From positions 1-43,139 of IMG/VR virus record IMGVR_UViG_3300046829_000127: a stretch of 43,139 nucleotides of DNA. One strand, given 5' to 3'. This document shows, piece after piece, positions 1 to 43,139 of the stretch; positions within the stretch are counted from its first letter, which is position 1, and each line of letters opens with the position of its first letter. The translations under genes were made by a program, and so were the position numbers. Below the pieces are notes generated by a model. That model saw only the letters and a program-made list of their open reading frames with translations, was not told the DNA's origin and did not search any database. The DNA comes from a virus.

Positions 1-104
1 CCCCGCGGTCGCCATGTGACCGCAGTCCAGTTTCCGGAGCAGCGCCCCGTCATCAGTGCACCGGCCGCACACCGATCTTCCGTCGGCGAGGTCGACCCGG
101 CGTG
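1..104. repeat. 104-bp terminal direct repeat, left copy
   Basis: Bases 1-104 are identical to 43009-43112 by direct comparison. The repeat lies inside a small zinc-finger gene whose frame closes only when 1 is joined to 43008. It is therefore the overlap of a circular assembly (circularly permuted or circularised genome), not a regulatory repeat. Fixed-length terminal repeats of some phages are an alternative but would rarely fall inside a gene. Confidence 0.95.
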
Positions 105-144
105 CCGTCTTCCCGATCGCCCCGCCGTGCACCGCGCAGCGCAC
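1..144 (-). CDS. Small zinc-finger protein, N-terminal part (continues across the circle junction)
   Basis: Read leftward from a GTG at 144 through base 1 and on from 43008 to a TGA at 42931-42933, this gives one 73-aa protein. Four cysteine/histidine groups stand out: a Cys near residue 3 followed by His6, a C-G-R-C at 26-29, a C-G-H at 41-43, and a C-A-Q-C-S-H at 60-65, so it probably binds one or two zinc ions. A second GTG at 131 is an alternative start. It lies between the major capsid gene (ending at 185) and a Pro/Gly-rich structural gene whose ATG overlaps its stop. Small zinc-ribbon proteins are common beside capsid genes of actinophages; the role is unknown. The total of 222 nt is exactly 74 codons only if the circle is closed. 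Confidence 0.75.
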   Translation of the reverse strand, partial: MRCAVHGGAIGKTARRVDLADGRSVCGRCTDDGALLRKLDCGHMATAG

Positions 145-184
145 AGGCGCGGAACGGCCGGGAAGACGGCGCCGGTTCGACACC

Positions 185-1423
185 TCAGGTCGCCGCTGCC
201 TTGAACAGCTTGATGCCGTTCGTGTCGATCAGCGTCCCGTCACCGCGGAGCAGGCACCGGAACGTGATCAGGTCCGACCCGAACGCGAAATCGTCCGACC
301 TCTCGAACCGCACCCCGCCGACGAGGCGCACGAAGAACTGGGCGAAGTCCCCGAACCCCATCGTGAACGCCGACGTCGCCGCGGCCGGCATGTTCGGGTC
401 CGCGACCAGCGGCTTCCCGAGCAGCAGGTCAGGGCTGCCGAGAACCGCGGACGGCTCCCAGATGGGCCGCTGCTGACCGTCGACGATCTTCCGCAGAGCG
501 CCGATCGACGCGTCACGCGCGATCCAGTAACACGAACGCGACTGCCGGTACGGCGCGATCACGCTGTATTCCAGGTCGACCAGGTTCGCGTACGTCGGGA
601 TACCCGCCTGGCCGGTGGTGACCTGCGTCACGCCCGGGCTGGCCGAGGTGGCGAAGATCAGGCCCGACGGCTTCGCGGTGCCGTTCCCGGCGATCAGGTC
701 CACCCCGAACGCGTTCCCGACCGCCCGCCCGGCCTGCATCGCCAGATAGCCGACGAGGTCCACGCCGGTGTCGTCGACGAGCTCGCGGGCGACCTGCAGC
801 AGGATCCCGTACTTGTAGGCCGACAGGGTCGCCAGGGCGACCACCGGGTCGGAGGTGGGCAGCGATGACGCCTGCGCGGTCAGCGCAGCCGTCGAATGCG
901 ACGTGGTGCGCGGGATCTGCAGCAGTTCGCCGCCGGCCGTGTTGAGGACTGTCGGCCCGGCCTGCATGATCCCCGACACCTCGATGAGGTGGGCGATCAG
1001 CCGGTCGTAGAAGTCAGTCGGCACTGACGCCGACGCGGCGGACGTCACCGAGGACAGGACACGCAGGTTGATCGGGCCGAGTGCCGGGTTGTGCGCCAGC
1101 TCGATGCTCTTGCGCTCGCCCTTGAAGAACGCCCGCAGTTCCGCGTTCGGGTCACGGCCCGTCGAATCCGCCATCCCCGCCGACGGACGCTGCCCGATCA
1201 CCGCGTCGAACGCCGCATCCGCGTCCCTGGACCGCTTCTCCTGCTCCAGGACACCGCGGATCCGCTCGTCGAGCTTGTCCATCTCCTCGTTGAAGGCCGC
1301 CATCCGGCCTTCCTCCTCGGAGGTGAACGACCGGTTCTCCTCGGCAGCCATCTCGATCAGCGCCTTGTTCTCGTTCCACACGCTCAGCCTGCGGTCACGC
1401 AGGCGCTTGGCAACCTCGCTCAT
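185..1423 (-). CDS. HK97-fold major capsid protein
   Basis: The 412-aa protein forms the icosahedral shell. Residues 1 to about 80 are charged and helical (many Glu, Arg and Lys), as expected for the scaffolding delta domain that the prohead protease removes. The remainder has HK97-type features: an N-arm after residue 95, a spine and P-domain region and a C-terminal FGSDLITFR segment typical of phage_capsid proteins. It directly follows the protease and portal genes, the standard HK97 order. The ATG at 1423 is preceded by a good GGAAGGA ribosome site. A 109-bp leader with two 18-bp repeats lies upstream and may boost its expression. Family assignment is secure; the exact cleavage site cannot be read from sequence. 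Confidence 0.95.
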   Translation of the reverse strand: MSEVAKRLRDRRLSVWNENKALIEMAAEENRSFTSEEEGRMAAFNEEMDKLDERIRGVLEQEKRSRDADAAFDAVIGQRPSAGMADSTGRDPNAELRAFFKGERKSIELAHNPALGPINLRVLSSVTSAASASVPTDFYDRLIAHLIEVSGIMQAGPTVLNTAGGELLQIPRTTSHSTAALTAQASSLPTSDPVVALATLSAYKYGILLQVARELVDDTGVDLVGYLAMQAGRAVGNAFGVDLIAGNGTAKPSGLIFATSASPGVTQVTTGQAGIPTYANLVDLEYSVIAPYRQSRSCYWIARDASIGALRKIVDGQQRPIWEPSAVLGSPDLLLGKPLVADPNMPAAATSAFTMGFGDFAQFFVRLVGGVRFERSDDFAFGSDLITFRCLLRGDGTLIDTNGIKLFKAAAT

Positions 1424-1532
1424 CGCGGGGGCTTCCTTCCACTGGTGTCTGTGCGATGGATGCGAGGTGGGCTGGTCCCTGCCTCAGGTACTGGTGAAAC
1501 GGGTGCGGTGGGCTGGTCCCTGCCGCGGCGTG
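1424..1532 (-). promoter_or_regulatory. Capsid gene leader with duplicated 18-bp element
   Basis: This 109-bp non-coding gap between protease and capsid genes is one of the few in the leftward operon. It contains two exact copies of an 18-bp sequence (1466-1483 and 1507-1524), 41 bp apart, and a Shine-Dalgarno GGAAGGA just before the capsid ATG. No clear -35/-10 pair was seen. Possible roles are a capsid-specific promoter or operator or an mRNA structure. Confidence 0.45.
1466..1524. repeat. Pair of 18-bp direct repeats upstream of capsid gene
   Basis: GGTGGGCTGGTCCCTGCC occurs at 1466-1483 and again at 1507-1524, identical, with a period of 41 bp. It lies wholly outside coding sequence. Confidence 0.9.
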
Positions 1533-2468
1533 CTATTCGTCGAACGGGTCGGCGCGGCGCTCCAGAAGCTGCCGCCGCGCCTCCACCAGGCTCGTCGCCG
1601 CCCTCGGCGCCGGCCCGTCGGTGCGGACGAAGAACTTCCGCAGCTCATGAGCATCGGCCAGCGACCGGACTTCCTCCGGGTCGGCGCCGAACTTCTCGGC
1701 CAGCGACCGCAGCCCCGCGGACGTGTCGGCATAGGCGGGGGTGACAACCGGGGCGACGTCGACCAGCTGACCGGTGTGCAGCCTGCGCAGCGGGCCGCCG
1801 TCGCTGGTCATCGTCCACTCGTCCTCGATGCACCGGAACGCGAACGAGCTCTTGGACACGTCGCCGCGCTGAACGAGTTCCACGATGTGCCGCATCGACG
1901 GCGGCGGTTCCACGTCATACAGCAGCCCGTCACGGTCACACCCCAGCTCCAGGGTCCGCCCCGCGACGGTGCCGAGAAGCTGGGTGTCCTCATGGTTGAA
2001 CCGGCAGATCACGTCCGGCCAGCCGTCGCCCCGCGACTTGTTGAAGAACGCCGGCTGCACTTCCTCCACGAAATGCCCGAGATCACGGCTGTACGTGGAG
2101 AACTTCGCGGCGTAGCCGCCGATCCGCTTCGGCACCCCGTCGCGGGCCTCCTCGGCGCCGGCCCACATCACCGCCACCGACGACATCGTGAACCGGCGCT
2201 CCACATCCGGGCGCCCCGAGCGGCCGGATGCGACGTCGACGCCGAACTTCTCGGCTGCTGCCCTGATCTTCGGCATGGCTTTCTCTCCGAACGGTGACTG
2301 GGACGCCCTCGCGAGCGCATTCCTGACATGAGCGGCGTCCTGGACGGGGAAGTGCCGCAGTGACCGCGGGACTGTCTTCCCCGACGCGTCCCTGGTGCCG
2401 CCCGGCTCGATGTACGCGAAATCGGAGTCCGGGAGATTGTCCAGCGATGCGGCCGGTACCTGCGTCAT
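1533..2468 (-). CDS. HK97-family prohead protease with N-terminal DUF6582 domain
   Basis: The 311-aa protein should trim the capsid delta domain during prohead maturation. Residues about 10-77 match the DUF6582 pattern (L-P-D-S-x-F-A-Y, then R-H-F-P, then F-G-E-K-A-M-P-K-I-R-A-A). Residues about 95-290 are the HK97 prohead serine protease, with the conserved His at 159 (F-N-H-E-D-T) and Ser at 207/208 (V-S-K-S-S-F-A-F). The fusion is longer than a stand-alone protease of about 200 aa. The ATG follows the portal stop by zero bases. The N-terminal domain may guide the enzyme to the prohead or substrate; that is inference. Confidence 0.9.
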   Translation of the reverse strand: MTQVPAASLDNLPDSDFAYIEPGGTRDASGKTVPRSLRHFPVQDAAHVRNALARASQSPFGEKAMPKIRAAAEKFGVDVASGRSGRPDVERRFTMSSVAVMWAGAEEARDGVPKRIGGYAAKFSTYSRDLGHFVEEVQPAFFNKSRGDGWPDVICRFNHEDTQLLGTVAGRTLELGCDRDGLLYDVEPPPSMRHIVELVQRGDVSKSSFAFRCIEDEWTMTSDGGPLRRLHTGQLVDVAPVVTPAYADTSAGLRSLAEKFGADPEEVRSLADAHELRKFFVRTDGPAPRAATSLVEARRQLLERRADPFDE

Positions 2469-3869
2469 CTAGCGGGCCTTCCCGTTCACGGCCGCGGGCG
2501 GCTTGCCGGGCGGCATCGGTTTCACTGCAGGCCCCGGCTTCGCGCCGTTCGAGCCAGGCTGGCCGGGTGCGGGCGGCGCGCCGGGCTCTGCGACACCGGA
2601 CGTCTTCACCGACGTCGGATCCGGGGCGCCCTCCGGGCCCGACCCGAGTTCGGTCGCGAGCCCGCGGGCCGCGGCGACCTGGATCTGCAGCGGCGTGTAA
2701 TCCTGGCCGTCATAATCGTCGGGGTCCTTCGGCTTCGGCAACGGCTCCCGGTCCTCCAGGTCACGGATCTCGTCCACGTTCATGATCCCGATATCGCGTG
2801 CGACCCGGTACACGTCGAACCTGGTGCGGATGTCGTGGCGGATCCGGGCGTCGCGGTCGAACTCGGCGACCTGCGGCTGCGGCAGCGACTCGAAGAACGC
2901 TTCCTCGAACCTGACCAGCCACGGATCCAGGGTGTCCGTCACCTCGGAGATGGCGTCCATCTCCACGTTGCTGTACGTCATCGAGTCGCCGTGGATGCCG
3001 CCCGCCCGCCGCGGCTGCACCCCGTAAATACTGGCGACCTGGGTGGCGGTCATCTGCATCGACTCGATGAACTGCGCCTCATTCGGCGGCACCGTGATCG
3101 GGGAGAACTCCCAGTCCGATCCGTGGACCAGCGGCTCATGACGCCTGATAGCGCGTACCAGCTTGCCCTTGATGTCCGCGGACTGCTCGTCGGTCACTTC
3201 ATACTGGCTGTTCCTGAACACCCCGGGCGGGAACCCGCCCGACCGGTACCACCCGGCGCCGTACTCCAGTGCCGCATGCCCCGCCTCGATATAGGCCTGG
3301 AACGCGCGCAGCGGCGAGATCGCCTCGGTGCGGCCGGGGACGGACAGGCCGCGGATGATGAACAGGTCCTCCCGGGCGACCGGCCGGCCCGCATAGTAGA
3401 ACGTGGCTTTCAGCGGGTTGAACGGCGACACGTCGACCACGTTCACCAGATCCGGCGGCAGCCACTCCACCGACGTCGCGAACCCGTAACCGTCGCGGGA
3501 CGTGATCAGCCCGTACGCCATGCCATGCAGCAGGACGCTGGTCATGCCGGTGACTTTCCAGTCAAACGGCCGCAGATAGGCAGACGGCTTGCTGATCAGC
3601 GGCCCCGCCGGCATCCGGACCTTCCGGGTCCCCAGATCCCGGTACTGGATGACCGGCGTCTTCCCGACACCCTCGGCGATGAACCGCACCGCGCTGTAGA
3701 CCGGCTGCAAGGCGAGAGCACCGTCGGTGCCGCCCCCGCCCGAACGTGTCGGATGCACCGGGCCGCCCGAATCGAACCGCACCCACGGGTCCGTCCACGG
3801 CTGCCACGGCGCCCCGCCCAGAACCCGCGTCTCGGCCAGCGCCGAGTTAACCCGGTCGACTAGGCCCAT
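2469..3869 (-). CDS. HK97-family portal protein
   Basis: The 466-aa phage portal forms the dodecameric ring through which DNA enters and leaves the head. The core (about 45-390) has the typical A-V-R-F-I-A-E-G-V start, a W-L-P-P-D stretch and Q-V-A-S-I-Y-G-V-Q-P near 280. The last 60 residues are a Pro/Gly/Ala-rich tail likely to be disordered. The start overlaps the upstream 79-aa membrane protein gene by 23 nt, and the protease follows directly. Length and order fit the family. Confidence 0.95.
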   Translation of the reverse strand: MGLVDRVNSALAETRVLGGAPWQPWTDPWVRFDSGGPVHPTRSGGGGTDGALALQPVYSAVRFIAEGVGKTPVIQYRDLGTRKVRMPAGPLISKPSAYLRPFDWKVTGMTSVLLHGMAYGLITSRDGYGFATSVEWLPPDLVNVVDVSPFNPLKATFYYAGRPVAREDLFIIRGLSVPGRTEAISPLRAFQAYIEAGHAALEYGAGWYRSGGFPPGVFRNSQYEVTDEQSADIKGKLVRAIRRHEPLVHGSDWEFSPITVPPNEAQFIESMQMTATQVASIYGVQPRRAGGIHGDSMTYSNVEMDAISEVTDTLDPWLVRFEEAFFESLPQPQVAEFDRDARIRHDIRTRFDVYRVARDIGIMNVDEIRDLEDREPLPKPKDPDDYDGQDYTPLQIQVAAARGLATELGSGPEGAPDPTSVKTSGVAEPGAPPAPGQPGSNGAKPGPAVKPMPPGKPPAAVNGKAR

Positions 3870-4086
3870 GGGCCACCTTCACGCCGCGGCCCTGCCGCCA
3901 CCCCTCACGCACCGCCACCACGGACCACGCAGCGCACAGCCACACCAGCCCGAACGTCTTCGCCATGACCCAGCCCGCGCCGAACAGGACCCCCGCCACC
4001 ACGGTCAGCACCGTCCGCCAGAAACGCACCTCGCGGGCCTGCTCAGTGATCGTGTCCAGGTCGATCCGGTCGAGCACTGCGGTCAT
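3847..4086 (-). CDS. Small membrane protein between terminase and portal
   Basis: 79 aa. Residues 24-60 hold two adjacent hydrophobic stretches (V-L-T-V-V-A-G-V-L-F and F-G-L-V-W-L-C-A-A-W) that could form a membrane hairpin, followed by a basic tail. The ATG overlaps the terminase stop (ATGA). Function unknown; possibilities are a second holin-like protein or an assembly factor at the membrane. Confidence 0.65.
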   Translation of the reverse strand: MTAVLDRIDLDTITEQAREVRFWRTVLTVVAGVLFGAGWVMAKTFGLVWLCAAWSVVAVREGWRQGRGVKVAHGPSRPG

Positions 4087-5564
4087 CCGACGCTCCTCAG
4101 CATGTTGTAAGGCGGACGTTTCCGCTGCCCGAACTTCGTCACGCCCCACCCGGCCAGCGTCACCGCGACCAGCGGGCTGATGTCCGCCGCCGGCGACGAC
4201 CGGTCCCACGCCCACGCATCAGCCAGATCCCGTTTCATCGCACCCGCCAGCGCCCGGTTCAGTCCGTCCTGCCCCAGATGCGCGATCCCCCGGACCTCCG
4301 GCGAGCAGGCATTCACGAACTGGCCGCACGCCTGCGCCGCATCCCGTGACGTGAACGGCTTGCATACCTCCACGCCAGCCCGCTCAGCATCCTCGATCAG
4401 CGCCCCGGCATGCGACGTCGGGTCGATAACGACCGCGCAGGGCCGGTGCCGCCGCCACAACTCGCCCAGCCTGGGCACCACCCAGTCCGTGCCTGCCCGG
4501 TGCTCGATGACCTCGACATGCAGGCGCCCGTCCGGGCGCCACCCTCCCGCACCGATACTCGCGACCTTCCGGAACGGCTCCACTGACGCGACCTCCACGG
4601 CCAGCGCCACCGGGTTCTCCGGCTTCGACCGCGAATCCTCGAGGTCCAGCCACGCCTGACGGGGAACCACCAGCCACGCATCCGCCAGATCCGTCGGATA
4701 CACGCCCACCCCAAGCCGCTCCCGCGCGAAATCCTCCGCACTCAGCGCCGCACGCTCCAGGCCGATGTACTCCGGAGTGATCCGGATCCCCATCCCCGGA
4801 TTCGCCAGCGCCCAGCAATGAGGGTTTGACGGGTCGTAACTGTCTGGATCCACCGACCACTCGAAGAACGCCAGCGACGGATCCGACCCGCGCAGCCCGC
4901 GTTCCCGGATCCTGCCCAGCTGCACCGACGTCGGCTCACCCGCCGTACTCGTATACCACACCTGCGGATTCGGCCGCGTCGACAAGGTCGGCAGCATCGA
5001 CGCCATCGACGCCTCAGAAATGTCGTACGCCTCATCCAGGATCACCAGATCCGCAGAAAACCCGCGCCCCGACCCTTTCGACCGGGCGATGAACCGCAGC
5101 CGCTTCCCGTTCCGCAGCTCGATCGCCTCAGACCCGTGGGACCGGATCACGCCGCCGTTCGGCTTCAGCTCCCGCCGGAACTCCGGATTCGCCTCGATCA
5201 GCCCCAGGATCCGGCGGAACGCATCCGCCGCCGTCGCGAACTGATGCGCCGAATGCAAGATCAGCCGCACATCATCGAACAGGAACAGCGCGGCGAGCTC
5301 CAGCGCCTCGATAACCGAGCCCTTGCCGTTCTGCCGGGACACGATCAGCCCCGCCTCGAACGCCGCCCACCGGCCGCGCCGCGTCGCCAGCGCATCAGTC
5401 AGGACCAGCCGCTGCCACTCATCCAGCACCAGCCCCGCCTGCGCAGCCAGATCCGCCGCATCCCCGCCCTGCGACCAGTCATCCGCCGGCGGAACCGACC
5501 GCAGCCGCGGAACCTGGCTACCCCTCAGCGGACTTCCGGGCCTGGCGGCGAGCACGGAGGTCAT
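4083..5564 (-). CDS. Terminase large subunit
   Basis: The DNA-packaging ATPase and nuclease (493 aa from ATG 5564; an upstream start at 5591 adds 9 residues). The N-terminal ATPase has Walker A S-R-Q-N-G-K-G near 76-82 and Walker B L-V-I-L-D-E-A-Y near 173-180. The C-terminal RNase-H-like nuclease is recognisable from V-V-I-D-P-T-S and a late D-x2-D-A-W-A-W-D. The first expected nuclease Asp appears as Glu (L-A-V-E-V-A-S). It belongs to the Terminase_1, HK97-like group. The gene starts 47 nt inside the small terminase gene, implying coupled translation. Confidence 0.93.
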   Translation of the reverse strand: MTSVLAARPGSPLRGSQVPRLRSVPPADDWSQGGDAADLAAQAGLVLDEWQRLVLTDALATRRGRWAAFEAGLIVSRQNGKGSVIEALELAALFLFDDVRLILHSAHQFATAADAFRRILGLIEANPEFRRELKPNGGVIRSHGSEAIELRNGKRLRFIARSKGSGRGFSADLVILDEAYDISEASMASMLPTLSTRPNPQVWYTSTAGEPTSVQLGRIRERGLRGSDPSLAFFEWSVDPDSYDPSNPHCWALANPGMGIRITPEYIGLERAALSAEDFARERLGVGVYPTDLADAWLVVPRQAWLDLEDSRSKPENPVALAVEVASVEPFRKVASIGAGGWRPDGRLHVEVIEHRAGTDWVVPRLGELWRRHRPCAVVIDPTSHAGALIEDAERAGVEVCKPFTSRDAAQACGQFVNACSPEVRGIAHLGQDGLNRALAGAMKRDLADAWAWDRSSPAADISPLVAVTLAGWGVTKFGQRKRPPYNMLRSVG

Positions 5565-5805
5565 CAATACCGCTCCTCGCCTGCGGCGCATCCGCCAGCA
5601 GCACCGTCATCGTCGACCGCAGCTCCCGCGCCGCCTGAGCAGCCGGCGCCAGCCGCCGGTCCGCATCCACCTCACCTGTCTCGTCCAGCAGGCGGGCCAG
5701 AGTGAGCGCCGACGCCGCCAGCGCACCAGCCCTGAATTCCGGCCGCAACCTGCGCAGATCCCGCCGGACAGCCGCCTCAACCGGCCCGAACCTGCTGGCA
5801 GTCAC
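5518..5805 (-). CDS. Probable terminase small subunit
   Basis: 95 aa from GTG 5805. It is mostly helical, with many Ala and Arg. Assignment rests on position (immediately before and overlapping the large terminase), size and charge; no HTH is obvious by eye. In related actinophages a protein of about 100 aa in this slot is annotated small terminase. It would recognise the packaging site, possibly the repeats at 5816-5944 just upstream. Confidence 0.55.
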   Translation of the reverse strand: MTASRFGPVEAAVRRDLRRLRPEFRAGALAASALTLARLLDETGEVDADRRLAPAAQAARELRSTMTVLLADAPQARSGIDDLRARRQARKSAEG

Positions 5806-6064
5806 CCAGAGTCACCTGACCTGCCGCGTTCGCGTGAATGCATGGGGGGGAGCCGAAAGGCGCGGATCTGCGCTGCGACGCCAGACTAAAAAATCAGGCC
5901 TCTGACCTGCGGAAACACCATCGCGGTTCATGTCGCTGACCTGCGCCCGGGGGTGTCTAGGATGGTCGTCAGTGCGGGTGGTGACGCTAGGTGACATCCC
6001 CTGGGATGGGTGCTAGCCGCCATCCTCAGCAGGTACGTCATGCTAAGCGCGCACCATCCTCGCG
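5806..6064. other. 259-bp intergenic region upstream of terminase, candidate cos/pac or control site
   Basis: This is the longest non-coding gap in the leftward operon. It holds three copies of CTGACCTGC (5816-5824, 5902-5910, 5936-5944), a run of six A (from 5888), a run of seven G near 5845 and a short palindrome CATCCC-CT-GGGATG at 5995-6008. Small-terminase binding sites usually lie next to the terminase genes, so these repeats are candidates. A weak 61-codon ORF (5812-5997, minus) was not accepted as a gene. Confidence 0.45.
5816..5944. repeat. Three copies of CTGACCTGC
   Basis: Exact 9-mers at 5816-5824, 5902-5910 and 5936-5944, all in the same orientation, spaced 86 and 34 bp apart, in non-coding sequence before the terminase small subunit gene. 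Confidence 0.75.
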
Positions 6065-6370
6065 TTACCAGATGCGTGACTGCTTAGGCTGCACCACCCT
6101 TGCGCGCGCCATCTTCCGTGCGTGGCGAGGTCCCATCCTGGCGTTGGTGATGGCTGCGCCCTGCCTGCCGCCTGCCTGCTCGTTGCAGAACTTGTGGGCG
6201 AGGCCGTTCCAGCCCTGCCCGTCGTCGCGGTGGTCGAGGTGGATGTCGCGGGTGTGGAGGGTGGTGATGGGCTGGTGGCAGCGGACGCAGAGCGTGATGC
6301 CGGGTATGTAGGCGGCGAGGAGCAGCTTGCGTAGCTGGGGGTGTCCTGATCTGCGGCTGTAGTCGGGCAT
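6065..6370 (-). CDS. HNH endonuclease next to terminase
   Basis: 101 aa. A C-V-R-C pair near residues 28-31 and a later L-D-H-R-D-D with H-K-F-C-N form an HNH zinc-nuclease core. HNH proteins beside terminases in HK97-like phages assist DNA packaging and cos cleavage, so this is probably a packaging partner rather than a homing enzyme. It starts 1 base after the stop of the HTH/membrane gene and is followed by the candidate packaging region. Confidence 0.75.
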   Translation of the reverse strand: MPDYSRRSGHPQLRKLLLAAYIPGITLCVRCHQPITTLHTRDIHLDHRDDGQGWNGLAHKFCNEQAGGRQGAAITNARMGPRHARKMARARVVQPKQSRIW

Positions 6371-6371
6371 G

Positions 6372-6734
6372 TCAGCCGGCGAGGAGGACGGTTGCGGCGG
6401 CGATGGCGAGGACGATGATGAGGAGGGCGAGGGTGGCGCGGATGATGTGCTCGGGCTGGGGTTTGCGGGTCCATCCGTGGCGTGATGTCCGCATGGGTGC
6501 CGTCCGGGGTAAGGGCATGGCTCTGCCGCTGCACTCTAGATGTTGGCGCAGGTCAGGGGCATTGTCAACTAGGAGGCGTGTCATCAGGGCTTCTGCGTCT
6601 TCGGTGGCGTAGAGGGCGCGGCCTCGGGGGCCGGTTCCCTTGCGGGTCAGCCAGCCGCGGTGTGCCCAGTAGCGGATGGTTGCGGGTGGCCGGCGGGTGA
6701 GGACGGCGATTGCCTGCGTGTCGGCCAGGGGCAT
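6372..6734 (-). CDS. MerR-like HTH protein with C-terminal membrane anchor
   Basis: 120 aa. Residues about 5-52 look like a winged helix of the MerR or excisionase type (T-I-R-Y-W-A-H-R-G-W-L, then L-Y-A-T-E-D-A-E-A-L). Residues about 97-119 are a strong hydrophobic helix (A-L-L-I-I-V-L-A-I-A-A-A-T-V-L-L). A DNA-binding head tethered to the membrane is unusual for a phage regulator. An internal ATG at codon 81 could alternatively give a 40-aa single-span membrane peptide from the same frame. It is followed by the HNH gene with a 1-base gap. Confidence 0.65.
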   Translation of the reverse strand: MPLADTQAIAVLTRRPPATIRYWAHRGWLTRKGTGPRGRALYATEDAEALMTRLLVDNAPDLRQHLECSGRAMPLPRTAPMRTSRHGWTRKPQPEHIIRATLALLIIVLAIAAATVLLAG

Positions 6735-6744
6735 GACGCCAAGG

Positions 6745-7305
6745 CTAGGCGGTGAGGAGGATCCTTCCCAGGTGTCCCCACTGCATCTCGGGCCATGTCG
6801 CGCCGCAGTGGGCGCACCAGATCTCGCCGGCGTGCTGCCAGTACACCGTGCTGTCGTCGCGGATGAATCCTTCGGAGCCGACGGATACCAGGGGTGACGG
6901 GTCGTCGTGGAGGGGGCAGTCCCAGCCGATGGGGGTGTCGCGGGTCCGCAGTCCGAGGGCGAGCTTGACGAGACGTGTCCAGTGGCTGATGTCGGCTTCG
7001 ACGCGTTTCTCGGCGGCGATCTGGGCGAGGTCGTGGAGGCGTGATGCGAGTCTGGGGAGGGCGCGGAGGCAGGTGGCGAGGGGGCGGCGGGGGCAGGGCT
7101 CGCCGGTGAGGTCGCATGCTGCGGCGCGGGTGGCGGGGATTTCGGCGGCGAGGGTGAGCATGGCGTGGAGGACGTCGGGGTTGACGACGCCGCCTGCGGA
7201 CAGGACGGTGCGGCCGTCGGATGGCGTGTTGTCGCGGATGAGCGCGGCGGGGAGTGCGGCCATGAGTGCGGCGAGGTCCGCGCACGCCTCCGACAGCGCC
7301 GTCAC
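6745..7305 (-). CDS. Hypothetical protein, zinc-binding C-terminus
   Basis: 186 aa from GTG 7305. The N-terminal 13 residues nearly repeat those of the upstream gene (M-T-A-L/V-S-E-A-C-A-D-L-A-A). The middle is helical with Cys pairs. The end contains W-D-C-P-L-H and I-W-C-A-H-C-G-A-T-W, which suggests a zinc site. The start overlaps the previous stop (GTGA). No family was recognised. Confidence 0.6.
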   Translation of the reverse strand: MTALSEACADLAALMAALPAALIRDNTPSDGRTVLSAGGVVNPDVLHAMLTLAAEIPATRAAACDLTGEPCPRRPLATCLRALPRLASRLHDLAQIAAEKRVEADISHWTRLVKLALGLRTRDTPIGWDCPLHDDPSPLVSVGSEGFIRDDSTVYWQHAGEIWCAHCGATWPEMQWGHLGRILLTA

Positions 7306-7667
7306 GAATACACCCAGTCGTCAGGTGCTGCCACGGGCACGGGCTGGACGTGGTCGCATTTCCAGCGGGCAGCCACTAGCAGGCCGTCTCTTGGCCGCAG
7401 GAAGACAGCGCGAGCCCTTGCAGGCGGCCCGGTACCGACCGTGCGATGATTTTCCGGGCACTCGGGTACCTGCGGCTCGCGTGCGGTGATCTCGGCGTGC
7501 GTGTAGACGAGATCCGCTGTTCGGCACGGCCATGAGGGCGGCCCTTCGGCGTGGCCGCCTTCATCGCATCCGTGGCAGACGAGCCAGACCTGACCTGACT
7601 GGGTAAGCGGGTCGTACCAGAGCGGACGGTGGAGTTCGCGGACGGCGGCGAGGTCCGCGCACGCCTC
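7268..7667. repeat. Duplicated 23-bp segment at the 5' ends of two neighbouring genes
   Basis: The same 23 bases occur at 7268-7290 and 7645-7667, encoding the shared E-A-C-A-D-L-A-A start of two otherwise different minus-strand proteins. This suggests a local duplication or recombination of the gene start and its ribosome-loading signal. Confidence 0.7.
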
Positions 7668-7682
7668 ACTGACCGCCGTCAC
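7302..7682 (-). CDS. Hypothetical protein
   Basis: 126 aa from GTG 7682. The N-terminus shares the SEACADLAA motif with the next gene downstream. A C-H-G-C pair near 36-39 and a later C-x3-N-H/C-D-H suggest metal binding. It is translationally coupled on both sides by GTGA overlaps and lies between the lysis and packaging genes. Confidence 0.6.
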   Translation of the reverse strand: MTAVSEACADLAAVRELHRPLWYDPLTQSGQVWLVCHGCDEGGHAEGPPSWPCRTADLVYTHAEITAREPQVPECPENHRTVGTGPPARARAVFLRPRDGLLVAARWKCDHVQPVPVAAPDDWVYS

Positions 7683-7969
7683 GCGCCGTCGTCCTTCAGC
7701 AGGTCTTTGACGGCGAGCGCGCAGTCGGCGGCTTCTTCCTCGTCAATGAACTCGCGGAACGCGGCTTCGATCGGGACCGGGTCGCCGCCGAACAGGATGT
7801 GGCGGATGCGCTGGCGTTCGGCTACGACTATCAGCGGTGCGGCAGCCTCCAGCGCAGCCTGTGCCAGAACTGCATGCGGTTCGCCGGTGAAGAACGCCCC
7901 ATCCTGGTCTGCCCGCGCGACCACCTCGGCGGCGGCCGTGATGGCTTCGGGCGGGATCACGAAAGCCAT
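7679..7969 (-). CDS. Hypothetical protein downstream of endolysin
   Basis: 96 aa from ATG 7969, overlapping the endolysin stop by one base (TGATG). It is Ala-rich and helical, with an acidic C-terminal third (F-I-D-E-E-E-A-A-D). No domain was recognised and no membrane segment is apparent. Context only places it with the lysis block. Confidence 0.6.
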   Translation of the reverse strand: MAFVIPPEAITAAAEVVARADQDGAFFTGEPHAVLAQAALEAAAPLIVVAERQRIRHILFGGDPVPIEAAFREFIDEEEAADCALAVKDLLKDDGA

Positions 7970-8682
7970 CACGGGGTGACGGCTTTCGCTGCCGCTTCCC
8001 ACGCCGCCCGCTCACGATCCGTCAGCTGCGCCCACCACGGATGCTTACCGCCAAGGTGGCCGACGTACGCGTTGAACGCCGCCCGTCCGGGCGTCCACGG
8101 CAAGGGGGCACCGGCGCGGATGTCCTTGGCGAGGGCGATGATGTCGGCGCGCTGCAGCGACCGGACGTGTTTCGGCGGGAGGTCGGGGCATGTGTGGCCG
8201 CCCCACGCCGCGCCGCCCATGCTGTGCGTCCCGTAGCCGTGGCCGTCGGTGCGGTTGGTGACCCGCAGCGGGAACCCGGCGAACGCGGACAGGCATTCCA
8301 CGAGCTGCGCCGACGCGACCAGCTGGGCGTCGGTGAGGGGGTTGTCGGGGTTCCCGTCGTCGGCGTGCTCGATGCCGTACCACTCGAGGTTGGCGGCCAT
8401 GGCGTGCCACGCTTCCCACCCGGCGCCGACGGGGCCGAACTGCCAGATGTGGCCGTCCTGGGCGATGCCGAAGTGGGCTGAGACCTGCTTGTGGGGGTCG
8501 TTGAAGGTGGCGATCGTGCCTGGGAGGTTCCCGACCATGGTGTGCTCGAGGACGCCGCGCATGGTGCCGGTGACGCCGAGGCGGCCGTTGACGCAGGGCC
8601 AGGGGATGTTGTAGGTGATGGTGGCGGGGCCGGTGAGCTTGCCGTCCTTGCCGACCGTCAGCTTGCCGGGGGTCGTGGTCAT
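7969..8682 (-). CDS. Endolysin, N-acetylmuramoyl-L-alanine amidase
   Basis: 237 aa. An Amidase_2-type zinc amidase that cleaves the bond between MurNAc and the peptide stem at lysis. Visible signatures are an E-H-T-M at 46-49 supplying the first zinc His, an F-G-I-A-Q-D-G-H-I-W-Q-F substrate strand near 71-82, and a G-T-H-S-M then G-G-H-T-C-P-D segment at 151-167 for the other ligands. The C-terminal ~60 residues may bind the wall. The ATG at 8682 overlaps the previous stop (ATGA). It has no signal peptide, so it should depend on a holin. Confidence 0.92.
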   Translation of the reverse strand: MTTTPGKLTVGKDGKLTGPATITYNIPWPCVNGRLGVTGTMRGVLEHTMVGNLPGTIATFNDPHKQVSAHFGIAQDGHIWQFGPVGAGWEAWHAMAANLEWYGIEHADDGNPDNPLTDAQLVASAQLVECLSAFAGFPLRVTNRTDGHGYGTHSMGGAAWGGHTCPDLPPKHVRSLQRADIIALAKDIRAGAPLPWTPGRAAFNAYVGHLGGKHPWWAQLTDRERAAWEAAAKAVTP

Positions 8683-8867
8683 GAGGTCTCCTTGGCGTTG
8701 ATGATTTCCGTGACGCGTCCCGGGTGCATGAGCACGCCGTCCTGCTTGCACTGCGCCTGGTAGTCCAGAAGACGTGCGAACATCTCGCAGTTGCGCGGAT
8801 CGGTCAGCCGGTCAGCTATGACCTGGATTCCGCTGTCACCAAGCGGGACCCAGTCAGGCTCGGTCAT
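8679..8867 (-). CDS. Small hypothetical protein in lysis block
   Basis: 62 aa, soluble and mildly acidic, with no recognised domain. The start overlaps the upstream 58-aa gene by 14 nt and its stop overlaps the endolysin ATG. Confidence 0.6.
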   Translation of the reverse strand: MTEPDWVPLGDSGIQVIADRLTDPRNCEMFARLLDYQAQCKQDGVLMHPGRVTEIINAKETS

Positions 8868-9030
8868 GGCGTGTCCCCTCTACCGGCGGGGCAAAGATGA
8901 TGTCGCGGCCGTCATCGAGCGACACGATGCCCTTGCCGACGTGCGTGTAGAGCCACCACTGACGGTCGGCTTCCTTCTTGGCGGCTGCCTGCTTGCGCTC
9001 GGCTCGCCGGGCCTGACGTTCGGCCTTCAT
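8854..9030 (-). CDS. Small basic protein in lysis block
   Basis: 58 aa from ATG 9030, coupled to the preceding membrane protein by an ATGA overlap. The first 20 residues are a highly charged Lys/Arg/Ala/Glu helix, followed by W-W-L-Y-T-H and a short beta-rich end. It could be a holin-associated or nucleic-acid-binding peptide. Function unknown. Confidence 0.6.
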   Translation of the reverse strand: MKAERQARRAERKQAAAKKEADRQWWLYTHVGKGIVSLDDGRDIIFAPPVEGTRHDRA

Positions 9031-9401
9031 GGTGTGTCTCCTGCGGGTCCCGAAGTGGTGGCGGGTGGCTGGACGGCTGGCGGCAGCGTCCCCGACGGCT
9101 GCCGCGTCTTCTCCAGCGCCTTCCGTAGTGCAGCGACATAGCCCTCCGGGACGGGGCCGGTCCACGGGACGATGTCGCTCGCCCGCGCCGGGTCGGTGAT
9201 GACATTGCCGGGGATGCGGGGGTCGCTGACGGGGGTGACGAGCTGCCGGGTCAACAGCGAAACGAATGCGACCACGGCAGGCATCCAGACGCGAGGATCG
9301 GCCGGAGTGTGGCCGTAGACGGCCTGGACGATGGCGTACGCGGCCGCTAGGAGGGCGGTCCAGCCGTTGGGGTTGGTGGCGGGGTTCAGCAGACGTTTCA
9401 C
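9027..9401 (-). CDS. Putative holin (two-segment membrane protein)
   Basis: 124 aa from GTG 9401. Two hydrophobic segments (about 13-30, A-L-L-A-A-A-Y-A-I-V-Q-A-V, and 38-54, V-W-M-P-A-V-V-A-F-V-S-L-L) separated by a short loop with Pro/Asp, then a long soluble Pro-rich tail. Two-helix membrane proteins two genes from an amidase are usually holins. A structural membrane protein cannot be excluded. Confidence 0.6.
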   Translation of the reverse strand: MKRLLNPATNPNGWTALLAAAYAIVQAVYGHTPADPRVWMPAVVAFVSLLTRQLVTPVSDPRIPGNVITDPARASDIVPWTGPVPEGYVAALRKALEKTRQPSGTLPPAVQPPATTSGPAGDTP

Positions 9402-9628
9402 GGGGTGTCCTTCCGGTTGCGGCGGTCAGTGTAGGGGCGCAGGGGCTTGCCGCCCCATTCGAACCACGCGTCAGCAGGCCGCCCGCGGCCGTCGGCGTGG
9501 CGGGCACGGTCGGCGAGGATCCGCCGGTTCGCCTCGATGAGCCCGGGCTGGCCGCGCCACGTGTAGCCGCGCCGGGCGGGGAGGTTGTTGCGGGCGGCAG
9601 GGTCGATGGCGCCGGGGATGGCGGTCAT
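9398..9628 (-). CDS. Small hypothetical protein
   Basis: 76 aa, very Arg-rich (many A-R and R-R), ending in basic residues. The ATG overlaps the stop of the methylase (ATGA) and the gene is followed by the putative holin. No domain recognised. Confidence 0.6.
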   Translation of the reverse strand: MTAIPGAIDPAARNNLPARRGYTWRGQPGLIEANRRILADRARHADGRGRPADAWFEWGGKPLRPYTDRRNRKDTP

Positions 9629-10371
9629 GTGGTCACGATCACTTGCTGGCTGAGCCGCCGCGCCGCGAGTTCGATGTAACGTTCGCTGGCCTCGATGCCG
9701 ATAGCCCGCCGCCCCGATCCGCGCGCCGCTTCGAGCGTCGAACCGGATCCGGCGAACGGGTCGACGACGAGGCCGCCGGGCGGGCAGGCGTAGGTGATGA
9801 GCGGGTCAAGGATGCCGACCGGCTTCTCCGTCGGATGGATGGCGCGGTGGTTCATTGAGCGCACGTAGATAACTGAGCGTGCTAGGCGGGGACCGCCATC
9901 CTGCGTCGAGTAGTCGCCAGGACCCTCGCCTATGGTGCCCGTATGGGCGGGCTGCACCTTCCGATACCCGATTTCGCGGCGGACAGCGTCAGGCGTTGTC
10001 GGTGTCTTGTGGTAGATGCTTGCCCAGTCGCCGCGATACCAGTGCGTGATTATCTCGTGGACGCGCTTGAACCGATCGACCGCGAATCCGCTGCCGTTGT
10101 GCTTCTCCCAGATCACGTCCTGGCTGAGTTTCCAGCCCCAGTCTTCGCGCCGGTCGATGAACATCCGCAGCGACCCGAAGCACCACAGTGACCGCGTGAC
10201 CTCTGCTGCGTCGTCCAGCCAGCCATCCTGCCACCGGTCCCACGGCAGCGACGTCTCGCCGTACGGCGGGTCGGCGACGATGCAGTCAGCGGTCACGCCG
10301 AGGACGGGCAGCACCTCGCGGCAGTCGCCGAGGTACAGCGTGACAAGGTCGTCGCTGTAGTAGGGGGTCAC
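9625..10371 (-). CDS. DNA methyltransferase, N4-cytosine/N6-adenine (CcrM-like, beta class)
   Basis: 248 aa. The catalytic D-P-P-Y lies at residues 34-37 and the SAM-binding D-P-F-A-G-S-G-S-T near 205, the order of beta-class enzymes such as CcrM and HinfI methylases. H-P-T-E-K-P near 182 is another family hallmark. It methylates an exocyclic amine in a specific DNA site; the site is unknown. No partner restriction gene is next to it, so protection from host restriction is the likely role. GTG start overlapping the previous stop. Confidence 0.92.
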   Translation of the reverse strand: MTPYYSDDLVTLYLGDCREVLPVLGVTADCIVADPPYGETSLPWDRWQDGWLDDAAEVTRSLWCFGSLRMFIDRREDWGWKLSQDVIWEKHNGSGFAVDRFKRVHEIITHWYRGDWASIYHKTPTTPDAVRREIGYRKVQPAHTGTIGEGPGDYSTQDGGPRLARSVIYVRSMNHRAIHPTEKPVGILDPLITYACPPGGLVVDPFAGSGSTLEAARGSGRRAIGIEASERYIELAARRLSQQVIVTT

Positions 10372-10598
10372 CGGGGTTTCCGTCCGCGTGGCGCCGTCGC
10401 CTCGAACAGGGCTTCCCGCCGTTCCGCCACCGTCGCCGGCGGCGTGTCAGCGAACTCGCGGGCCGCTTTGACGATGCGGTCGGCGGCCTTGTTCATGCGG
10501 GTGGTCAGTGATGCCGGGGTGGCGCCGTAGCGGGCTGCCTCGCGGGCGGTCGCGGTCACCTCGGCGCGGATGAGGGCTTCGAGGTCGTCGGCGGTCAC
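10368..10598 (-). CDS. Small hypothetical helical protein
   Basis: 76 aa from GTG 10598, coupled to the upstream zinc-ribbon gene (GTGA). The sequence is helical and alanine/arginine-rich, ending in a basic P-R-G-R-K-P-R tail. It may bind DNA; no domain recognised. Confidence 0.55.
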   Translation of the reverse strand: MTADDLEALIRAEVTATAREAARYGATPASLTTRMNKAADRIVKAAREFADTPPATVAERREALFEATAPRGRKPR

Positions 10599-10735
10599 GG
10601 TCGGCTCCTGGCTTCGAGGGGGTGGCATTTGGGGCAGCGGTAGGGGGCGTCGGGGGTTCCGGCCTGGCGGGTGTCGCGGTCGCAGACACCGCACCACGGC
10701 GGTTTCGGCGGCGGCTTCGGCTTGCGTTTCGCCAT
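10595..10735 (-). CDS. Small zinc-ribbon protein
   Basis: 46 aa from ATG 10735. A Lys/Pro-rich start, then C-G-V-C at 15-18 and C-P-K-C at 34-37, a classical two-pair zinc ribbon. The stop overlaps the next GTG start (GTGA). It is too short for most gene callers, but the Cys pattern and coupling support it. Confidence 0.65.
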   Translation of the reverse strand: MAKRKPKPPPKPPWCGVCDRDTRQAGTPDAPYRCPKCHPLEARSRP

Positions 10736-10894
10736 CAAATTCTCAATCCGGTCGTACACGCGCATGCGTTAGGAAGCTGCACATTTGTGACTGGCTGTAG
10801 ATGGGCGTTCGTTAGTCCGTCCGTCCGTCCGTCCGTTGCATATGCACTCGGCGCATTACTCCGGGCATGCTTGCCGCATTGCTCCGGGCATTGC
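10736..10894. other. Iteron-like intergenic region, candidate replication origin
   Basis: A 159-bp gap after the replisome-organiser-like gene. It contains five tandem GTCC units (10815-10834), two imperfect 21-bp repeats at 10853-10873 and 10876-10896 with a 23-bp period, a palindrome TGCATATGCA at 10837-10846 with a second TGCATATGC at 10898-10906, and CGCATGCG at 10761-10768. It is relatively A+T-rich for this genome. Repeats beside an initiator-like gene suggest an origin or a control region. Confidence 0.45.
10815..10834. repeat. Five tandem GTCC units
   Basis: A perfect tetranucleotide array of five units in non-coding DNA. It may expand or contract by slippage. Confidence 0.9.
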
Positions 10895-10896
10895 TT
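10853..10896. repeat. Two 21-bp imperfect direct repeats (iteron-like)
   Basis: 10853-10873 and 10876-10896 share GCATT(A/G)CTCCGGGCAT followed by a TGCTT-like end, period 23 bp (about two helical turns). They are flanked on both sides by TGCATATGC. Confidence 0.75.
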
Positions 10897-11266
10897 ATGC
10901 ATATGCGGGTAACTGTGCGTCACGGGTGCCGTTCCACCGGACGTAGGCGGCGTCGCGGGCACGCCGGCTACGCGCCTCGGCTTCCTCGCCGGCGGCCTGG
11001 TGCTCTTTCCAGTCATGGATGAGCCACCCCCCGGCGCAGGGCTGCCAGAAGTCGTGCTTGACAAGCCGCTCGGCGTCTGTCTTGCGGCCGTGGATGAACG
11101 GCAAAGCCAGTTCGGTGATGAACCCGGCTGTGCCCTGCTCGCCTGAGTAGGAGAGGGAGCAGAGGTAGACGAGGGCGGCGCGGTAGCCGTCTTTCTCCTG
11201 CAGGAGGGCGAGGAGCTTGTGGTTGCGCGGAAAGCTCGTGTCGAGCCGGACCCATGGCAAAGGCAC
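10895..11266 (-). CDS. Replisome-organiser-like / replication initiation protein
   Basis: 123 aa. The start M-P-L-P-W-V-R-L-D, then H-K-L-L-A-L-L and G-W-L-I-H-D-W-K-E-H-Q, resembles the N-terminal winged-helix domain of phage replisome organisers, and similar short proteins are common in actinophages. It would bind the origin and recruit host helicase. It lacks the longer C-terminal part of full organisers. It sits beside the repeat region at 10.74-10.9 kb, which fits an initiator and origin pairing, but this is inference. Confidence 0.6.
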   Translation of the reverse strand: MPLPWVRLDTSFPRNHKLLALLQEKDGYRAALVYLCSLSYSGEQGTAGFITELALPFIHGRKTDAERLVKHDFWQPCAGGWLIHDWKEHQAAGEEAEARSRRARDAAYVRWNGTRDAQLPAYA

Positions 11267-11305
11267 TTCACGTCGTCCTGTCTCCTCGGCAAGCGGATAG
11301 GTCCA

Positions 11306-12091
11306 TTAGAAAAGCCCCGGCGAGCATGGAGTGATGAGTAGTTCGGTGCGGCGTGGTCCGTCCTTCTTGCGTCCGCTCCCGAGGTAGGTCTGGCCGCCGT
11401 AGTCGATGTGAGCCCAAGAGAAAATGTCATGGACGACCGGCGCGTCATCTATGGACAAAGACCACCATTCTGCCTTGCGGAAAAGATGATCACTCAACTC
11501 GCTGACCGGCGATACCCCTTCCCGGTATAGCGAAGCGCCGGCCACCACATAGGGCGGGTCGACATACCACGTCCAGTCAGGACAATCAGCCCAGTCGACA
11601 CTCGTGATCGTCGCGTGAACCTTGTTAAGCAGTCCGCTTGCCTCACGAATGCCAGCACACAGCCTCACCGCATTCCACCGGCATCCGACACCGTAAGAAC
11701 CCGTCTGGTTCCTGCCGCCTATCGGGCTGCCCGCACGCCTGCCGAGTCCGGAATAGGAGATCTGATGAAGAACGATCGTCACAAACGCATTCGTGAGCGG
11801 GTCGGATAGCGGCTGTTCCCTGAGTTCGTAGAAACTCTCAGCTACCGGCTCATAGGTGCTGACCAGATCACAAAGCTGCTCGGGGTAATCACGCACGGCT
11901 GCCCACAGATCCGCTACGAAGCGGTCTTTGTCGTTGAGCCACACCTGGTCTACCAGCCCTGCGCGAATGCACGCGAAGGTGATCGCAGCGGTGCCTGAGA
12001 ATGGTTCGCAAAGCTTGCGCTTGGGCAGGTCGAGGCTACGCAGGATCCGCGCCGCCTGGCGGTCCTTGCTGCCGGGATAGCGGATAAGCAT
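11306..12091 (-). CDS. D12-class adenine-N6 DNA methyltransferase (Dam-like)
   Basis: 261 aa. Y-P-G-S-K at 5-9 and E-P-F-S-G at 29-33 form the SAM-binding motif, and D-P-P-Y at 178-181 is the catalytic motif; the order is that of Dam and DpnIIA (alpha class). The middle (about 85-150) is the target-recognition region. Dam enzymes often modify GATC, but specificity cannot be read here. No companion endonuclease is certain, although the overlapping upstream gene encodes a possible PD-(D/E)XK nuclease. A 39-base gap follows before the next gene. Confidence 0.92.
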   Translation of the reverse strand: MLIRYPGSKDRQAARILRSLDLPKRKLCEPFSGTAAITFACIRAGLVDQVWLNDKDRFVADLWAAVRDYPEQLCDLVSTYEPVAESFYELREQPLSDPLTNAFVTIVLHQISYSGLGRRAGSPIGGRNQTGSYGVGCRWNAVRLCAGIREASGLLNKVHATITSVDWADCPDWTWYVDPPYVVAGASLYREGVSPVSELSDHLFRKAEWWSLSIDDAPVVHDIFSWAHIDYGGQTYLGSGRKKDGPRRTELLITPCSPGLF

Positions 12092-12510
12092 GGCGGCCGC
12101 GGATCGCGCGGGTAGATGACGATGTTCGTGAAGCGGTCAATGGGACCGTCAGGCTCGACGGCGAGCATGGCGTAGCCGCCGAAGCTTCGCGCGAGGGACC
12201 GGACGAGTTGCCAGTCATCGGGGTTGTTGGATGGCTTGGTCTCTATCCATACGAGCGGTACCCAGCAGTCGGGGCAGTAGGCGAGCTGATCGACATCGAT
12301 ACTTCTGATGCCCCTGACCTCGCGTATCCACCTGCTCAGGGTCGTGACTCGCCTCTTATTGGTGCGCTCATGGTTGCTGCGAGTTGGGGGCCTGAACCGG
12401 CATGTGCCGCTATTCAGGTGCTCGTCACGGATCACTTCCATGAGGCGAACGAATCCTTCCTTGTCCAGAGCGCCGAGCGCCACCCTCGCCTGTGCCGCCG
12501 TCTGGGTCAC
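11950..12510 (-). CDS. PD-(D/E)XK-like nuclease
   Basis: 186 aa from GTG 12510, overlapping the upstream stop (GTGA). The centre has D-V-D-Q-L near 67-71 and W-I-E-T-K near 84-88, spaced like the D and E-x-K of VRR-NUC or Holliday-resolvase nucleases, followed by D-W-Q-L-V-R-S-L-A. The last ~47 residues lie in a different frame over the start of the Dam gene (142-nt overlap) and look like low-quality Arg/Ser/Ala sequence. The true end may be near 12095, with a lost stop codon or a frameshift. It may be a recombination nuclease working with the RecT-like protein two genes upstream. Confidence 0.6.
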   Translation of the reverse strand: MTQTAAQARVALGALDKEGFVRLMEVIRDEHLNSGTCRFRPPTRSNHERTNKRRVTTLSRWIREVRGIRSIDVDQLAYCPDCWVPLVWIETKPSNNPDDWQLVRSLARSFGGYAMLAVEPDGPIDRFTNIVIYPRDPRPPCLSAIPAARTARRRGSCVASTCPSASFANHSQAPLRSPSRAFAQGW

Positions 12511-12674
12511 TCGGCGCCTTCCTCGTCGTCTGCGGACGGATGTCCTGCTGCCGGGCCTATGGCCAGTGACATAAACCCGGCAGCAGGGGTGGCAGCCGCA
12601 CGCCCCTGCGGCCACCCGGTGCGGTGTGCGGGAGCCACCCAGGCTGCGTCAGGGGTCTCACCGCGCCACCGCAC
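12507..12674 (-). CDS. Small hypothetical protein
   Basis: 55 aa from GTG 12674, starting 5 bases after the previous stop with a TGAGGT ribosome site, and ending in a GTGA overlap with the nuclease gene. Ala/Pro-rich with an acidic end (D-D-E-E-G-A-E). No domain recognised. Supported mainly by tight packing between neighbours. Confidence 0.4.
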   Translation of the reverse strand: MRWRGETPDAAWVAPAHRTGWPQGRAAATPAAGFMSLAIGPAAGHPSADDEEGAE

Positions 12675-12679
12675 GAACC

Positions 12680-12847
12680 TCAGGTCACAGGCGGCTCCCG
12701 TGAAGCCTCAAGCGCCGCCACGCGGCCGCGCAGGTCCATCAGTTCTGAGAGCATGACCTCCGCGAGGTGGTACGACGAGCAGGGGTCATCGTGATCGGCC
12801 TGCTCGACGGCCCGCGCGAGCTGGTCATCCGTCATAAGCTCACTCAT
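12680..12847 (-). CDS. Small hypothetical helical protein
   Basis: 55 aa from ATG 12847, overlapping the RecT-like stop by 8 nt. The sequence is helical with a D-D-Q-L-A-R-A-V-E-Q-A start and a leucine-heptad-like M-D-L-R-G-R-V-A-A-L-E, so it may form a short coiled coil. Function unknown. Confidence 0.5.
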   Translation of the reverse strand: MSELMTDDQLARAVEQADHDDPCSSYHLAEVMLSELMDLRGRVAALEASREPPVT

Positions 12848-13847
12848 CGCGGTCACTGGCCGTCGCTTTGCGGTACTGGTCCCACAAGTTCGATGCGGCT
12901 TGCTCGTAGTCGCCTTCAGCGGTTTTCAGGTGGTCGTTCAGCATGTCCGCGACCAGCTTCACCTCAGCCCGCGTGTAGGCGTAGTCGGCTGGCACGGGAT
13001 GGCCGGTGATCCACTCGATGAGCGTGTGATAGTCCTCGTCGGTGCCGATCGGGAATTTGGCCGAGAGCTTGAACAGGTTGTCGACCCAGTTCTTCGGCGC
13101 TGGGGGGGATTTCGGGCCGCGCTGCGGCAAAGGCGTCTGCCACGGATCGGATTCGTCAGGTTCGCGGCTGCGGTCAACATCAGCGGGGTTGACCTTGCCC
13201 ATGTCCCGCAGCTCGGCGTGCTCGACCCGCTGCTCGCGGACCATGAGCCCGGCGGCGTCGCGTGCCTGCTCCGACATCTGGCCCTGGTCGAGCTGACCGT
13301 TCGGCAGGGTCGGCCACCCGTCGTCGACGATCTCCCCGCCGTCATCGTCGGCGCCGAGCTCGTCAGGGGTGTAGGCGATGCCGAGGAGAACTTCCTGGCA
13401 GGCGTCACGCGCGGTCTCGGACACGGCGCGGGCCTTCAGCATCGCCGCCGGGTAATGCTGCCAGTTCGTCTTATGCAGCAGCCCCGCGGTCTTGGCCCGT
13501 TCGAGGGTCCAGGTGGATTCGTAGACGAAACCGGGGTCGTCAGCGCGGGTGATCTGACAGGTCGCGGTCGAGGCGTCGCCCTTGACGCGGAGCTTGTGGC
13601 CTGCGGTGCGGACCAGCGCCGAGATCAGCCCCGAGGAGATGGAGGGTTTCCCGTCGATGATGTTGATGCCGGTGATGGCGGCCATGGGGTGCAGGCCGAG
13701 GAGTTCGCCGTATTCGACGGCGTAAAGGATGTTGGCTGGCTGGTCCCGGAACGCTGGGGGGAGGAGTTTCGCGGCGGCAAGGAATTTGGCGTACTCGATT
13801 TTTGTTTCGAGTGCGCCGTGGTCGCGGACGGCGAGGTCAGAAGTCAC
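12840..13847 (-). CDS. RecT-family single-strand annealing protein
   Basis: 335 aa from GTG 13847. The N-terminal ~190 residues match the RecT/Bet type: an A-K-F-L-A-x-A-K-L-L-P start, L-G-L-H-P-M-A-A-I-T-G-I-N-I-I-D-G-K-P near 51-70, and W-Q-H-Y-P-A-A-M-L-K-A-R-A near 128-140. The remainder is an acidic linker and a helical C-terminal domain that may contact a partner nuclease or SSB. It pairs complementary strands in phage recombination and replication. No RecE homologue is obvious; the downstream PD-(D/E)XK-like gene is the best partner candidate. Confidence 0.8.
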   Translation of the reverse strand: MTSDLAVRDHGALETKIEYAKFLAAAKLLPPAFRDQPANILYAVEYGELLGLHPMAAITGINIIDGKPSISSGLISALVRTAGHKLRVKGDASTATCQITRADDPGFVYESTWTLERAKTAGLLHKTNWQHYPAAMLKARAVSETARDACQEVLLGIAYTPDELGADDDGGEIVDDGWPTLPNGQLDQGQMSEQARDAAGLMVREQRVEHAELRDMGKVNPADVDRSREPDESDPWQTPLPQRGPKSPPAPKNWVDNLFKLSAKFPIGTDEDYHTLIEWITGHPVPADYAYTRAEVKLVADMLNDHLKTAEGDYEQAASNLWDQYRKATASDRDE

Positions 13848-14019
13848 TTTGTGCTTCTCTCAGGTCCATCAGGGCGTCTTGGAGTTCGCCGGGGTCGGCG
13901 TCGTCGAATGCGGCGGGGGGGATGTAGTGCTCGCCTTCACCGCACCACAGGCCGATGCCGTCGTAGTCTTCGAGGTCGGTGCCGTCGTGGTCGGGGCACG
14001 TGTAGACGTAGGTCGTCAC
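13837..14019 (-). CDS. Small hypothetical protein
   Basis: 60 aa from GTG 14019, overlapping the preceding stop. It has Y-V-Y-T-C-P near the start and L-W-C-G-E-G-E-H-Y-I-P-P in the middle, a possible single zinc site, and an acidic tail. It is acidic overall. Confidence 0.55.
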   Translation of the reverse strand: MTTYVYTCPDHDGTDLEDYDGIGLWCGEGEHYIPPAAFDDADPGELQDALMDLREAQSDF

Positions 14020-14111
14020 GGGCGTTCCCGCCTGGCCGCGTAGATGATGAGGTATATCCAGGCGGCTGCGACGAGCCCGGAAGGGATCCAGGTCCACAGG
14101 GGCGCGGTCAC
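14016..14111 (-). CDS. 31-aa single-span membrane microprotein
   Basis: GTG 14111 to TGA 14016. Residues 5-26 form one hydrophobic helix (W-T-W-I-P-S-G-L-V-A-A-A-W-I-Y-L-I-I-Y) followed by A-R-R-E-R-P, a positive-inside tail. Overlaps both neighbours by GTGA junctions, which argues for translation. Function unknown. Confidence 0.55.
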   Translation of the reverse strand: MTAPLWTWIPSGLVAAAWIYLIIYAARRERP

Positions 14112-14320
14112 GGCTGCCCGTCCTGCCGGTCGCGGTCCCACGCCTCGAACTCGGCGCGGCGGGCCAGCATGGCCTCGATGCCGGCGATGAGGTCGCGTTC
14201 GAGGCGCTGCATGCCGGTGGTTTCGCGCTTACGGCGGCGGCGGGTGTCGCACCATCCGGCGTACCCGAACGCGGCGAGAACCACGGCGACGGTGATGGCC
14301 TGCACCCAGTTCGCGTTCAC
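14108..14320 (-). CDS. Small membrane protein with coiled basic tail
   Basis: 70 aa from GTG 14320. One membrane helix near residues 6-22 (A-I-T-V-A-V-V-L-A-A-F-G-Y-A), then a strongly basic stretch (R-R-R-R-K-R) and an amphipathic helix. GTGA overlaps on both sides. Unknown role; possibly membrane-associated like its neighbours. Confidence 0.6.
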   Translation of the reverse strand: MNANWVQAITVAVVLAAFGYAGWCDTRRRRKRETTGMQRLERDLIAGIEAMLARRAEFEAWDRDRQDGQP

Positions 14321-14490
14321 GAGGAGGTCTGCCCGGATGCGGCGCTGATCTGCCCGGCGAGGCGGGTGGCTAGCTGGTCAACGAGCTCCAGATTGTGCTC
14401 GAGGACTCCGACGCGGCGTTCGAGGTCGGCGATGCGGGCCATGGTCGTACCCGGCTTCAGTTCCCGGTGGTCGGCGTAACGGTCAGCCAT
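14317..14490 (-). CDS. Small coiled-coil protein
   Basis: 57 aa from ATG 14490, overlapping the upstream stop by 8 nt. Residues 20-50 have leucine/isoleucine heptads (I-A-D-L-E-R-R-V-G-V-L-E-H-N-L) suggesting a dimeric coiled coil. It is followed directly by the membrane protein gene. Function unknown. Confidence 0.55.
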   Translation of the reverse strand: MADRYADHRELKPGTTMARIADLERRVGVLEHNLELVDQLATRLAGQISAASGQTSS

Positions 14491-15088
14491 CGTCGCCTGC
14501 TAGCCGGTCGCGGCGGGCTATCTCGTCGGCGAGTTCAGCCCACTCGGGGCCGTGGACGACGGTGAGCGCCGCCGTGTCGTCCGGGTGCCCCAGCCCGGCC
14601 CTGGTCGGTCCCGGTGGCCGGTCTTCATCCGCATCCTCATGGCTCGCGGGCTGGGGCACGTCGGGGTGGCCGGGGGCGTCTGAACGTGAGACTGCGTTGC
14701 CGCCGTCCCCGGCCACGTGGGTGTCCCCCGGCCCGGCCACGCCAACGGTGTCGGGCGATACATCTACCCAACCGGGCCGGGGGACGTCTGGGACGGCTTC
14801 AATCGCCAGCCGCGGCGCCAGCTCAGGCCACCACGCCCTATAACCCCGGTGGCGGGGACACAGGTAACCGTGGCCACCACCCAGATGCAGCATCCCGTCT
14901 ACAACGCACCGGTAGGCGTGGGAGTACGTCCAGCCCGCAGTCTTGGCGGCGTAGTGGGTGTCGTCGTAGTCGCCGACTGGTTCGAACGGGTCTGTCGAGC
15001 ATTTGGGGACGGTGCAGTGGAGGGCGGGCATGAGGATGAGGGCGTGGCGGGGGCGGCGCCGCACCTGCGGCCCCTTACGCGCCGTCAC
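14483..15088 (-). CDS. Hypothetical protein with N-terminal zinc-like site
   Basis: 201 aa from GTG 15088; an internal ATG at codon 20 is an alternative start. The N-terminal 85 residues carry several Cys/His (H-C-T-V-P-K-C, Y-R-C, L-C-P-R-H). The C-terminal half is an acidic, Pro/Gly/Asp-rich linker ending in a helix. No family recognised. Confidence 0.6.
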   Translation of the reverse strand: MTARKGPQVRRRPRHALILMPALHCTVPKCSTDPFEPVGDYDDTHYAAKTAGWTYSHAYRCVVDGMLHLGGGHGYLCPRHRGYRAWWPELAPRLAIEAVPDVPRPGWVDVSPDTVGVAGPGDTHVAGDGGNAVSRSDAPGHPDVPQPASHEDADEDRPPGPTRAGLGHPDDTAALTVVHGPEWAELADEIARRDRLAGDDG

Positions 15089-15306
15089 TGCCGCCGCCTC
15101 GCGGCGTCGTAGCCGCAGACCCAGTCCTCGTTGCCCTCAGGGTCGATGACCTTGTACTGGCTGTGAGGGTCCGGCCGGGCGCCGTCCGTCTCACAGTCCT
15201 TGACCTCAAGGATCTTCATCAGCGGGAACATGCCCTGCGCGGGGATGAACTCGATCCAGTCGCCGGCGGCGAACCGCCCAGGGGTGGCCGCTTCTACATC
15301 GCTCAT
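15085..15306 (-). CDS. Small hypothetical protein
   Basis: 73 aa from ATG 15306, overlapping the previous stop (ATGA). Beta-rich, with a G-D-W-I-E-F start suggestive of a small barrel or SH3-like fold. No family recognised. Confidence 0.55.
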   Translation of the reverse strand: MSDVEAATPGRFAAGDWIEFIPAQGMFPLMKILEVKDCETDGARPDPHSQYKVIDPEGNEDWVCGYDAARRRQ

Positions 15307-15569
15307 GCTCTTACTCCGTTCGGGGTCATCCACGGGCCGCATCGCCACAGTTCGCAGCGGGCCGCCACGGTCACGAACTCGGTACGGTCCAGCAGCGGCG
15401 TCATCTTCCACGACCCGGGCTCCGGGGCGTGCCGGTGAGACGGCCGGTAGCCGCGGCGTCGTCGCCACGCCCGCCACCGGTCCCGCAGGGCCGTGTATCC
15501 GGCCCAGGCGGGGGTCGCGGCGATGGTGACGGGCGGAAGGATGATGACCGCAGCCCACCCCGCGTTCAC
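15303..15569 (-). CDS. Small hypothetical membrane-associated protein
   Basis: 88 aa from GTG 15569. The first 20 residues are hydrophobic (W-A-A-V-I-I-L-P-P-V-T-I-A-A-T), followed by a basic R-W-R-A-W-R-R-R-R run and a soluble C-terminal part. Probably anchored in the membrane with the basic side inside. Confidence 0.55.
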   Translation of the reverse strand: MNAGWAAVIILPPVTIAATPAWAGYTALRDRWRAWRRRRGYRPSHRHAPEPGSWKMTPLLDRTEFVTVAARCELWRCGPWMTPNGVRA

Positions 15570-15658
15570 GACTCACCGCCTGGGAACAAAATGACGATGG
15601 TGGCTATCCCGCCGCCAATCACGAGCCCGGTGATGGTGCCCAGCAGGAAGACGATCAT
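15566..15658 (-). CDS. 30-aa membrane microprotein
   Basis: ATG 15658 to TGA 15566, coupled upstream (ATGA) and downstream (GTGA). Nearly the whole peptide is one glycine-rich hydrophobic helix (I-V-F-L-L-G-T-I-T-G-L-V-I-G-G-G-I). The double coupling suggests it is truly made. Role unknown. Confidence 0.5.
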   Translation of the reverse strand: MIVFLLGTITGLVIGGGIATIVILFPGGES

Positions 15659-15882
15659 CCGGTCACCTCGCGGCGGTCGATCAGCGTGTCCGGACGCCTG
15701 CGCAGAATCCCCGACCGCGACCCGCCGTGATACGACAGCAGCACCAGGTCCGGGTCCGCGAGATGCCGCACCCCGATCACGGTCACGGGGTGGCCGTCGA
15801 CGTCGATGACATCCCCGGCCCGGATGACGGCGGCGAGAACCATGACGGTGTCTGTCATGCGGATTTCCTCCGTGGCGATCAT
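15655..15882 (-). CDS. Small hypothetical protein
   Basis: 75 aa from ATG 15882 (ATGA overlap with the BldC-like gene); an inner ATG at 15858 would give 67 aa. Predicted beta-rich (V-I-R-A-G-D-V-I-D-V-D-G-H-P-V-T-V-I-G-V), like a small hint or SH3 barrel. Function unknown. Confidence 0.55.
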   Translation of the reverse strand: MIATEEIRMTDTVMVLAAVIRAGDVIDVDGHPVTVIGVRHLADPDLVLLSYHGGSRSGILRRRPDTLIDRREVTG

Positions 15883-16067
15883 GGTGTCCGCCTCAGGTGC
15901 TCGAAATCGGATGCGAAATAACGGCGGTGACCGCCGAGAGTGCGGATGAACCGGAGGTCGCCTTTCACCGCCCACGCAGTGACGGTCTTCACATTCACCT
16001 TGTAAATGTCGGCGACCTCGCCGGGGGTCAGCATCTCCTCGGTGGTGACTGCGGGGCGCGGGCTCAT
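15879..16067 (-). CDS. BldC-like HTH transcriptional regulator
   Basis: 62 aa. It is nearly a bare MerR-type winged helix: L-T-P-G-E-V-A-D-I-Y, V-N-V-K-T-V-T-A-W-A, then F-I-R-T-L-G-G-H-R-R-Y. This closely resembles actinobacterial BldC, which binds direct repeats cooperatively without a ligand domain. It probably regulates phage or host promoters. ATG overlaps the upstream stop. Confidence 0.8.
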   Translation of the reverse strand: MSPRPAVTTEEMLTPGEVADIYKVNVKTVTAWAVKGDLRFIRTLGGHRRYFASDFEHLRRTP

Positions 16068-16483
16068 GGCTTGTCCTTCACGGGGTCGCCGACATGCATG
16101 CCGGACGAATCGACGAACAGCAGGCTGTCGACGCCGGTGCTATCGCTGACGAAGGATGCGAGCCACTGCTCAGCAGTCCAGCGGTAGTCAGCGAAGACGG
16201 TCGCACCGGTCGCACACCACGCGGCCAGCTCCTCGGCGGTGGCGAATACGGGCGAGACAGGCGAGCCCTCGCTGGTCGTCTCGTACAGCTGCCAGCCGAG
16301 CACGGTGCCCTCAGGCCATTCGGGCATGAAGTCCGCCATGTCCGGCGGCTCATCCGGATCGGTGTAGTACTCCAGCAGGTCACGGCCCTGGAGCCCGGCG
16401 TAGCGGACACTCCCGTCCGGGTAAGTGCCGTCGCTCGGGTGCTGCCAGTCGAGCGGCACCCTGCGCGGCTCGCGATGTCCCAT
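16064..16483 (-). CDS. Hypothetical phage protein (GHRE-R-VPLDW family)
   Basis: 139 aa from ATG 16483. The start G-H-R-E-P-R-R-V-P-L-D-W recurs in hypothetical proteins of many actinophages and environmental phages, which I recall but cannot check here. The remainder has repeated Pro/Asp/Trp residues and E-W-P-E-G-T. Function unknown. It begins 54 bases after a strong hairpin terminator and so probably has its own promoter. Confidence 0.65.
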   Translation of the reverse strand: MGHREPRRVPLDWQHPSDGTYPDGSVRYAGLQGRDLLEYYTDPDEPPDMADFMPEWPEGTVLGWQLYETTSEGSPVSPVFATAEELAAWCATGATVFADYRWTAEQWLASFVSDSTGVDSLLFVDSSGMHVGDPVKDKP

Positions 16484-16536
16484 TTCGGTTGCACCTGTCT
16501 TTCGTCTAGGCTGGCTGGCTGCCGGTTGCACCGGCT

Positions 16537-16568
16537 GGGGTCGTCCCGGCGGGTTCCGGGACGACCCC
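16537..16568 (-). terminator. 13-bp perfect hairpin between small regulatory genes and the main leftward operon
   Basis: 16537-16549 pairs perfectly with 16556-16568 (GGGGTCGTCCCGG / CCGGGACGACCCC) around a 6-base loop. It lies just after the stop of the 58-aa gene and before the 139-aa gene. No U-run follows, so it may be an attenuator or Rho-assisted terminator. Confidence 0.65.
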
Positions 16569-16573
16569 GCTTG

Positions 16574-16750
16574 CTACGGGGGCGTCTTCCTGTTCTTGCC
16601 GCGGGGCCGGTGCTCCACCAGCAACTGCGTCACGTCGCAGGACGGGATGGTGCAGGCGGCGGTGGCATGCCACAGCGTCTCGGCGTCGGTCATCTTGGTG
16701 AGGCGGCGTGTGGTGACGCGCATCTGGTGGTTGTGCTTCGGCGTCTTCAC
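16574..16750 (-). CDS. Small hypothetical protein
   Basis: 58 aa from GTG 16750 (GTGA overlap). Basic, with two isolated Cys (C-T-I-P-S-C) and a Lys/Arg/Pro-rich end. It is the last gene of a short three-gene unit closed by the hairpin at 16537. Confidence 0.55.
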   Translation of the reverse strand: MKTPKHNHQMRVTTRRLTKMTDAETLWHATAACTIPSCDVTQLLVEHRPRGKNRKTPP

Positions 16751-16965
16751 GACGCGGCCCTCGCTGCCGGCCTGAACGGGCCTTGGTCCCGCCTGGCCAT
16801 GCGGCGGCCAGGGTTCACCTGCCGGTAGGAACGTTCGTAACATTCCGCTGTCGAAGCCGTGATGCCGGCATCTATGGCAGCGTCTGTGATGAGCAGGCCG
16901 CGATCGCGGGCGGCGGCGTAGGCGGCGTACCGCTGCGCCATCTTGGTGTTGTCGCCGCCGCTCAT
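16747..16965 (-). CDS. Putative HTH DNA-binding protein
   Basis: 72 aa from ATG 16965 overlapping the upstream stop. Residues about 25-50 (I-T-D-A-A-I-D-A-G-I-T-A-S-T-A-E-C-Y-E-R) read like a resolvase or sigma-type helix-turn-helix, followed by a basic tail. Likely an early regulator. Confidence 0.5.
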   Translation of the reverse strand: MSGGDNTKMAQRYAAYAAARDRGLLITDAAIDAGITASTAECYERSYRQVNPGRRMARRDQGPFRPAARAAS

Positions 16966-17156
16966 GACGCGGCCTTCGCTGCGAGTTCGTCGCGGTGCCG
17001 CAGAACCTCAGCCCGCTCGAACATGTACGGCCCCGTGTCGCCGAGCCGTGAGACGTAGCTGAGTTTCCGGGCGGCAAGGAGGTTCGTCAGTCCGCTCCGC
17101 GAGATGCCGAGGATCTCGCACACTTCGGCGCTGCCGATCAGGTCTGGCTTTCCCAT
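16962..17156 (-). CDS. Excisionase / MerR-like HTH regulator
   Basis: 64 aa from ATG 17156. I-G-S-A-E-V-C-E-I-L-G-I-S-R-S-G-L-T-N-L and then L-S-Y-V-S-R-L-G-D-T-G-P-Y form the winged-helix pattern of Xis or HTH_17 proteins. It is the first gene leftward from the divergent control region, the place of an excisionase or Cro-like switch. A promoter at 17164-17192 places transcription start about at its ATG. Confidence 0.7.
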   Translation of the reverse strand: MGKPDLIGSAEVCEILGISRSGLTNLLAARKLSYVSRLGDTGPYMFERAEVLRHRDELAAKAAS

Positions 17157-17244
17157 GGCAAGGACGTTACCGACGGAATGCTGTTTGTGCAAGGGGTTCC
17201 GTGTGCCGTTGCGTAATGGCTGGCCGTCGTGCAATGCTTGCCGC
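17157..17244. promoter_or_regulatory. Divergent control region (lysogeny switch candidate)
   Basis: 88 bp between the leftward Xis-like gene and the rightward lysogeny arm. For the leftward gene, TTGCAC (17192-17187) and TAACGT (17169-17164), separated by 17 bp, form a good -35/-10 pair with the start at or next to the ATG. Three related 8-mers TTGTGCAA (17185), TTGCGTAA (17209) and CGTGCAAT (17228) could be operators. No strong rightward promoter was seen. Confidence 0.55.
17164..17192 (-). promoter_or_regulatory. Leftward sigma70-like promoter, probably leaderless
   Basis: -35 TTGCAC and -10 TAACGT with 17-bp spacing on the minus strand. The expected start lies at about 17157, one base before the ATG of the Xis-like gene, so the transcript would be leaderless, as is common in actinobacteria. 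Confidence 0.5.
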
Positions 17245-17363
17245 ATGAACCCTCTTATCCCGTGGATGTGGTTCGCGGCCTTCGCAGGCTTCGCTGTCGG
17301 GTGGATGTTCGCCCGTGCGTATCCACGGCGACGCCGTGACTGAGCAGGCTTGCCGCATGAACC
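17236..17363. repeat. 16-bp repeated gene-start sequence
   Basis: GCTTGCCGCATGAACC occurs at 17236-17251 and 17348-17363, in each case containing the ATG of a rightward gene. It may be a duplicated translation-start cassette or overlapping operator. Confidence 0.75.
17245..17343 (+). CDS. 32-aa membrane microprotein
   Basis: A single hydrophobic segment (W-M-W-F-A-A-F-A-G-F-A-V-G-W-M-F-A) followed by A-Y-P-R-R-R-R-D, a positive-inside anchor. It is the first gene of the rightward arm and shares its start sequence with the next gene. Function unknown; an exclusion peptide is one possibility. Confidence 0.5.
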   Translation: MNPLIPWMWFAAFAGFAVGWMFARAYPRRRRD

Positions 17364-17752
17364 TCGCCATGAAGCATTGGTCTTCCGGCCGCTGCTGGTG
17401 CCGCGAGTTCCACCGCGACCAGGCTGAGACGCTGGAACTGGTCGCGCCGCCGCAGGTGCCGGGCCTTCCGCAGTTCGAGGTGGCGAGCCGCCAGTGGCTG
17501 AAGGTCACCTTCTACGGGATGATGCCCGCCGGGACAGTCTTCGCTGATCTAGGCATGACCGAGATATATGCGGCACTCGGCCGCCTCTTCGGCTTCGAGT
17601 ACGTCGGTGACGTGCTGGTGACCGATTGCCGCAACGACAAGGCGCAATGCTGCTCCTGCGGCGCGGCCCTGCTGCCAGCCGAGGCTGAGGAGGCGCTGCC
17701 CGGCCGTCCGGGCGAGTTCCGCTGCATTGATGACGGGCGGTGCGGGCGATGA
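17357..17752 (+). CDS. Hypothetical protein with C-terminal zinc site
   Basis: 131 aa. A C-W-C near 13-15 and a C-terminal C-C-S-C-G then F-R-C-I-D-D-G-R-C suggest one zinc ribbon. The central part (about 40-90) is mixed alpha/beta. It ends in an ATGA overlap with the next gene. No family recognised. Confidence 0.6.
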   Translation: MNLAMKHWSSGRCWCREFHRDQAETLELVAPPQVPGLPQFEVASRQWLKVTFYGMMPAGTVFADLGMTEIYAALGRLFGFEYVGDVLVTDCRNDKAQCCSCGAALLPAEAEEALPGRPGEFRCIDDGRCGR

Positions 17753-17958
17753 GCGGCGCCGACCTCGTTGTGCTCGGCCTGTCCTGTTTTCTCTTTCTTT
17801 GGGCCGGGTTCGGAATCGGCGCTGCGATAGAACGACACCTGGCATCGCCGCAGCGCCGCTATATCCGGGTTCACCGCACATTCAGGCGGCGGTTTGGTCC
17901 CGTCGAAATCGAGATCGGATACAACCCCCTGGTCAAGCAGGACAAGGCGGACTCATGA
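17749..17958 (+). CDS. Small membrane protein
   Basis: 69 aa from ATG 17749. One long hydrophobic helix (residues about 5-28, V-V-L-G-L-S-C-F-L-F-L-W-A-G-F) and a basic C-terminal half. Coupled to genes on both sides by ATGA overlaps. Function unknown; may take part in superinfection exclusion. Confidence 0.6.
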   Translation: MSGADLVVLGLSCFLFLWAGFGIGAAIERHLASPQRRYIRVHRTFRRRFGPVEIEIGYNPLVKQDKADS

Positions 17959-18239
17959 CCGAGCAGCCAGCGGTGCCTGAGTTCGATCTGGCGGACCGGA
18001 TGCGGAAGTCACTTCGCCACGCCGGCATCAGCGTCGCGGACATGGCGGACTACCTCGGCGTGTCCCGCCAGTCCGTCGGCAACTGGACCGGCGGCCGGAC
18101 CGACCCCGACACGCGGACGCTGCGGCTGTGGGCGCTGCGCTGCGGCGTCGAGTACCAGTGGCTTTGCACCGGTCTGGTGGGGTCGTATATGACAACATAT
18201 TCGACCCCTGCCCGTGACCTGCTGGGACTCGCGGCATGA
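17955..18239 (+). CDS. XRE/Cro-family HTH regulator, candidate immunity repressor
   Basis: 94 aa. Residues 21-45 (I-S-V-A-D-M-A-D-Y-L-G-V-S-R-Q-S-V-G-N-W) are a textbook XRE helix-turn-helix. The C-terminal part is short and has no peptidase domain, so this is a minimal repressor. It is the only XRE gene in the window and sits in the lysogeny arm, pointing to immunity control. Confidence 0.75.
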   Translation: MTEQPAVPEFDLADRMRKSLRHAGISVADMADYLGVSRQSVGNWTGGRTDPDTRTLRLWALRCGVEYQWLCTGLVGSYMTTYSTPARDLLGLAA

Positions 18240-18460
18240 GCACGACCCCGGACCGTGACCATGTCCTGTCCGAGCACCACGGCTGCCCGGCCTGCGGGTC
18301 GGGCGAGTTCCTGATCCTGCATCGGGCGAATCAGGCGGGCGACGTCATCGCATGCGCCGATGAGGATTGCGGCGCAACCTGGCGGCTGGCGCCGCGTTTC
18401 TTCTCGTGCCCGTTCCGGCCGCAGGTGACGTCAGGTTCGGCCGGAGAGGCGACACCATGA
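18236..18460 (+). CDS. Small zinc-ribbon protein
   Basis: 74 aa. C-P-A-C near 18-21 and C-A-D-E-D-C near 40-45 form a two-pair zinc ribbon. Flanked by ATGA overlaps with the repressor and the methylase. Possibly a nucleic-acid-binding accessory factor. Confidence 0.65.
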   Translation: MSTTPDRDHVLSEHHGCPACGSGEFLILHRANQAGDVIACADEDCGATWRLAPRFFSCPFRPQVTSGSAGEATP

Positions 18461-19146
18461 GACCCCGGCTGCTCGACCTGTTCTGCGGGGCGGGCGGCGC
18501 GACCCGCGGCTATCAGCTCGCCGGATTCCACGTCACCGGCGTGGACATCGAGCTCCAGCCGAACTACATCGGTGACGAGTTCATTCTCGCCGACGCGATT
18601 AAGTTTCTAGGTGAGGCCTGTCTCTGGGGCTGGCGCGACGAGAAATTCGACGCGATCCACGCTAGCCCGCCTTGCCAGGTCTTCTCTGTCGCCACTCAGC
18701 ACGCGCGGCGACGGCACACGGACTGGCTGACGCCGACGCGCACCCTACTGGAACAGCTCGGGCTGCCGTGGGTTATCGAGAACGTGCCCGGTGCCCCGAT
18801 GCGGGCCGATTACAAGCTATGCGGCTGCATGTTCGGGCTCGGACGACTGCAACGGCAGCGCTGGTTCGAAACCTCGTGGCACGGGTTCGATCTACGACAA
18901 CCCTGCGTGCATCTCGAGCCAGCCATCACGATCACGACCAAAGGCCAGCCCAATCGCACCGGGTACGCGGATGAAGCCGCCGCAGCGATGGGCATTGACT
19001 GGATGAACATGCGCGAACGCGGCCTGGCCATCCCGCCGGCGTACACCGAGTACATAGGTATACAGTTGCGGCAGCACATAGAGGAAGCTGCCGATGCCAA
19101 GAGGACGCGGATACCCTCCGACCAAATGCCAGGTCGCGGGGTGTGA
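18457..19146 (+). CDS. C5-cytosine DNA methyltransferase
   Basis: 229 aa. Motif I D-L-F-C-G-A-G-G at 7-14, catalytic S-P-P-C-Q at 70-74 with Cys73, and E-N-V-P at 108-111 are all intact. It is shorter than bacterial Dcm-type enzymes (over 300 aa), with little space for a target-recognition domain, as in many phage versions. The C-terminal end overlaps the next HNH gene by 53 nt, so the pair may be co-expressed. Roles include self-protection against host restriction, or a minimal restriction-modification pair; neither can be decided here. Confidence 0.9.
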
Positions 19147-19495
19147 GCGCAATGTCGCCAGCCACGAACTCTGCAGCATTCACTGGAAGCGCATGCAGCG
19201 ACGCGGCGCTACGGATCGTGCGCCGTTGCGCGTCCGGCGTGACTACAGGGACGCGAATGGCTACGTCCGCCGGTATGTGGATGGTAAACGGCAGGGTCAG
19301 TACATCCACCGCCTTGTCATGCAGGAGCAACTCGGCCGCGATCTGCTGCCCGATGAATCCGTGCATCACAAGAACGGCATCAAGGACGACAACCGGCCGG
19401 AGAACCTCGAATTGTGGGTGTCGTGGCAGCCGAAGGGCTGTCGCGTCGATGATCTTGTGGTCTTCGCTCGCGAGGTGCTACAGCGTTACGGCTGA
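19094..19495 (+). CDS. HNH endonuclease overlapping the C5 methylase
   Basis: 133 aa from ATG 19094, with GAGGAAG ribosome site inside the methylase gene. The N-terminal C-x4-C and C-S-I-H groups form a zinc site. The core [16 protein letters not shown] is the HNH_3-type active site (His-His and Asn). It could be a homing enzyme or the nuclease partner of the methylase; the 53-nt overlap argues for a fixed pairing. Confidence 0.85.
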
Positions 19496-19580
19496 CGAGT
19501 ACATCGGCCGTCAGCTTCTTGATGCGCTAGCTGTGGCCGGCCCATCCGCCGGGCCGTCCGCTCCGAACTAGGAGCATGAG
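19496..19580. other. 85-bp gap before integrase
   Basis: No gene is seen. It ends with a GGAG ribosome site and includes GC-rich imperfect dyads near 19535-19560. It is one of two places where the attachment site could lie; no tRNA-like core was recognised. Confidence 0.4.
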
Positions 19581-20543
19581 TTGGTTACCGTGACCCCGGA
19601 CCCGGTAGCCGCCCACCTTCAGGATATGGCGTTGCGGGGCCTGGCGGCGGGGACGACGATTTATGCCCGGTCGCGGACACTGGCCCGGCTGCAGGCATGG
19701 CTCACGGTGTACGGTGAAGACCTGCCGGGCTGCCGGGAAGGCGAGCGCTCGACGCCCGGGGCAACCCGGGTAATCCGGTCCGGCAGCCCGGCAGGCGCGT
19801 CATCGTTGCTTGACGCGTCGCATGCGGATCTGGTGGCGTGGCGCACCTCCCTCCACCTCTCACCCCGCTCCATCGCCTCCTACTGTGACCAGGTCCGCGA
19901 GTTCTACGCCTGGCTGGTCCGGTCGGAGTACCGGCCAGACAACCCCGCCCTCGGCCTCCCCGTGCCCAGGCTCGGCCGGTCACTCCCGCGTCCCATCAGC
20001 GAGGCTGACCTGCAGCGGGCGCTCGAGTCGGCGCCCCGGCGGGTGCGGCCGTGGCTCGTCCTCGCCGGCTGGGGCGGCCTCCGCGCCAAAGAAATCGCGC
20101 TGCTGCGCCGCGAGAACGTCGCCGACACCGTCCGGCGGCCGTTCATCCTCATCGCCGAGGACGCCACCAAGGGCCACGCCGAGCATGTCGTCTGGATGAG
20201 CACCTTCGTCCTGGCGGAGTTGCGGGCGTACGGGATGCCGTCGAGGGGCTGGATGTTCACCCGCCATGACGGGCGCCCCGGCCCGAACTCACCGGGCTAC
20301 GTGTCGAAGCTGTGTAACCGGCAGCTCCGGGCGTCTGGCAGCGATGCGACGCTGCATCAGCTGCGGCACCGGCTCCTGTCGCTGCTGTATGAGCAGACCC
20401 GCGATATCCGGCTGGTTCAGGAGACGGCGGGGCACCGGTCGCTGGAGACGACGCAGATTTATACGCGGGTGTCCGATAGCGGGGCGGCGGCGGCGATGGA
20501 CGCGATCCCATCACCAACCCGTTTGCGGGTCGTGGGAGAGTGA
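19581..20543 (+). CDS. int: Tyrosine recombinase / phage integrase
   Basis: 320 aa from TTG 19581, six bases after GGAG; an in-frame GTG at 19590 is an alternative. Residues about 10-115 are the SAM-like core-binding domain. Residues 135-310 are catalytic, with Arg168 (G-G-L-R), Lys197, His259 and Arg262 (H-Q-L-R-H), His285 (A-G-H-R) and nucleophile Tyr294 (Q-I-Y-T-R-V) all present. It inserts and excises the phage at attP/attB. It lacks the extra N-terminal arm-binding domain typical of lambda Int (about 320 versus 356 aa), so it resembles simpler XerC/D-like integrases. This indicates a temperate phage. Confidence 0.95.
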   Translation: MVTVTPDPVAAHLQDMALRGLAAGTTIYARSRTLARLQAWLTVYGEDLPGCREGERSTPGATRVIRSGSPAGASSLLDASHADLVAWRTSLHLSPRSIASYCDQVREFYAWLVRSEYRPDNPALGLPVPRLGRSLPRPISEADLQRALESAPRRVRPWLVLAGWGGLRAKEIALLRRENVADTVRRPFILIAEDATKGHAEHVVWMSTFVLAELRAYGMPSRGWMFTRHDGRPGPNSPGYVSKLCNRQLRASGSDATLHQLRHRLLSLLYEQTRDIRLVQETAGHRSLETTQIYTRVSDSGAAAAMDAIPSPTRLRVVGE

Positions 20544-20547
20544 CGGG

Positions 20548-20832
20548 GTGACGCTGACCGAGTTCCTGACCGCACGCCTCGACGAGGACACCGACGTGTA
20601 TGGCGATCCGCTGGTGGTCGAACGCTGGGTAGGTGAGCGGATGCTGCGGGAGGTCGCCGCCAAACGCGTCATCCTCGCACGCTGCCAGATGGTGCTCGCG
20701 GCATTCGATGACCGGGAGAACGGCGAGTGGCCCGACGTGACCCGGCGCGAGCGGTCGCATGCCCGGCGCACCCTGGACGACCTGGCCGCCGTCTACAGCG
20801 ACCACCCGGATTACGACCCGGCGTGGGCGTGA
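20548..20832 (+). CDS. DUF6221-like protein, first of tandem pair
   Basis: 94 aa from GTG 20548. L-T-E-F-L-T-A-R-L near the start, L-R-E-V-A-A-K-R-V-I-L in the middle and D-H-P-D-Y-D-P-A-W at the end match the next gene, but it lacks the central H-I-A-R-H-D-P segment. It looks like a shortened paralogue of DUF6221, a domain of unknown function widespread in actinobacteria and their phages. Confidence 0.7.
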   Translation: MTLTEFLTARLDEDTDVYGDPLVVERWVGERMLREVAAKRVILARCQMVLAAFDDRENGEWPDVTRRERSHARRTLDDLAAVYSDHPDYDPAWA

Positions 20833-21224
20833 CCAGCATGGACCTGACCGGGTTCCTGACCGCACGCCTCGCCGACGACGAAGCGGCGGCGAAGGCTTCA
20901 TACCACGATGATCAGCGGTGGATCACGGGGGAAGAAGGTGCCTGCCTGTATCCCGGTGAGGAGGTGAGGGCTAACGCCGACCGTGCCGCCGACGCCCGGC
21001 ATATCGCGCGGCATGATCCGGGGCGGGTGCTGCGGGAGGTCGCCGCCAAACGCGCCATCCTCGACCTCGCCGACAAGGCAACCGGCCTCGACGAGCAGGT
21101 CGACCAGGAATTCGGGGTCGGGCTACGCGACGAGGTCGCCGAACCGATGATCGGTGACCTGATCCTGCGGGCGCTCGCCGCCGTCTATGCGGACCACCCG
21201 GATTACGACCCGGCGTGGGGATGA
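20829..21224 (+). CDS. DUF6221 protein, second of tandem pair
   Basis: 131 aa from GTG 20829 (GTGA overlap; ATG 20838 is an alternative). It has the full pattern: a F-L-T-A-R-L-A-D-D-E start, H-I-A-R-H-D-P-G-R-V-L-R-E-V, and L-A-A-V-Y-A-D-H-P-D-Y at the C-terminus. Near-identical DNA at matching segments shows a recent duplication. Function unknown. Last gene of the rightward arm, followed by the hairpin at 21231. Confidence 0.75.
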   Translation: MTSMDLTGFLTARLADDEAAAKASYHDDQRWITGEEGACLYPGEEVRANADRAADARHIARHDPGRVLREVAAKRAILDLADKATGLDEQVDQEFGVGLRDEVAEPMIGDLILRALAAVYADHPDYDPAWG

Positions 21225-21230
21225 CGAAAA

Positions 21231-21266
21231 CCGGCCCGCACGCACCCGAAGGCACGTGCGGGCCGG
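21231..21266. terminator. 12-bp perfect hairpin, convergent-transcript terminator
   Basis: 21231-21242 (CCGGCCCGCACG) pairs perfectly with 21255-21266 around a 12-base loop. It lies between the converging rightward arm (stop 21224) and leftward late operon (stop 21311). Read leftward it is followed by TTTT, a Rho-independent form; rightward no U-run follows. Confidence 0.85.
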
Positions 21267-21310
21267 CTAGCACCACCGATTCGAACTACCCCGCCGGTCA
21301 GTCTACCGAG

Positions 21311-21766
21311 TCAGGGCTTTCCGTACAGGCGGCTGCAGTTGACAGGACGGAACTCGGCGCGGACGTAGGCGCGGAACGCTGCCAGCTTCGCCAGCCGCGC
21401 CTCCCGCGCCGCCGCTGTCTCACCCGGCGGGGCCTTCGACACGGCGATGACGTGATCCCACAGCCTGACCTGCCCGGCACGGAAATCGTCGCCGATCCTG
21501 CATGAGGTCAGCTGTGATACGTGGATCTGATGCGACACCCGGGCCTGGCTGACGGCGAGGAACACGCACGTCACCGACAGGACGATGTCGACAGCGACGG
21601 ACACGGCGATGAGCCTGATCTGGCGGCGGTTCCTCGCCTGCTGGACGATGATCGCTTCCTGCGTTCCGGCGGCCCGCTCCGCGAGGGCGATGGCGCGGGC
21701 CGCCAGAGACGCCACATCCTCATCGCCCACTGTCACGCCCCTCCGCGCTGATCTGCTTCTGCTCAT
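21311..21766 (-). CDS. Hypothetical membrane protein at end of late operon
   Basis: 151 aa from ATG 21766; GTG at 21736 near the previous stop may be the real start (141 aa). A helical N-terminal stretch, then one membrane segment near 54-74 (L-I-A-V-S-V-A-V-D-I-V-L-S-V-T-C-V-F-L-A), then a C-terminal domain with a Cys pair (C-R-I, N-C-S). Function unknown; last late gene before the terminator. Confidence 0.6.
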   Translation of the reverse strand: MSRSRSARRGVTVGDEDVASLAARAIALAERAAGTQEAIIVQQARNRRQIRLIAVSVAVDIVLSVTCVFLAVSQARVSHQIHVSQLTSCRIGDDFRAGQVRLWDHVIAVSKAPPGETAAAREARLAKLAAFRAYVRAEFRPVNCSRLYGKP

Positions 21767-21908
21767 CCACGTGCGCCGCCGCAGCCGACAGGATCAGCTT
21801 CATCCGGGCCGCCACGTCACTCAGCGCCGCCACCGTCTCCTCCGCCTGCATGATCAGGTCATCGATCCGCTGGTCCTGTGCCAGCAGCTGCGCCTGCGTG
21901 TCCATCAC
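21720..21908 (-). CDS. Small helical protein
   Basis: 62 aa. Almost wholly helical with heptad-like spacing (L-L-A-Q-D-Q-R-I-D-D-L-I-M-Q-A-E-E), likely a coiled coil. It overlaps the neighbouring genes on both sides. Possibly a partner of the flanking membrane proteins. Confidence 0.55.
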   Translation of the reverse strand: MMDTQAQLLAQDQRIDDLIMQAEETVAALSDVAARMKLILSAAAAHVDEQKQISAEGRDSGR

Positions 21909-22203
21909 CGTGCTCCAGCCGTGCGAGGCTCCCGGTGATCTGCTCCAGCGACGCCGTGATGGCGTCCAGCGCCGGGAGGACGCTGGCGGACTGGGATTCG
22001 ATCAGCCGGTCCCGCTGCTCGGTGACCTTGTCGAGCCGGGTGACGAGCTCGGCGCGCATGGCCTGCGCCTGCTCCCACAGGACCCCCGCCTCGCTGGTCG
22101 CGATCCGGCCGGAGGCGGTGCGGCGGGTCGACAGCCACGTGATCCCGGCGCCGATGATGAGCGCGGCCGCGCCGGTCAGGGCGGCGAGGAGCCCGCTGTC
22201 CAT
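21859..22203 (-). CDS. Membrane-anchored coiled-coil protein
   Basis: 114 aa from ATG 22203. An N-terminal hydrophobic helix (residues 4-24, L-L-A-A-L-T-G-A-A-A-L-I-I-G-A-G-I) is followed by a long amphipathic helix to about residue 95. This resembles small anchored proteins found after tail genes, some of which act as spanins or holin partners; no direct evidence here. Confidence 0.6.
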   Translation of the reverse strand: MDSGLLAALTGAAALIIGAGITWLSTRRTASGRIATSEAGVLWEQAQAMRAELVTRLDKVTEQRDRLIESQSASVLPALDAITASLEQITGSLARLEHGDGHAGAAAGTGPADR

Positions 22204-22291
22204 GCTTCCCCCGGTTCACCGGCCAGTCCCCCTTGCACAGCCTGCACCGCCGCCACCAGACACGGCCGCTGCCGCGGCACAGCGGGCACAT
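21905..22291 (-). CDS. Zinc-ribbon ORF (C-x2-C-x-G-x-G) overlapping the membrane protein gene
   Basis: ATG 22291 overlaps the preceding stop (TGATG). The first ~22 residues, C-P-L-C-R-G-S-G then C-R-L-C-K-G, form a clear DnaJ-type zinc ribbon typical of tiny phage proteins. The frame then runs on with no stop through the whole next gene as an Arg/Pro-rich shadow, to 21905 (128 aa). Either the stop near 22205 was lost, or the long form is real. Only the N-terminal part (22205-22291) is well supported. Confidence 0.4.
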   Translation of the reverse strand: MCPLCRGSGRVWWRRCRLCKGDWPVNRGKHGQRAPRRPDRRGRAHHRRRDHVAVDPPHRLRPDRDQRGGGPVGAGAGHARRARHPARQGHRAAGPADRIPVRQRPPGAGRHHGVAGADHREPRTAGAR

Positions 22292-22482
22292 CACCACCGG
22301 ATGGTGACGCTGCGCTGGGTGACGGACAGGACGAAGCAGCCAGCCCGCGACAGCCGTTCTAGGCGGAGTCCTGGCGGATGCTGGACGCACCAGGTGGCGA
22401 CGTAGGCCCACGGGCGGAAGTGGTGGCCGGCGATGGCGTGCTGCAGCAGGAACGCCAGGTGGATGACGCGGGCGGTGTCCAC
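22291..22482 (-). CDS. Small hypothetical protein
   Basis: 63 aa from GTG 22482. Rich in His, Trp, Arg and hydrophobic residues, with two Cys. No domain recognised. It starts 3 bases after the 170-aa tail gene and ends in a TGATG junction. Confidence 0.5.
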   Translation of the reverse strand: MDTARVIHLAFLLQHAIAGHHFRPWAYVATWCVQHPPGLRLERLSRAGCFVLSVTQRSVTIRW

Positions 22483-22485
22483 GGT

Positions 22486-22998
22486 TCAGTCCGTCGGCAT
22501 GCGGAGCGTCCCGCCGATCAGGTCGTTGTTCACCAGCACCGGCCACGACAGCGTCACCGCCCCGCCCGTCCCGATCGTCACCGCCGCCGTCGTCCCCGAC
22601 CCGGTACCCGTCTGCCGGATCAGGCAGTACATGCGGGTGTTCGCCGGCCGGCATGCTGCGACCAGGTTGTTGGGGAACGCGGCGAAGTTCGCCGCCACCC
22701 CGGCTGAGGCGACCGCATCGATGTCGATGGTGACCAGGCCGTCCGCCTCGAGGCGGTACCGGTGATGGGTGACGGTCAGGTTCGCGACCCCGAGCGCGCC
22801 GAGATCACGCCACCCGTCGGTGGTGATCAGCGTCGGCGTCGTCGTCGTCCCCCCGGTCGCCGTGACCGCCCCGGTCGCTTCGAGGGTGACGGTCTGCACG
22901 TCGGTGGTCTGCAGGATCTCGGTCAGCAGATCGACCTTGCCGCGCAGGTCAGCGATATCCTCGTGTGCCTGCTCCAGGGTGTAGGACTCGAGAGCCAT
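22486..22998 (-). CDS. Tail-tip / minor tail protein
   Basis: 170 aa. The N-terminal 30 residues form a helix (A-H-E-D-I-A-D-L-R-G-K-V-D-L-L-T-E-I-L), a trimerising coiled coil by appearance. The rest is a Thr/Gly/Val-rich beta domain like short distal tail or baseplate receptor-binding heads. It follows the 1050-aa tail protein by 4 bases. Receptor binding is plausible. Confidence 0.65.
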   Translation of the reverse strand: MALESYTLEQAHEDIADLRGKVDLLTEILQTTDVQTVTLEATGAVTATGGTTTTPTLITTDGWRDLGALGVANLTVTHHRYRLEADGLVTIDIDAVASAGVAANFAAFPNNLVAACRPANTRMYCLIRQTGTGSGTTAAVTIGTGGAVTLSWPVLVNNDLIGGTLRMPTD

Positions 22999-23002
22999 GA
23001 CT

Positions 23003-26000
23003 TCACCACCTCCTCAGATTTACGGCCGTGATCTCATACGGCGATTCCGGGGTGCAGTTCCATTCGATCGTCCAGTTGTACGGGGTGATCACCTCGTGGT
23101 AGCCGATGACGAGCTGGCTGGCCGTCGTGGACGGATACCAGAACGGCAGGTTGATGATCTTGACGAAGTCCCCGATCTCGACACCGGCGATAGCCGACAT
23201 GATGTTCGCGGCGGCGGGATGGACGAGGCAGGTGCCGATGACAGGGTACCGCTCGTCGGTGACAGTCCCCAGGTTCAGGAGATGCTGGGCGAGGGCCAGC
23301 AGTTGCTGGTCGATCTCGGCGGCGGTCTTGTGATGCTTGCGGTGCGACGGTGTCCCGAGCACTGTCTTCGTCTTGCGGACCTTGCTGCCCTTGTGGCGGT
23401 GGACGACGACGTCGTCGACCAGTTTCTGGTCGTCGATGACGGGTGCCGGGACCTCGGCGAGATGCTGTTTGGAGAAGTCGAGGGTGAGGACCGGGGTCTG
23501 GTTGATGAGCCGGATCCTGGTCCGGTAGTGCATGCCGTGGAGGTGGCGTGCTTCCCGCAGGATCCCCTGGTCAAGGAACTCGATCTCTTCGAGGAACTTG
23601 TGGTATTCCTTCCGGGTCTGGGGGCCCATGCGGGGGTGGACGCGGACGTTGTCGATGTACAGGAGTGTCAGGTTGGCGTCGGTGTTGTGGTCGCCGGCCC
23701 GCAGGTTGAAGAACGCGGCGGTCGCGGGGGCGGTCGCGGTGACGGTCATGGTGGTGGCCGTGTTCGCGGCGAGAACAATGTCGGCGGAGTCGGTTTCGGC
23801 GAGGCTGGCGCCGGCGGCGGTGAAGAACTTGATGCCGGTGAAAGCGTTGGGGAGTGAGACGGGGGCGAAGACGTCGACTGCTGCGGACACGATGTCGCCG
23901 GGCTGGACAGGCTGCCCGGCGGTGCCGGTGGGGGAGAATGCCTGCGGCTGCCCGCCGCCGTTAGCGGTAAGGAGCAGCGAATGCGCCCCCGATGAGACGA
24001 CGGCCGGGTTGTTGACCGGCCCGGCGGCGTCGGGGGTGAACGTGACGTTGTTGAACCCGAACGCAGGGGGGCCGATGTTCGTGACCCGGTAGGTCAGGGC
24101 CGGGGCGGTGGAGATCGTGATCCGGTCACCGGGGCTGACGGAGGCGGCCTGCGCGGTGCTGAGAACAAAATAGTTGTTGTTCGCGGGGGTGCCGGAGACG
24201 GTGAACGACCACACGCCGGAACTGTCCGAATCCGCCGGCGACGACCAGACGGTCGATGAGGTGACGGCGCCGTTCAGCGCCGCCCACGACTGGATGCCGT
24301 CGCGGAACCCCCAGTGATCGGCCTGCTCAGTGAACTCCGTCGAGTTGTCCATGGCCTGCTCGTTGCACAGCCGGATGAACCGGTCGATCCCCATCTCCGA
24401 CCGGTGGCCGTCGAGGGCCTTGCTCACTTTCGTCAGGTCGATGAGGGCGTACTGGACGGAGATGTGGCCGGCAGCTGTCTTGGTGATGTCGGCGTTCGGC
24501 GCGGCGAGAACCTCGGATACGTTGCCGACGGTCGCCGTGGTCTGCGTCCCCGACACCGTCCCGATCACCGACGTGGCGCCGGGGGTGATGGCCCGCAGTT
24601 TCCAGGCGACGTTGGCGCCGGATGTGGCGAGCTCAATGGACACCATGGCGGTCTGCCCGTCGCCGACGGTCAGGTTGCCGGACGTGAACGCGAGGGACGG
24701 CCCGGCGGTGTAGCCTTTCAGCTGGATTTTGCCGCCGGTGACGTACAGGCAGTCGAGCTGGACGAGGGTCCCGCCGGTCAGGGCCCGCAAGATGACTTTG
24801 CCGTTGTTGCCGCCGTGGGCGGGTACCCACAGGATGAACCGGATGACGTTGCTGCTGGGCTGGGCGCCGGGCGTGTAGATCAGCTCCACTTTCCCGGCGC
24901 CGCCGGCCGCGCCGAGAGCAAAACCGCGTCCTCCTCCGCCGCCGCCTCCCGGGACGCCTCCCGCGACCGCGGCGGCACCGGTCGTGCCGTCCCCGCCGTC
25001 GCCGCCCTTCCCGCCGCCGGTCACGGCCGTCGCGCCGGTCCCGTGGGCGCTCGTGCTCGTCGACCCGCCCGCATTCCCGGCCGCAGCCGTACCGCCGGAA
25101 CCTCCTCCGCCGCCGCCGCCGCCGCCGGAACCGGTCGACGAGCCGCCCGCGCCGCCGTCGTGATGCACCGTATTCGCGCTGCCCGTCCCGCCGGCGCCGC
25201 CGGTGCGGAGACCCGCCACGACACCGCCCCTGGCGGTCACGGTCACCGAGTCGCCGGCCATCGAGGAGATGTGGCCGTTCGACGGGCTCGACCCGCCGTT
25301 ACCCCCGGCGCCGACAACGACCGTGTACGAGGTACCCGGCGTGACCGCGAGGGTCGCCTCTTTCGCGAACTCGCCGCCGCCGCCCGCACCCGCGCCGAGG
25401 GTGCCGTTCGACAGGTTGCCGCCGCCGCCGCCGCCCCACGACCGCGCATCCACCGTCGCCGTCGATGCCACCCACTGGTAGGTCCCCGGCACCAGGTACA
25501 CGTCGTCACCCGACGTCCCGAAACTGCCGGTCAGCCCGTCCCACGTCGAGTTGTTCAGCACCCCGATCGGCGCCGACCCGTTGAAATCCGACTTCGCGTT
25601 CCACACCGGCGCCCCGGTTGTCACCGTCATGACCTGACCGCCATCGACCCCCGGGCCGATCAGCGTCGAAAACGAGTCTTCCTCACACGGCCAGTACGCG
25701 ATCGGCGCGAAACTGCCCGTCAGCGACGCGTAATACCGGGCCAGCGCCGAGCCTTTCCCGCCGAACTGGCGGACCTGCCGCAGCGGCCCCGACGCCGTGA
25801 TGCTGACGTAAATGTCGCGGCCCGAAATGTCGGCCAGGGGCGGCCACGACGGCACCTTCCCCCAGAACCGGTACCCCTGATAGAAGTTCCCCGTCGATGT
25901 CTGGTAGGTGACGGTCAGCCGGATCTGGGTATCGCGTACCAGGTTCGGATAGTAGGCGCCGCCCGTGTAGTTCGGGGTGAACCTGCCGTCGCGGTTGTTC

Positions 26001-26155
26001 AGCGTCAGGGTCAGCGTCGCCGGCGACGGGGTACCCGCCTCGTCCTGCCGGCCGCCGTCGATGGTGATCGCATCCCGCAGATATATGTACGCCGAGATGT
26101 CGGTGAATGTGCCGTTGATCAGCAGTTCCGCGGTGACCGCGATCGGGCCGGCCAC
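23003..26155 (-). CDS. Large minor tail protein with LamG-like domain interrupted by polyglycine domain
   Basis: 1050 aa from GTG 26155. Residues 1-130 match the N-terminal domain of actinophage tail proteins after the tape measure (I-T-I-D-G-G-R, L-T-L-N-N-R-D-G-R-F-T-P-N). Residues about 145-210 and 430-600 look like two halves of one LamG/concanavalin-like fold (A-P-I-A-Y-W-P-C-E-E, W-D-G-L-T-G, then V-I-R-F-I-L-W-V-P). Between them, about 213-430 is extremely glycine-rich, like polyglycine adhesin domains of tail fibres. Residues 650-830 are beta-rich Thr/Ala domains; the C-terminal 200 are a conserved tail domain. It probably forms the tail tip and contacts the host. Confidence 0.85.
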   Translation of the reverse strand: MAGPIAVTAELLINGTFTDISAYIYLRDAITIDGGRQDEAGTPSPATLTLTLNNRDGRFTPNYTGGAYYPNLVRDTQIRLTVTYQTSTGNFYQGYRFWGKVPSWPPLADISGRDIYVSITASGPLRQVRQFGGKGSALARYYASLTGSFAPIAYWPCEEDSFSTLIGPGVDGGQVMTVTTGAPVWNAKSDFNGSAPIGVLNNSTWDGLTGSFGTSGDDVYLVPGTYQWVASTATVDARSWGGGGGGNLSNGTLGAGAGGGGEFAKEATLAVTPGTSYTVVVGAGGNGGSSPSNGHISSMAGDSVTVTARGGVVAGLRTGGAGGTGSANTVHHDGGAGGSSTGSGGGGGGGGGSGGTAAAGNAGGSTSTSAHGTGATAVTGGGKGGDGGDGTTGAAAVAGGVPGGGGGGGRGFALGAAGGAGKVELIYTPGAQPSSNVIRFILWVPAHGGNNGKVILRALTGGTLVQLDCLYVTGGKIQLKGYTAGPSLAFTSGNLTVGDGQTAMVSIELATSGANVAWKLRAITPGATSVIGTVSGTQTTATVGNVSEVLAAPNADITKTAAGHISVQYALIDLTKVSKALDGHRSEMGIDRFIRLCNEQAMDNSTEFTEQADHWGFRDGIQSWAALNGAVTSSTVWSSPADSDSSGVWSFTVSGTPANNNYFVLSTAQAASVSPGDRITISTAPALTYRVTNIGPPAFGFNNVTFTPDAAGPVNNPAVVSSGAHSLLLTANGGGQPQAFSPTGTAGQPVQPGDIVSAAVDVFAPVSLPNAFTGIKFFTAAGASLAETDSADIVLAANTATTMTVTATAPATAAFFNLRAGDHNTDANLTLLYIDNVRVHPRMGPQTRKEYHKFLEEIEFLDQGILREARHLHGMHYRTRIRLINQTPVLTLDFSKQHLAEVPAPVIDDQKLVDDVVVHRHKGSKVRKTKTVLGTPSHRKHHKTAAEIDQQLLALAQHLLNLGTVTDERYPVIGTCLVHPAAANIMSAIAGVEIGDFVKIINLPFWYPSTTASQLVIGYHEVITPYNWTIEWNCTPESPYEITAVNLRRW
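24869..25519 (-). other. Polyglycine (adhesin-like) domain inserted in tail protein
   Basis: Codons about 213-429 of the 1050-aa tail protein. Long Gly runs (up to ten) are interleaved with Ser/Ala/Thr, starting W-G-G-G-G-G-G and ending K-V-E-L-I-Y-T-P. The DNA is dominated by GCC/GGC-type codons, unlike the flanks. Resembles the glycine-rich domains that tip phage fibres and evolve rapidly. Confidence 0.75.
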
Positions 26156-28765
26156 CTACGGCGTGTTCCCGAACGCGACCTGGACGTCGCCGCCCCCGGC
26201 GGTCCGTACCTGGAACTTCAGCCACCGCGTCAGCTCGCGGGACAGGCCGTGGGGCATCTGCGAGTCAACGGACACCACGAGCTGCAGCCGGCCGCCGCCG
26301 CCAGGGCCGATGACCTGCTCCGGGCGCCCTGTCCCGTTATAGGCCAGCGACAGGCCCGTCGGCAGCCACCCGCCCCGGTCATACCAGCCAGCGGACTGCT
26401 CATGCGCCCACGCCGCCGACGGCGTCCCGTACCGCTGCCGGATGTAGTTGAACATGCCGGTCAGCTGCCCGACGGCGGTGTTCGGGTTCCCGCCGTACTG
26501 GTAATACTCCGACGGGCCGTTAATGAACTGCGCCATCCCGTAGGCCCCCGACGACGGGTTCCGTGCCGTGAGCTGATAGCCGGCTTCCCGCATCTCCACG
26601 GCATTGAATGCCGGCCACTGATCCGCGCCCCACGGGAACATGGTCCGCGCGATCGCGGCATTCTGGGCGGCTGACCCGCCGGACGGCGACCCGCCACCAG
26701 GCGACCCACCCCCACCGGACCCGCCGCCGAACCCCAGGAACGACGCCAGGTCCGACAGCAGCGACCCGCCGATGTTCCTGATCTGCCCGACCACCCACTT
26801 CGCCAGGCCCGACGCGCCGTGAACCATCCCCATGAACAGGCCCTTGATGAGGTTGGTGCCCATCCCGAAGAACACCGTCGACGGGGAGTGGATGCCGAAG
26901 AAATTCGTGACGGCCTTCAGAATCGTTCCCCCGATTTTCGCCACCCACGACGCCGCCGCGCCGACCGCGCGGAACATACCGCCGAACAGCCCCATGATCA
27001 CGAACTTGCCGGCATCGAATAGCCAGTGGACGGCAGGGGCAAAAAAATTCTTGATGTCGATGATCAGCTGCCCGGTCTGGGTGAGGATCTTCTTCCAGAC
27101 ACCGAAGATGAAGACGGCGGCGAGGCCGATGGGCTTGATGATGTACTGGTAGGCGCCCTGCCACTGTCCCTGCAGCCAGTGCCAGACGGCGAGCAGCACT
27201 TTCGACACGGCTTTCCAGTGCGTGGTGATGGCGTCGATGGCCAGCCCGAACGGCCCGAACAGCAGCGCGGCGAGCAGCTTCCAGTGCGTGACAATCCAGC
27301 CGAACCCCGTTTTGAGGGCGCCCCAGACGACGTCGAACCCCACCTTCATGGCATGCCACACGGTGGTGATCAGGTCACGGAAGCCCTTGAAATGGATGTA
27401 GGCGTAGATGATTCCGGCTACCAGCGCCGCGATGGCGATGACGACAAGGCCGATTGGGTTCGCGTCCAGGGCCACATTCCACAGCCACTGCGCGGCCGTG
27501 GCGATCGCGACACCGGCCTCGTACAGCTTGATGCCGACCGAGACTGCGGTGACGGCCAGCGCGAGGCCGCCGAGCACCCCGGCGAGGGTCAGGACCAATG
27601 TCGTGTTATGGCGGATGAAGCCGAACACCGACATCAGCGGCGGGAGGAGCTTGTCGCCGATCTTCACGCCGAGCGCCACGAGCCCCTGCGTCAGTTCCTT
27701 GAACTGCTGGCTGGCAGTCGCCTGCGTCCGCTTCCACGCATCACCGAACGCGCCCGCGCCCCGGTTCAGGTCCTTGAACTTCGACTCGAACCTGGTCATC
27801 TGGCCGAGGAGGATCTGGATGCCGACCCCGGCGCGCTTCCCGAACATCTCCGTCAGGATCGCGCCGGTTTCCTTGCCGGTGATCCCTGCTTTCTTCAGGT
27901 GCGCCGCCAGATCCTCGAGCGCGAGTTTCAGTCCGCCCTTCTGCATGTCCTTCGCGAACGACCCCATGTTCAGGCCGATCAGCTTAAGGGAATCCGCGCC
28001 GGCCGCAGCCGGCTTCGCGAGGGCCTGGATCGCCATCCGCAGCTGCGTCCCGGCCTTCGCGCCGCGGATGTTGTTGTCTCCGAACGTGGCAAGAGCGGCC
28101 CCGGCGTCCTGAATGGAAACGCCGAAGCCCTTGATCGAGGCGAGGAGCCCGGTGCCGAACGCGTCAGCCAGGTCCTGCATCTGCATATCACCGGCGCCGA
28201 CGATGGCATTCATGATGCCCATCGCCTTGCTCATATTCTGCGCGCCCTTGATGCCCGACGCCTCGAACGCCGTCAGCGCGTTCGTCACATCGACCAGGTC
28301 CGCGCCGCCGACCGCCGCGCCCTCGGCGGCGATCTTCACCAGAGCCAGCGCCTTCGGCCCCTTGATGCCCAGCGACGCGAACGCCGACTCGACGTGATAC
28401 AGGGACAGGGCCAGCGAGTCCGGGGAGAACCCGACCTGCCCGGCGAGCTTCAGGATCCCGTCACCCAGCGGCTTGATACTGCCCTGCGCCACCCCGGCCT
28501 GCGTATGGATCTTCTCCATGGCCGACTGGAACCGCACCGCCGCATATACAGAAGCGGCGCCGACGGCGATCAGGCCCTCGCTGATCTTGTTCGCGGTCTT
28601 CGTCACCCCAGAGTTCTGGAACGACTTCGTCCATGACTTCCCCGCGGTCGCACCGGCGGCCCCGGCCGCGCCCGCAGCACCTTCGAGATCTTTCTTCAGC
28701 GCCGGCGCGAACCCCGTTGTCGTCGGCCGGATCAAGACGAACGCGGTCGCGAGCGGGGAAGTCAC
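26156..28765 (-). CDS. Tape measure protein with C-terminal lysozyme-like domain
   Basis: 869 aa from GTG 28765. Residues 60-340 are the TP901-type tape-measure core (G-S-I-K-P-L-G-D, S-L-Y-H-V-E-S-A-F, F-G-D-N-N-I-R-G). Several hydrophobic helices follow (about 385-460) for membrane passage. After a Gly/Ser linker near 655-680, residues 685-790 form a transglycosylase-like domain: R-E-A-G-Y supplies the catalytic Glu, with N-P-S-S-G-A-Y-G-M-A-Q-F and Y-I-R-Q-R-Y-G. It sets tail length and would open the peptidoglycan at infection. It is short for a tape measure, predicting a tail of roughly 100-130 nm by the usual rule of about 0.15 nm per residue. Confidence 0.93.
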   Translation of the reverse strand: MTSPLATAFVLIRPTTTGFAPALKKDLEGAAGAAGAAGATAGKSWTKSFQNSGVTKTANKISEGLIAVGAASVYAAVRFQSAMEKIHTQAGVAQGSIKPLGDGILKLAGQVGFSPDSLALSLYHVESAFASLGIKGPKALALVKIAAEGAAVGGADLVDVTNALTAFEASGIKGAQNMSKAMGIMNAIVGAGDMQMQDLADAFGTGLLASIKGFGVSIQDAGAALATFGDNNIRGAKAGTQLRMAIQALAKPAAAGADSLKLIGLNMGSFAKDMQKGGLKLALEDLAAHLKKAGITGKETGAILTEMFGKRAGVGIQILLGQMTRFESKFKDLNRGAGAFGDAWKRTQATASQQFKELTQGLVALGVKIGDKLLPPLMSVFGFIRHNTTLVLTLAGVLGGLALAVTAVSVGIKLYEAGVAIATAAQWLWNVALDANPIGLVVIAIAALVAGIIYAYIHFKGFRDLITTVWHAMKVGFDVVWGALKTGFGWIVTHWKLLAALLFGPFGLAIDAITTHWKAVSKVLLAVWHWLQGQWQGAYQYIIKPIGLAAVFIFGVWKKILTQTGQLIIDIKNFFAPAVHWLFDAGKFVIMGLFGGMFRAVGAAASWVAKIGGTILKAVTNFFGIHSPSTVFFGMGTNLIKGLFMGMVHGASGLAKWVVGQIRNIGGSLLSDLASFLGFGGGSGGGGSPGGGSPSGGSAAQNAAIARTMFPWGADQWPAFNAVEMREAGYQLTARNPSSGAYGMAQFINGPSEYYQYGGNPNTAVGQLTGMFNYIRQRYGTPSAAWAHEQSAGWYDRGGWLPTGLSLAYNGTGRPEQVIGPGGGGRLQLVVSVDSQMPHGLSRELTRWLKFQVRTAGGGDVQVAFGNTP

Positions 28766-29079
28766 AGGAGCCTCGGAATGTCACGCAAAGCGGTCCGCAG
28801 CGACCGCCGGGCACGCTTCATCTGCCGCGCCGGCTTCTCCAGGAACACGTCATACCAGGCCGCCTGAACGCGGGCGTAAGCACCGTGCTCGTCCTCGCCG
28901 AACACCAGCGCCACTGAGTCGTACAGGTGGCCGGTGGCGACCGGGACACGGCGTCTCGCGCCCCGCTCGGTCACCTCGCCAGTCACCTCGAGCAGCGGCC
29001 GGATCAGATGCGACCGCGGGTCATGGACCATGTGCGCGATCGCCGGCTCGTTCAGCACGACCCGGATGAAGTCAGCCAT
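28762..29079 (-). CDS. HK97 gp10-like tail component
   Basis: 105 aa from ATG 29079. R-R-V-P-V-A-T-G-H-L-Y-D-S-V and Y-A-R-V-Q-A-A-W-Y-D-V-F-L-E are typical of the HK97_gp10 family, which lies at the head-tail joining or tail terminator step. It is unusual to find this gene after the chaperone and directly before the tape measure; normally it precedes the tail tube gene. A rightward endonuclease gene begins 28 bases upstream. Confidence 0.75.
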   Translation of the reverse strand: MADFIRVVLNEPAIAHMVHDPRSHLIRPLLEVTGEVTERGARRRVPVATGHLYDSVALVFGEDEHGAYARVQAAWYDVFLEKPARQMKRARRSLRTALRDIPRLL

Positions 29080-29107
29080 GTCACCCGCCCGGAGTAGAGT
29101 TCTAGAC

Positions 29108-29632
29108 ATGCCGCAAACCATTGATGAACGACGCGAATATGAACGCCAGTGGCGTGTCCGCAACCGGGAGAAGATCCGCGAATATCAGATCCGCAACCGG
29201 GAGAAGATCCGCGAGCAGAGGCGTGCATGGAGGGCCAGGAATCGCGAGTACATCCGCGCCAGCCATCGCGCAGATTACGCACTGGACCCAGAGAAGTTCC
29301 GGATCCGGAACATCCGTGCGAGACATGGCGCCGGACCTGAACTCATCCTTGAGCTATGGCAGGCGCAGGACGGCAAATGCTATCTGTGCGGCGAGGATGT
29401 TGATGTCGACAAAGCGTACGTTGACCACGATCATTCGTGCTGTCCCCTGAACAAGTCATGCCCGGCATGCCGCCGGGGACTTGCGCATCCCAAGTGCAAT
29501 ACGTTCATTGGTTATCTCGGAGATGACCCTGAGCGGTTCAGGTTCATGGCCAATGCGCTCGAGACAGCTAAGGCGGCGGCTGCCGGACGCATAGCAGAGA
29601 CACGGCAGCGGCAGCTCATGCTTCCGCTCTAG
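29108..29632 (+). CDS. Recombination endonuclease VII homologue, antisense insert in the tail operon
   Basis: 174 aa from ATG 29108. The N-terminal 65 residues are highly charged helical repeats (R-N-R-E-K-I-R-E-Y-Q-I twice). The C-terminal part has the endonuclease VII zinc site C-Y-L-C-G and C-P-A-C-R-R-G-L with catalytic Y-V-D-H-D-H. Such enzymes cut branched DNA and many act as mobile homing nucleases. It lies rightward between leftward tail genes and meets the chaperone stop with a 4-base convergent overlap. Confidence 0.85.
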   Translation: MPQTIDERREYERQWRVRNREKIREYQIRNREKIREQRRAWRARNREYIRASHRADYALDPEKFRIRNIRARHGAGPELILELWQAQDGKCYLCGEDVDVDKAYVDHDHSCCPLNKSCPACRRGLAHPKCNTFIGYLGDDPERFRFMANALETAKAAAAGRIAETRQRQLMLPL

Positions 29633-29772
29633 TTGCCGGCAGCTTTGCCTTCAAGGTAGTCGATCAGTGACTCGAATTCCGACTGGTCTAGGAGGGGGAT
29701 TTCCCAGGGCCGGATTCCGAGGACTTCGGCGAACGCGCCGATGTAGCGGTCCCGGTCGTGGGCGAGGGACCG
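29629..29772 (-). CDS. Frameshift-encoded C-terminal extension of tail assembly chaperone (GT-like)
   Basis: 47 codons read in the -1 frame after the slip at 29770-29777, giving R-S-L-A-H-D-R-D-R-Y-I-G-A-F-A-E-V-L-G and ending at TAG 29629. R-Y-I-G-A-F-A-E-V-L-G-I-R-P-W-E-I-P-L-L is a typical GT-type extension of actinophage chaperones. The fused product would be about 144 aa, versus 124 aa without slippage. The fusion would bind the tail tube protein during tail assembly. Confidence 0.8.
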   Translation of the reverse strand, partial: RSLAHDRDRYIGAFAEVLGIRPWEIPLLDQSEFESLIDYLEGKAAGN

Positions 29773-30062
29773 GGGGTCAGGCTGGTAGGGTCCGCCTCGC
29801 CCTCGTCGGCCTCGATCTTCACCTCGGCGAGGTTCACCTCGGCCGCGCCAGACAGGATGTCCTCGAGCGGGATCCCGCGGCCGTCGCGGTGCCACACCAT
29901 CCAGATGAATCCGCACAGTGCCCGCACCGACCCGGCGCCGAGCTGGGTTTCCCACTCGGCATACGGCATCTTCAGCTTGTCCTCGATGGTCAGCGCCTCG
30001 AGCATCGGCCGCTTGCCCTGATCGAAATCGAACATCTCGCCGTTGATGGTGACCTTAGCCAC
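29688..30062 (-). CDS. Tail assembly chaperone (G-like)
   Basis: 124 aa from GTG 30062, chosen over GTG 30068 because AGGAAGG lies about 7 bases before it. M-L-E-A-L-T-I-E-D-K-L and A-L-C-G-F-I-W-M-V-W are typical of the phage tail chaperone fold. It lies between the tail tube and tape measure genes, as in lambda G/GT. The last 27 residues after the slip site are Ser/Pro/Thr-rich, and a fraction of ribosomes should switch frame to make the longer form. Confidence 0.85.
   Translation of the reverse strand: MAKVTINGEMFDFDQGKRPMLEALTIEDKLKMPYAEWETQLGAGSVRALCGFIWMVWHRDGRGIPLEDILSGAAEVNLAEVKIEADEGEADPTSLTPGPSPTTGTATSARSPKSSESGPGKSPS
29770..29777 (-). promoter_or_regulatory. Programmed -1 frameshift slippery site
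   Basis: On the minus strand ACC CCC GGT sits at codons 96-98 of the chaperone. A peptidyl-tRNA on CCC can re-pair with the preceding CCC, shifting to the -1 frame that encodes the conserved extension. A second in-frame GGT-CCC follows but is less apt. No canonical X-XXY-YYZ heptamer is formed. Confidence 0.65.
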
Positions 30063-30097
30063 TAGCACCCTTCCTGATATCGCGATACCGTGATGGC

Positions 30098-30256
30098 ATG
30101 GATGATCTGCAGGCAGTCCCTATCCGGTTCCCACGGTCCTTGTATGACCGGCTCCGGAAAGCTGCCTTCGACAAGCGGATCCCGATGACCCAGATCGTCA
30201 TCGCCGCAGTAGAGAAAGAACTCTGTCATGAAGACCCTGCGCCAGACCCTCGCTGA
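30098..30256 (+). CDS. Ribbon-helix-helix (Arc/CopG-like) protein
   Basis: 52 aa from ATG 30098. V-P-I-R-F-P-R-S-L-Y-D-R-L-R-K-A-A followed by I-P-M-T-Q-I-V-I-A-A-V-E-K-E-L is the standard strand-helix-helix of CopG/Arc repressors. It lies antisense to the late operon and its last 29 bases overlap the start of the 108-aa gene, like an antitoxin-toxin or regulator-target pair. It may repress its own small operon. Confidence 0.75.
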   Translation: MDDLQAVPIRFPRSLYDRLRKAAFDKRIPMTQIVIAAVEKELCHEDPAPDPR

Positions 30257-30554
30257 TCACGGCCACGACATCCAGAAGCCAACCGCGCTGCGCGTCGGAC
30301 GCCCCGGCCACCGCATTGCCGTCGACGGCGGCGTCATCACCCTGAGCAAGCAGGACTATCCCGCCGCAGGAGCCCGGGCCGAGGTGAGCGACTTCCGGTC
30401 CGGGCTCGCCGGCCGTAAGCACACCACCGACCTCACCGTCACCCTGCCATCCGGTGAGGTACTGATCTGGCATGAGACGAACACCGGCACATCAGCCCGC
30501 CTCGTGCACAACCAGGCCACGCGGTTCGCCGCCGCGGTGAACAGCGCTCGCTAG
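30228..30554 (+). CDS. Unknown 108-aa protein paired with the RHH gene
   Basis: From ATG 30228. Alpha N-terminus, then beta-rich middle (H-R-I-A-V-D-G-G-V-I-T-L, then D-L-T-V-T-L-P-S-G-E-V-L-I-W-H-E), and an Arg/Asn/Ala-rich helix at the end. It does not resemble RelE, MazF or PIN toxins by eye. It converges on the tail tube gene with 4 bases of overlap. The pair is a candidate moron expressed from a prophage. Confidence 0.6.
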   Translation: MKTLRQTLADHGHDIQKPTALRVGRPGHRIAVDGGVITLSKQDYPAAGARAEVSDFRSGLAGRKHTTDLTVTLPSGEVLIWHETNTGTSARLVHNQATRFAAAVNSAR

Positions 30555-30973
30555 GTGTTCAGGCCGCCCCACCCGGTGTACCGCTGCACGCGGGACGCCG
30601 CGACCCACGCCGACTTGGCGTTGACCGCCGACGCGACCGCGCCGTCCGCGGAGAAGTCCGGCAGCACCGTGCCGAACCAGTACACGTTGGGGTCGAGGGT
30701 GATGTTCGGGTAAAGGTAGAAGTTGCGGGGCAGACCGTCCACGGCCGCGACATACGTCTGGGAGGTCACGTCGTCCATGAACCCGGTGAAGTCCCCGGAC
30801 GCGTCCGGGAGCCCGGAAACGTACACCTTGTTGGAGTCGCCGAACGCGGTGACTTCCTGATGGTCGACGGTCATCGACATCGTCCACGCCGCCATGAAAG
30901 CAACGGGTGATGCGGCCGCGGCCGTGGTCAAACCCAGGTAAACCACACCATTCCTGCCGTGGATTCGCGCCAT
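30551..30973 (-). CDS. Major tail (tube) protein
   Basis: 140 aa. A beta-rich protein with M-A-R-I-H-G-R-N-G-V-V-Y-L-G, D-H-Q-E-V-T-A-F-G-D-S-N-K-V-Y-V and F-T-G-F-M-D-D, patterns of actinophage tube proteins. It sits before the frameshifted chaperone and the tape measure as expected. The glycosyltransferase gene immediately upstream (17-base gap) makes it a candidate for glycosylation. Confidence 0.8.
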   Translation of the reverse strand: MARIHGRNGVVYLGLTTAAAASPVAFMAAWTMSMTVDHQEVTAFGDSNKVYVSGLPDASGDFTGFMDDVTSQTYVAAVDGLPRNFYLYPNITLDPNVYWFGTVLPDFSADGAVASAVNAKSAWVAASRVQRYTGWGGLNT

Positions 30974-30991
30974 TTATCCGTTTCCTTCCGG

Positions 30992-31999
30992 TTACATTCT
31001 GACTGGCTGCCGGTCAAGCAACCGGAGCAGCTTCCGTGCGTTACTGTCGAACGTCCTGTCCGCGACCGCGGCGCGTGCCATCCGCGCCGCCTCGCCGCGC
31101 ATCCCGTCATGGGCCAGCCACCACCGCAGCTTCTCCGACGCATCCCCCGCGTCAGTGAACACGGGGAGCATCGGCAGCAGGTCATCGCCTTCGGGCCGGG
31201 AGTCCCGCAGGTAGAACAGGCCGCAGGCAGCCTGCTCCACCTCACGAGGACCCATCGCCCAGCCGAGGCCCTGGTTCTCGTCCTCGGCTTCGGTGCGGTA
31301 CAGGTTGATGCCGGCCTTAGCGGACCGGTACAGGTCAGCGGTCTGCTCGTTGTCGAAGCACCGGTCGATCTCGTGGACCAGGTACGGATGCAGCGGCGAG
31401 TCTTCCTGCAGCCCCATCCAGTTCCCCGCCAGGATCACGTCGAGCCCGGCGAGGTCCATATCGGCGAAGAATTTCCGCCGCGACGGGAACCCGGTGCCGG
31501 AGAACCCCAGGTCGCATGCCATCTCCGGGACCGGCGGCCCGGGGTGATGCAGGACGGGACGGTAAGCATGCGGCATGTATTCCGACGGGGCGATGGCACG
31601 GTACCGGCCAATGTCGACGGGGTCGTTGACGAGGCACAGGTCGGCGTAGGCAGCCATCTTCAGCTGCATCTCAGTCTGGTACGGGCCTTCGGTGAACAGC
31701 ATGACGATCTTGTGGCCCCGGGATTTCATGACCTCAAGGACGAACGGCGGGGTGAAGAACGCCGACGTGCACAAGATGATGTCGGGCCACCACCGGTAGC
31801 AGGCGCCGAGCAAGCCGTCGGCGGCGAGCTCGACGGCCTGGTCCCGGTCGAGTGCCTTCTTGAACTGGGGATGGCCGTCGTCGGAAACATGCCCGGTTTC
31901 GAGGAACGCCGCGTCATAGAAGGTGAGCCGCCGGTCGAGGTTGTAGGTGACGACTTTTTCCCCGGCGGCGGTGAGGGCTTCGGCCCAGCCGTTGAACAC
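30992..31999 (-). CDS. Glycosyltransferase (CgeB / GT4-like), N-terminus frameshifted
   Basis: 335 aa from GTG 31999. The N-terminal Rossmann half (V-V-T-Y-N-L-D, D-I-I-L-C-T-S-A-F-F) and C-terminal G-P-R-E-V-E-Q-A-A-C-G-L-F-Y with E-G-D-D-L match CgeB-type glycosyltransferases. Sequence upstream of GTG still codes in the same frame for N-F-S-V-A-D-V, expected after H-P-G-P in this family. That missing start, M-R-W-L-L-T-H-P-G-P, is present at 32054-32025 but in another frame, because TTAGCCG (32018-32024) intervenes. The gene may thus be a 5' truncation or an on/off variant. It may modify the tail tube. Confidence 0.8.
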   Translation of the reverse strand: MFNGWAEALTAAGEKVVTYNLDRRLTFYDAAFLETGHVSDDGHPQFKKALDRDQAVELAADGLLGACYRWWPDIILCTSAFFTPPFVLEVMKSRGHKIVMLFTEGPYQTEMQLKMAAYADLCLVNDPVDIGRYRAIAPSEYMPHAYRPVLHHPGPPVPEMACDLGFSGTGFPSRRKFFADMDLAGLDVILAGNWMGLQEDSPLHPYLVHEIDRCFDNEQTADLYRSAKAGINLYRTEAEDENQGLGWAMGPREVEQAACGLFYLRDSRPEGDDLLPMLPVFTDAGDASEKLRWWLAHDGMRGEAARMARAAVADRTFDSNARKLLRLLDRQPVRM

Positions 32000-32054
32000 G
32001 TCAGCGACGGAAAAGTTCGGCTAACGGCCCTGGATGTGTCAGCAGCCAGCGCAT
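32000..32054 (-). pseudogene. Out-of-frame 5' end of the glycosyltransferase gene
   Basis: ATG 32054 begins M-R-W-L-L-T-H-P-G-P (to 32025). A 7-base segment (32018-32024) follows, then N-F-S-V-A-D (32017-32000) leads into the gene at 31999. Removing the 7 bases joins them in frame. It is a frameshift or an error, next to the end of an HNH gene. Confidence 0.6.
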
Positions 32055-32069
32055 TAGGCATCACCCCCT

Positions 32070-32573
32070 TCAGCGGGGGCCTGATGCCGCCTTCCGCTTC
32101 TGATACATGGCGGCGTAGTGCTCTCGCCTGCCGCCCTTTGCGTTTCTGGCAACGTCCCGGGCTCGCACGCATGTCCGGCATTCACGCTTGCCGTTCTTGC
32201 GGACAATCGTGTTATCCGGCGTGAACTTATGTCCTTTGCCGCAGTGATTCTCGCGGACCAGGACGGCGGTCGGATGCATGCCGCGGCGTACGTTCTCGCC
32301 GCGAGTGACGGGTTCCAGGTGCTCGGGGTTGACGCACCCGCGGTTCCGGCACAGATGGTCGATGACCAGTCCGTCCGGGATCGGGCCGACGTAAAGCTCA
32401 TAGGCGATGCGGTGAGCCGTGGTCGGCCGCCACTTGAGATCCACCACGGTACGGATGCTGAACAGCGCGTAGCCATTCTGCTGGAAGTGGGCGCCGCGCC
32501 AGCCCCAGCATTCGCCGGGCGCGCCCTTGATGACCTTGCTCTCGAACCGGTCGCGTACTGATCTCGTGGCCAT
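32070..32573 (-). CDS. HNH endonuclease with C-terminal zinc fingers, probable homing gene
   Basis: 167 aa. C-W-G-W-R-G near 22-27, then V-I-D-H-L-C-R-N-R-G-C-V-N-P-E-H-L-E-P-V near 70-90 is an HNH_3 active site. It has a C-terminal treble-clef-like pair (H-C-G-K-G-H, C-R-T-C). It interrupts the tail operon between the terminator-like gene and the glycosyltransferase, whose 5' end is disrupted, suggesting a mobile insertion. Unlike the endo VII gene it is on the late strand. Confidence 0.85.
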   Translation of the reverse strand: MATRSVRDRFESKVIKGAPGECWGWRGAHFQQNGYALFSIRTVVDLKWRPTTAHRIAYELYVGPIPDGLVIDHLCRNRGCVNPEHLEPVTRGENVRRGMHPTAVLVRENHCGKGHKFTPDNTIVRKNGKRECRTCVRARDVARNAKGGRREHYAAMYQKRKAASGPR

Positions 32574-32599
32574 GACTTAATTATAGGACCAGGGTGCAC

Positions 32600-33013
32600 T
32601 CAGATTCCTATGCTGATGATGAGGTGGCAGCCGAGGTAGTCGATGGCGCCGACGCTGATCGGTCCGTAGCCGGTGGCCTCGATGAGCGCGGCGAAGTCGA
32701 CGGTGCCGCCGAGGCGGGGGTCGGCGGCGAGGGCGGCGAATACGGACTGGGTGCCGGTGGTGGCGAGGAACGGGTCCATGAGCGCCTGCCCGCCAGTGCC
32801 GTCGGCGCGGGCGACGCACAGCGCGGCCCGCAGGCTGACGTTCAGCGCGCCGTCCTGGGTGACGTAGGACAGGAATGTTCCCTGGACGGGCAGAATGATG
32901 GCGGCGGGTACGGTGATCTGCTCGGCGTACTCGCCGTAGGTGTTGAGGCCGGGGATCTTCGCGAGGGTCGCGGCGAGGGCCTGCCGGACAGCGGTGAATG
33001 TCGCCTGGGTCAT
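32600..33013 (-). CDS. Tail terminator / head-tail joining protein
   Basis: 137 aa, ATG overlaps the upstream stop by one base (TGATG). V-R-Q-A-L-A-A-T-L-A-K-I-P-G-L and a beta-rich C-terminal half fit the gpU-like tail terminator fold. Position between the connector gene and tail tube gene supports this. Confidence 0.65.
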   Translation of the reverse strand: MTQATFTAVRQALAATLAKIPGLNTYGEYAEQITVPAAIILPVQGTFLSYVTQDGALNVSLRAALCVARADGTGGQALMDPFLATTGTQSVFAALAADPRLGGTVDFAALIEATGYGPISVGAIDYLGCHLIISIGI

Positions 33014-33891
33014 CAGACGCCGACCCGCTGCCCGGACATGTACCTGGCGAGGAGCGCGGGAACGATCGGGTTGGCCTTGACTCGCATCACCCCGAAATCG
33101 GAGATGCCGGCGACGCCGAACGGGGCGTCTTTAAGCTTGAACAGGTCCGCCGCCGCGATCAGCGACGCCTGCTTCACGGCCAGCGGCACCGACGGCCACC
33201 CGAACACGCCCGTTACCTGAATACGGTCCAGGTGCGACCACATCCACGTGAACGGCAGGAACTTCGTCCCCGTGATCCGCATCCCCGTATAAGGCCGCAG
33301 CTCACCCGTGCTGCCCGTGTTGTAGGGCGTGAGGGCGTAGTCGGTGTTCAGCGTCCACGTTTCCTCGAATGTCCCGTCACCGTCGCGGTCGATCTTCAGG
33401 GTGGTGACCGATACGAGGTCGTCGAGGGACTGTTCCCAGATGGACTGGGGGACGTAGGTGCGGGTGTCGGTGCCGCGCCAGAAGTACCGGCCGCAGATCT
33501 CGTCAACCGAGCGGGACGCGGCCTGGACGGCGAACGTCAGCTCCAGGTCATCCCCGGTGCCGGTGACGCCGAGCCGTGATTTCAGTTCCTCCACCGAGCA
33601 GTAGAACGAGTTGTCGATCGCGGAGACGGTGAACGTGCCCTCGGCGGTGTCCTGCGCCGCCCCGGTACCGGTCCACTTGTACAGCCACAGCCCGGCGATG
33701 GTGCAGGCCACGGTCGCGGAGAACTTCCCGGTCGAGACATGGGTGACCGCCGGGGTGGTGATGGCGCCGGTGGGATCGGTGATGGTCAGGGTGGTGACGG
33801 TCGGGTCGGTGGGGACGCCGAGGACGGAGAACGTGTTGGTGAGCGTGGCGATCTCGTTGGCCGGGTCGGCGAAGAACACGGTGGCGCTCAT
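33013..33891 (-). CDS. Head-tail connector fused to N-terminal Ig-like domain
   Basis: 292 aa. Residues about 1-95 are beta-sandwich-like (T-L-T-I-T-D-P-T-G-A-I-T-T, F-S-A-T-V-A-C-T-I-A-G-L-W). Residues 100-290 resemble the gp6-like connector (C-S-V-E-E-L-K-S-R-L-G-V, A-A-S-R-S-V-D-E-I-C-G-R-Y-F). Connectors of this family are normally about 100-200 aa, so the front is an added domain, possibly exposed at the neck. ATG overlaps the preceding stop. Confidence 0.75.
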   Translation of the reverse strand: MSATVFFADPANEIATLTNTFSVLGVPTDPTVTTLTITDPTGAITTPAVTHVSTGKFSATVACTIAGLWLYKWTGTGAAQDTAEGTFTVSAIDNSFYCSVEELKSRLGVTGTGDDLELTFAVQAASRSVDEICGRYFWRGTDTRTYVPQSIWEQSLDDLVSVTTLKIDRDGDGTFEETWTLNTDYALTPYNTGSTGELRPYTGMRITGTKFLPFTWMWSHLDRIQVTGVFGWPSVPLAVKQASLIAAADLFKLKDAPFGVAGISDFGVMRVKANPIVPALLARYMSGQRVGV

Positions 33892-35702
33892 GCCAGCTCC
33901 TGAATCGTCATGCCGATGCCGGACACCGACGCCGCGTCAGCGGCCGTGTTGGTGCTGACCGCCACATCGAACCAGTAGGAGGTGCCGGTGACGAGCTGGA
34001 TCTGGGCGGTGAATGCCCACGCCGTCTTCCCGCCGATGGACGGCACCTTGATCAGCTGGTCGGCGAGACAGCCGAACCGGGTGCCCGTGTCCGCGGCGCC
34101 GTTGACGGGCGCGGTGCCGGTGCCGAACCGGGGACCGATGTTGAACTGGACGGCGGCGGTCGCGGTCGCGCCGAACCCCGTCACGTTCACCTGGACGAGG
34201 CCCGTCCCGGCCGGGGTGTAGGCGCAGGTCGCGCCGGTTCCCATCATCACCGGGATGTTCACCGACACTGTGGACGCCGGGTCGGCGGGCAGGAACGCCG
34301 CCGGGGCTGCCTTCGCGCCCACGATCTCGCCGTACCACGCAGTCTCTGACGGCAGGTACAGCAGCCGGATCCGGTCCACCGCGCCGTTATTTGCCTTCAG
34401 CGCCGGCGCGGTCCCGCCGGGCCACACCACGTTCCCCGGCCACGACACGGTTCCCTTCGCGCCGCCCGCAGGCTGCGCCAGGAACAGGTCAATCTTCCGT
34501 GCCCGGTCGAGATTGCTGCCGAACGCCGCCGTGTTGACGCCGTTCGCGAGACGGAACGCCTGCAGGTCCCCGGACTTCAGGAAGATCGTCGCCGGGAATG
34601 CGGTGGCCAGCGACCCGAATTCTGTCCACTGTGACCCGCCCTGCACCGTCAGGGCGTCACCTGGAGACATCTTCCCGAGAACATGATCCACGACGCGGCC
34701 GGAGAAGCCGAATAGCGGACCGGGTGCGCTGACTAGATTCGCGCCCTGGAAGCTGATCGTCTCGTCGTTGAACTGCAGGACCCCGGTGCCGGTGAACTGC
34801 GACGTCGAGCTTCCGGCCGCTGACAGGGTGAAATGGCCAGTACCGGACGACCCGTCGCATTCGACGTTGACGTATATCTGGCAGCCGTCGATCCGGGACG
34901 TCCCGGATGCGTTGCCGGGGTCGAGGCTGATCACCGACGCCGTGTTCCCCGCGCCGGCCTTGAAGTTCCCGCGGACCTCGAGGCGGCAGCCCTCGAGCGA
35001 CGCATCGTTCTGGAGCCGGATGCCGTCCTGCCCTGAGCTCGCGTTGATGACGAACTGGTACAGCGAGTAGTCGAAGCTCCCGGTGTCGAACAGCACGTTG
35101 ACCGTGTTGTTCGCGATGTTGATGCCGGTCCACTCGGCTTCCTCGGACCAGTTGACGAGCGTGGTGCCGTTCCTGAACTTCAGCCCCACGGCGGTGGCGC
35201 CGGTGAAGTTCTTGATCTCGATGTCGGCGCAGCGGCCGATGCCGAGGTTCCCCCACGACATGCCGATGGCGGACGCGCCGGCGCCGGTGCCGTCGATAGT
35301 GAACCCGGCGAACCGGCCCCCGAAGCTCAGCGAGCTGGAGAACGACGAGTCGAACACGGCGACAGCCGTCCCGGTGCCGGTGTAGACGAGTTTGGTGGCG
35401 CCGCGGCCCGCGCAGATCATGCCCTGGTTCCGGCCGAACGCCAGCCCCGCACCGGAGATGAGGAACGTGCCGGGCCCGGCGGTGATCTGGCCGCCGCCTG
35501 CGGGCAGCGCGGTGATCGCTGCCAGGAACGCGGCCGTCGAGTCGATGGCGCCAGTGGGGTCCGCACCCCCCGCATAGGTGGCGTTGAGGACCGAGTAGGG
35601 GGCGCCTATGGCGGTGAGGGCGTCGGTGACGCCGTTCATGTCGGCGGCCGGGTTCCCGGTGCCGGGGGCGCGAGTGTCAGGCGGGAGGGTGAACACGGGC
35701 AT
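33888..35702 (-). CDS. Beta-helix fibre/spike protein (pectate lyase-like)
   Basis: 604 aa. An N-terminal G-A-D-P-T-G-A-I-D-S-T-A-A-F segment near 45-58 is the classic start of Pectate_lyase_3 tail spikes, and residues up to about 370 are short repeating beta turns. The rest is a Thr/Gly/Ala-rich beta domain. Such proteins usually bind or degrade host glycans. Its place is odd: between capsid-side genes and the head-tail connector, not at the tail end, so it could be a head or neck fibre. Confidence 0.8.
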   Translation of the reverse strand: MPVFTLPPDTRAPGTGNPAADMNGVTDALTAIGAPYSVLNATYAGGADPTGAIDSTAAFLAAITALPAGGGQITAGPGTFLISGAGLAFGRNQGMICAGRGATKLVYTGTGTAVAVFDSSFSSSLSFGGRFAGFTIDGTGAGASAIGMSWGNLGIGRCADIEIKNFTGATAVGLKFRNGTTLVNWSEEAEWTGINIANNTVNVLFDTGSFDYSLYQFVINASSGQDGIRLQNDASLEGCRLEVRGNFKAGAGNTASVISLDPGNASGTSRIDGCQIYVNVECDGSSGTGHFTLSAAGSSTSQFTGTGVLQFNDETISFQGANLVSAPGPLFGFSGRVVDHVLGKMSPGDALTVQGGSQWTEFGSLATAFPATIFLKSGDLQAFRLANGVNTAAFGSNLDRARKIDLFLAQPAGGAKGTVSWPGNVVWPGGTAPALKANNGAVDRIRLLYLPSETAWYGEIVGAKAAPAAFLPADPASTVSVNIPVMMGTGATCAYTPAGTGLVQVNVTGFGATATAAVQFNIGPRFGTGTAPVNGAADTGTRFGCLADQLIKVPSIGGKTAWAFTAQIQLVTGTSYWFDVAVSTNTAADAASVSGIGMTIQELA

Positions 35703-35716
35703 GGCCGGTGCTGCTC

Positions 35717-37210
35717 CTATCCGTCGCTGACTGCCGGCGCCGACGCGGCCGCCATGGTGACCGCCGGGGACGAGGTGCTGCCTGCCGTGACTGCCGAGGT
35801 CGGCTGTACCTGGCTGGCGGGGTAGGTGCTGCCGTAGGTGGCGCTGTAGACGCTGGCCCAGGTGACCGAGGTGACGGCGGCGGCGACTGCCAGCCCGGTG
35901 ACGGCGGGCGCTGACGTATTCCCGGCGGTGACAGCCGGGGTGCTGCGGGCCGGGTGAAGTCCGCCTCCTGCGGCGGCCTGCAGTGCGGCCGCCAGGGCTG
36001 CAGCGGCCTGGGTGTTCGCGGTGGCGGCCAGGAACGGCGCCGTGGCGGCCGCCAGTCCGGTTGCCACGCCCGCGGTGACGGCAGCGGCAGCGGCCGGCAT
36101 ATTCGCGGTTGCAGTACCGGCCGCGGCGGCGGCCGGGGCGCTGGCGCTCCCTGACGTCGAAACGGCTGGCTGGCTGGCTGTGCCGGCGGCGGCGGCGGCG
36201 GCGGCGCTGACGGTGACGGCGGCCTGCGGCGCGGCCGCCGTACCGGAAGCCGCGGGGACGGCGGGGGCGGCGGCGTGTGCTGTCGCCGGCGCCCCAGCGG
36301 CTCCCGCGGAGCCGGCGATGCCCGCATGGATCTGAGAGGCGGCCGCGGCCGCTGCGGCGGCCGTCACAGCGGCCGCTGCGGCGGCTGTGACAGCACCGGC
36401 AGCCGACGGCTGTGATGCGGCCGTCGTTCCTGCGGCCACCCCGGCGGCCGCCGTAACGGCGGGAACGGGAGGCAGCGCCGTCCCCGCGGCGGCGGCGACC
36501 CCGGCGGGAGCGTTCGTGCCCCCGGACGTCGTCGTGACCGAAGCCTGCGGGGCTGCGGCCGTGGCCGCGGCCGCAGCCACCTGGGCCGATGGCGCCGGGG
36601 TCGCCGCGGGTGCCGCCCCGGCCGCCGGCGCCACGCCGGCGGTCACCGTGACACGCGGCACCAGCGTCTCGGTGAACGTGACGTAGCAGTCACCGGACGC
36701 CGCAGCCGTCGGGCCGTCGATGAAGTTCTGGACGGTCCCCGCGGCCATCGTCCCGACATTGCGGAGCTTCAGCGTGACCTTGACCCGGTCACCGGTCGCC
36801 AGCGTCGTTGACGTCGGGGTGTAGGTTCCGTTCTTCGCCGCCTCCGACACCGACGAGTACTCAGTGATGGTACTGGGCACGGTGACGTCATTGAGGATGG
36901 CGCTGATCACGGCGCCCGTGCCGTCCGTACGCTCGACGAGTATCCCGCCGCCGGCGTTATCCGCTGACGCCGACTCCAGGCCCCGCAGGTTCACGGTGAC
37001 CGTGCTGGAAATGGTGACCGCTTCCAGCGGCGTCGAGAACCAGGTCAGCGCCTGACCGCCGGCCGTGTCGGTGACCTGGATATTCGTCCCCGAAGCCGTC
37101 GAGTTCGTGACCTTCGAAACCGCTGCGGCGCCGCGGGCCGGTGCCAGCGCCTTCTGCCCGGCGCCTCCCAGATCGGATGCCGTATTCCGCAGGAAAAGCT
37201 GAGTGCTCAC
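35717..37210 (-). CDS. Ala-rich low-complexity structural protein
   Basis: 497 aa. Residues 1-190 look like a folded beta domain (V-T-N-S-T-A-S-G-T-N-I-Q-V-T-D-T-A-G-G). Residues 190-490 are very rich in Ala, Thr, Val, Pro and Ser with imperfect repeats of the A-V-T-A-G type. Such tails suit fibre shafts or mucin-like O-glycosylated stretches. Nearby glycosyltransferases make glycosylation of its many Thr/Ser residues plausible. The DNA is extremely GC-rich and could tend to rearrange. Confidence 0.7.
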   Translation of the reverse strand: MSTQLFLRNTASDLGGAGQKALAPARGAAAVSKVTNSTASGTNIQVTDTAGGQALTWFSTPLEAVTISSTVTVNLRGLESASADNAGGGILVERTDGTGAVISAILNDVTVPSTITEYSSVSEAAKNGTYTPTSTTLATGDRVKVTLKLRNVGTMAAGTVQNFIDGPTAAASGDCYVTFTETLVPRVTVTAGVAPAAGAAPAATPAPSAQVAAAAATAAAPQASVTTTSGGTNAPAGVAAAAGTALPPVPAVTAAAGVAAGTTAASQPSAAGAVTAAAAAAVTAAAAAAAASQIHAGIAGSAGAAGAPATAHAAAPAVPAASGTAAAPQAAVTVSAAAAAAAGTASQPAVSTSGSASAPAAAAAGTATANMPAAAAAVTAGVATGLAAATAPFLAATANTQAAAALAAALQAAAGGGLHPARSTPAVTAGNTSAPAVTGLAVAAAVTSVTWASVYSATYGSTYPASQVQPTSAVTAGSTSSPAVTMAAASAPAVSDG

Positions 37211-37236
37211 GGATCAGCCCCTCCATGAGCCGCCGG

Positions 37237-37773
37237 TCAGTTCGTGAACTTGAAGACCCCCGTCGCATCCCAGATGATGGTGAATGTCCCGGCGGTCACG
37301 GACTGGGTGCCGCCGAAGTAGTTGAAGCACAAACCTTGCTTGGCGACGGTGCCGGCGGTGATCGTGGCGTCATACACCAGGCACCCGAACGTCGCGGTGA
37401 TCGTCACGGTCCCGCCGCCCGCCAGGTCCGCGGCGTCGAACGAGATTCCCGACGGGGTGGTCTGCGACCCGGCGGTCAGGACCGTGAACGTCTTCGACCC
37501 GAGCGCCCGGCCCCCGGCGACCCAGTTCGTGACGTCGGTGACCTCGTTGCCGGTCGTCCACGTCCCCGTGTTGTAGCCCGTCGAGCCGACCGCCGCGGAC
37601 GCATCCGGGGAGACGGTGTTGTTGAACAGGGCCACGTTGACCGCGTCCGCGGACAGCCCGTTCGCGCCGTACGTGGTGGGTTCCGTGGTGGACCATGCTG
37701 ACGCGGTCAGCGGATTCAGGATCGCCTGCGCAAAAATACGGGAAGTGGGGGAACTGTCAGTCCAGCCGGCCAT
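37237..37773 (-). CDS. Virion structural protein
   Basis: 178 aa. Beta-rich: N-V-A-L-F-N-N-T-V-S-P-D and G-N-E-V-T-D-V-T-N-W-V-A-G-G-R are motifs I associate with capsid- or tail-associated proteins of actinophages. Starts 1 base after the preceding stop. Role not known precisely. Confidence 0.65.
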   Translation of the reverse strand: MAGWTDSSPTSRIFAQAILNPLTASAWSTTEPTTYGANGLSADAVNVALFNNTVSPDASAAVGSTGYNTGTWTTGNEVTDVTNWVAGGRALGSKTFTVLTAGSQTTPSGISFDAADLAGGGTVTITATFGCLVYDATITAGTVAKQGLCFNYFGGTQSVTAGTFTIIWDATGVFKFTN

Positions 37774-37774
37774 G

Positions 37775-38092
37775 TCAGATCCCTCCGTGCAGGGCCGCCA
37801 CGCCGGCGAACACCGCGATATCGCTGCTGCCGTCCGCGCGGACGGTGGTCACGTTCATGTAAGGCTTCCCGTCATCACCGGTCCGCTGCACGTCACCGGC
37901 GAGGTAATCACCGCGTTCGGTGGCGATCACCTTGCAGTCCGTCCCCGCGGCCACCAGCGGCGCCGTCAGGCCGTGGAGCCCCGGGCAGTCATGCATGCGG
38001 GCCGCGGCCGCGGGGATCGGCCGTGTGCGCTCCGTCCGCGCGCAGTTCGGGCACGCCCAGTCCGTCCACGCGTCGAGCAGCGGGATGTTCAT
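37775..38092 (-). CDS. Zinc-binding structural or assembly protein
   Basis: 105 aa from ATG 38092, overlapping the previous stop. An N-terminal C-P-N-C-A-R-T then M-H-D-C-P-G-L-H suggest a zinc knuckle. The C-terminal half is beta-rich. Common position among head-joining genes; function unknown. Confidence 0.6.
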   Translation of the reverse strand: MNIPLLDAWTDWACPNCARTERTRPIPAAAARMHDCPGLHGLTAPLVAAGTDCKVIATERGDYLAGDVQRTGDDGKPYMNVTTVRADGSSDIAVFAGVAALHGGI

Positions 38093-38430
38093 CCTTCCGG
38101 CGCGCCCTGGCCGCGGTCCTTCACCCACGCGATCAGGTCAGCTTTCGTCGAACCTTCCGCGCCGGCGCGGTCCGCGCCCAGGCTCACCGCATGCTCCACC
38201 CACGCGGCTTTCGGCGAGTTCACGATCGGCGCGCCGCGTGTCTCCACCGCGGCGTCAGCGGCAGGGACCGGGGTGTCGTGGGTGTCGCCGTCAGCGGCGG
38301 GGACCGCCAGCCCGTGCTCGCACAGCGCTATCGCCTCATCGTCGGGGACGTCGATCTCGCTGCCCGCCGGGGGCCAGTCCTGGCCGTCCCACCGGGGACC
38401 GCTGCGGTCGTGAAGCATCCTGATACGCAA
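38089..38430 (-). CDS. Head-associated protein with SAP-like C-terminus
   Basis: 113 aa. The start M-R-I-R-M-L-H-D-R-S-G-P-R-W-D-G-Q-D-W-P-P is seen at the beginning of small proteins after the actinophage capsid gene. The C-terminal S-T-K-A-D-L-I-A-W-V-K-D-R resembles a SAP or Rho-N helix pair. Probably a head-tail joining or DNA-contacting protein. Confidence 0.6.
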   Translation of the reverse strand: MRIRMLHDRSGPRWDGQDWPPAGSEIDVPDDEAIALCEHGLAVPAADGDTHDTPVPAADAAVETRGAPIVNSPKAAWVEHAVSLGADRAGAEGSTKADLIAWVKDRGQGAPEG

Positions 38431-38448
38431 TGTGGTCTCCTAGACGCC

Positions 38449-38997
38449 ATGGACACGCTTGAGTGCTTCGGGACGGACAAGATCAGCCAGGGCTACCTGC
38501 CCGCCTATGAGCAGATCGCCGGGCTGCTGAACGCACCGGGCCGCATCTGCGAGGTCGGCGTCTGGCAGGGCGAATCGCTGCGGCTGTGGCAGCACCTGTT
38601 CCCCGGCGGGATCATCGCCGGCGTCGACGCCGACCCCCGCTGCGTGTGGCCCGAGGGGACAGCGCGGATACGGTGCGCGCAGGACGACCCGTCGCTCCCC
38701 GGCCAGCTCACCGCGATCAGCCCGGACGGCTGGCATCTCATCGTCGACGACGCATCCCATGAGGGCGTCATGACCCGCCGGACATTCGACCTGCTGTGGC
38801 CGCTGGTCACGCCCGGCGGCTACTACGTCGTCGAGGACTGGTTCGTCGGGTTCGGGAAGCACTGGCAGTTCCGGGGCGACCACACCATGCTGGACACGGC
38901 GCGGTCATTCCTGGGGCTGCTCGAGGAACCCGGCGGCGAGACGGAGTCGGTGACGTACCGGTACGGCATGATCATCATCCGGAAGGCAGTGACATGA
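38449..38997 (+). CDS. Class I SAM-dependent methyltransferase, antisense insert
   Basis: 182 aa from ATG 38449. Motif I C-E-V-G-V-W-Q-G-E-S near 34-43, an acidic V-D-A-D-P near 60-64 and V-D-D-A-S-H-E-G near 106-113 match CmcI- or macrocin-methyltransferase-like small-molecule enzymes. It points rightward, against the late operon, directly beside the leftward sugar genes. Likely substrate is a sugar or a virion modification. Coupled with the following 67-aa gene (ATGA). Confidence 0.75.
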   Translation: MDTLECFGTDKISQGYLPAYEQIAGLLNAPGRICEVGVWQGESLRLWQHLFPGGIIAGVDADPRCVWPEGTARIRCAQDDPSLPGQLTAISPDGWHLIVDDASHEGVMTRRTFDLLWPLVTPGGYYVVEDWFVGFGKHWQFRGDHTMLDTARSFLGLLEEPGGETESVTYRYGMIIIRKAVT

Positions 38998-39197
38998 GCG
39001 AATGGTACGAACCGCTAAGCCGCCGACGTCGGCGGAAGCTAGCGGACAGATTCGACCGTGCGTTCTGGCGCACCGCTTACAGGCCCCCGCGACCAGGGGA
39101 CAGCAAGTACGGCGACGAGGGCGTCCTGGCCGACCTGGATAACGCGGCTCGGGAGCTACGCGGGATGGCACCGCTCTACCTCAGCAGCCCGGCGTAA
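38994..39197 (+). CDS. Small basic protein, partner of antisense methyltransferase
   Basis: 67 aa. Rich in Arg (S-R-R-R-R-R-K-L) with aromatic residues, coupled to the methyltransferase by ATGA overlap. Its 3' end overlaps the converging glycosyltransferase stop by 22 bases. Function unknown. Confidence 0.55.
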   Translation: MSEWYEPLSRRRRRKLADRFDRAFWRTAYRPPRPGDSKYGDEGVLADLDNAARELRGMAPLYLSSPA

Positions 39198-40180
39198 GCC
39201 TGTTCCCACAGCCGGTACCCGTTGTCGATGCAGTGCTGGCGGGCTAGCTCGCGGGCCTTGGCGCCCATCGATTCCCGCAGCCCGGCGTCGTTTGCGAGTT
39301 CCTGCATGTAGCCCAGCCACTCGTGGTCACGTTTCACGAGGAACCCGGTGACGCCGTGGAGAACGTAGTCGCGGTACGCCTCGCAGTCGCTGGCGATAAC
39401 AGGGATTCCCAGCGCCCCGTACTCCAGCGCCTTGATCGCGCTCTTCGACGCCGCGAACACGGACGGGTAGATCGGCGCCAGCCCGATATCGAAATCAGCG
39501 GACCCGTAGTAGGCGCGGGCGTCGTCCACGATATGCAGCCACGGCGAGAACCGCACCCTGGGGTGGCGGATCGTGGGCCGGTAGTCGACGCCTTTCAGGT
39601 GCATGTCCCAGCCAGGGTTCCGCTCGAGGAACCGGCGCACCGGCCGGGCGATCAGCGACACGTCCTGCGCATGCGACGCCCCGCCGCCCCACCCGATGAC
39701 CAGGCGGTCTGCACGCGGCCGCTCCACGTCGCATACATATGCAGGGATGTGGTTCGGGAGGACCACCACGTTGTCGCTGTGCTCCCGCATCACCTTCGCC
39801 AGCGGCTCGGTGGAAACCGTCACTAGCGATGCCGTCCGCGCCGAGAACGACACCGCGTCCTGCACGTCAGCGCGGCTGTAGATGCAGTAGGCGGACCAGT
39901 TCACCTGATCGACGCTGAACACGTCGTCATCGGTTTCGTAGACGAGTTTCGACGCCTGCGACATCCGCCGCCACGACCCCATCGCCGCGTGGTTGTTCCA
40001 CCGCTGCGCCACCACCACATCGTTCCCGGCGGCCTGCCCGATCGTGACACCCGGGCCGCCGTCGTCCTGGACCGCGGACACGAGGGTCACGTCGTGGCCG
40101 TGGCGGGCAAGTTCTTCCAGCGGCTGGATGACCCGGTAATAGGCGCAGCCCGACCCGTCGTGCCCGGAGAAAATCTTCAC
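39176..40180 (-). CDS. Glycosyltransferase, GT4-like
   Basis: 334 aa from GTG 40180 (GTGA overlap). The N-terminal half binds acceptor: G-S-G-C-A-Y-Y-R-V-I-Q-P-L. The C-terminal half has G-W-G-G-G-A-S-H and L-A-P-I-Y-P-S-V-F-A-A-S-K-S-A-I-K-A-L-E, then Y-G-A-L-G-I-P-V-I-A-S, the nucleotide-sugar site of GT-B enzymes. It belongs to a sugar cluster with the GT2, epimerase and methyltransferase genes. Confidence 0.85.
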   Translation of the reverse strand: MKIFSGHDGSGCAYYRVIQPLEELARHGHDVTLVSAVQDDGGPGVTIGQAAGNDVVVAQRWNNHAAMGSWRRMSQASKLVYETDDDVFSVDQVNWSAYCIYSRADVQDAVSFSARTASLVTVSTEPLAKVMREHSDNVVVLPNHIPAYVCDVERPRADRLVIGWGGGASHAQDVSLIARPVRRFLERNPGWDMHLKGVDYRPTIRHPRVRFSPWLHIVDDARAYYGSADFDIGLAPIYPSVFAASKSAIKALEYGALGIPVIASDCEAYRDYVLHGVTGFLVKRDHEWLGYMQELANDAGLRESMGAKARELARQHCIDNGYRLWEQAYAGLLR

Positions 40181-40791
40181 CGGGAAAAGTAGTAGTCGAC
40201 GGTGACTTCCGGCCAGAACACGTACGACGCGTACCCGGCGAGCCACCGTTCCGCGAGGTCCCAGTCCACCGTTTCCTGCCCCTCATCCCGCCACGTCGCC
40301 TTATCCAGCAGGCCGGTGCGGTGCATCATGGCGGACGTGTCGAGGCTCCCGCAGCCCGGCGGCGCGGCGCCGACAATGTAGGACGGGCCGTGGCCGTGCA
40401 TCATCGACTGGCTGTATCCCCAGTCCGCCGGTGCTGCGGCGAGGGCGGCGGCGAGGACGCGGAGGTGCTGCGGCCGGTACGCGTTGTCGTCATCGAGGTA
40501 GGCGACCACGTCACCAGCGGCGAGTTCGAGGCCGCGGAGCCGCGCCCGGTGTCCCCACCGGTACGCGTGGTCGTGGGTGTCGAGTTCAGCGAACTTCAGC
40601 CGCCCCGACTCAAGTTCAGCCGGGAACATGTGCGCGATCTCGCGGCCGAGTGCGAGGTCCTGGCCGTCGGCGACCACCACATGCTCGACGTTCGGGTAGT
40701 CCTGGTTCAGGACCGACGGGATGCACCGGGTGGTCACCAGGTCGGTGCGCTGCCAGGTTGGGGTCACAACCGTGATCAGCGGTTCAGCCAC
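40177..40791 (-). CDS. Glycosyltransferase family 2
   Basis: 204 aa from GTG 40791, overlapping the epimerase stop. T-V-V-T-P-T-W-Q-R near the start, V-V-V-A-D-G-Q-D and the metal-binding Y-L-D-D-D-N-A-Y define a GT-A fold. Shorter than many GT2 enzymes (about 250-300). Transfers a sugar from an NDP donor, probably to a virion protein. Confidence 0.87.
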   Translation of the reverse strand: MAEPLITVVTPTWQRTDLVTTRCIPSVLNQDYPNVEHVVVADGQDLALGREIAHMFPAELESGRLKFAELDTHDHAYRWGHRARLRGLELAAGDVVAYLDDDNAYRPQHLRVLAAALAAAPADWGYSQSMMHGHGPSYIVGAAPPGCGSLDTSAMMHRTGLLDKATWRDEGQETVDWDLAERWLAGYASYVFWPEVTVDYYFSR

Positions 40792-41633
40792 GCCCGGTAC
40801 CAGTCCGCGGTCTCCCGGACGAGGTGCGGCCACTCGTTCACGCACGCCGGGACGGTGGCGACGACCTCGGCGTCCTGCGGCTCGCCAGCCCGCGGCGGCA
40901 CCGTCTTCGGGTCACCGCGCCGCACCGGCAGCGTCACCGCGGGCCGGCACTCGACGGCGATGTCCTGCGCGATCTCGCGGACGGTGAACGGTTTCCCGCA
41001 TCCCGCCTCGGTCACGCCGCCGTACGGGCCGCCGATCGCGTCAGCGAGGACGGCAGCCACGTCGGTGACGTGAACGGGGTCGATCAGCTGGCCGCCGCCG
41101 CCGCACAGTTCCAGCGGCATCCCGGACAGCGCCCGGCACGCGAATGTCGGGAAGAACTTATGCACCGAAGCGGGACCGTGGGGCGGACCCGGGATCTGGC
41201 CGGGACCGTACACATGGAACGCCCGCACGACGACGATTTTCTCGCCGCCCCACTGCGCCCGCGCGAGTCCCAGGTCCTCGGCGCAGCCCTTGGTGATGGC
41301 GTACGGGTTCGGCTGCCCTTTATGCCCGGTGCCGATCTGGACGACGGGGATATCGCCGTACCGTTTCGCCATGTCGTACACGTTGACGGCGCCGATGGTG
41401 TTGACCTGCAGCGCGGCGGCTTCGGAGCCGAACAGCTCGGGGGTGCCGAGCATCCCGGCGAGGTTGATGACGGCGCCGATGTCGCGGAAAGACAGGACCC
41501 GCTCGAGGTCGGCGACGCGGCGGACATCACGGTCCGGCCGGTCGAACGGCACCATCTCGTCACCGCGTGCTGCCAGCTCGGCGGCGAGGTGCTGACCGAT
41601 GAACCCGCCGGACCCGGTGACGAGGACTTTCAC
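40776..41633 (-). CDS. NAD-dependent sugar-nucleotide epimerase/dehydratase
   Basis: 285 aa from GTG 41633. G-S-G-G-F-I-G at 7-13 binds NAD, and Y-A-I-T-K near residues 115-120 is the catalytic YxxxK of the extended SDR family. It closely resembles GalE or dTDP-sugar enzymes. It would make an NDP-sugar for the neighbouring glycosyltransferases. Confidence 0.88.
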   Translation of the reverse strand: MKVLVTGSGGFIGQHLAAELAARGDEMVPFDRPDRDVRRVADLERVLSFRDIGAVINLAGMLGTPELFGSEAAALQVNTIGAVNVYDMAKRYGDIPVVQIGTGHKGQPNPYAITKGCAEDLGLARAQWGGEKIVVVRAFHVYGPGQIPGPPHGPASVHKFFPTFACRALSGMPLELCGGGGQLIDPVHVTDVAAVLADAIGGPYGGVTEAGCGKPFTVREIAQDIAVECRPAVTLPVRRGDPKTVPPRAGEPQDAEVVATVPACVNEWPHLVRETADWYRAWLNR

Positions 41634-42175
41634 GGCGTCACCACCATCAGCGTTCCGGTCACCGTGCCGCCTCCGGGGAACATCTCGTTCACCGCGGCGC
41701 GGACACCGGGGCAGCAGCAGTCCTCGCCGTAGTCATGGCAGGCGATCGTACCGCCCGGCTCCAGCAACGTGAGTGCCTGCGCGATGTCGTGGCGGACCGC
41801 GGTCTCACTGTGGTCGCCATCGATGAAGATCAGACCGAACCGGCGTCCCGCGGCCGCGAGTTCCGGCATGACGGCCTGTGACGGCTTCGCGACAATCAGC
41901 ACTTCCGCAGCCGGCCCGTCGCCGAGCGCGCCGCACGCCTCCAGATTCGCGCACATCGCCTCGAACGACCCCGGAATCCATGTATGCGGATCCACCGCCG
42001 TGACCGTCTCGGCGCCTGCGAACGCCATGACGCACGCCGAGTAACCGTACGCCGACCCGATCTCCAGCACCGTCCGGCCGGCGGCCAGCCGCCCCAGTTC
42101 GGCAGCTTCCTCCGGCTGGATGGATGTGGAGAACGAGACACCGCCGGCGAGACGGTCATGCCACGGCAGGTGCAA
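41630..42175 (-). CDS. Class I SAM-dependent methyltransferase (Methyltransf_24-like)
   Basis: 181 aa from TTG 42175, just after the upstream stop (TGACTTG). Motif I V-L-E-I-G-S-A-Y-G-Y-S near 34-44, A-V-D-P-H near 59-63, F-I-D-G-D-H-S near 111-117. Small-molecule or sugar O-methyltransferases look like this. First gene of the sugar cluster; the non-ATG start may keep expression low. Confidence 0.8.
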   Translation of the reverse strand: MHLPWHDRLAGGVSFSTSIQPEEAAELGRLAAGRTVLEIGSAYGYSACVMAFAGAETVTAVDPHTWIPGSFEAMCANLEACGALGDGPAAEVLIVAKPSQAVMPELAAAGRRFGLIFIDGDHSETAVRHDIAQALTLLEPGGTIACHDYGEDCCCPGVRAAVNEMFPGGGTVTGTLMVVTP

Positions 42176-42176
42176 G

Positions 42177-42425
42177 TCAGTCCGCCTGCCACACGGGCGG
42201 CGACGGGGCATAGCCGCCGGTCGTGATCCGCGACGGCGGAGTCCCCACCGGCACCGTATCCGACGCCGATACGACCGGGTCACCCTGCGAGGTGCGGTCC
42301 GGCAGCGGATCCGACGGCGGCGACCCGGGAGCCGTCAGGGCCTCCATGTTCGACGACGTCATGTTCCCGCCGGCCTGGGAGGTGACCCACGGGCCGTTCC
42401 GCGCGAGATGCGACAGGTCGATCAT
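42177..42425 (-). CDS. Small hypothetical structural protein
   Basis: 82 aa. ATG overlaps the previous stop. Pro/Ser/Thr-rich and low in charge, like a disordered head-decoration peptide. No domain recognised. Confidence 0.55.
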   Translation of the reverse strand: MIDLSHLARNGPWVTSQAGGNMTSSNMEALTAPGSPPSDPLPDRTSQGDPVVSASDTVPVGTPPSRITTGGYAPSPPVWQAD

Positions 42426-42934
42426 CTGCGGTACCTGCCCGCACCGTTTTCCACCATGCCCTCACCCGCGCCGGTACCCAGCGGCATGTTCCCGGCCACG
42501 CCGGGGAGCTGCGGCCCGGTGCCGTACATGCCGTCTGCGGCCTGCGTCCAGTCGTTGACCCCGGACACATTGTCCGCGACGGTGTCAGTGACCTGGGTGC
42601 CGGTCAGGTAGGCACCCGGCCGGGTGAACGTCACCTGGTCGGCGCCCCCCGCGCTGTTCTGCGCGCCGGTGCTCCCCGGCGCCCCGGTGTGCGCGATCAC
42701 CGACGGGCCGAGCCCCGACAGGCCCTCATTCAGCTGGCCCGGCTCGTTCGTCGGATCCCCCGAGTACAGGGCATTGCCCGGCGTCCCGGCCGCGCCGGTC
42801 CCGGCGGGCAGGGCGACGCCGAACAGCGACGACGGGTACTGGCCCGGCTCGTTCGTCGGCTCGCCGCTGGTCCGGCCGGCGGACTGGACGGGCGTCTTCG
42901 ACTCACCCGAAGATCCGTAACCCGGAGTAGTCAT
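42422..42934 (-). CDS. Pro/Gly/Thr-rich repeat protein near capsid
   Basis: 170 aa from ATG 42934. T-N-E-P-G-Q occurs twice (residues about 26-31 and 61-66), each followed by a leucine-containing segment and a Gly-Pro-rich stretch. Low complexity; probably a capsid-decoration or head-completion protein, as it is the second gene after the major capsid. Function unknown. Confidence 0.6.
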   Translation of the reverse strand: MTTPGYGSSGESKTPVQSAGRTSGEPTNEPGQYPSSLFGVALPAGTGAAGTPGNALYSGDPTNEPGQLNEGLSGLGPSVIAHTGAPGSTGAQNSAGGADQVTFTRPGAYLTGTQVTDTVADNVSGVNDWTQAADGMYGTGPQLPGVAGNMPLGTGAGEGMVENGAGRYRR

Positions 42935-43112
42935 GTGGACTCCTTCACCTTCTGCTGATGCGAGCACTGCGCGCACGTGTAGCCGCCGCCGTGGCGGACG
43001 ACCAGGTTCCCCGCGGTCGCCATGTGACCGCAGTCCAGTTTCCGGAGCAGCGCCCCGTCATCAGTGCACCGGCCGCACACCGATCTTCCGTCGGCGAGGT
43101 CGACCCGGCGTG
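42931..43112 (-). CDS. Small zinc-finger protein, C-terminal part (start lies at 144 on the circle)
   Basis: This is the right-hand copy of the junction-spanning 73-aa gene. 42931-43008 is unique sequence coding for the last 25 residues, and 43009-43112 repeats 1-104. The C-terminal half carries a C-x2-C-x-H group and ends at a TGA that overlaps the ATG of the next gene (42934) in ATGA form, so the two are translationally coupled. Truncation at 43112 is an artefact of linearisation. Confidence 0.75.
43009..43112. repeat. 104-bp terminal direct repeat, right copy
   Basis: Exact copy of bases 1-104. It marks the point where the circular genome was opened, giving a unit length of 43,008 bp. Confidence 0.95.
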
Positions 43113-43139
43113 GGGGGGTGGCCAGCGCCCCCCCCCGCC
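43113..43139. other. Unmatched G/C-run tail, probable assembly artefact
   Basis: After the exact repeat ends at 43112 the sequence departs from the continuation seen at 105 onward. It becomes a G run, a short mixed stretch and a C run. Such homopolymer tails are typical of low-quality read ends. No coding or regulatory signal is seen. Confidence 0.7.

Follow-up and report, generated by a model that had tools for sequence, protein, structure and literature searches.

A probably self-repressed antisense moron cassette with exchangeable cargo in the late tail operon of an actinophage

Two small overlapping genes that run against the tail genes of an actinophage probably form a self-repressed accessory cassette, a moron with exchangeable cargo set within the late tail operon of a temperate phage. 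Morons are a known kind of module, of which the self-repressed form with exchangeable cargo is a variant; a literature search did not find such a form, with readable operators in tail slots, already described.

The window analysed is positions 1-43,139 of the IMG/VR virus record IMGVR_UViG_3300046829_000127, with a G+C content of 68%. Its structural genes are actinophage-like and lie on the − strand, and the phages matched by its terminase are mostly those of Mycobacterium, Gordonia, Arthrobacter and Rhodococcus; identity in the best of these matches is about 35-44%. An integrase is encoded (Phage_integrase match at 19584-20540, E 8.5e-17), which makes it probable that the phage is temperate.

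RESULTS

The cassette lies between a tail-assembly chaperone gene (29688-30062, − strand), homologues of which are found near the major tail protein (MTP) gene in loci L003-L009, L027 and L028, and the MTP gene itself (30551-30973, − strand), assigned by its match to PHROG 10528 (major tail protein, E 2.4e-8) and by an MTP profile. Both cassette genes are on the + strand, antisense to these neighbours. The first, at 30098-30256, encodes a 52-aa ribbon-helix-helix (RHH) repressor of the Arc/CopG type, and the second, at 30228-30554, an orphan protein of 108 aa; they share the 29 bases 30228-30256, an overlap given in the initial annotation and returned exactly when the ORFs were re-read. The 108-aa frame occupies the whole space from the RHH gene to the MTP stop. 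The boundary of the cassette is the palindrome CTAG (30551-30554), where the stop of the 108-aa gene on the + strand overlaps that of MTP on the − strand, and in L003, L006, L109 and L118 the antisense genes stop at the offset from MTP that is seen in the window. A classical moron has its own terminator; we found no intrinsic terminator in 29600-30900, and no RNA family in the cassette region.

Some features of the surrounding operon may be noted here. The chaperone frame is followed by an overlapping second frame (29629-30062, − strand), and a similar second frame is present in L027; a programmed frameshift is expected of tail chaperones, and matches this layout. Directly upstream of the MTP gene is a glycosyltransferase-like gene (30992-31999, − strand; Pfam PF13524), and a gene of similar size sits at the corresponding place in most relatives examined. 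A search of GTDB genomes with MTP found no relatives.

The 52-aa RHH gene is certain, because it has homologues in L129 (phmmer E 1.3e-8, with 18/37 residues identical) and L132 (E 2e-7) and its product has an RHH fold. The AF2 model of the protein, made with a small alignment (pLDDT 77), contains two helices, at residues 13-26 and 30-43, and the strand-helix-helix fold of about 45 residues that characterizes the RHH superfamily. The closest solved structures returned by Foldseek are Arc, ORF56, AmrZ and CopG (probability 0.9-0.99, TM 0.6-0.7, with E-values >0.05 for so short a chain), and there are weak Arc-like matches among the PHROGs. The earlier description of the protein as CopG-like is thus right at the level of the superfamily, the nearest solved folds being Arc and then CopG. 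As modelled this is a bare RHH protein, having ~9 residues after the second helix, which ends at 43 of 52. A search of viral contigs with an RHH-pair profile found nothing. The relative in L132 (antisense, at about 1700-1860) lies within a stretch (1250-2300) that is dense in short GCC-rich repeats, and is without a clear cargo gene.

The 108-aa frame is probably a gene. Its codon score (0.302 bits/codon, GC3 0.85) is higher than in any of the other five frames, and among the window's shadow ORFs of 80-140 aa only 4% score as high. The predicted protein is basic (pI 10.5) and contains no hydrophobic stretch of 19 residues and no obvious membrane segment, and in contrast to most other cargo described below it is neither membrane-bound nor secreted. 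No match was found in Pfam, PHROGs, NCBIfam or PADLOC, in phages (tblastn), viral contigs or genome contigs, or in about 60 whole virus records and the ORFs of all fetched loci. Sequences of the PDB gave only insignificant matches, as did plasmids (tblastn, E 4-8), where the best two fall inside large hypothetical proteins. A single-sequence AF2 model (pLDDT 41) provides no usable fold, and so no backing for the beta-rich character given in the initial annotation; a PH-like or CcdB/MazF-like fold was considered, by eye only. Position and codon usage make this protein the probable cargo of the cassette.

A predicted promoter for the two genes is provided by the sequence TACCGT (30086-30091, + strand), a −10 element of the form TANNNT placed 6 nt before the ATG of the RHH gene, from which a leaderless antisense transcript would arise. 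TANNNT is the actinobacterial −10, and its spacing of 6-7 nt from the start codon agrees with the way in which leaderless transcripts of mycobacteria are laid out (PMC3898074). A strict sigma-70 consensus scan found no promoter, and the promoters of M. tuberculosis likewise yielded no −35 consensus (PMC3898074). The element is present 6-7 nt before the start in 7/7 cassette-type genes as against 1/16 sense genes, and is expected by chance at this spacing at 0.19% of positions. Opposite orientation and an own promoter, by which morons are recognized, are both apparent here, the latter as the TANNNT 6 nt before the ATG. A TANNNT element also lies 6-7 nt before the start of an HNH endonuclease gene (32070-32573, − strand), which may thus also be transcribed on its own, without a leader, from inside the late operon.

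Three contiguous 8-bp boxes, TGATATCG, CGATACCG and TGATGGCA, at 30075-30098 (+ strand) overlap the −10 element, and we propose these as the operator of the cassette, with the consensus YGRTRNCR. At the corresponding place L129 has the boxes CGGTAGCG CGGTAGCG TGATGGCA. The identity at period 8 is 14/21 in both the window and L129, with at most 9 matches at any other period from 4 to 13, and over the 43-kb window so high a score at period 8 is seen only four times. Between the window and L129, 19 of the last 24 bases before the ATG agree, compared with 9/33 just upstream. For this RHH subfamily the candidate 8-bp operator is drawn from these two related examples only. A 10-bp palindrome TATCGCGATA (30078-30087), unique in the window, lies within the proposed operator and was first assumed to be the binding site, but was then dropped; the 8-bp boxes are the better account of the site, since they are shared by L129, which lacks a perfect palindrome.

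The match between the window and L129 is in part promoter rather than operator, since a string containing CGTGATGGCATG, the 3′ part of the proposed window operator, also precedes and starts an unrelated gene in L180-L182. A search with the pattern CGNTANCGTGATGGCATG recovered L129 together with unrelated genes. The sequence TACCGTGATGGCATG, which holds the proposed leaderless promoter, is present in identical form before an unrelated 120-aa gene in three other virus contigs, L180 (2044-2061), L181 and L182.

How widely does this arrangement occur? Relatives were gathered through MTP, chaperone and tape-measure searches. In L027, where the chaperone is 81% identical to that of the window, three antisense genes occupy the corresponding gap, one for a membrane protein of 117 aa, one for an RHH of 46 aa and one of 64 aa. 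Elsewhere the antisense cassettes combine a 46-aa RHH with a 116-aa protein (L028), or a 45-aa RHH with a membrane protein of 69 aa (L007/L009) or 74 aa (L118). L131 has a lipoprotein and a 46-aa RHH, and in L129 a 55-aa RHH related to that of the window is followed by membrane proteins of 76 and 67 aa. The partners of the cassette RHHs are small membrane proteins, lipoproteins and nucleases, the commonest cargo being membrane proteins and lipoproteins. Small antisense genes are also present in L003, L004, L006, L008, L109 and L111, without an RHH.

An RHH HMM built from eight cassette RHHs revealed further antisense examples in L174, L125/L172, L140, L121, L137, L146 and L114; most of them occupy a second slot that follows the chaperone, and that of L137 passes the Pfam RHH_1 cut-off. 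Of 62 non-redundant loci that extend 1.5 kb or more beyond MTP, 14 have an RHH of 45-57 aa 0-2 kb behind MTP, and it is antisense in every case. No sense-strand RHH was found at E<1 among the ORFs of the fetched loci (about 1.6 Mb), and the only RHH away from the MTP region in these loci is that of L132, which is also antisense. The searches began from tail genes, and therefore these numbers show that the RHHs are biased in strand and recur at the slot; they are no measure of abundance over whole phage genomes. Genes of 54-55 aa in L002/L117 and of 69 aa in L151 look RHH-like by eye, and are uncounted because the HMM missed them.

A second RHH subfamily can be distinguished by its upstream sequences, where GGTAC boxes occur exactly 11 bp apart. 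Such pairs are found in L007, L028, L118, L114, L140, L146, L121, L125, L131 and L174. In 1.56 Mb the 11-bp spacing accounts for 23 placements (palindromic sites being counted on both strands), compared with 0-12 for every other spacing, and nearly all of the 23 lie at cassettes of this subfamily. These candidate operator boxes are therefore well supported at the level of sequence, and the 11-bp pairs provide a ready-made search pattern for second-subfamily cassettes.

The cargo of the slot between MTP and chaperone differs among relatives whose MTPs are 51-75% identical, so that the insert is non-conserved, in the manner of a moron. The cargo of L118 and that of L129 look related by eye, yet their RHHs are of different types; the opposite holds for L007, L028 and L118, where the RHHs are alike and the cargo differs. 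To judge from these comparisons the parts are therefore exchanged between relatives, and cargo exchange is seen in L129, L118, L007, L028, L027, L131, L125, L174, L146 and L114. The recurrence of RHH-bearing antisense cassettes with their promoter-operators, in the corresponding tail region of related phages, bears out the suggestion in the initial annotation of an accessory cassette, antisense to its neighbours, that carries an RHH regulator of its own. The further suggestion of a dedicated regulator-effector pair is not supported, as the 108-aa protein has no homologue in the collections searched and related RHHs occur with other cargo.

These exchanges bear on whether the two genes might form a type II toxin-antitoxin module, as had also been suggested, with the RHH protein as antitoxin and repressor and the 108-aa protein as a toxin of a new family. 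An RHH gene placed first, an overlapping gene of ~100 aa and a leaderless transcript are typical of toxin-antitoxin pairs of M. tuberculosis (PMC3898074), and RHH domains are frequent in antitoxins (PMC4803016). However, what comes after the RHH relative in L129 is a pair of unrelated membrane proteins; a single RHH type occurs with several cargos, and among related RHHs the partners are unrelated membrane proteins, lipoproteins or nucleases. The ~9 residues beyond helix 2 of the window protein are too few for a toxin-binding tail, and the RHHs of the other cassettes, at only 45-57 aa, are similarly short. Given in addition that the 108-aa protein matches no toxin family in Pfam, PHROG, NCBIfam or PADLOC, we consider a toxin-antitoxin pair unlikely.

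It might alternatively be supposed that only the RHH protein is functional and influences the late tail operon, for instance as a roadblock or by way of antisense transcription, and that the 108-aa frame is incidental. The proposed operator does sit within the late transcription unit, some shadow ORFs (the 4% given above) match the frame in codon score, and an antisense RNA (STnc6030) within a tailspike gene can exclude phages (PMC7067206). Yet in the relatives well-scoring cargo genes adjoin the RHH frame, before or after it and with 4-bp overlaps, the boxes overlap the −10 element of the cassette itself, and many relatives have no RHH at the slot. We regard this as the least probable of the explanations considered.

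DISCUSSION

We return to the self-repressed cassette with exchangeable cargo, our preferred reading, and to how it might function. Its promoter would oppose the tail genes, giving a leaderless transcript that begins at the ATG of the RHH gene (30098). The RHH protein, a dimer as Arc is, would occupy the three 8-bp boxes side by side; because these extend over both the −10 element and the start, its binding would repress its own operon. Such repression would keep the opposing promoter from disturbing the tail genes in the lytic cycle, and expression of the cassette in the prophage would be low and steady. The 108-aa cargo would be translated by coupling from the overlapping message, and would alter the lysogen, most plausibly by protecting it against other phages. 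The structure would be modular, the RHH and operator type recurring and the cargo being swapped. Position, strand and recurrence can be read from the sequences themselves, together with the exchange of cargo, the RHH fold, the boxes shared upstream and the placement of the −10 element; DNA binding, repression, expression in the lysogen and benefit to the host are what we infer from them.

Several known systems share elements of this arrangement. Moron loci characteristically lie antisense among lytic genes (PMC7067206), and STMMW_20121 of the Salmonella prophage ST64B is likewise antisense to late genes, has its own promoter, is dispensable and is exchanged between relatives (PMC7067206). The window cassette differs in bringing an RHH repressor of its own, with an operator that can be defined; the region scanned showed no terminator for it, and its expression is predicted. 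In actinophages, small genes expressed in lysogens are known to defend them (PMC6426596, PMC6426606). A parallel in setting is offered by the lysogenic defence genes 30-31 of the mycobacteriophage Sbash, a pair of small genes that adjoin a likely tail gene and are expressed in the lysogen from their own promoter (PMC6426596), as we suppose for the window cassette. Of the two Sbash products, gp30 contains a DUF4747 domain and gp31 is membrane-located, with no RHH reported (PMC6426596), whereas the 108-aa protein has no match in phage records. The Tab moron of phage JBD26, expressed from the prophage, blocks the assembly of invaders' tails (PMC10884400), and is likened to the 108-aa protein only as a small moron protein.

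On the regulatory side, the Arc, CopG and omega repressors (PDB 1par, 1ea4 and 1irq) offer the RHH fold of ~45 aa and tandem short boxes placed over a promoter. Arc is distant from the window protein, at about 22% identity. Dimers of the omega repressor are aligned on short repeats (PMC4803016), and these are 7-bp heptads compared with the 8-bp boxes of the window, where binding is predicted. Type II RHH toxin-antitoxin modules share the gene order, overlap and leaderless transcript, and differ in the tail, the conserved partner and the toxin family.

The acr-aca operons described in PMC9410906 also comprise a small orphan protein and a dedicated autorepressor in one short operon, and Aca autorepression is described there as widespread. 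By analogy the 108-aa protein would block a bacterial defence early in infection, after which the RHH protein would shut the operon down. However, the Aca families named in that source are helix-turn-helix proteins encoded after acr, and here the regulator is an RHH protein that is encoded first, not last. No Acr relative of the 108-aa protein was found in the general sequence and family collections listed above, and a cargo of membrane proteins and lipoproteins is better suited to the protection of a lysogen. A counter-defence operon of this kind is improbable, to about the same degree as the toxin-antitoxin pair. The self-repressed lysogenic cassette remains the explanation that we favour.

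The accessory genes of phages are hard to recognize and often have no homologues, and aca genes have served as the search bait for anti-CRISPRs. Should a tiny repressor and a readable operator prove common to these cassettes, the two could provide similar bait for unknown phage-defence and host-modification genes in actinophages. More tentatively, the cassettes may constitute a previously undescribed mobile antisense class in uncultured actinophages, in which a minimal RHH of 45-57 aa and a tandem-box operator (8-bp or 11-bp spacing) form a socket for exchangeable host-modifying genes at two slots of the tail operon. Were this so, the 108-aa protein would be a founding member among new lysogen-protection or counter-defence proteins. 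The self-repressed cassettes would also offer a testable answer to how an opposing promoter is tolerated inside the tail genes, in that each insert carries its own repressor.

Homing nucleases may spread the antisense cassettes, because endonuclease VII or HNH-like genes recur in or beside those of L002, L007, L028, L119, L137, L140 and L151. In the window, an antisense gene of the endonuclease VII type (29108-29632, + strand; Pfam PF02945, E 2e-13) occupies the second slot, between the chaperone and tail completion genes.
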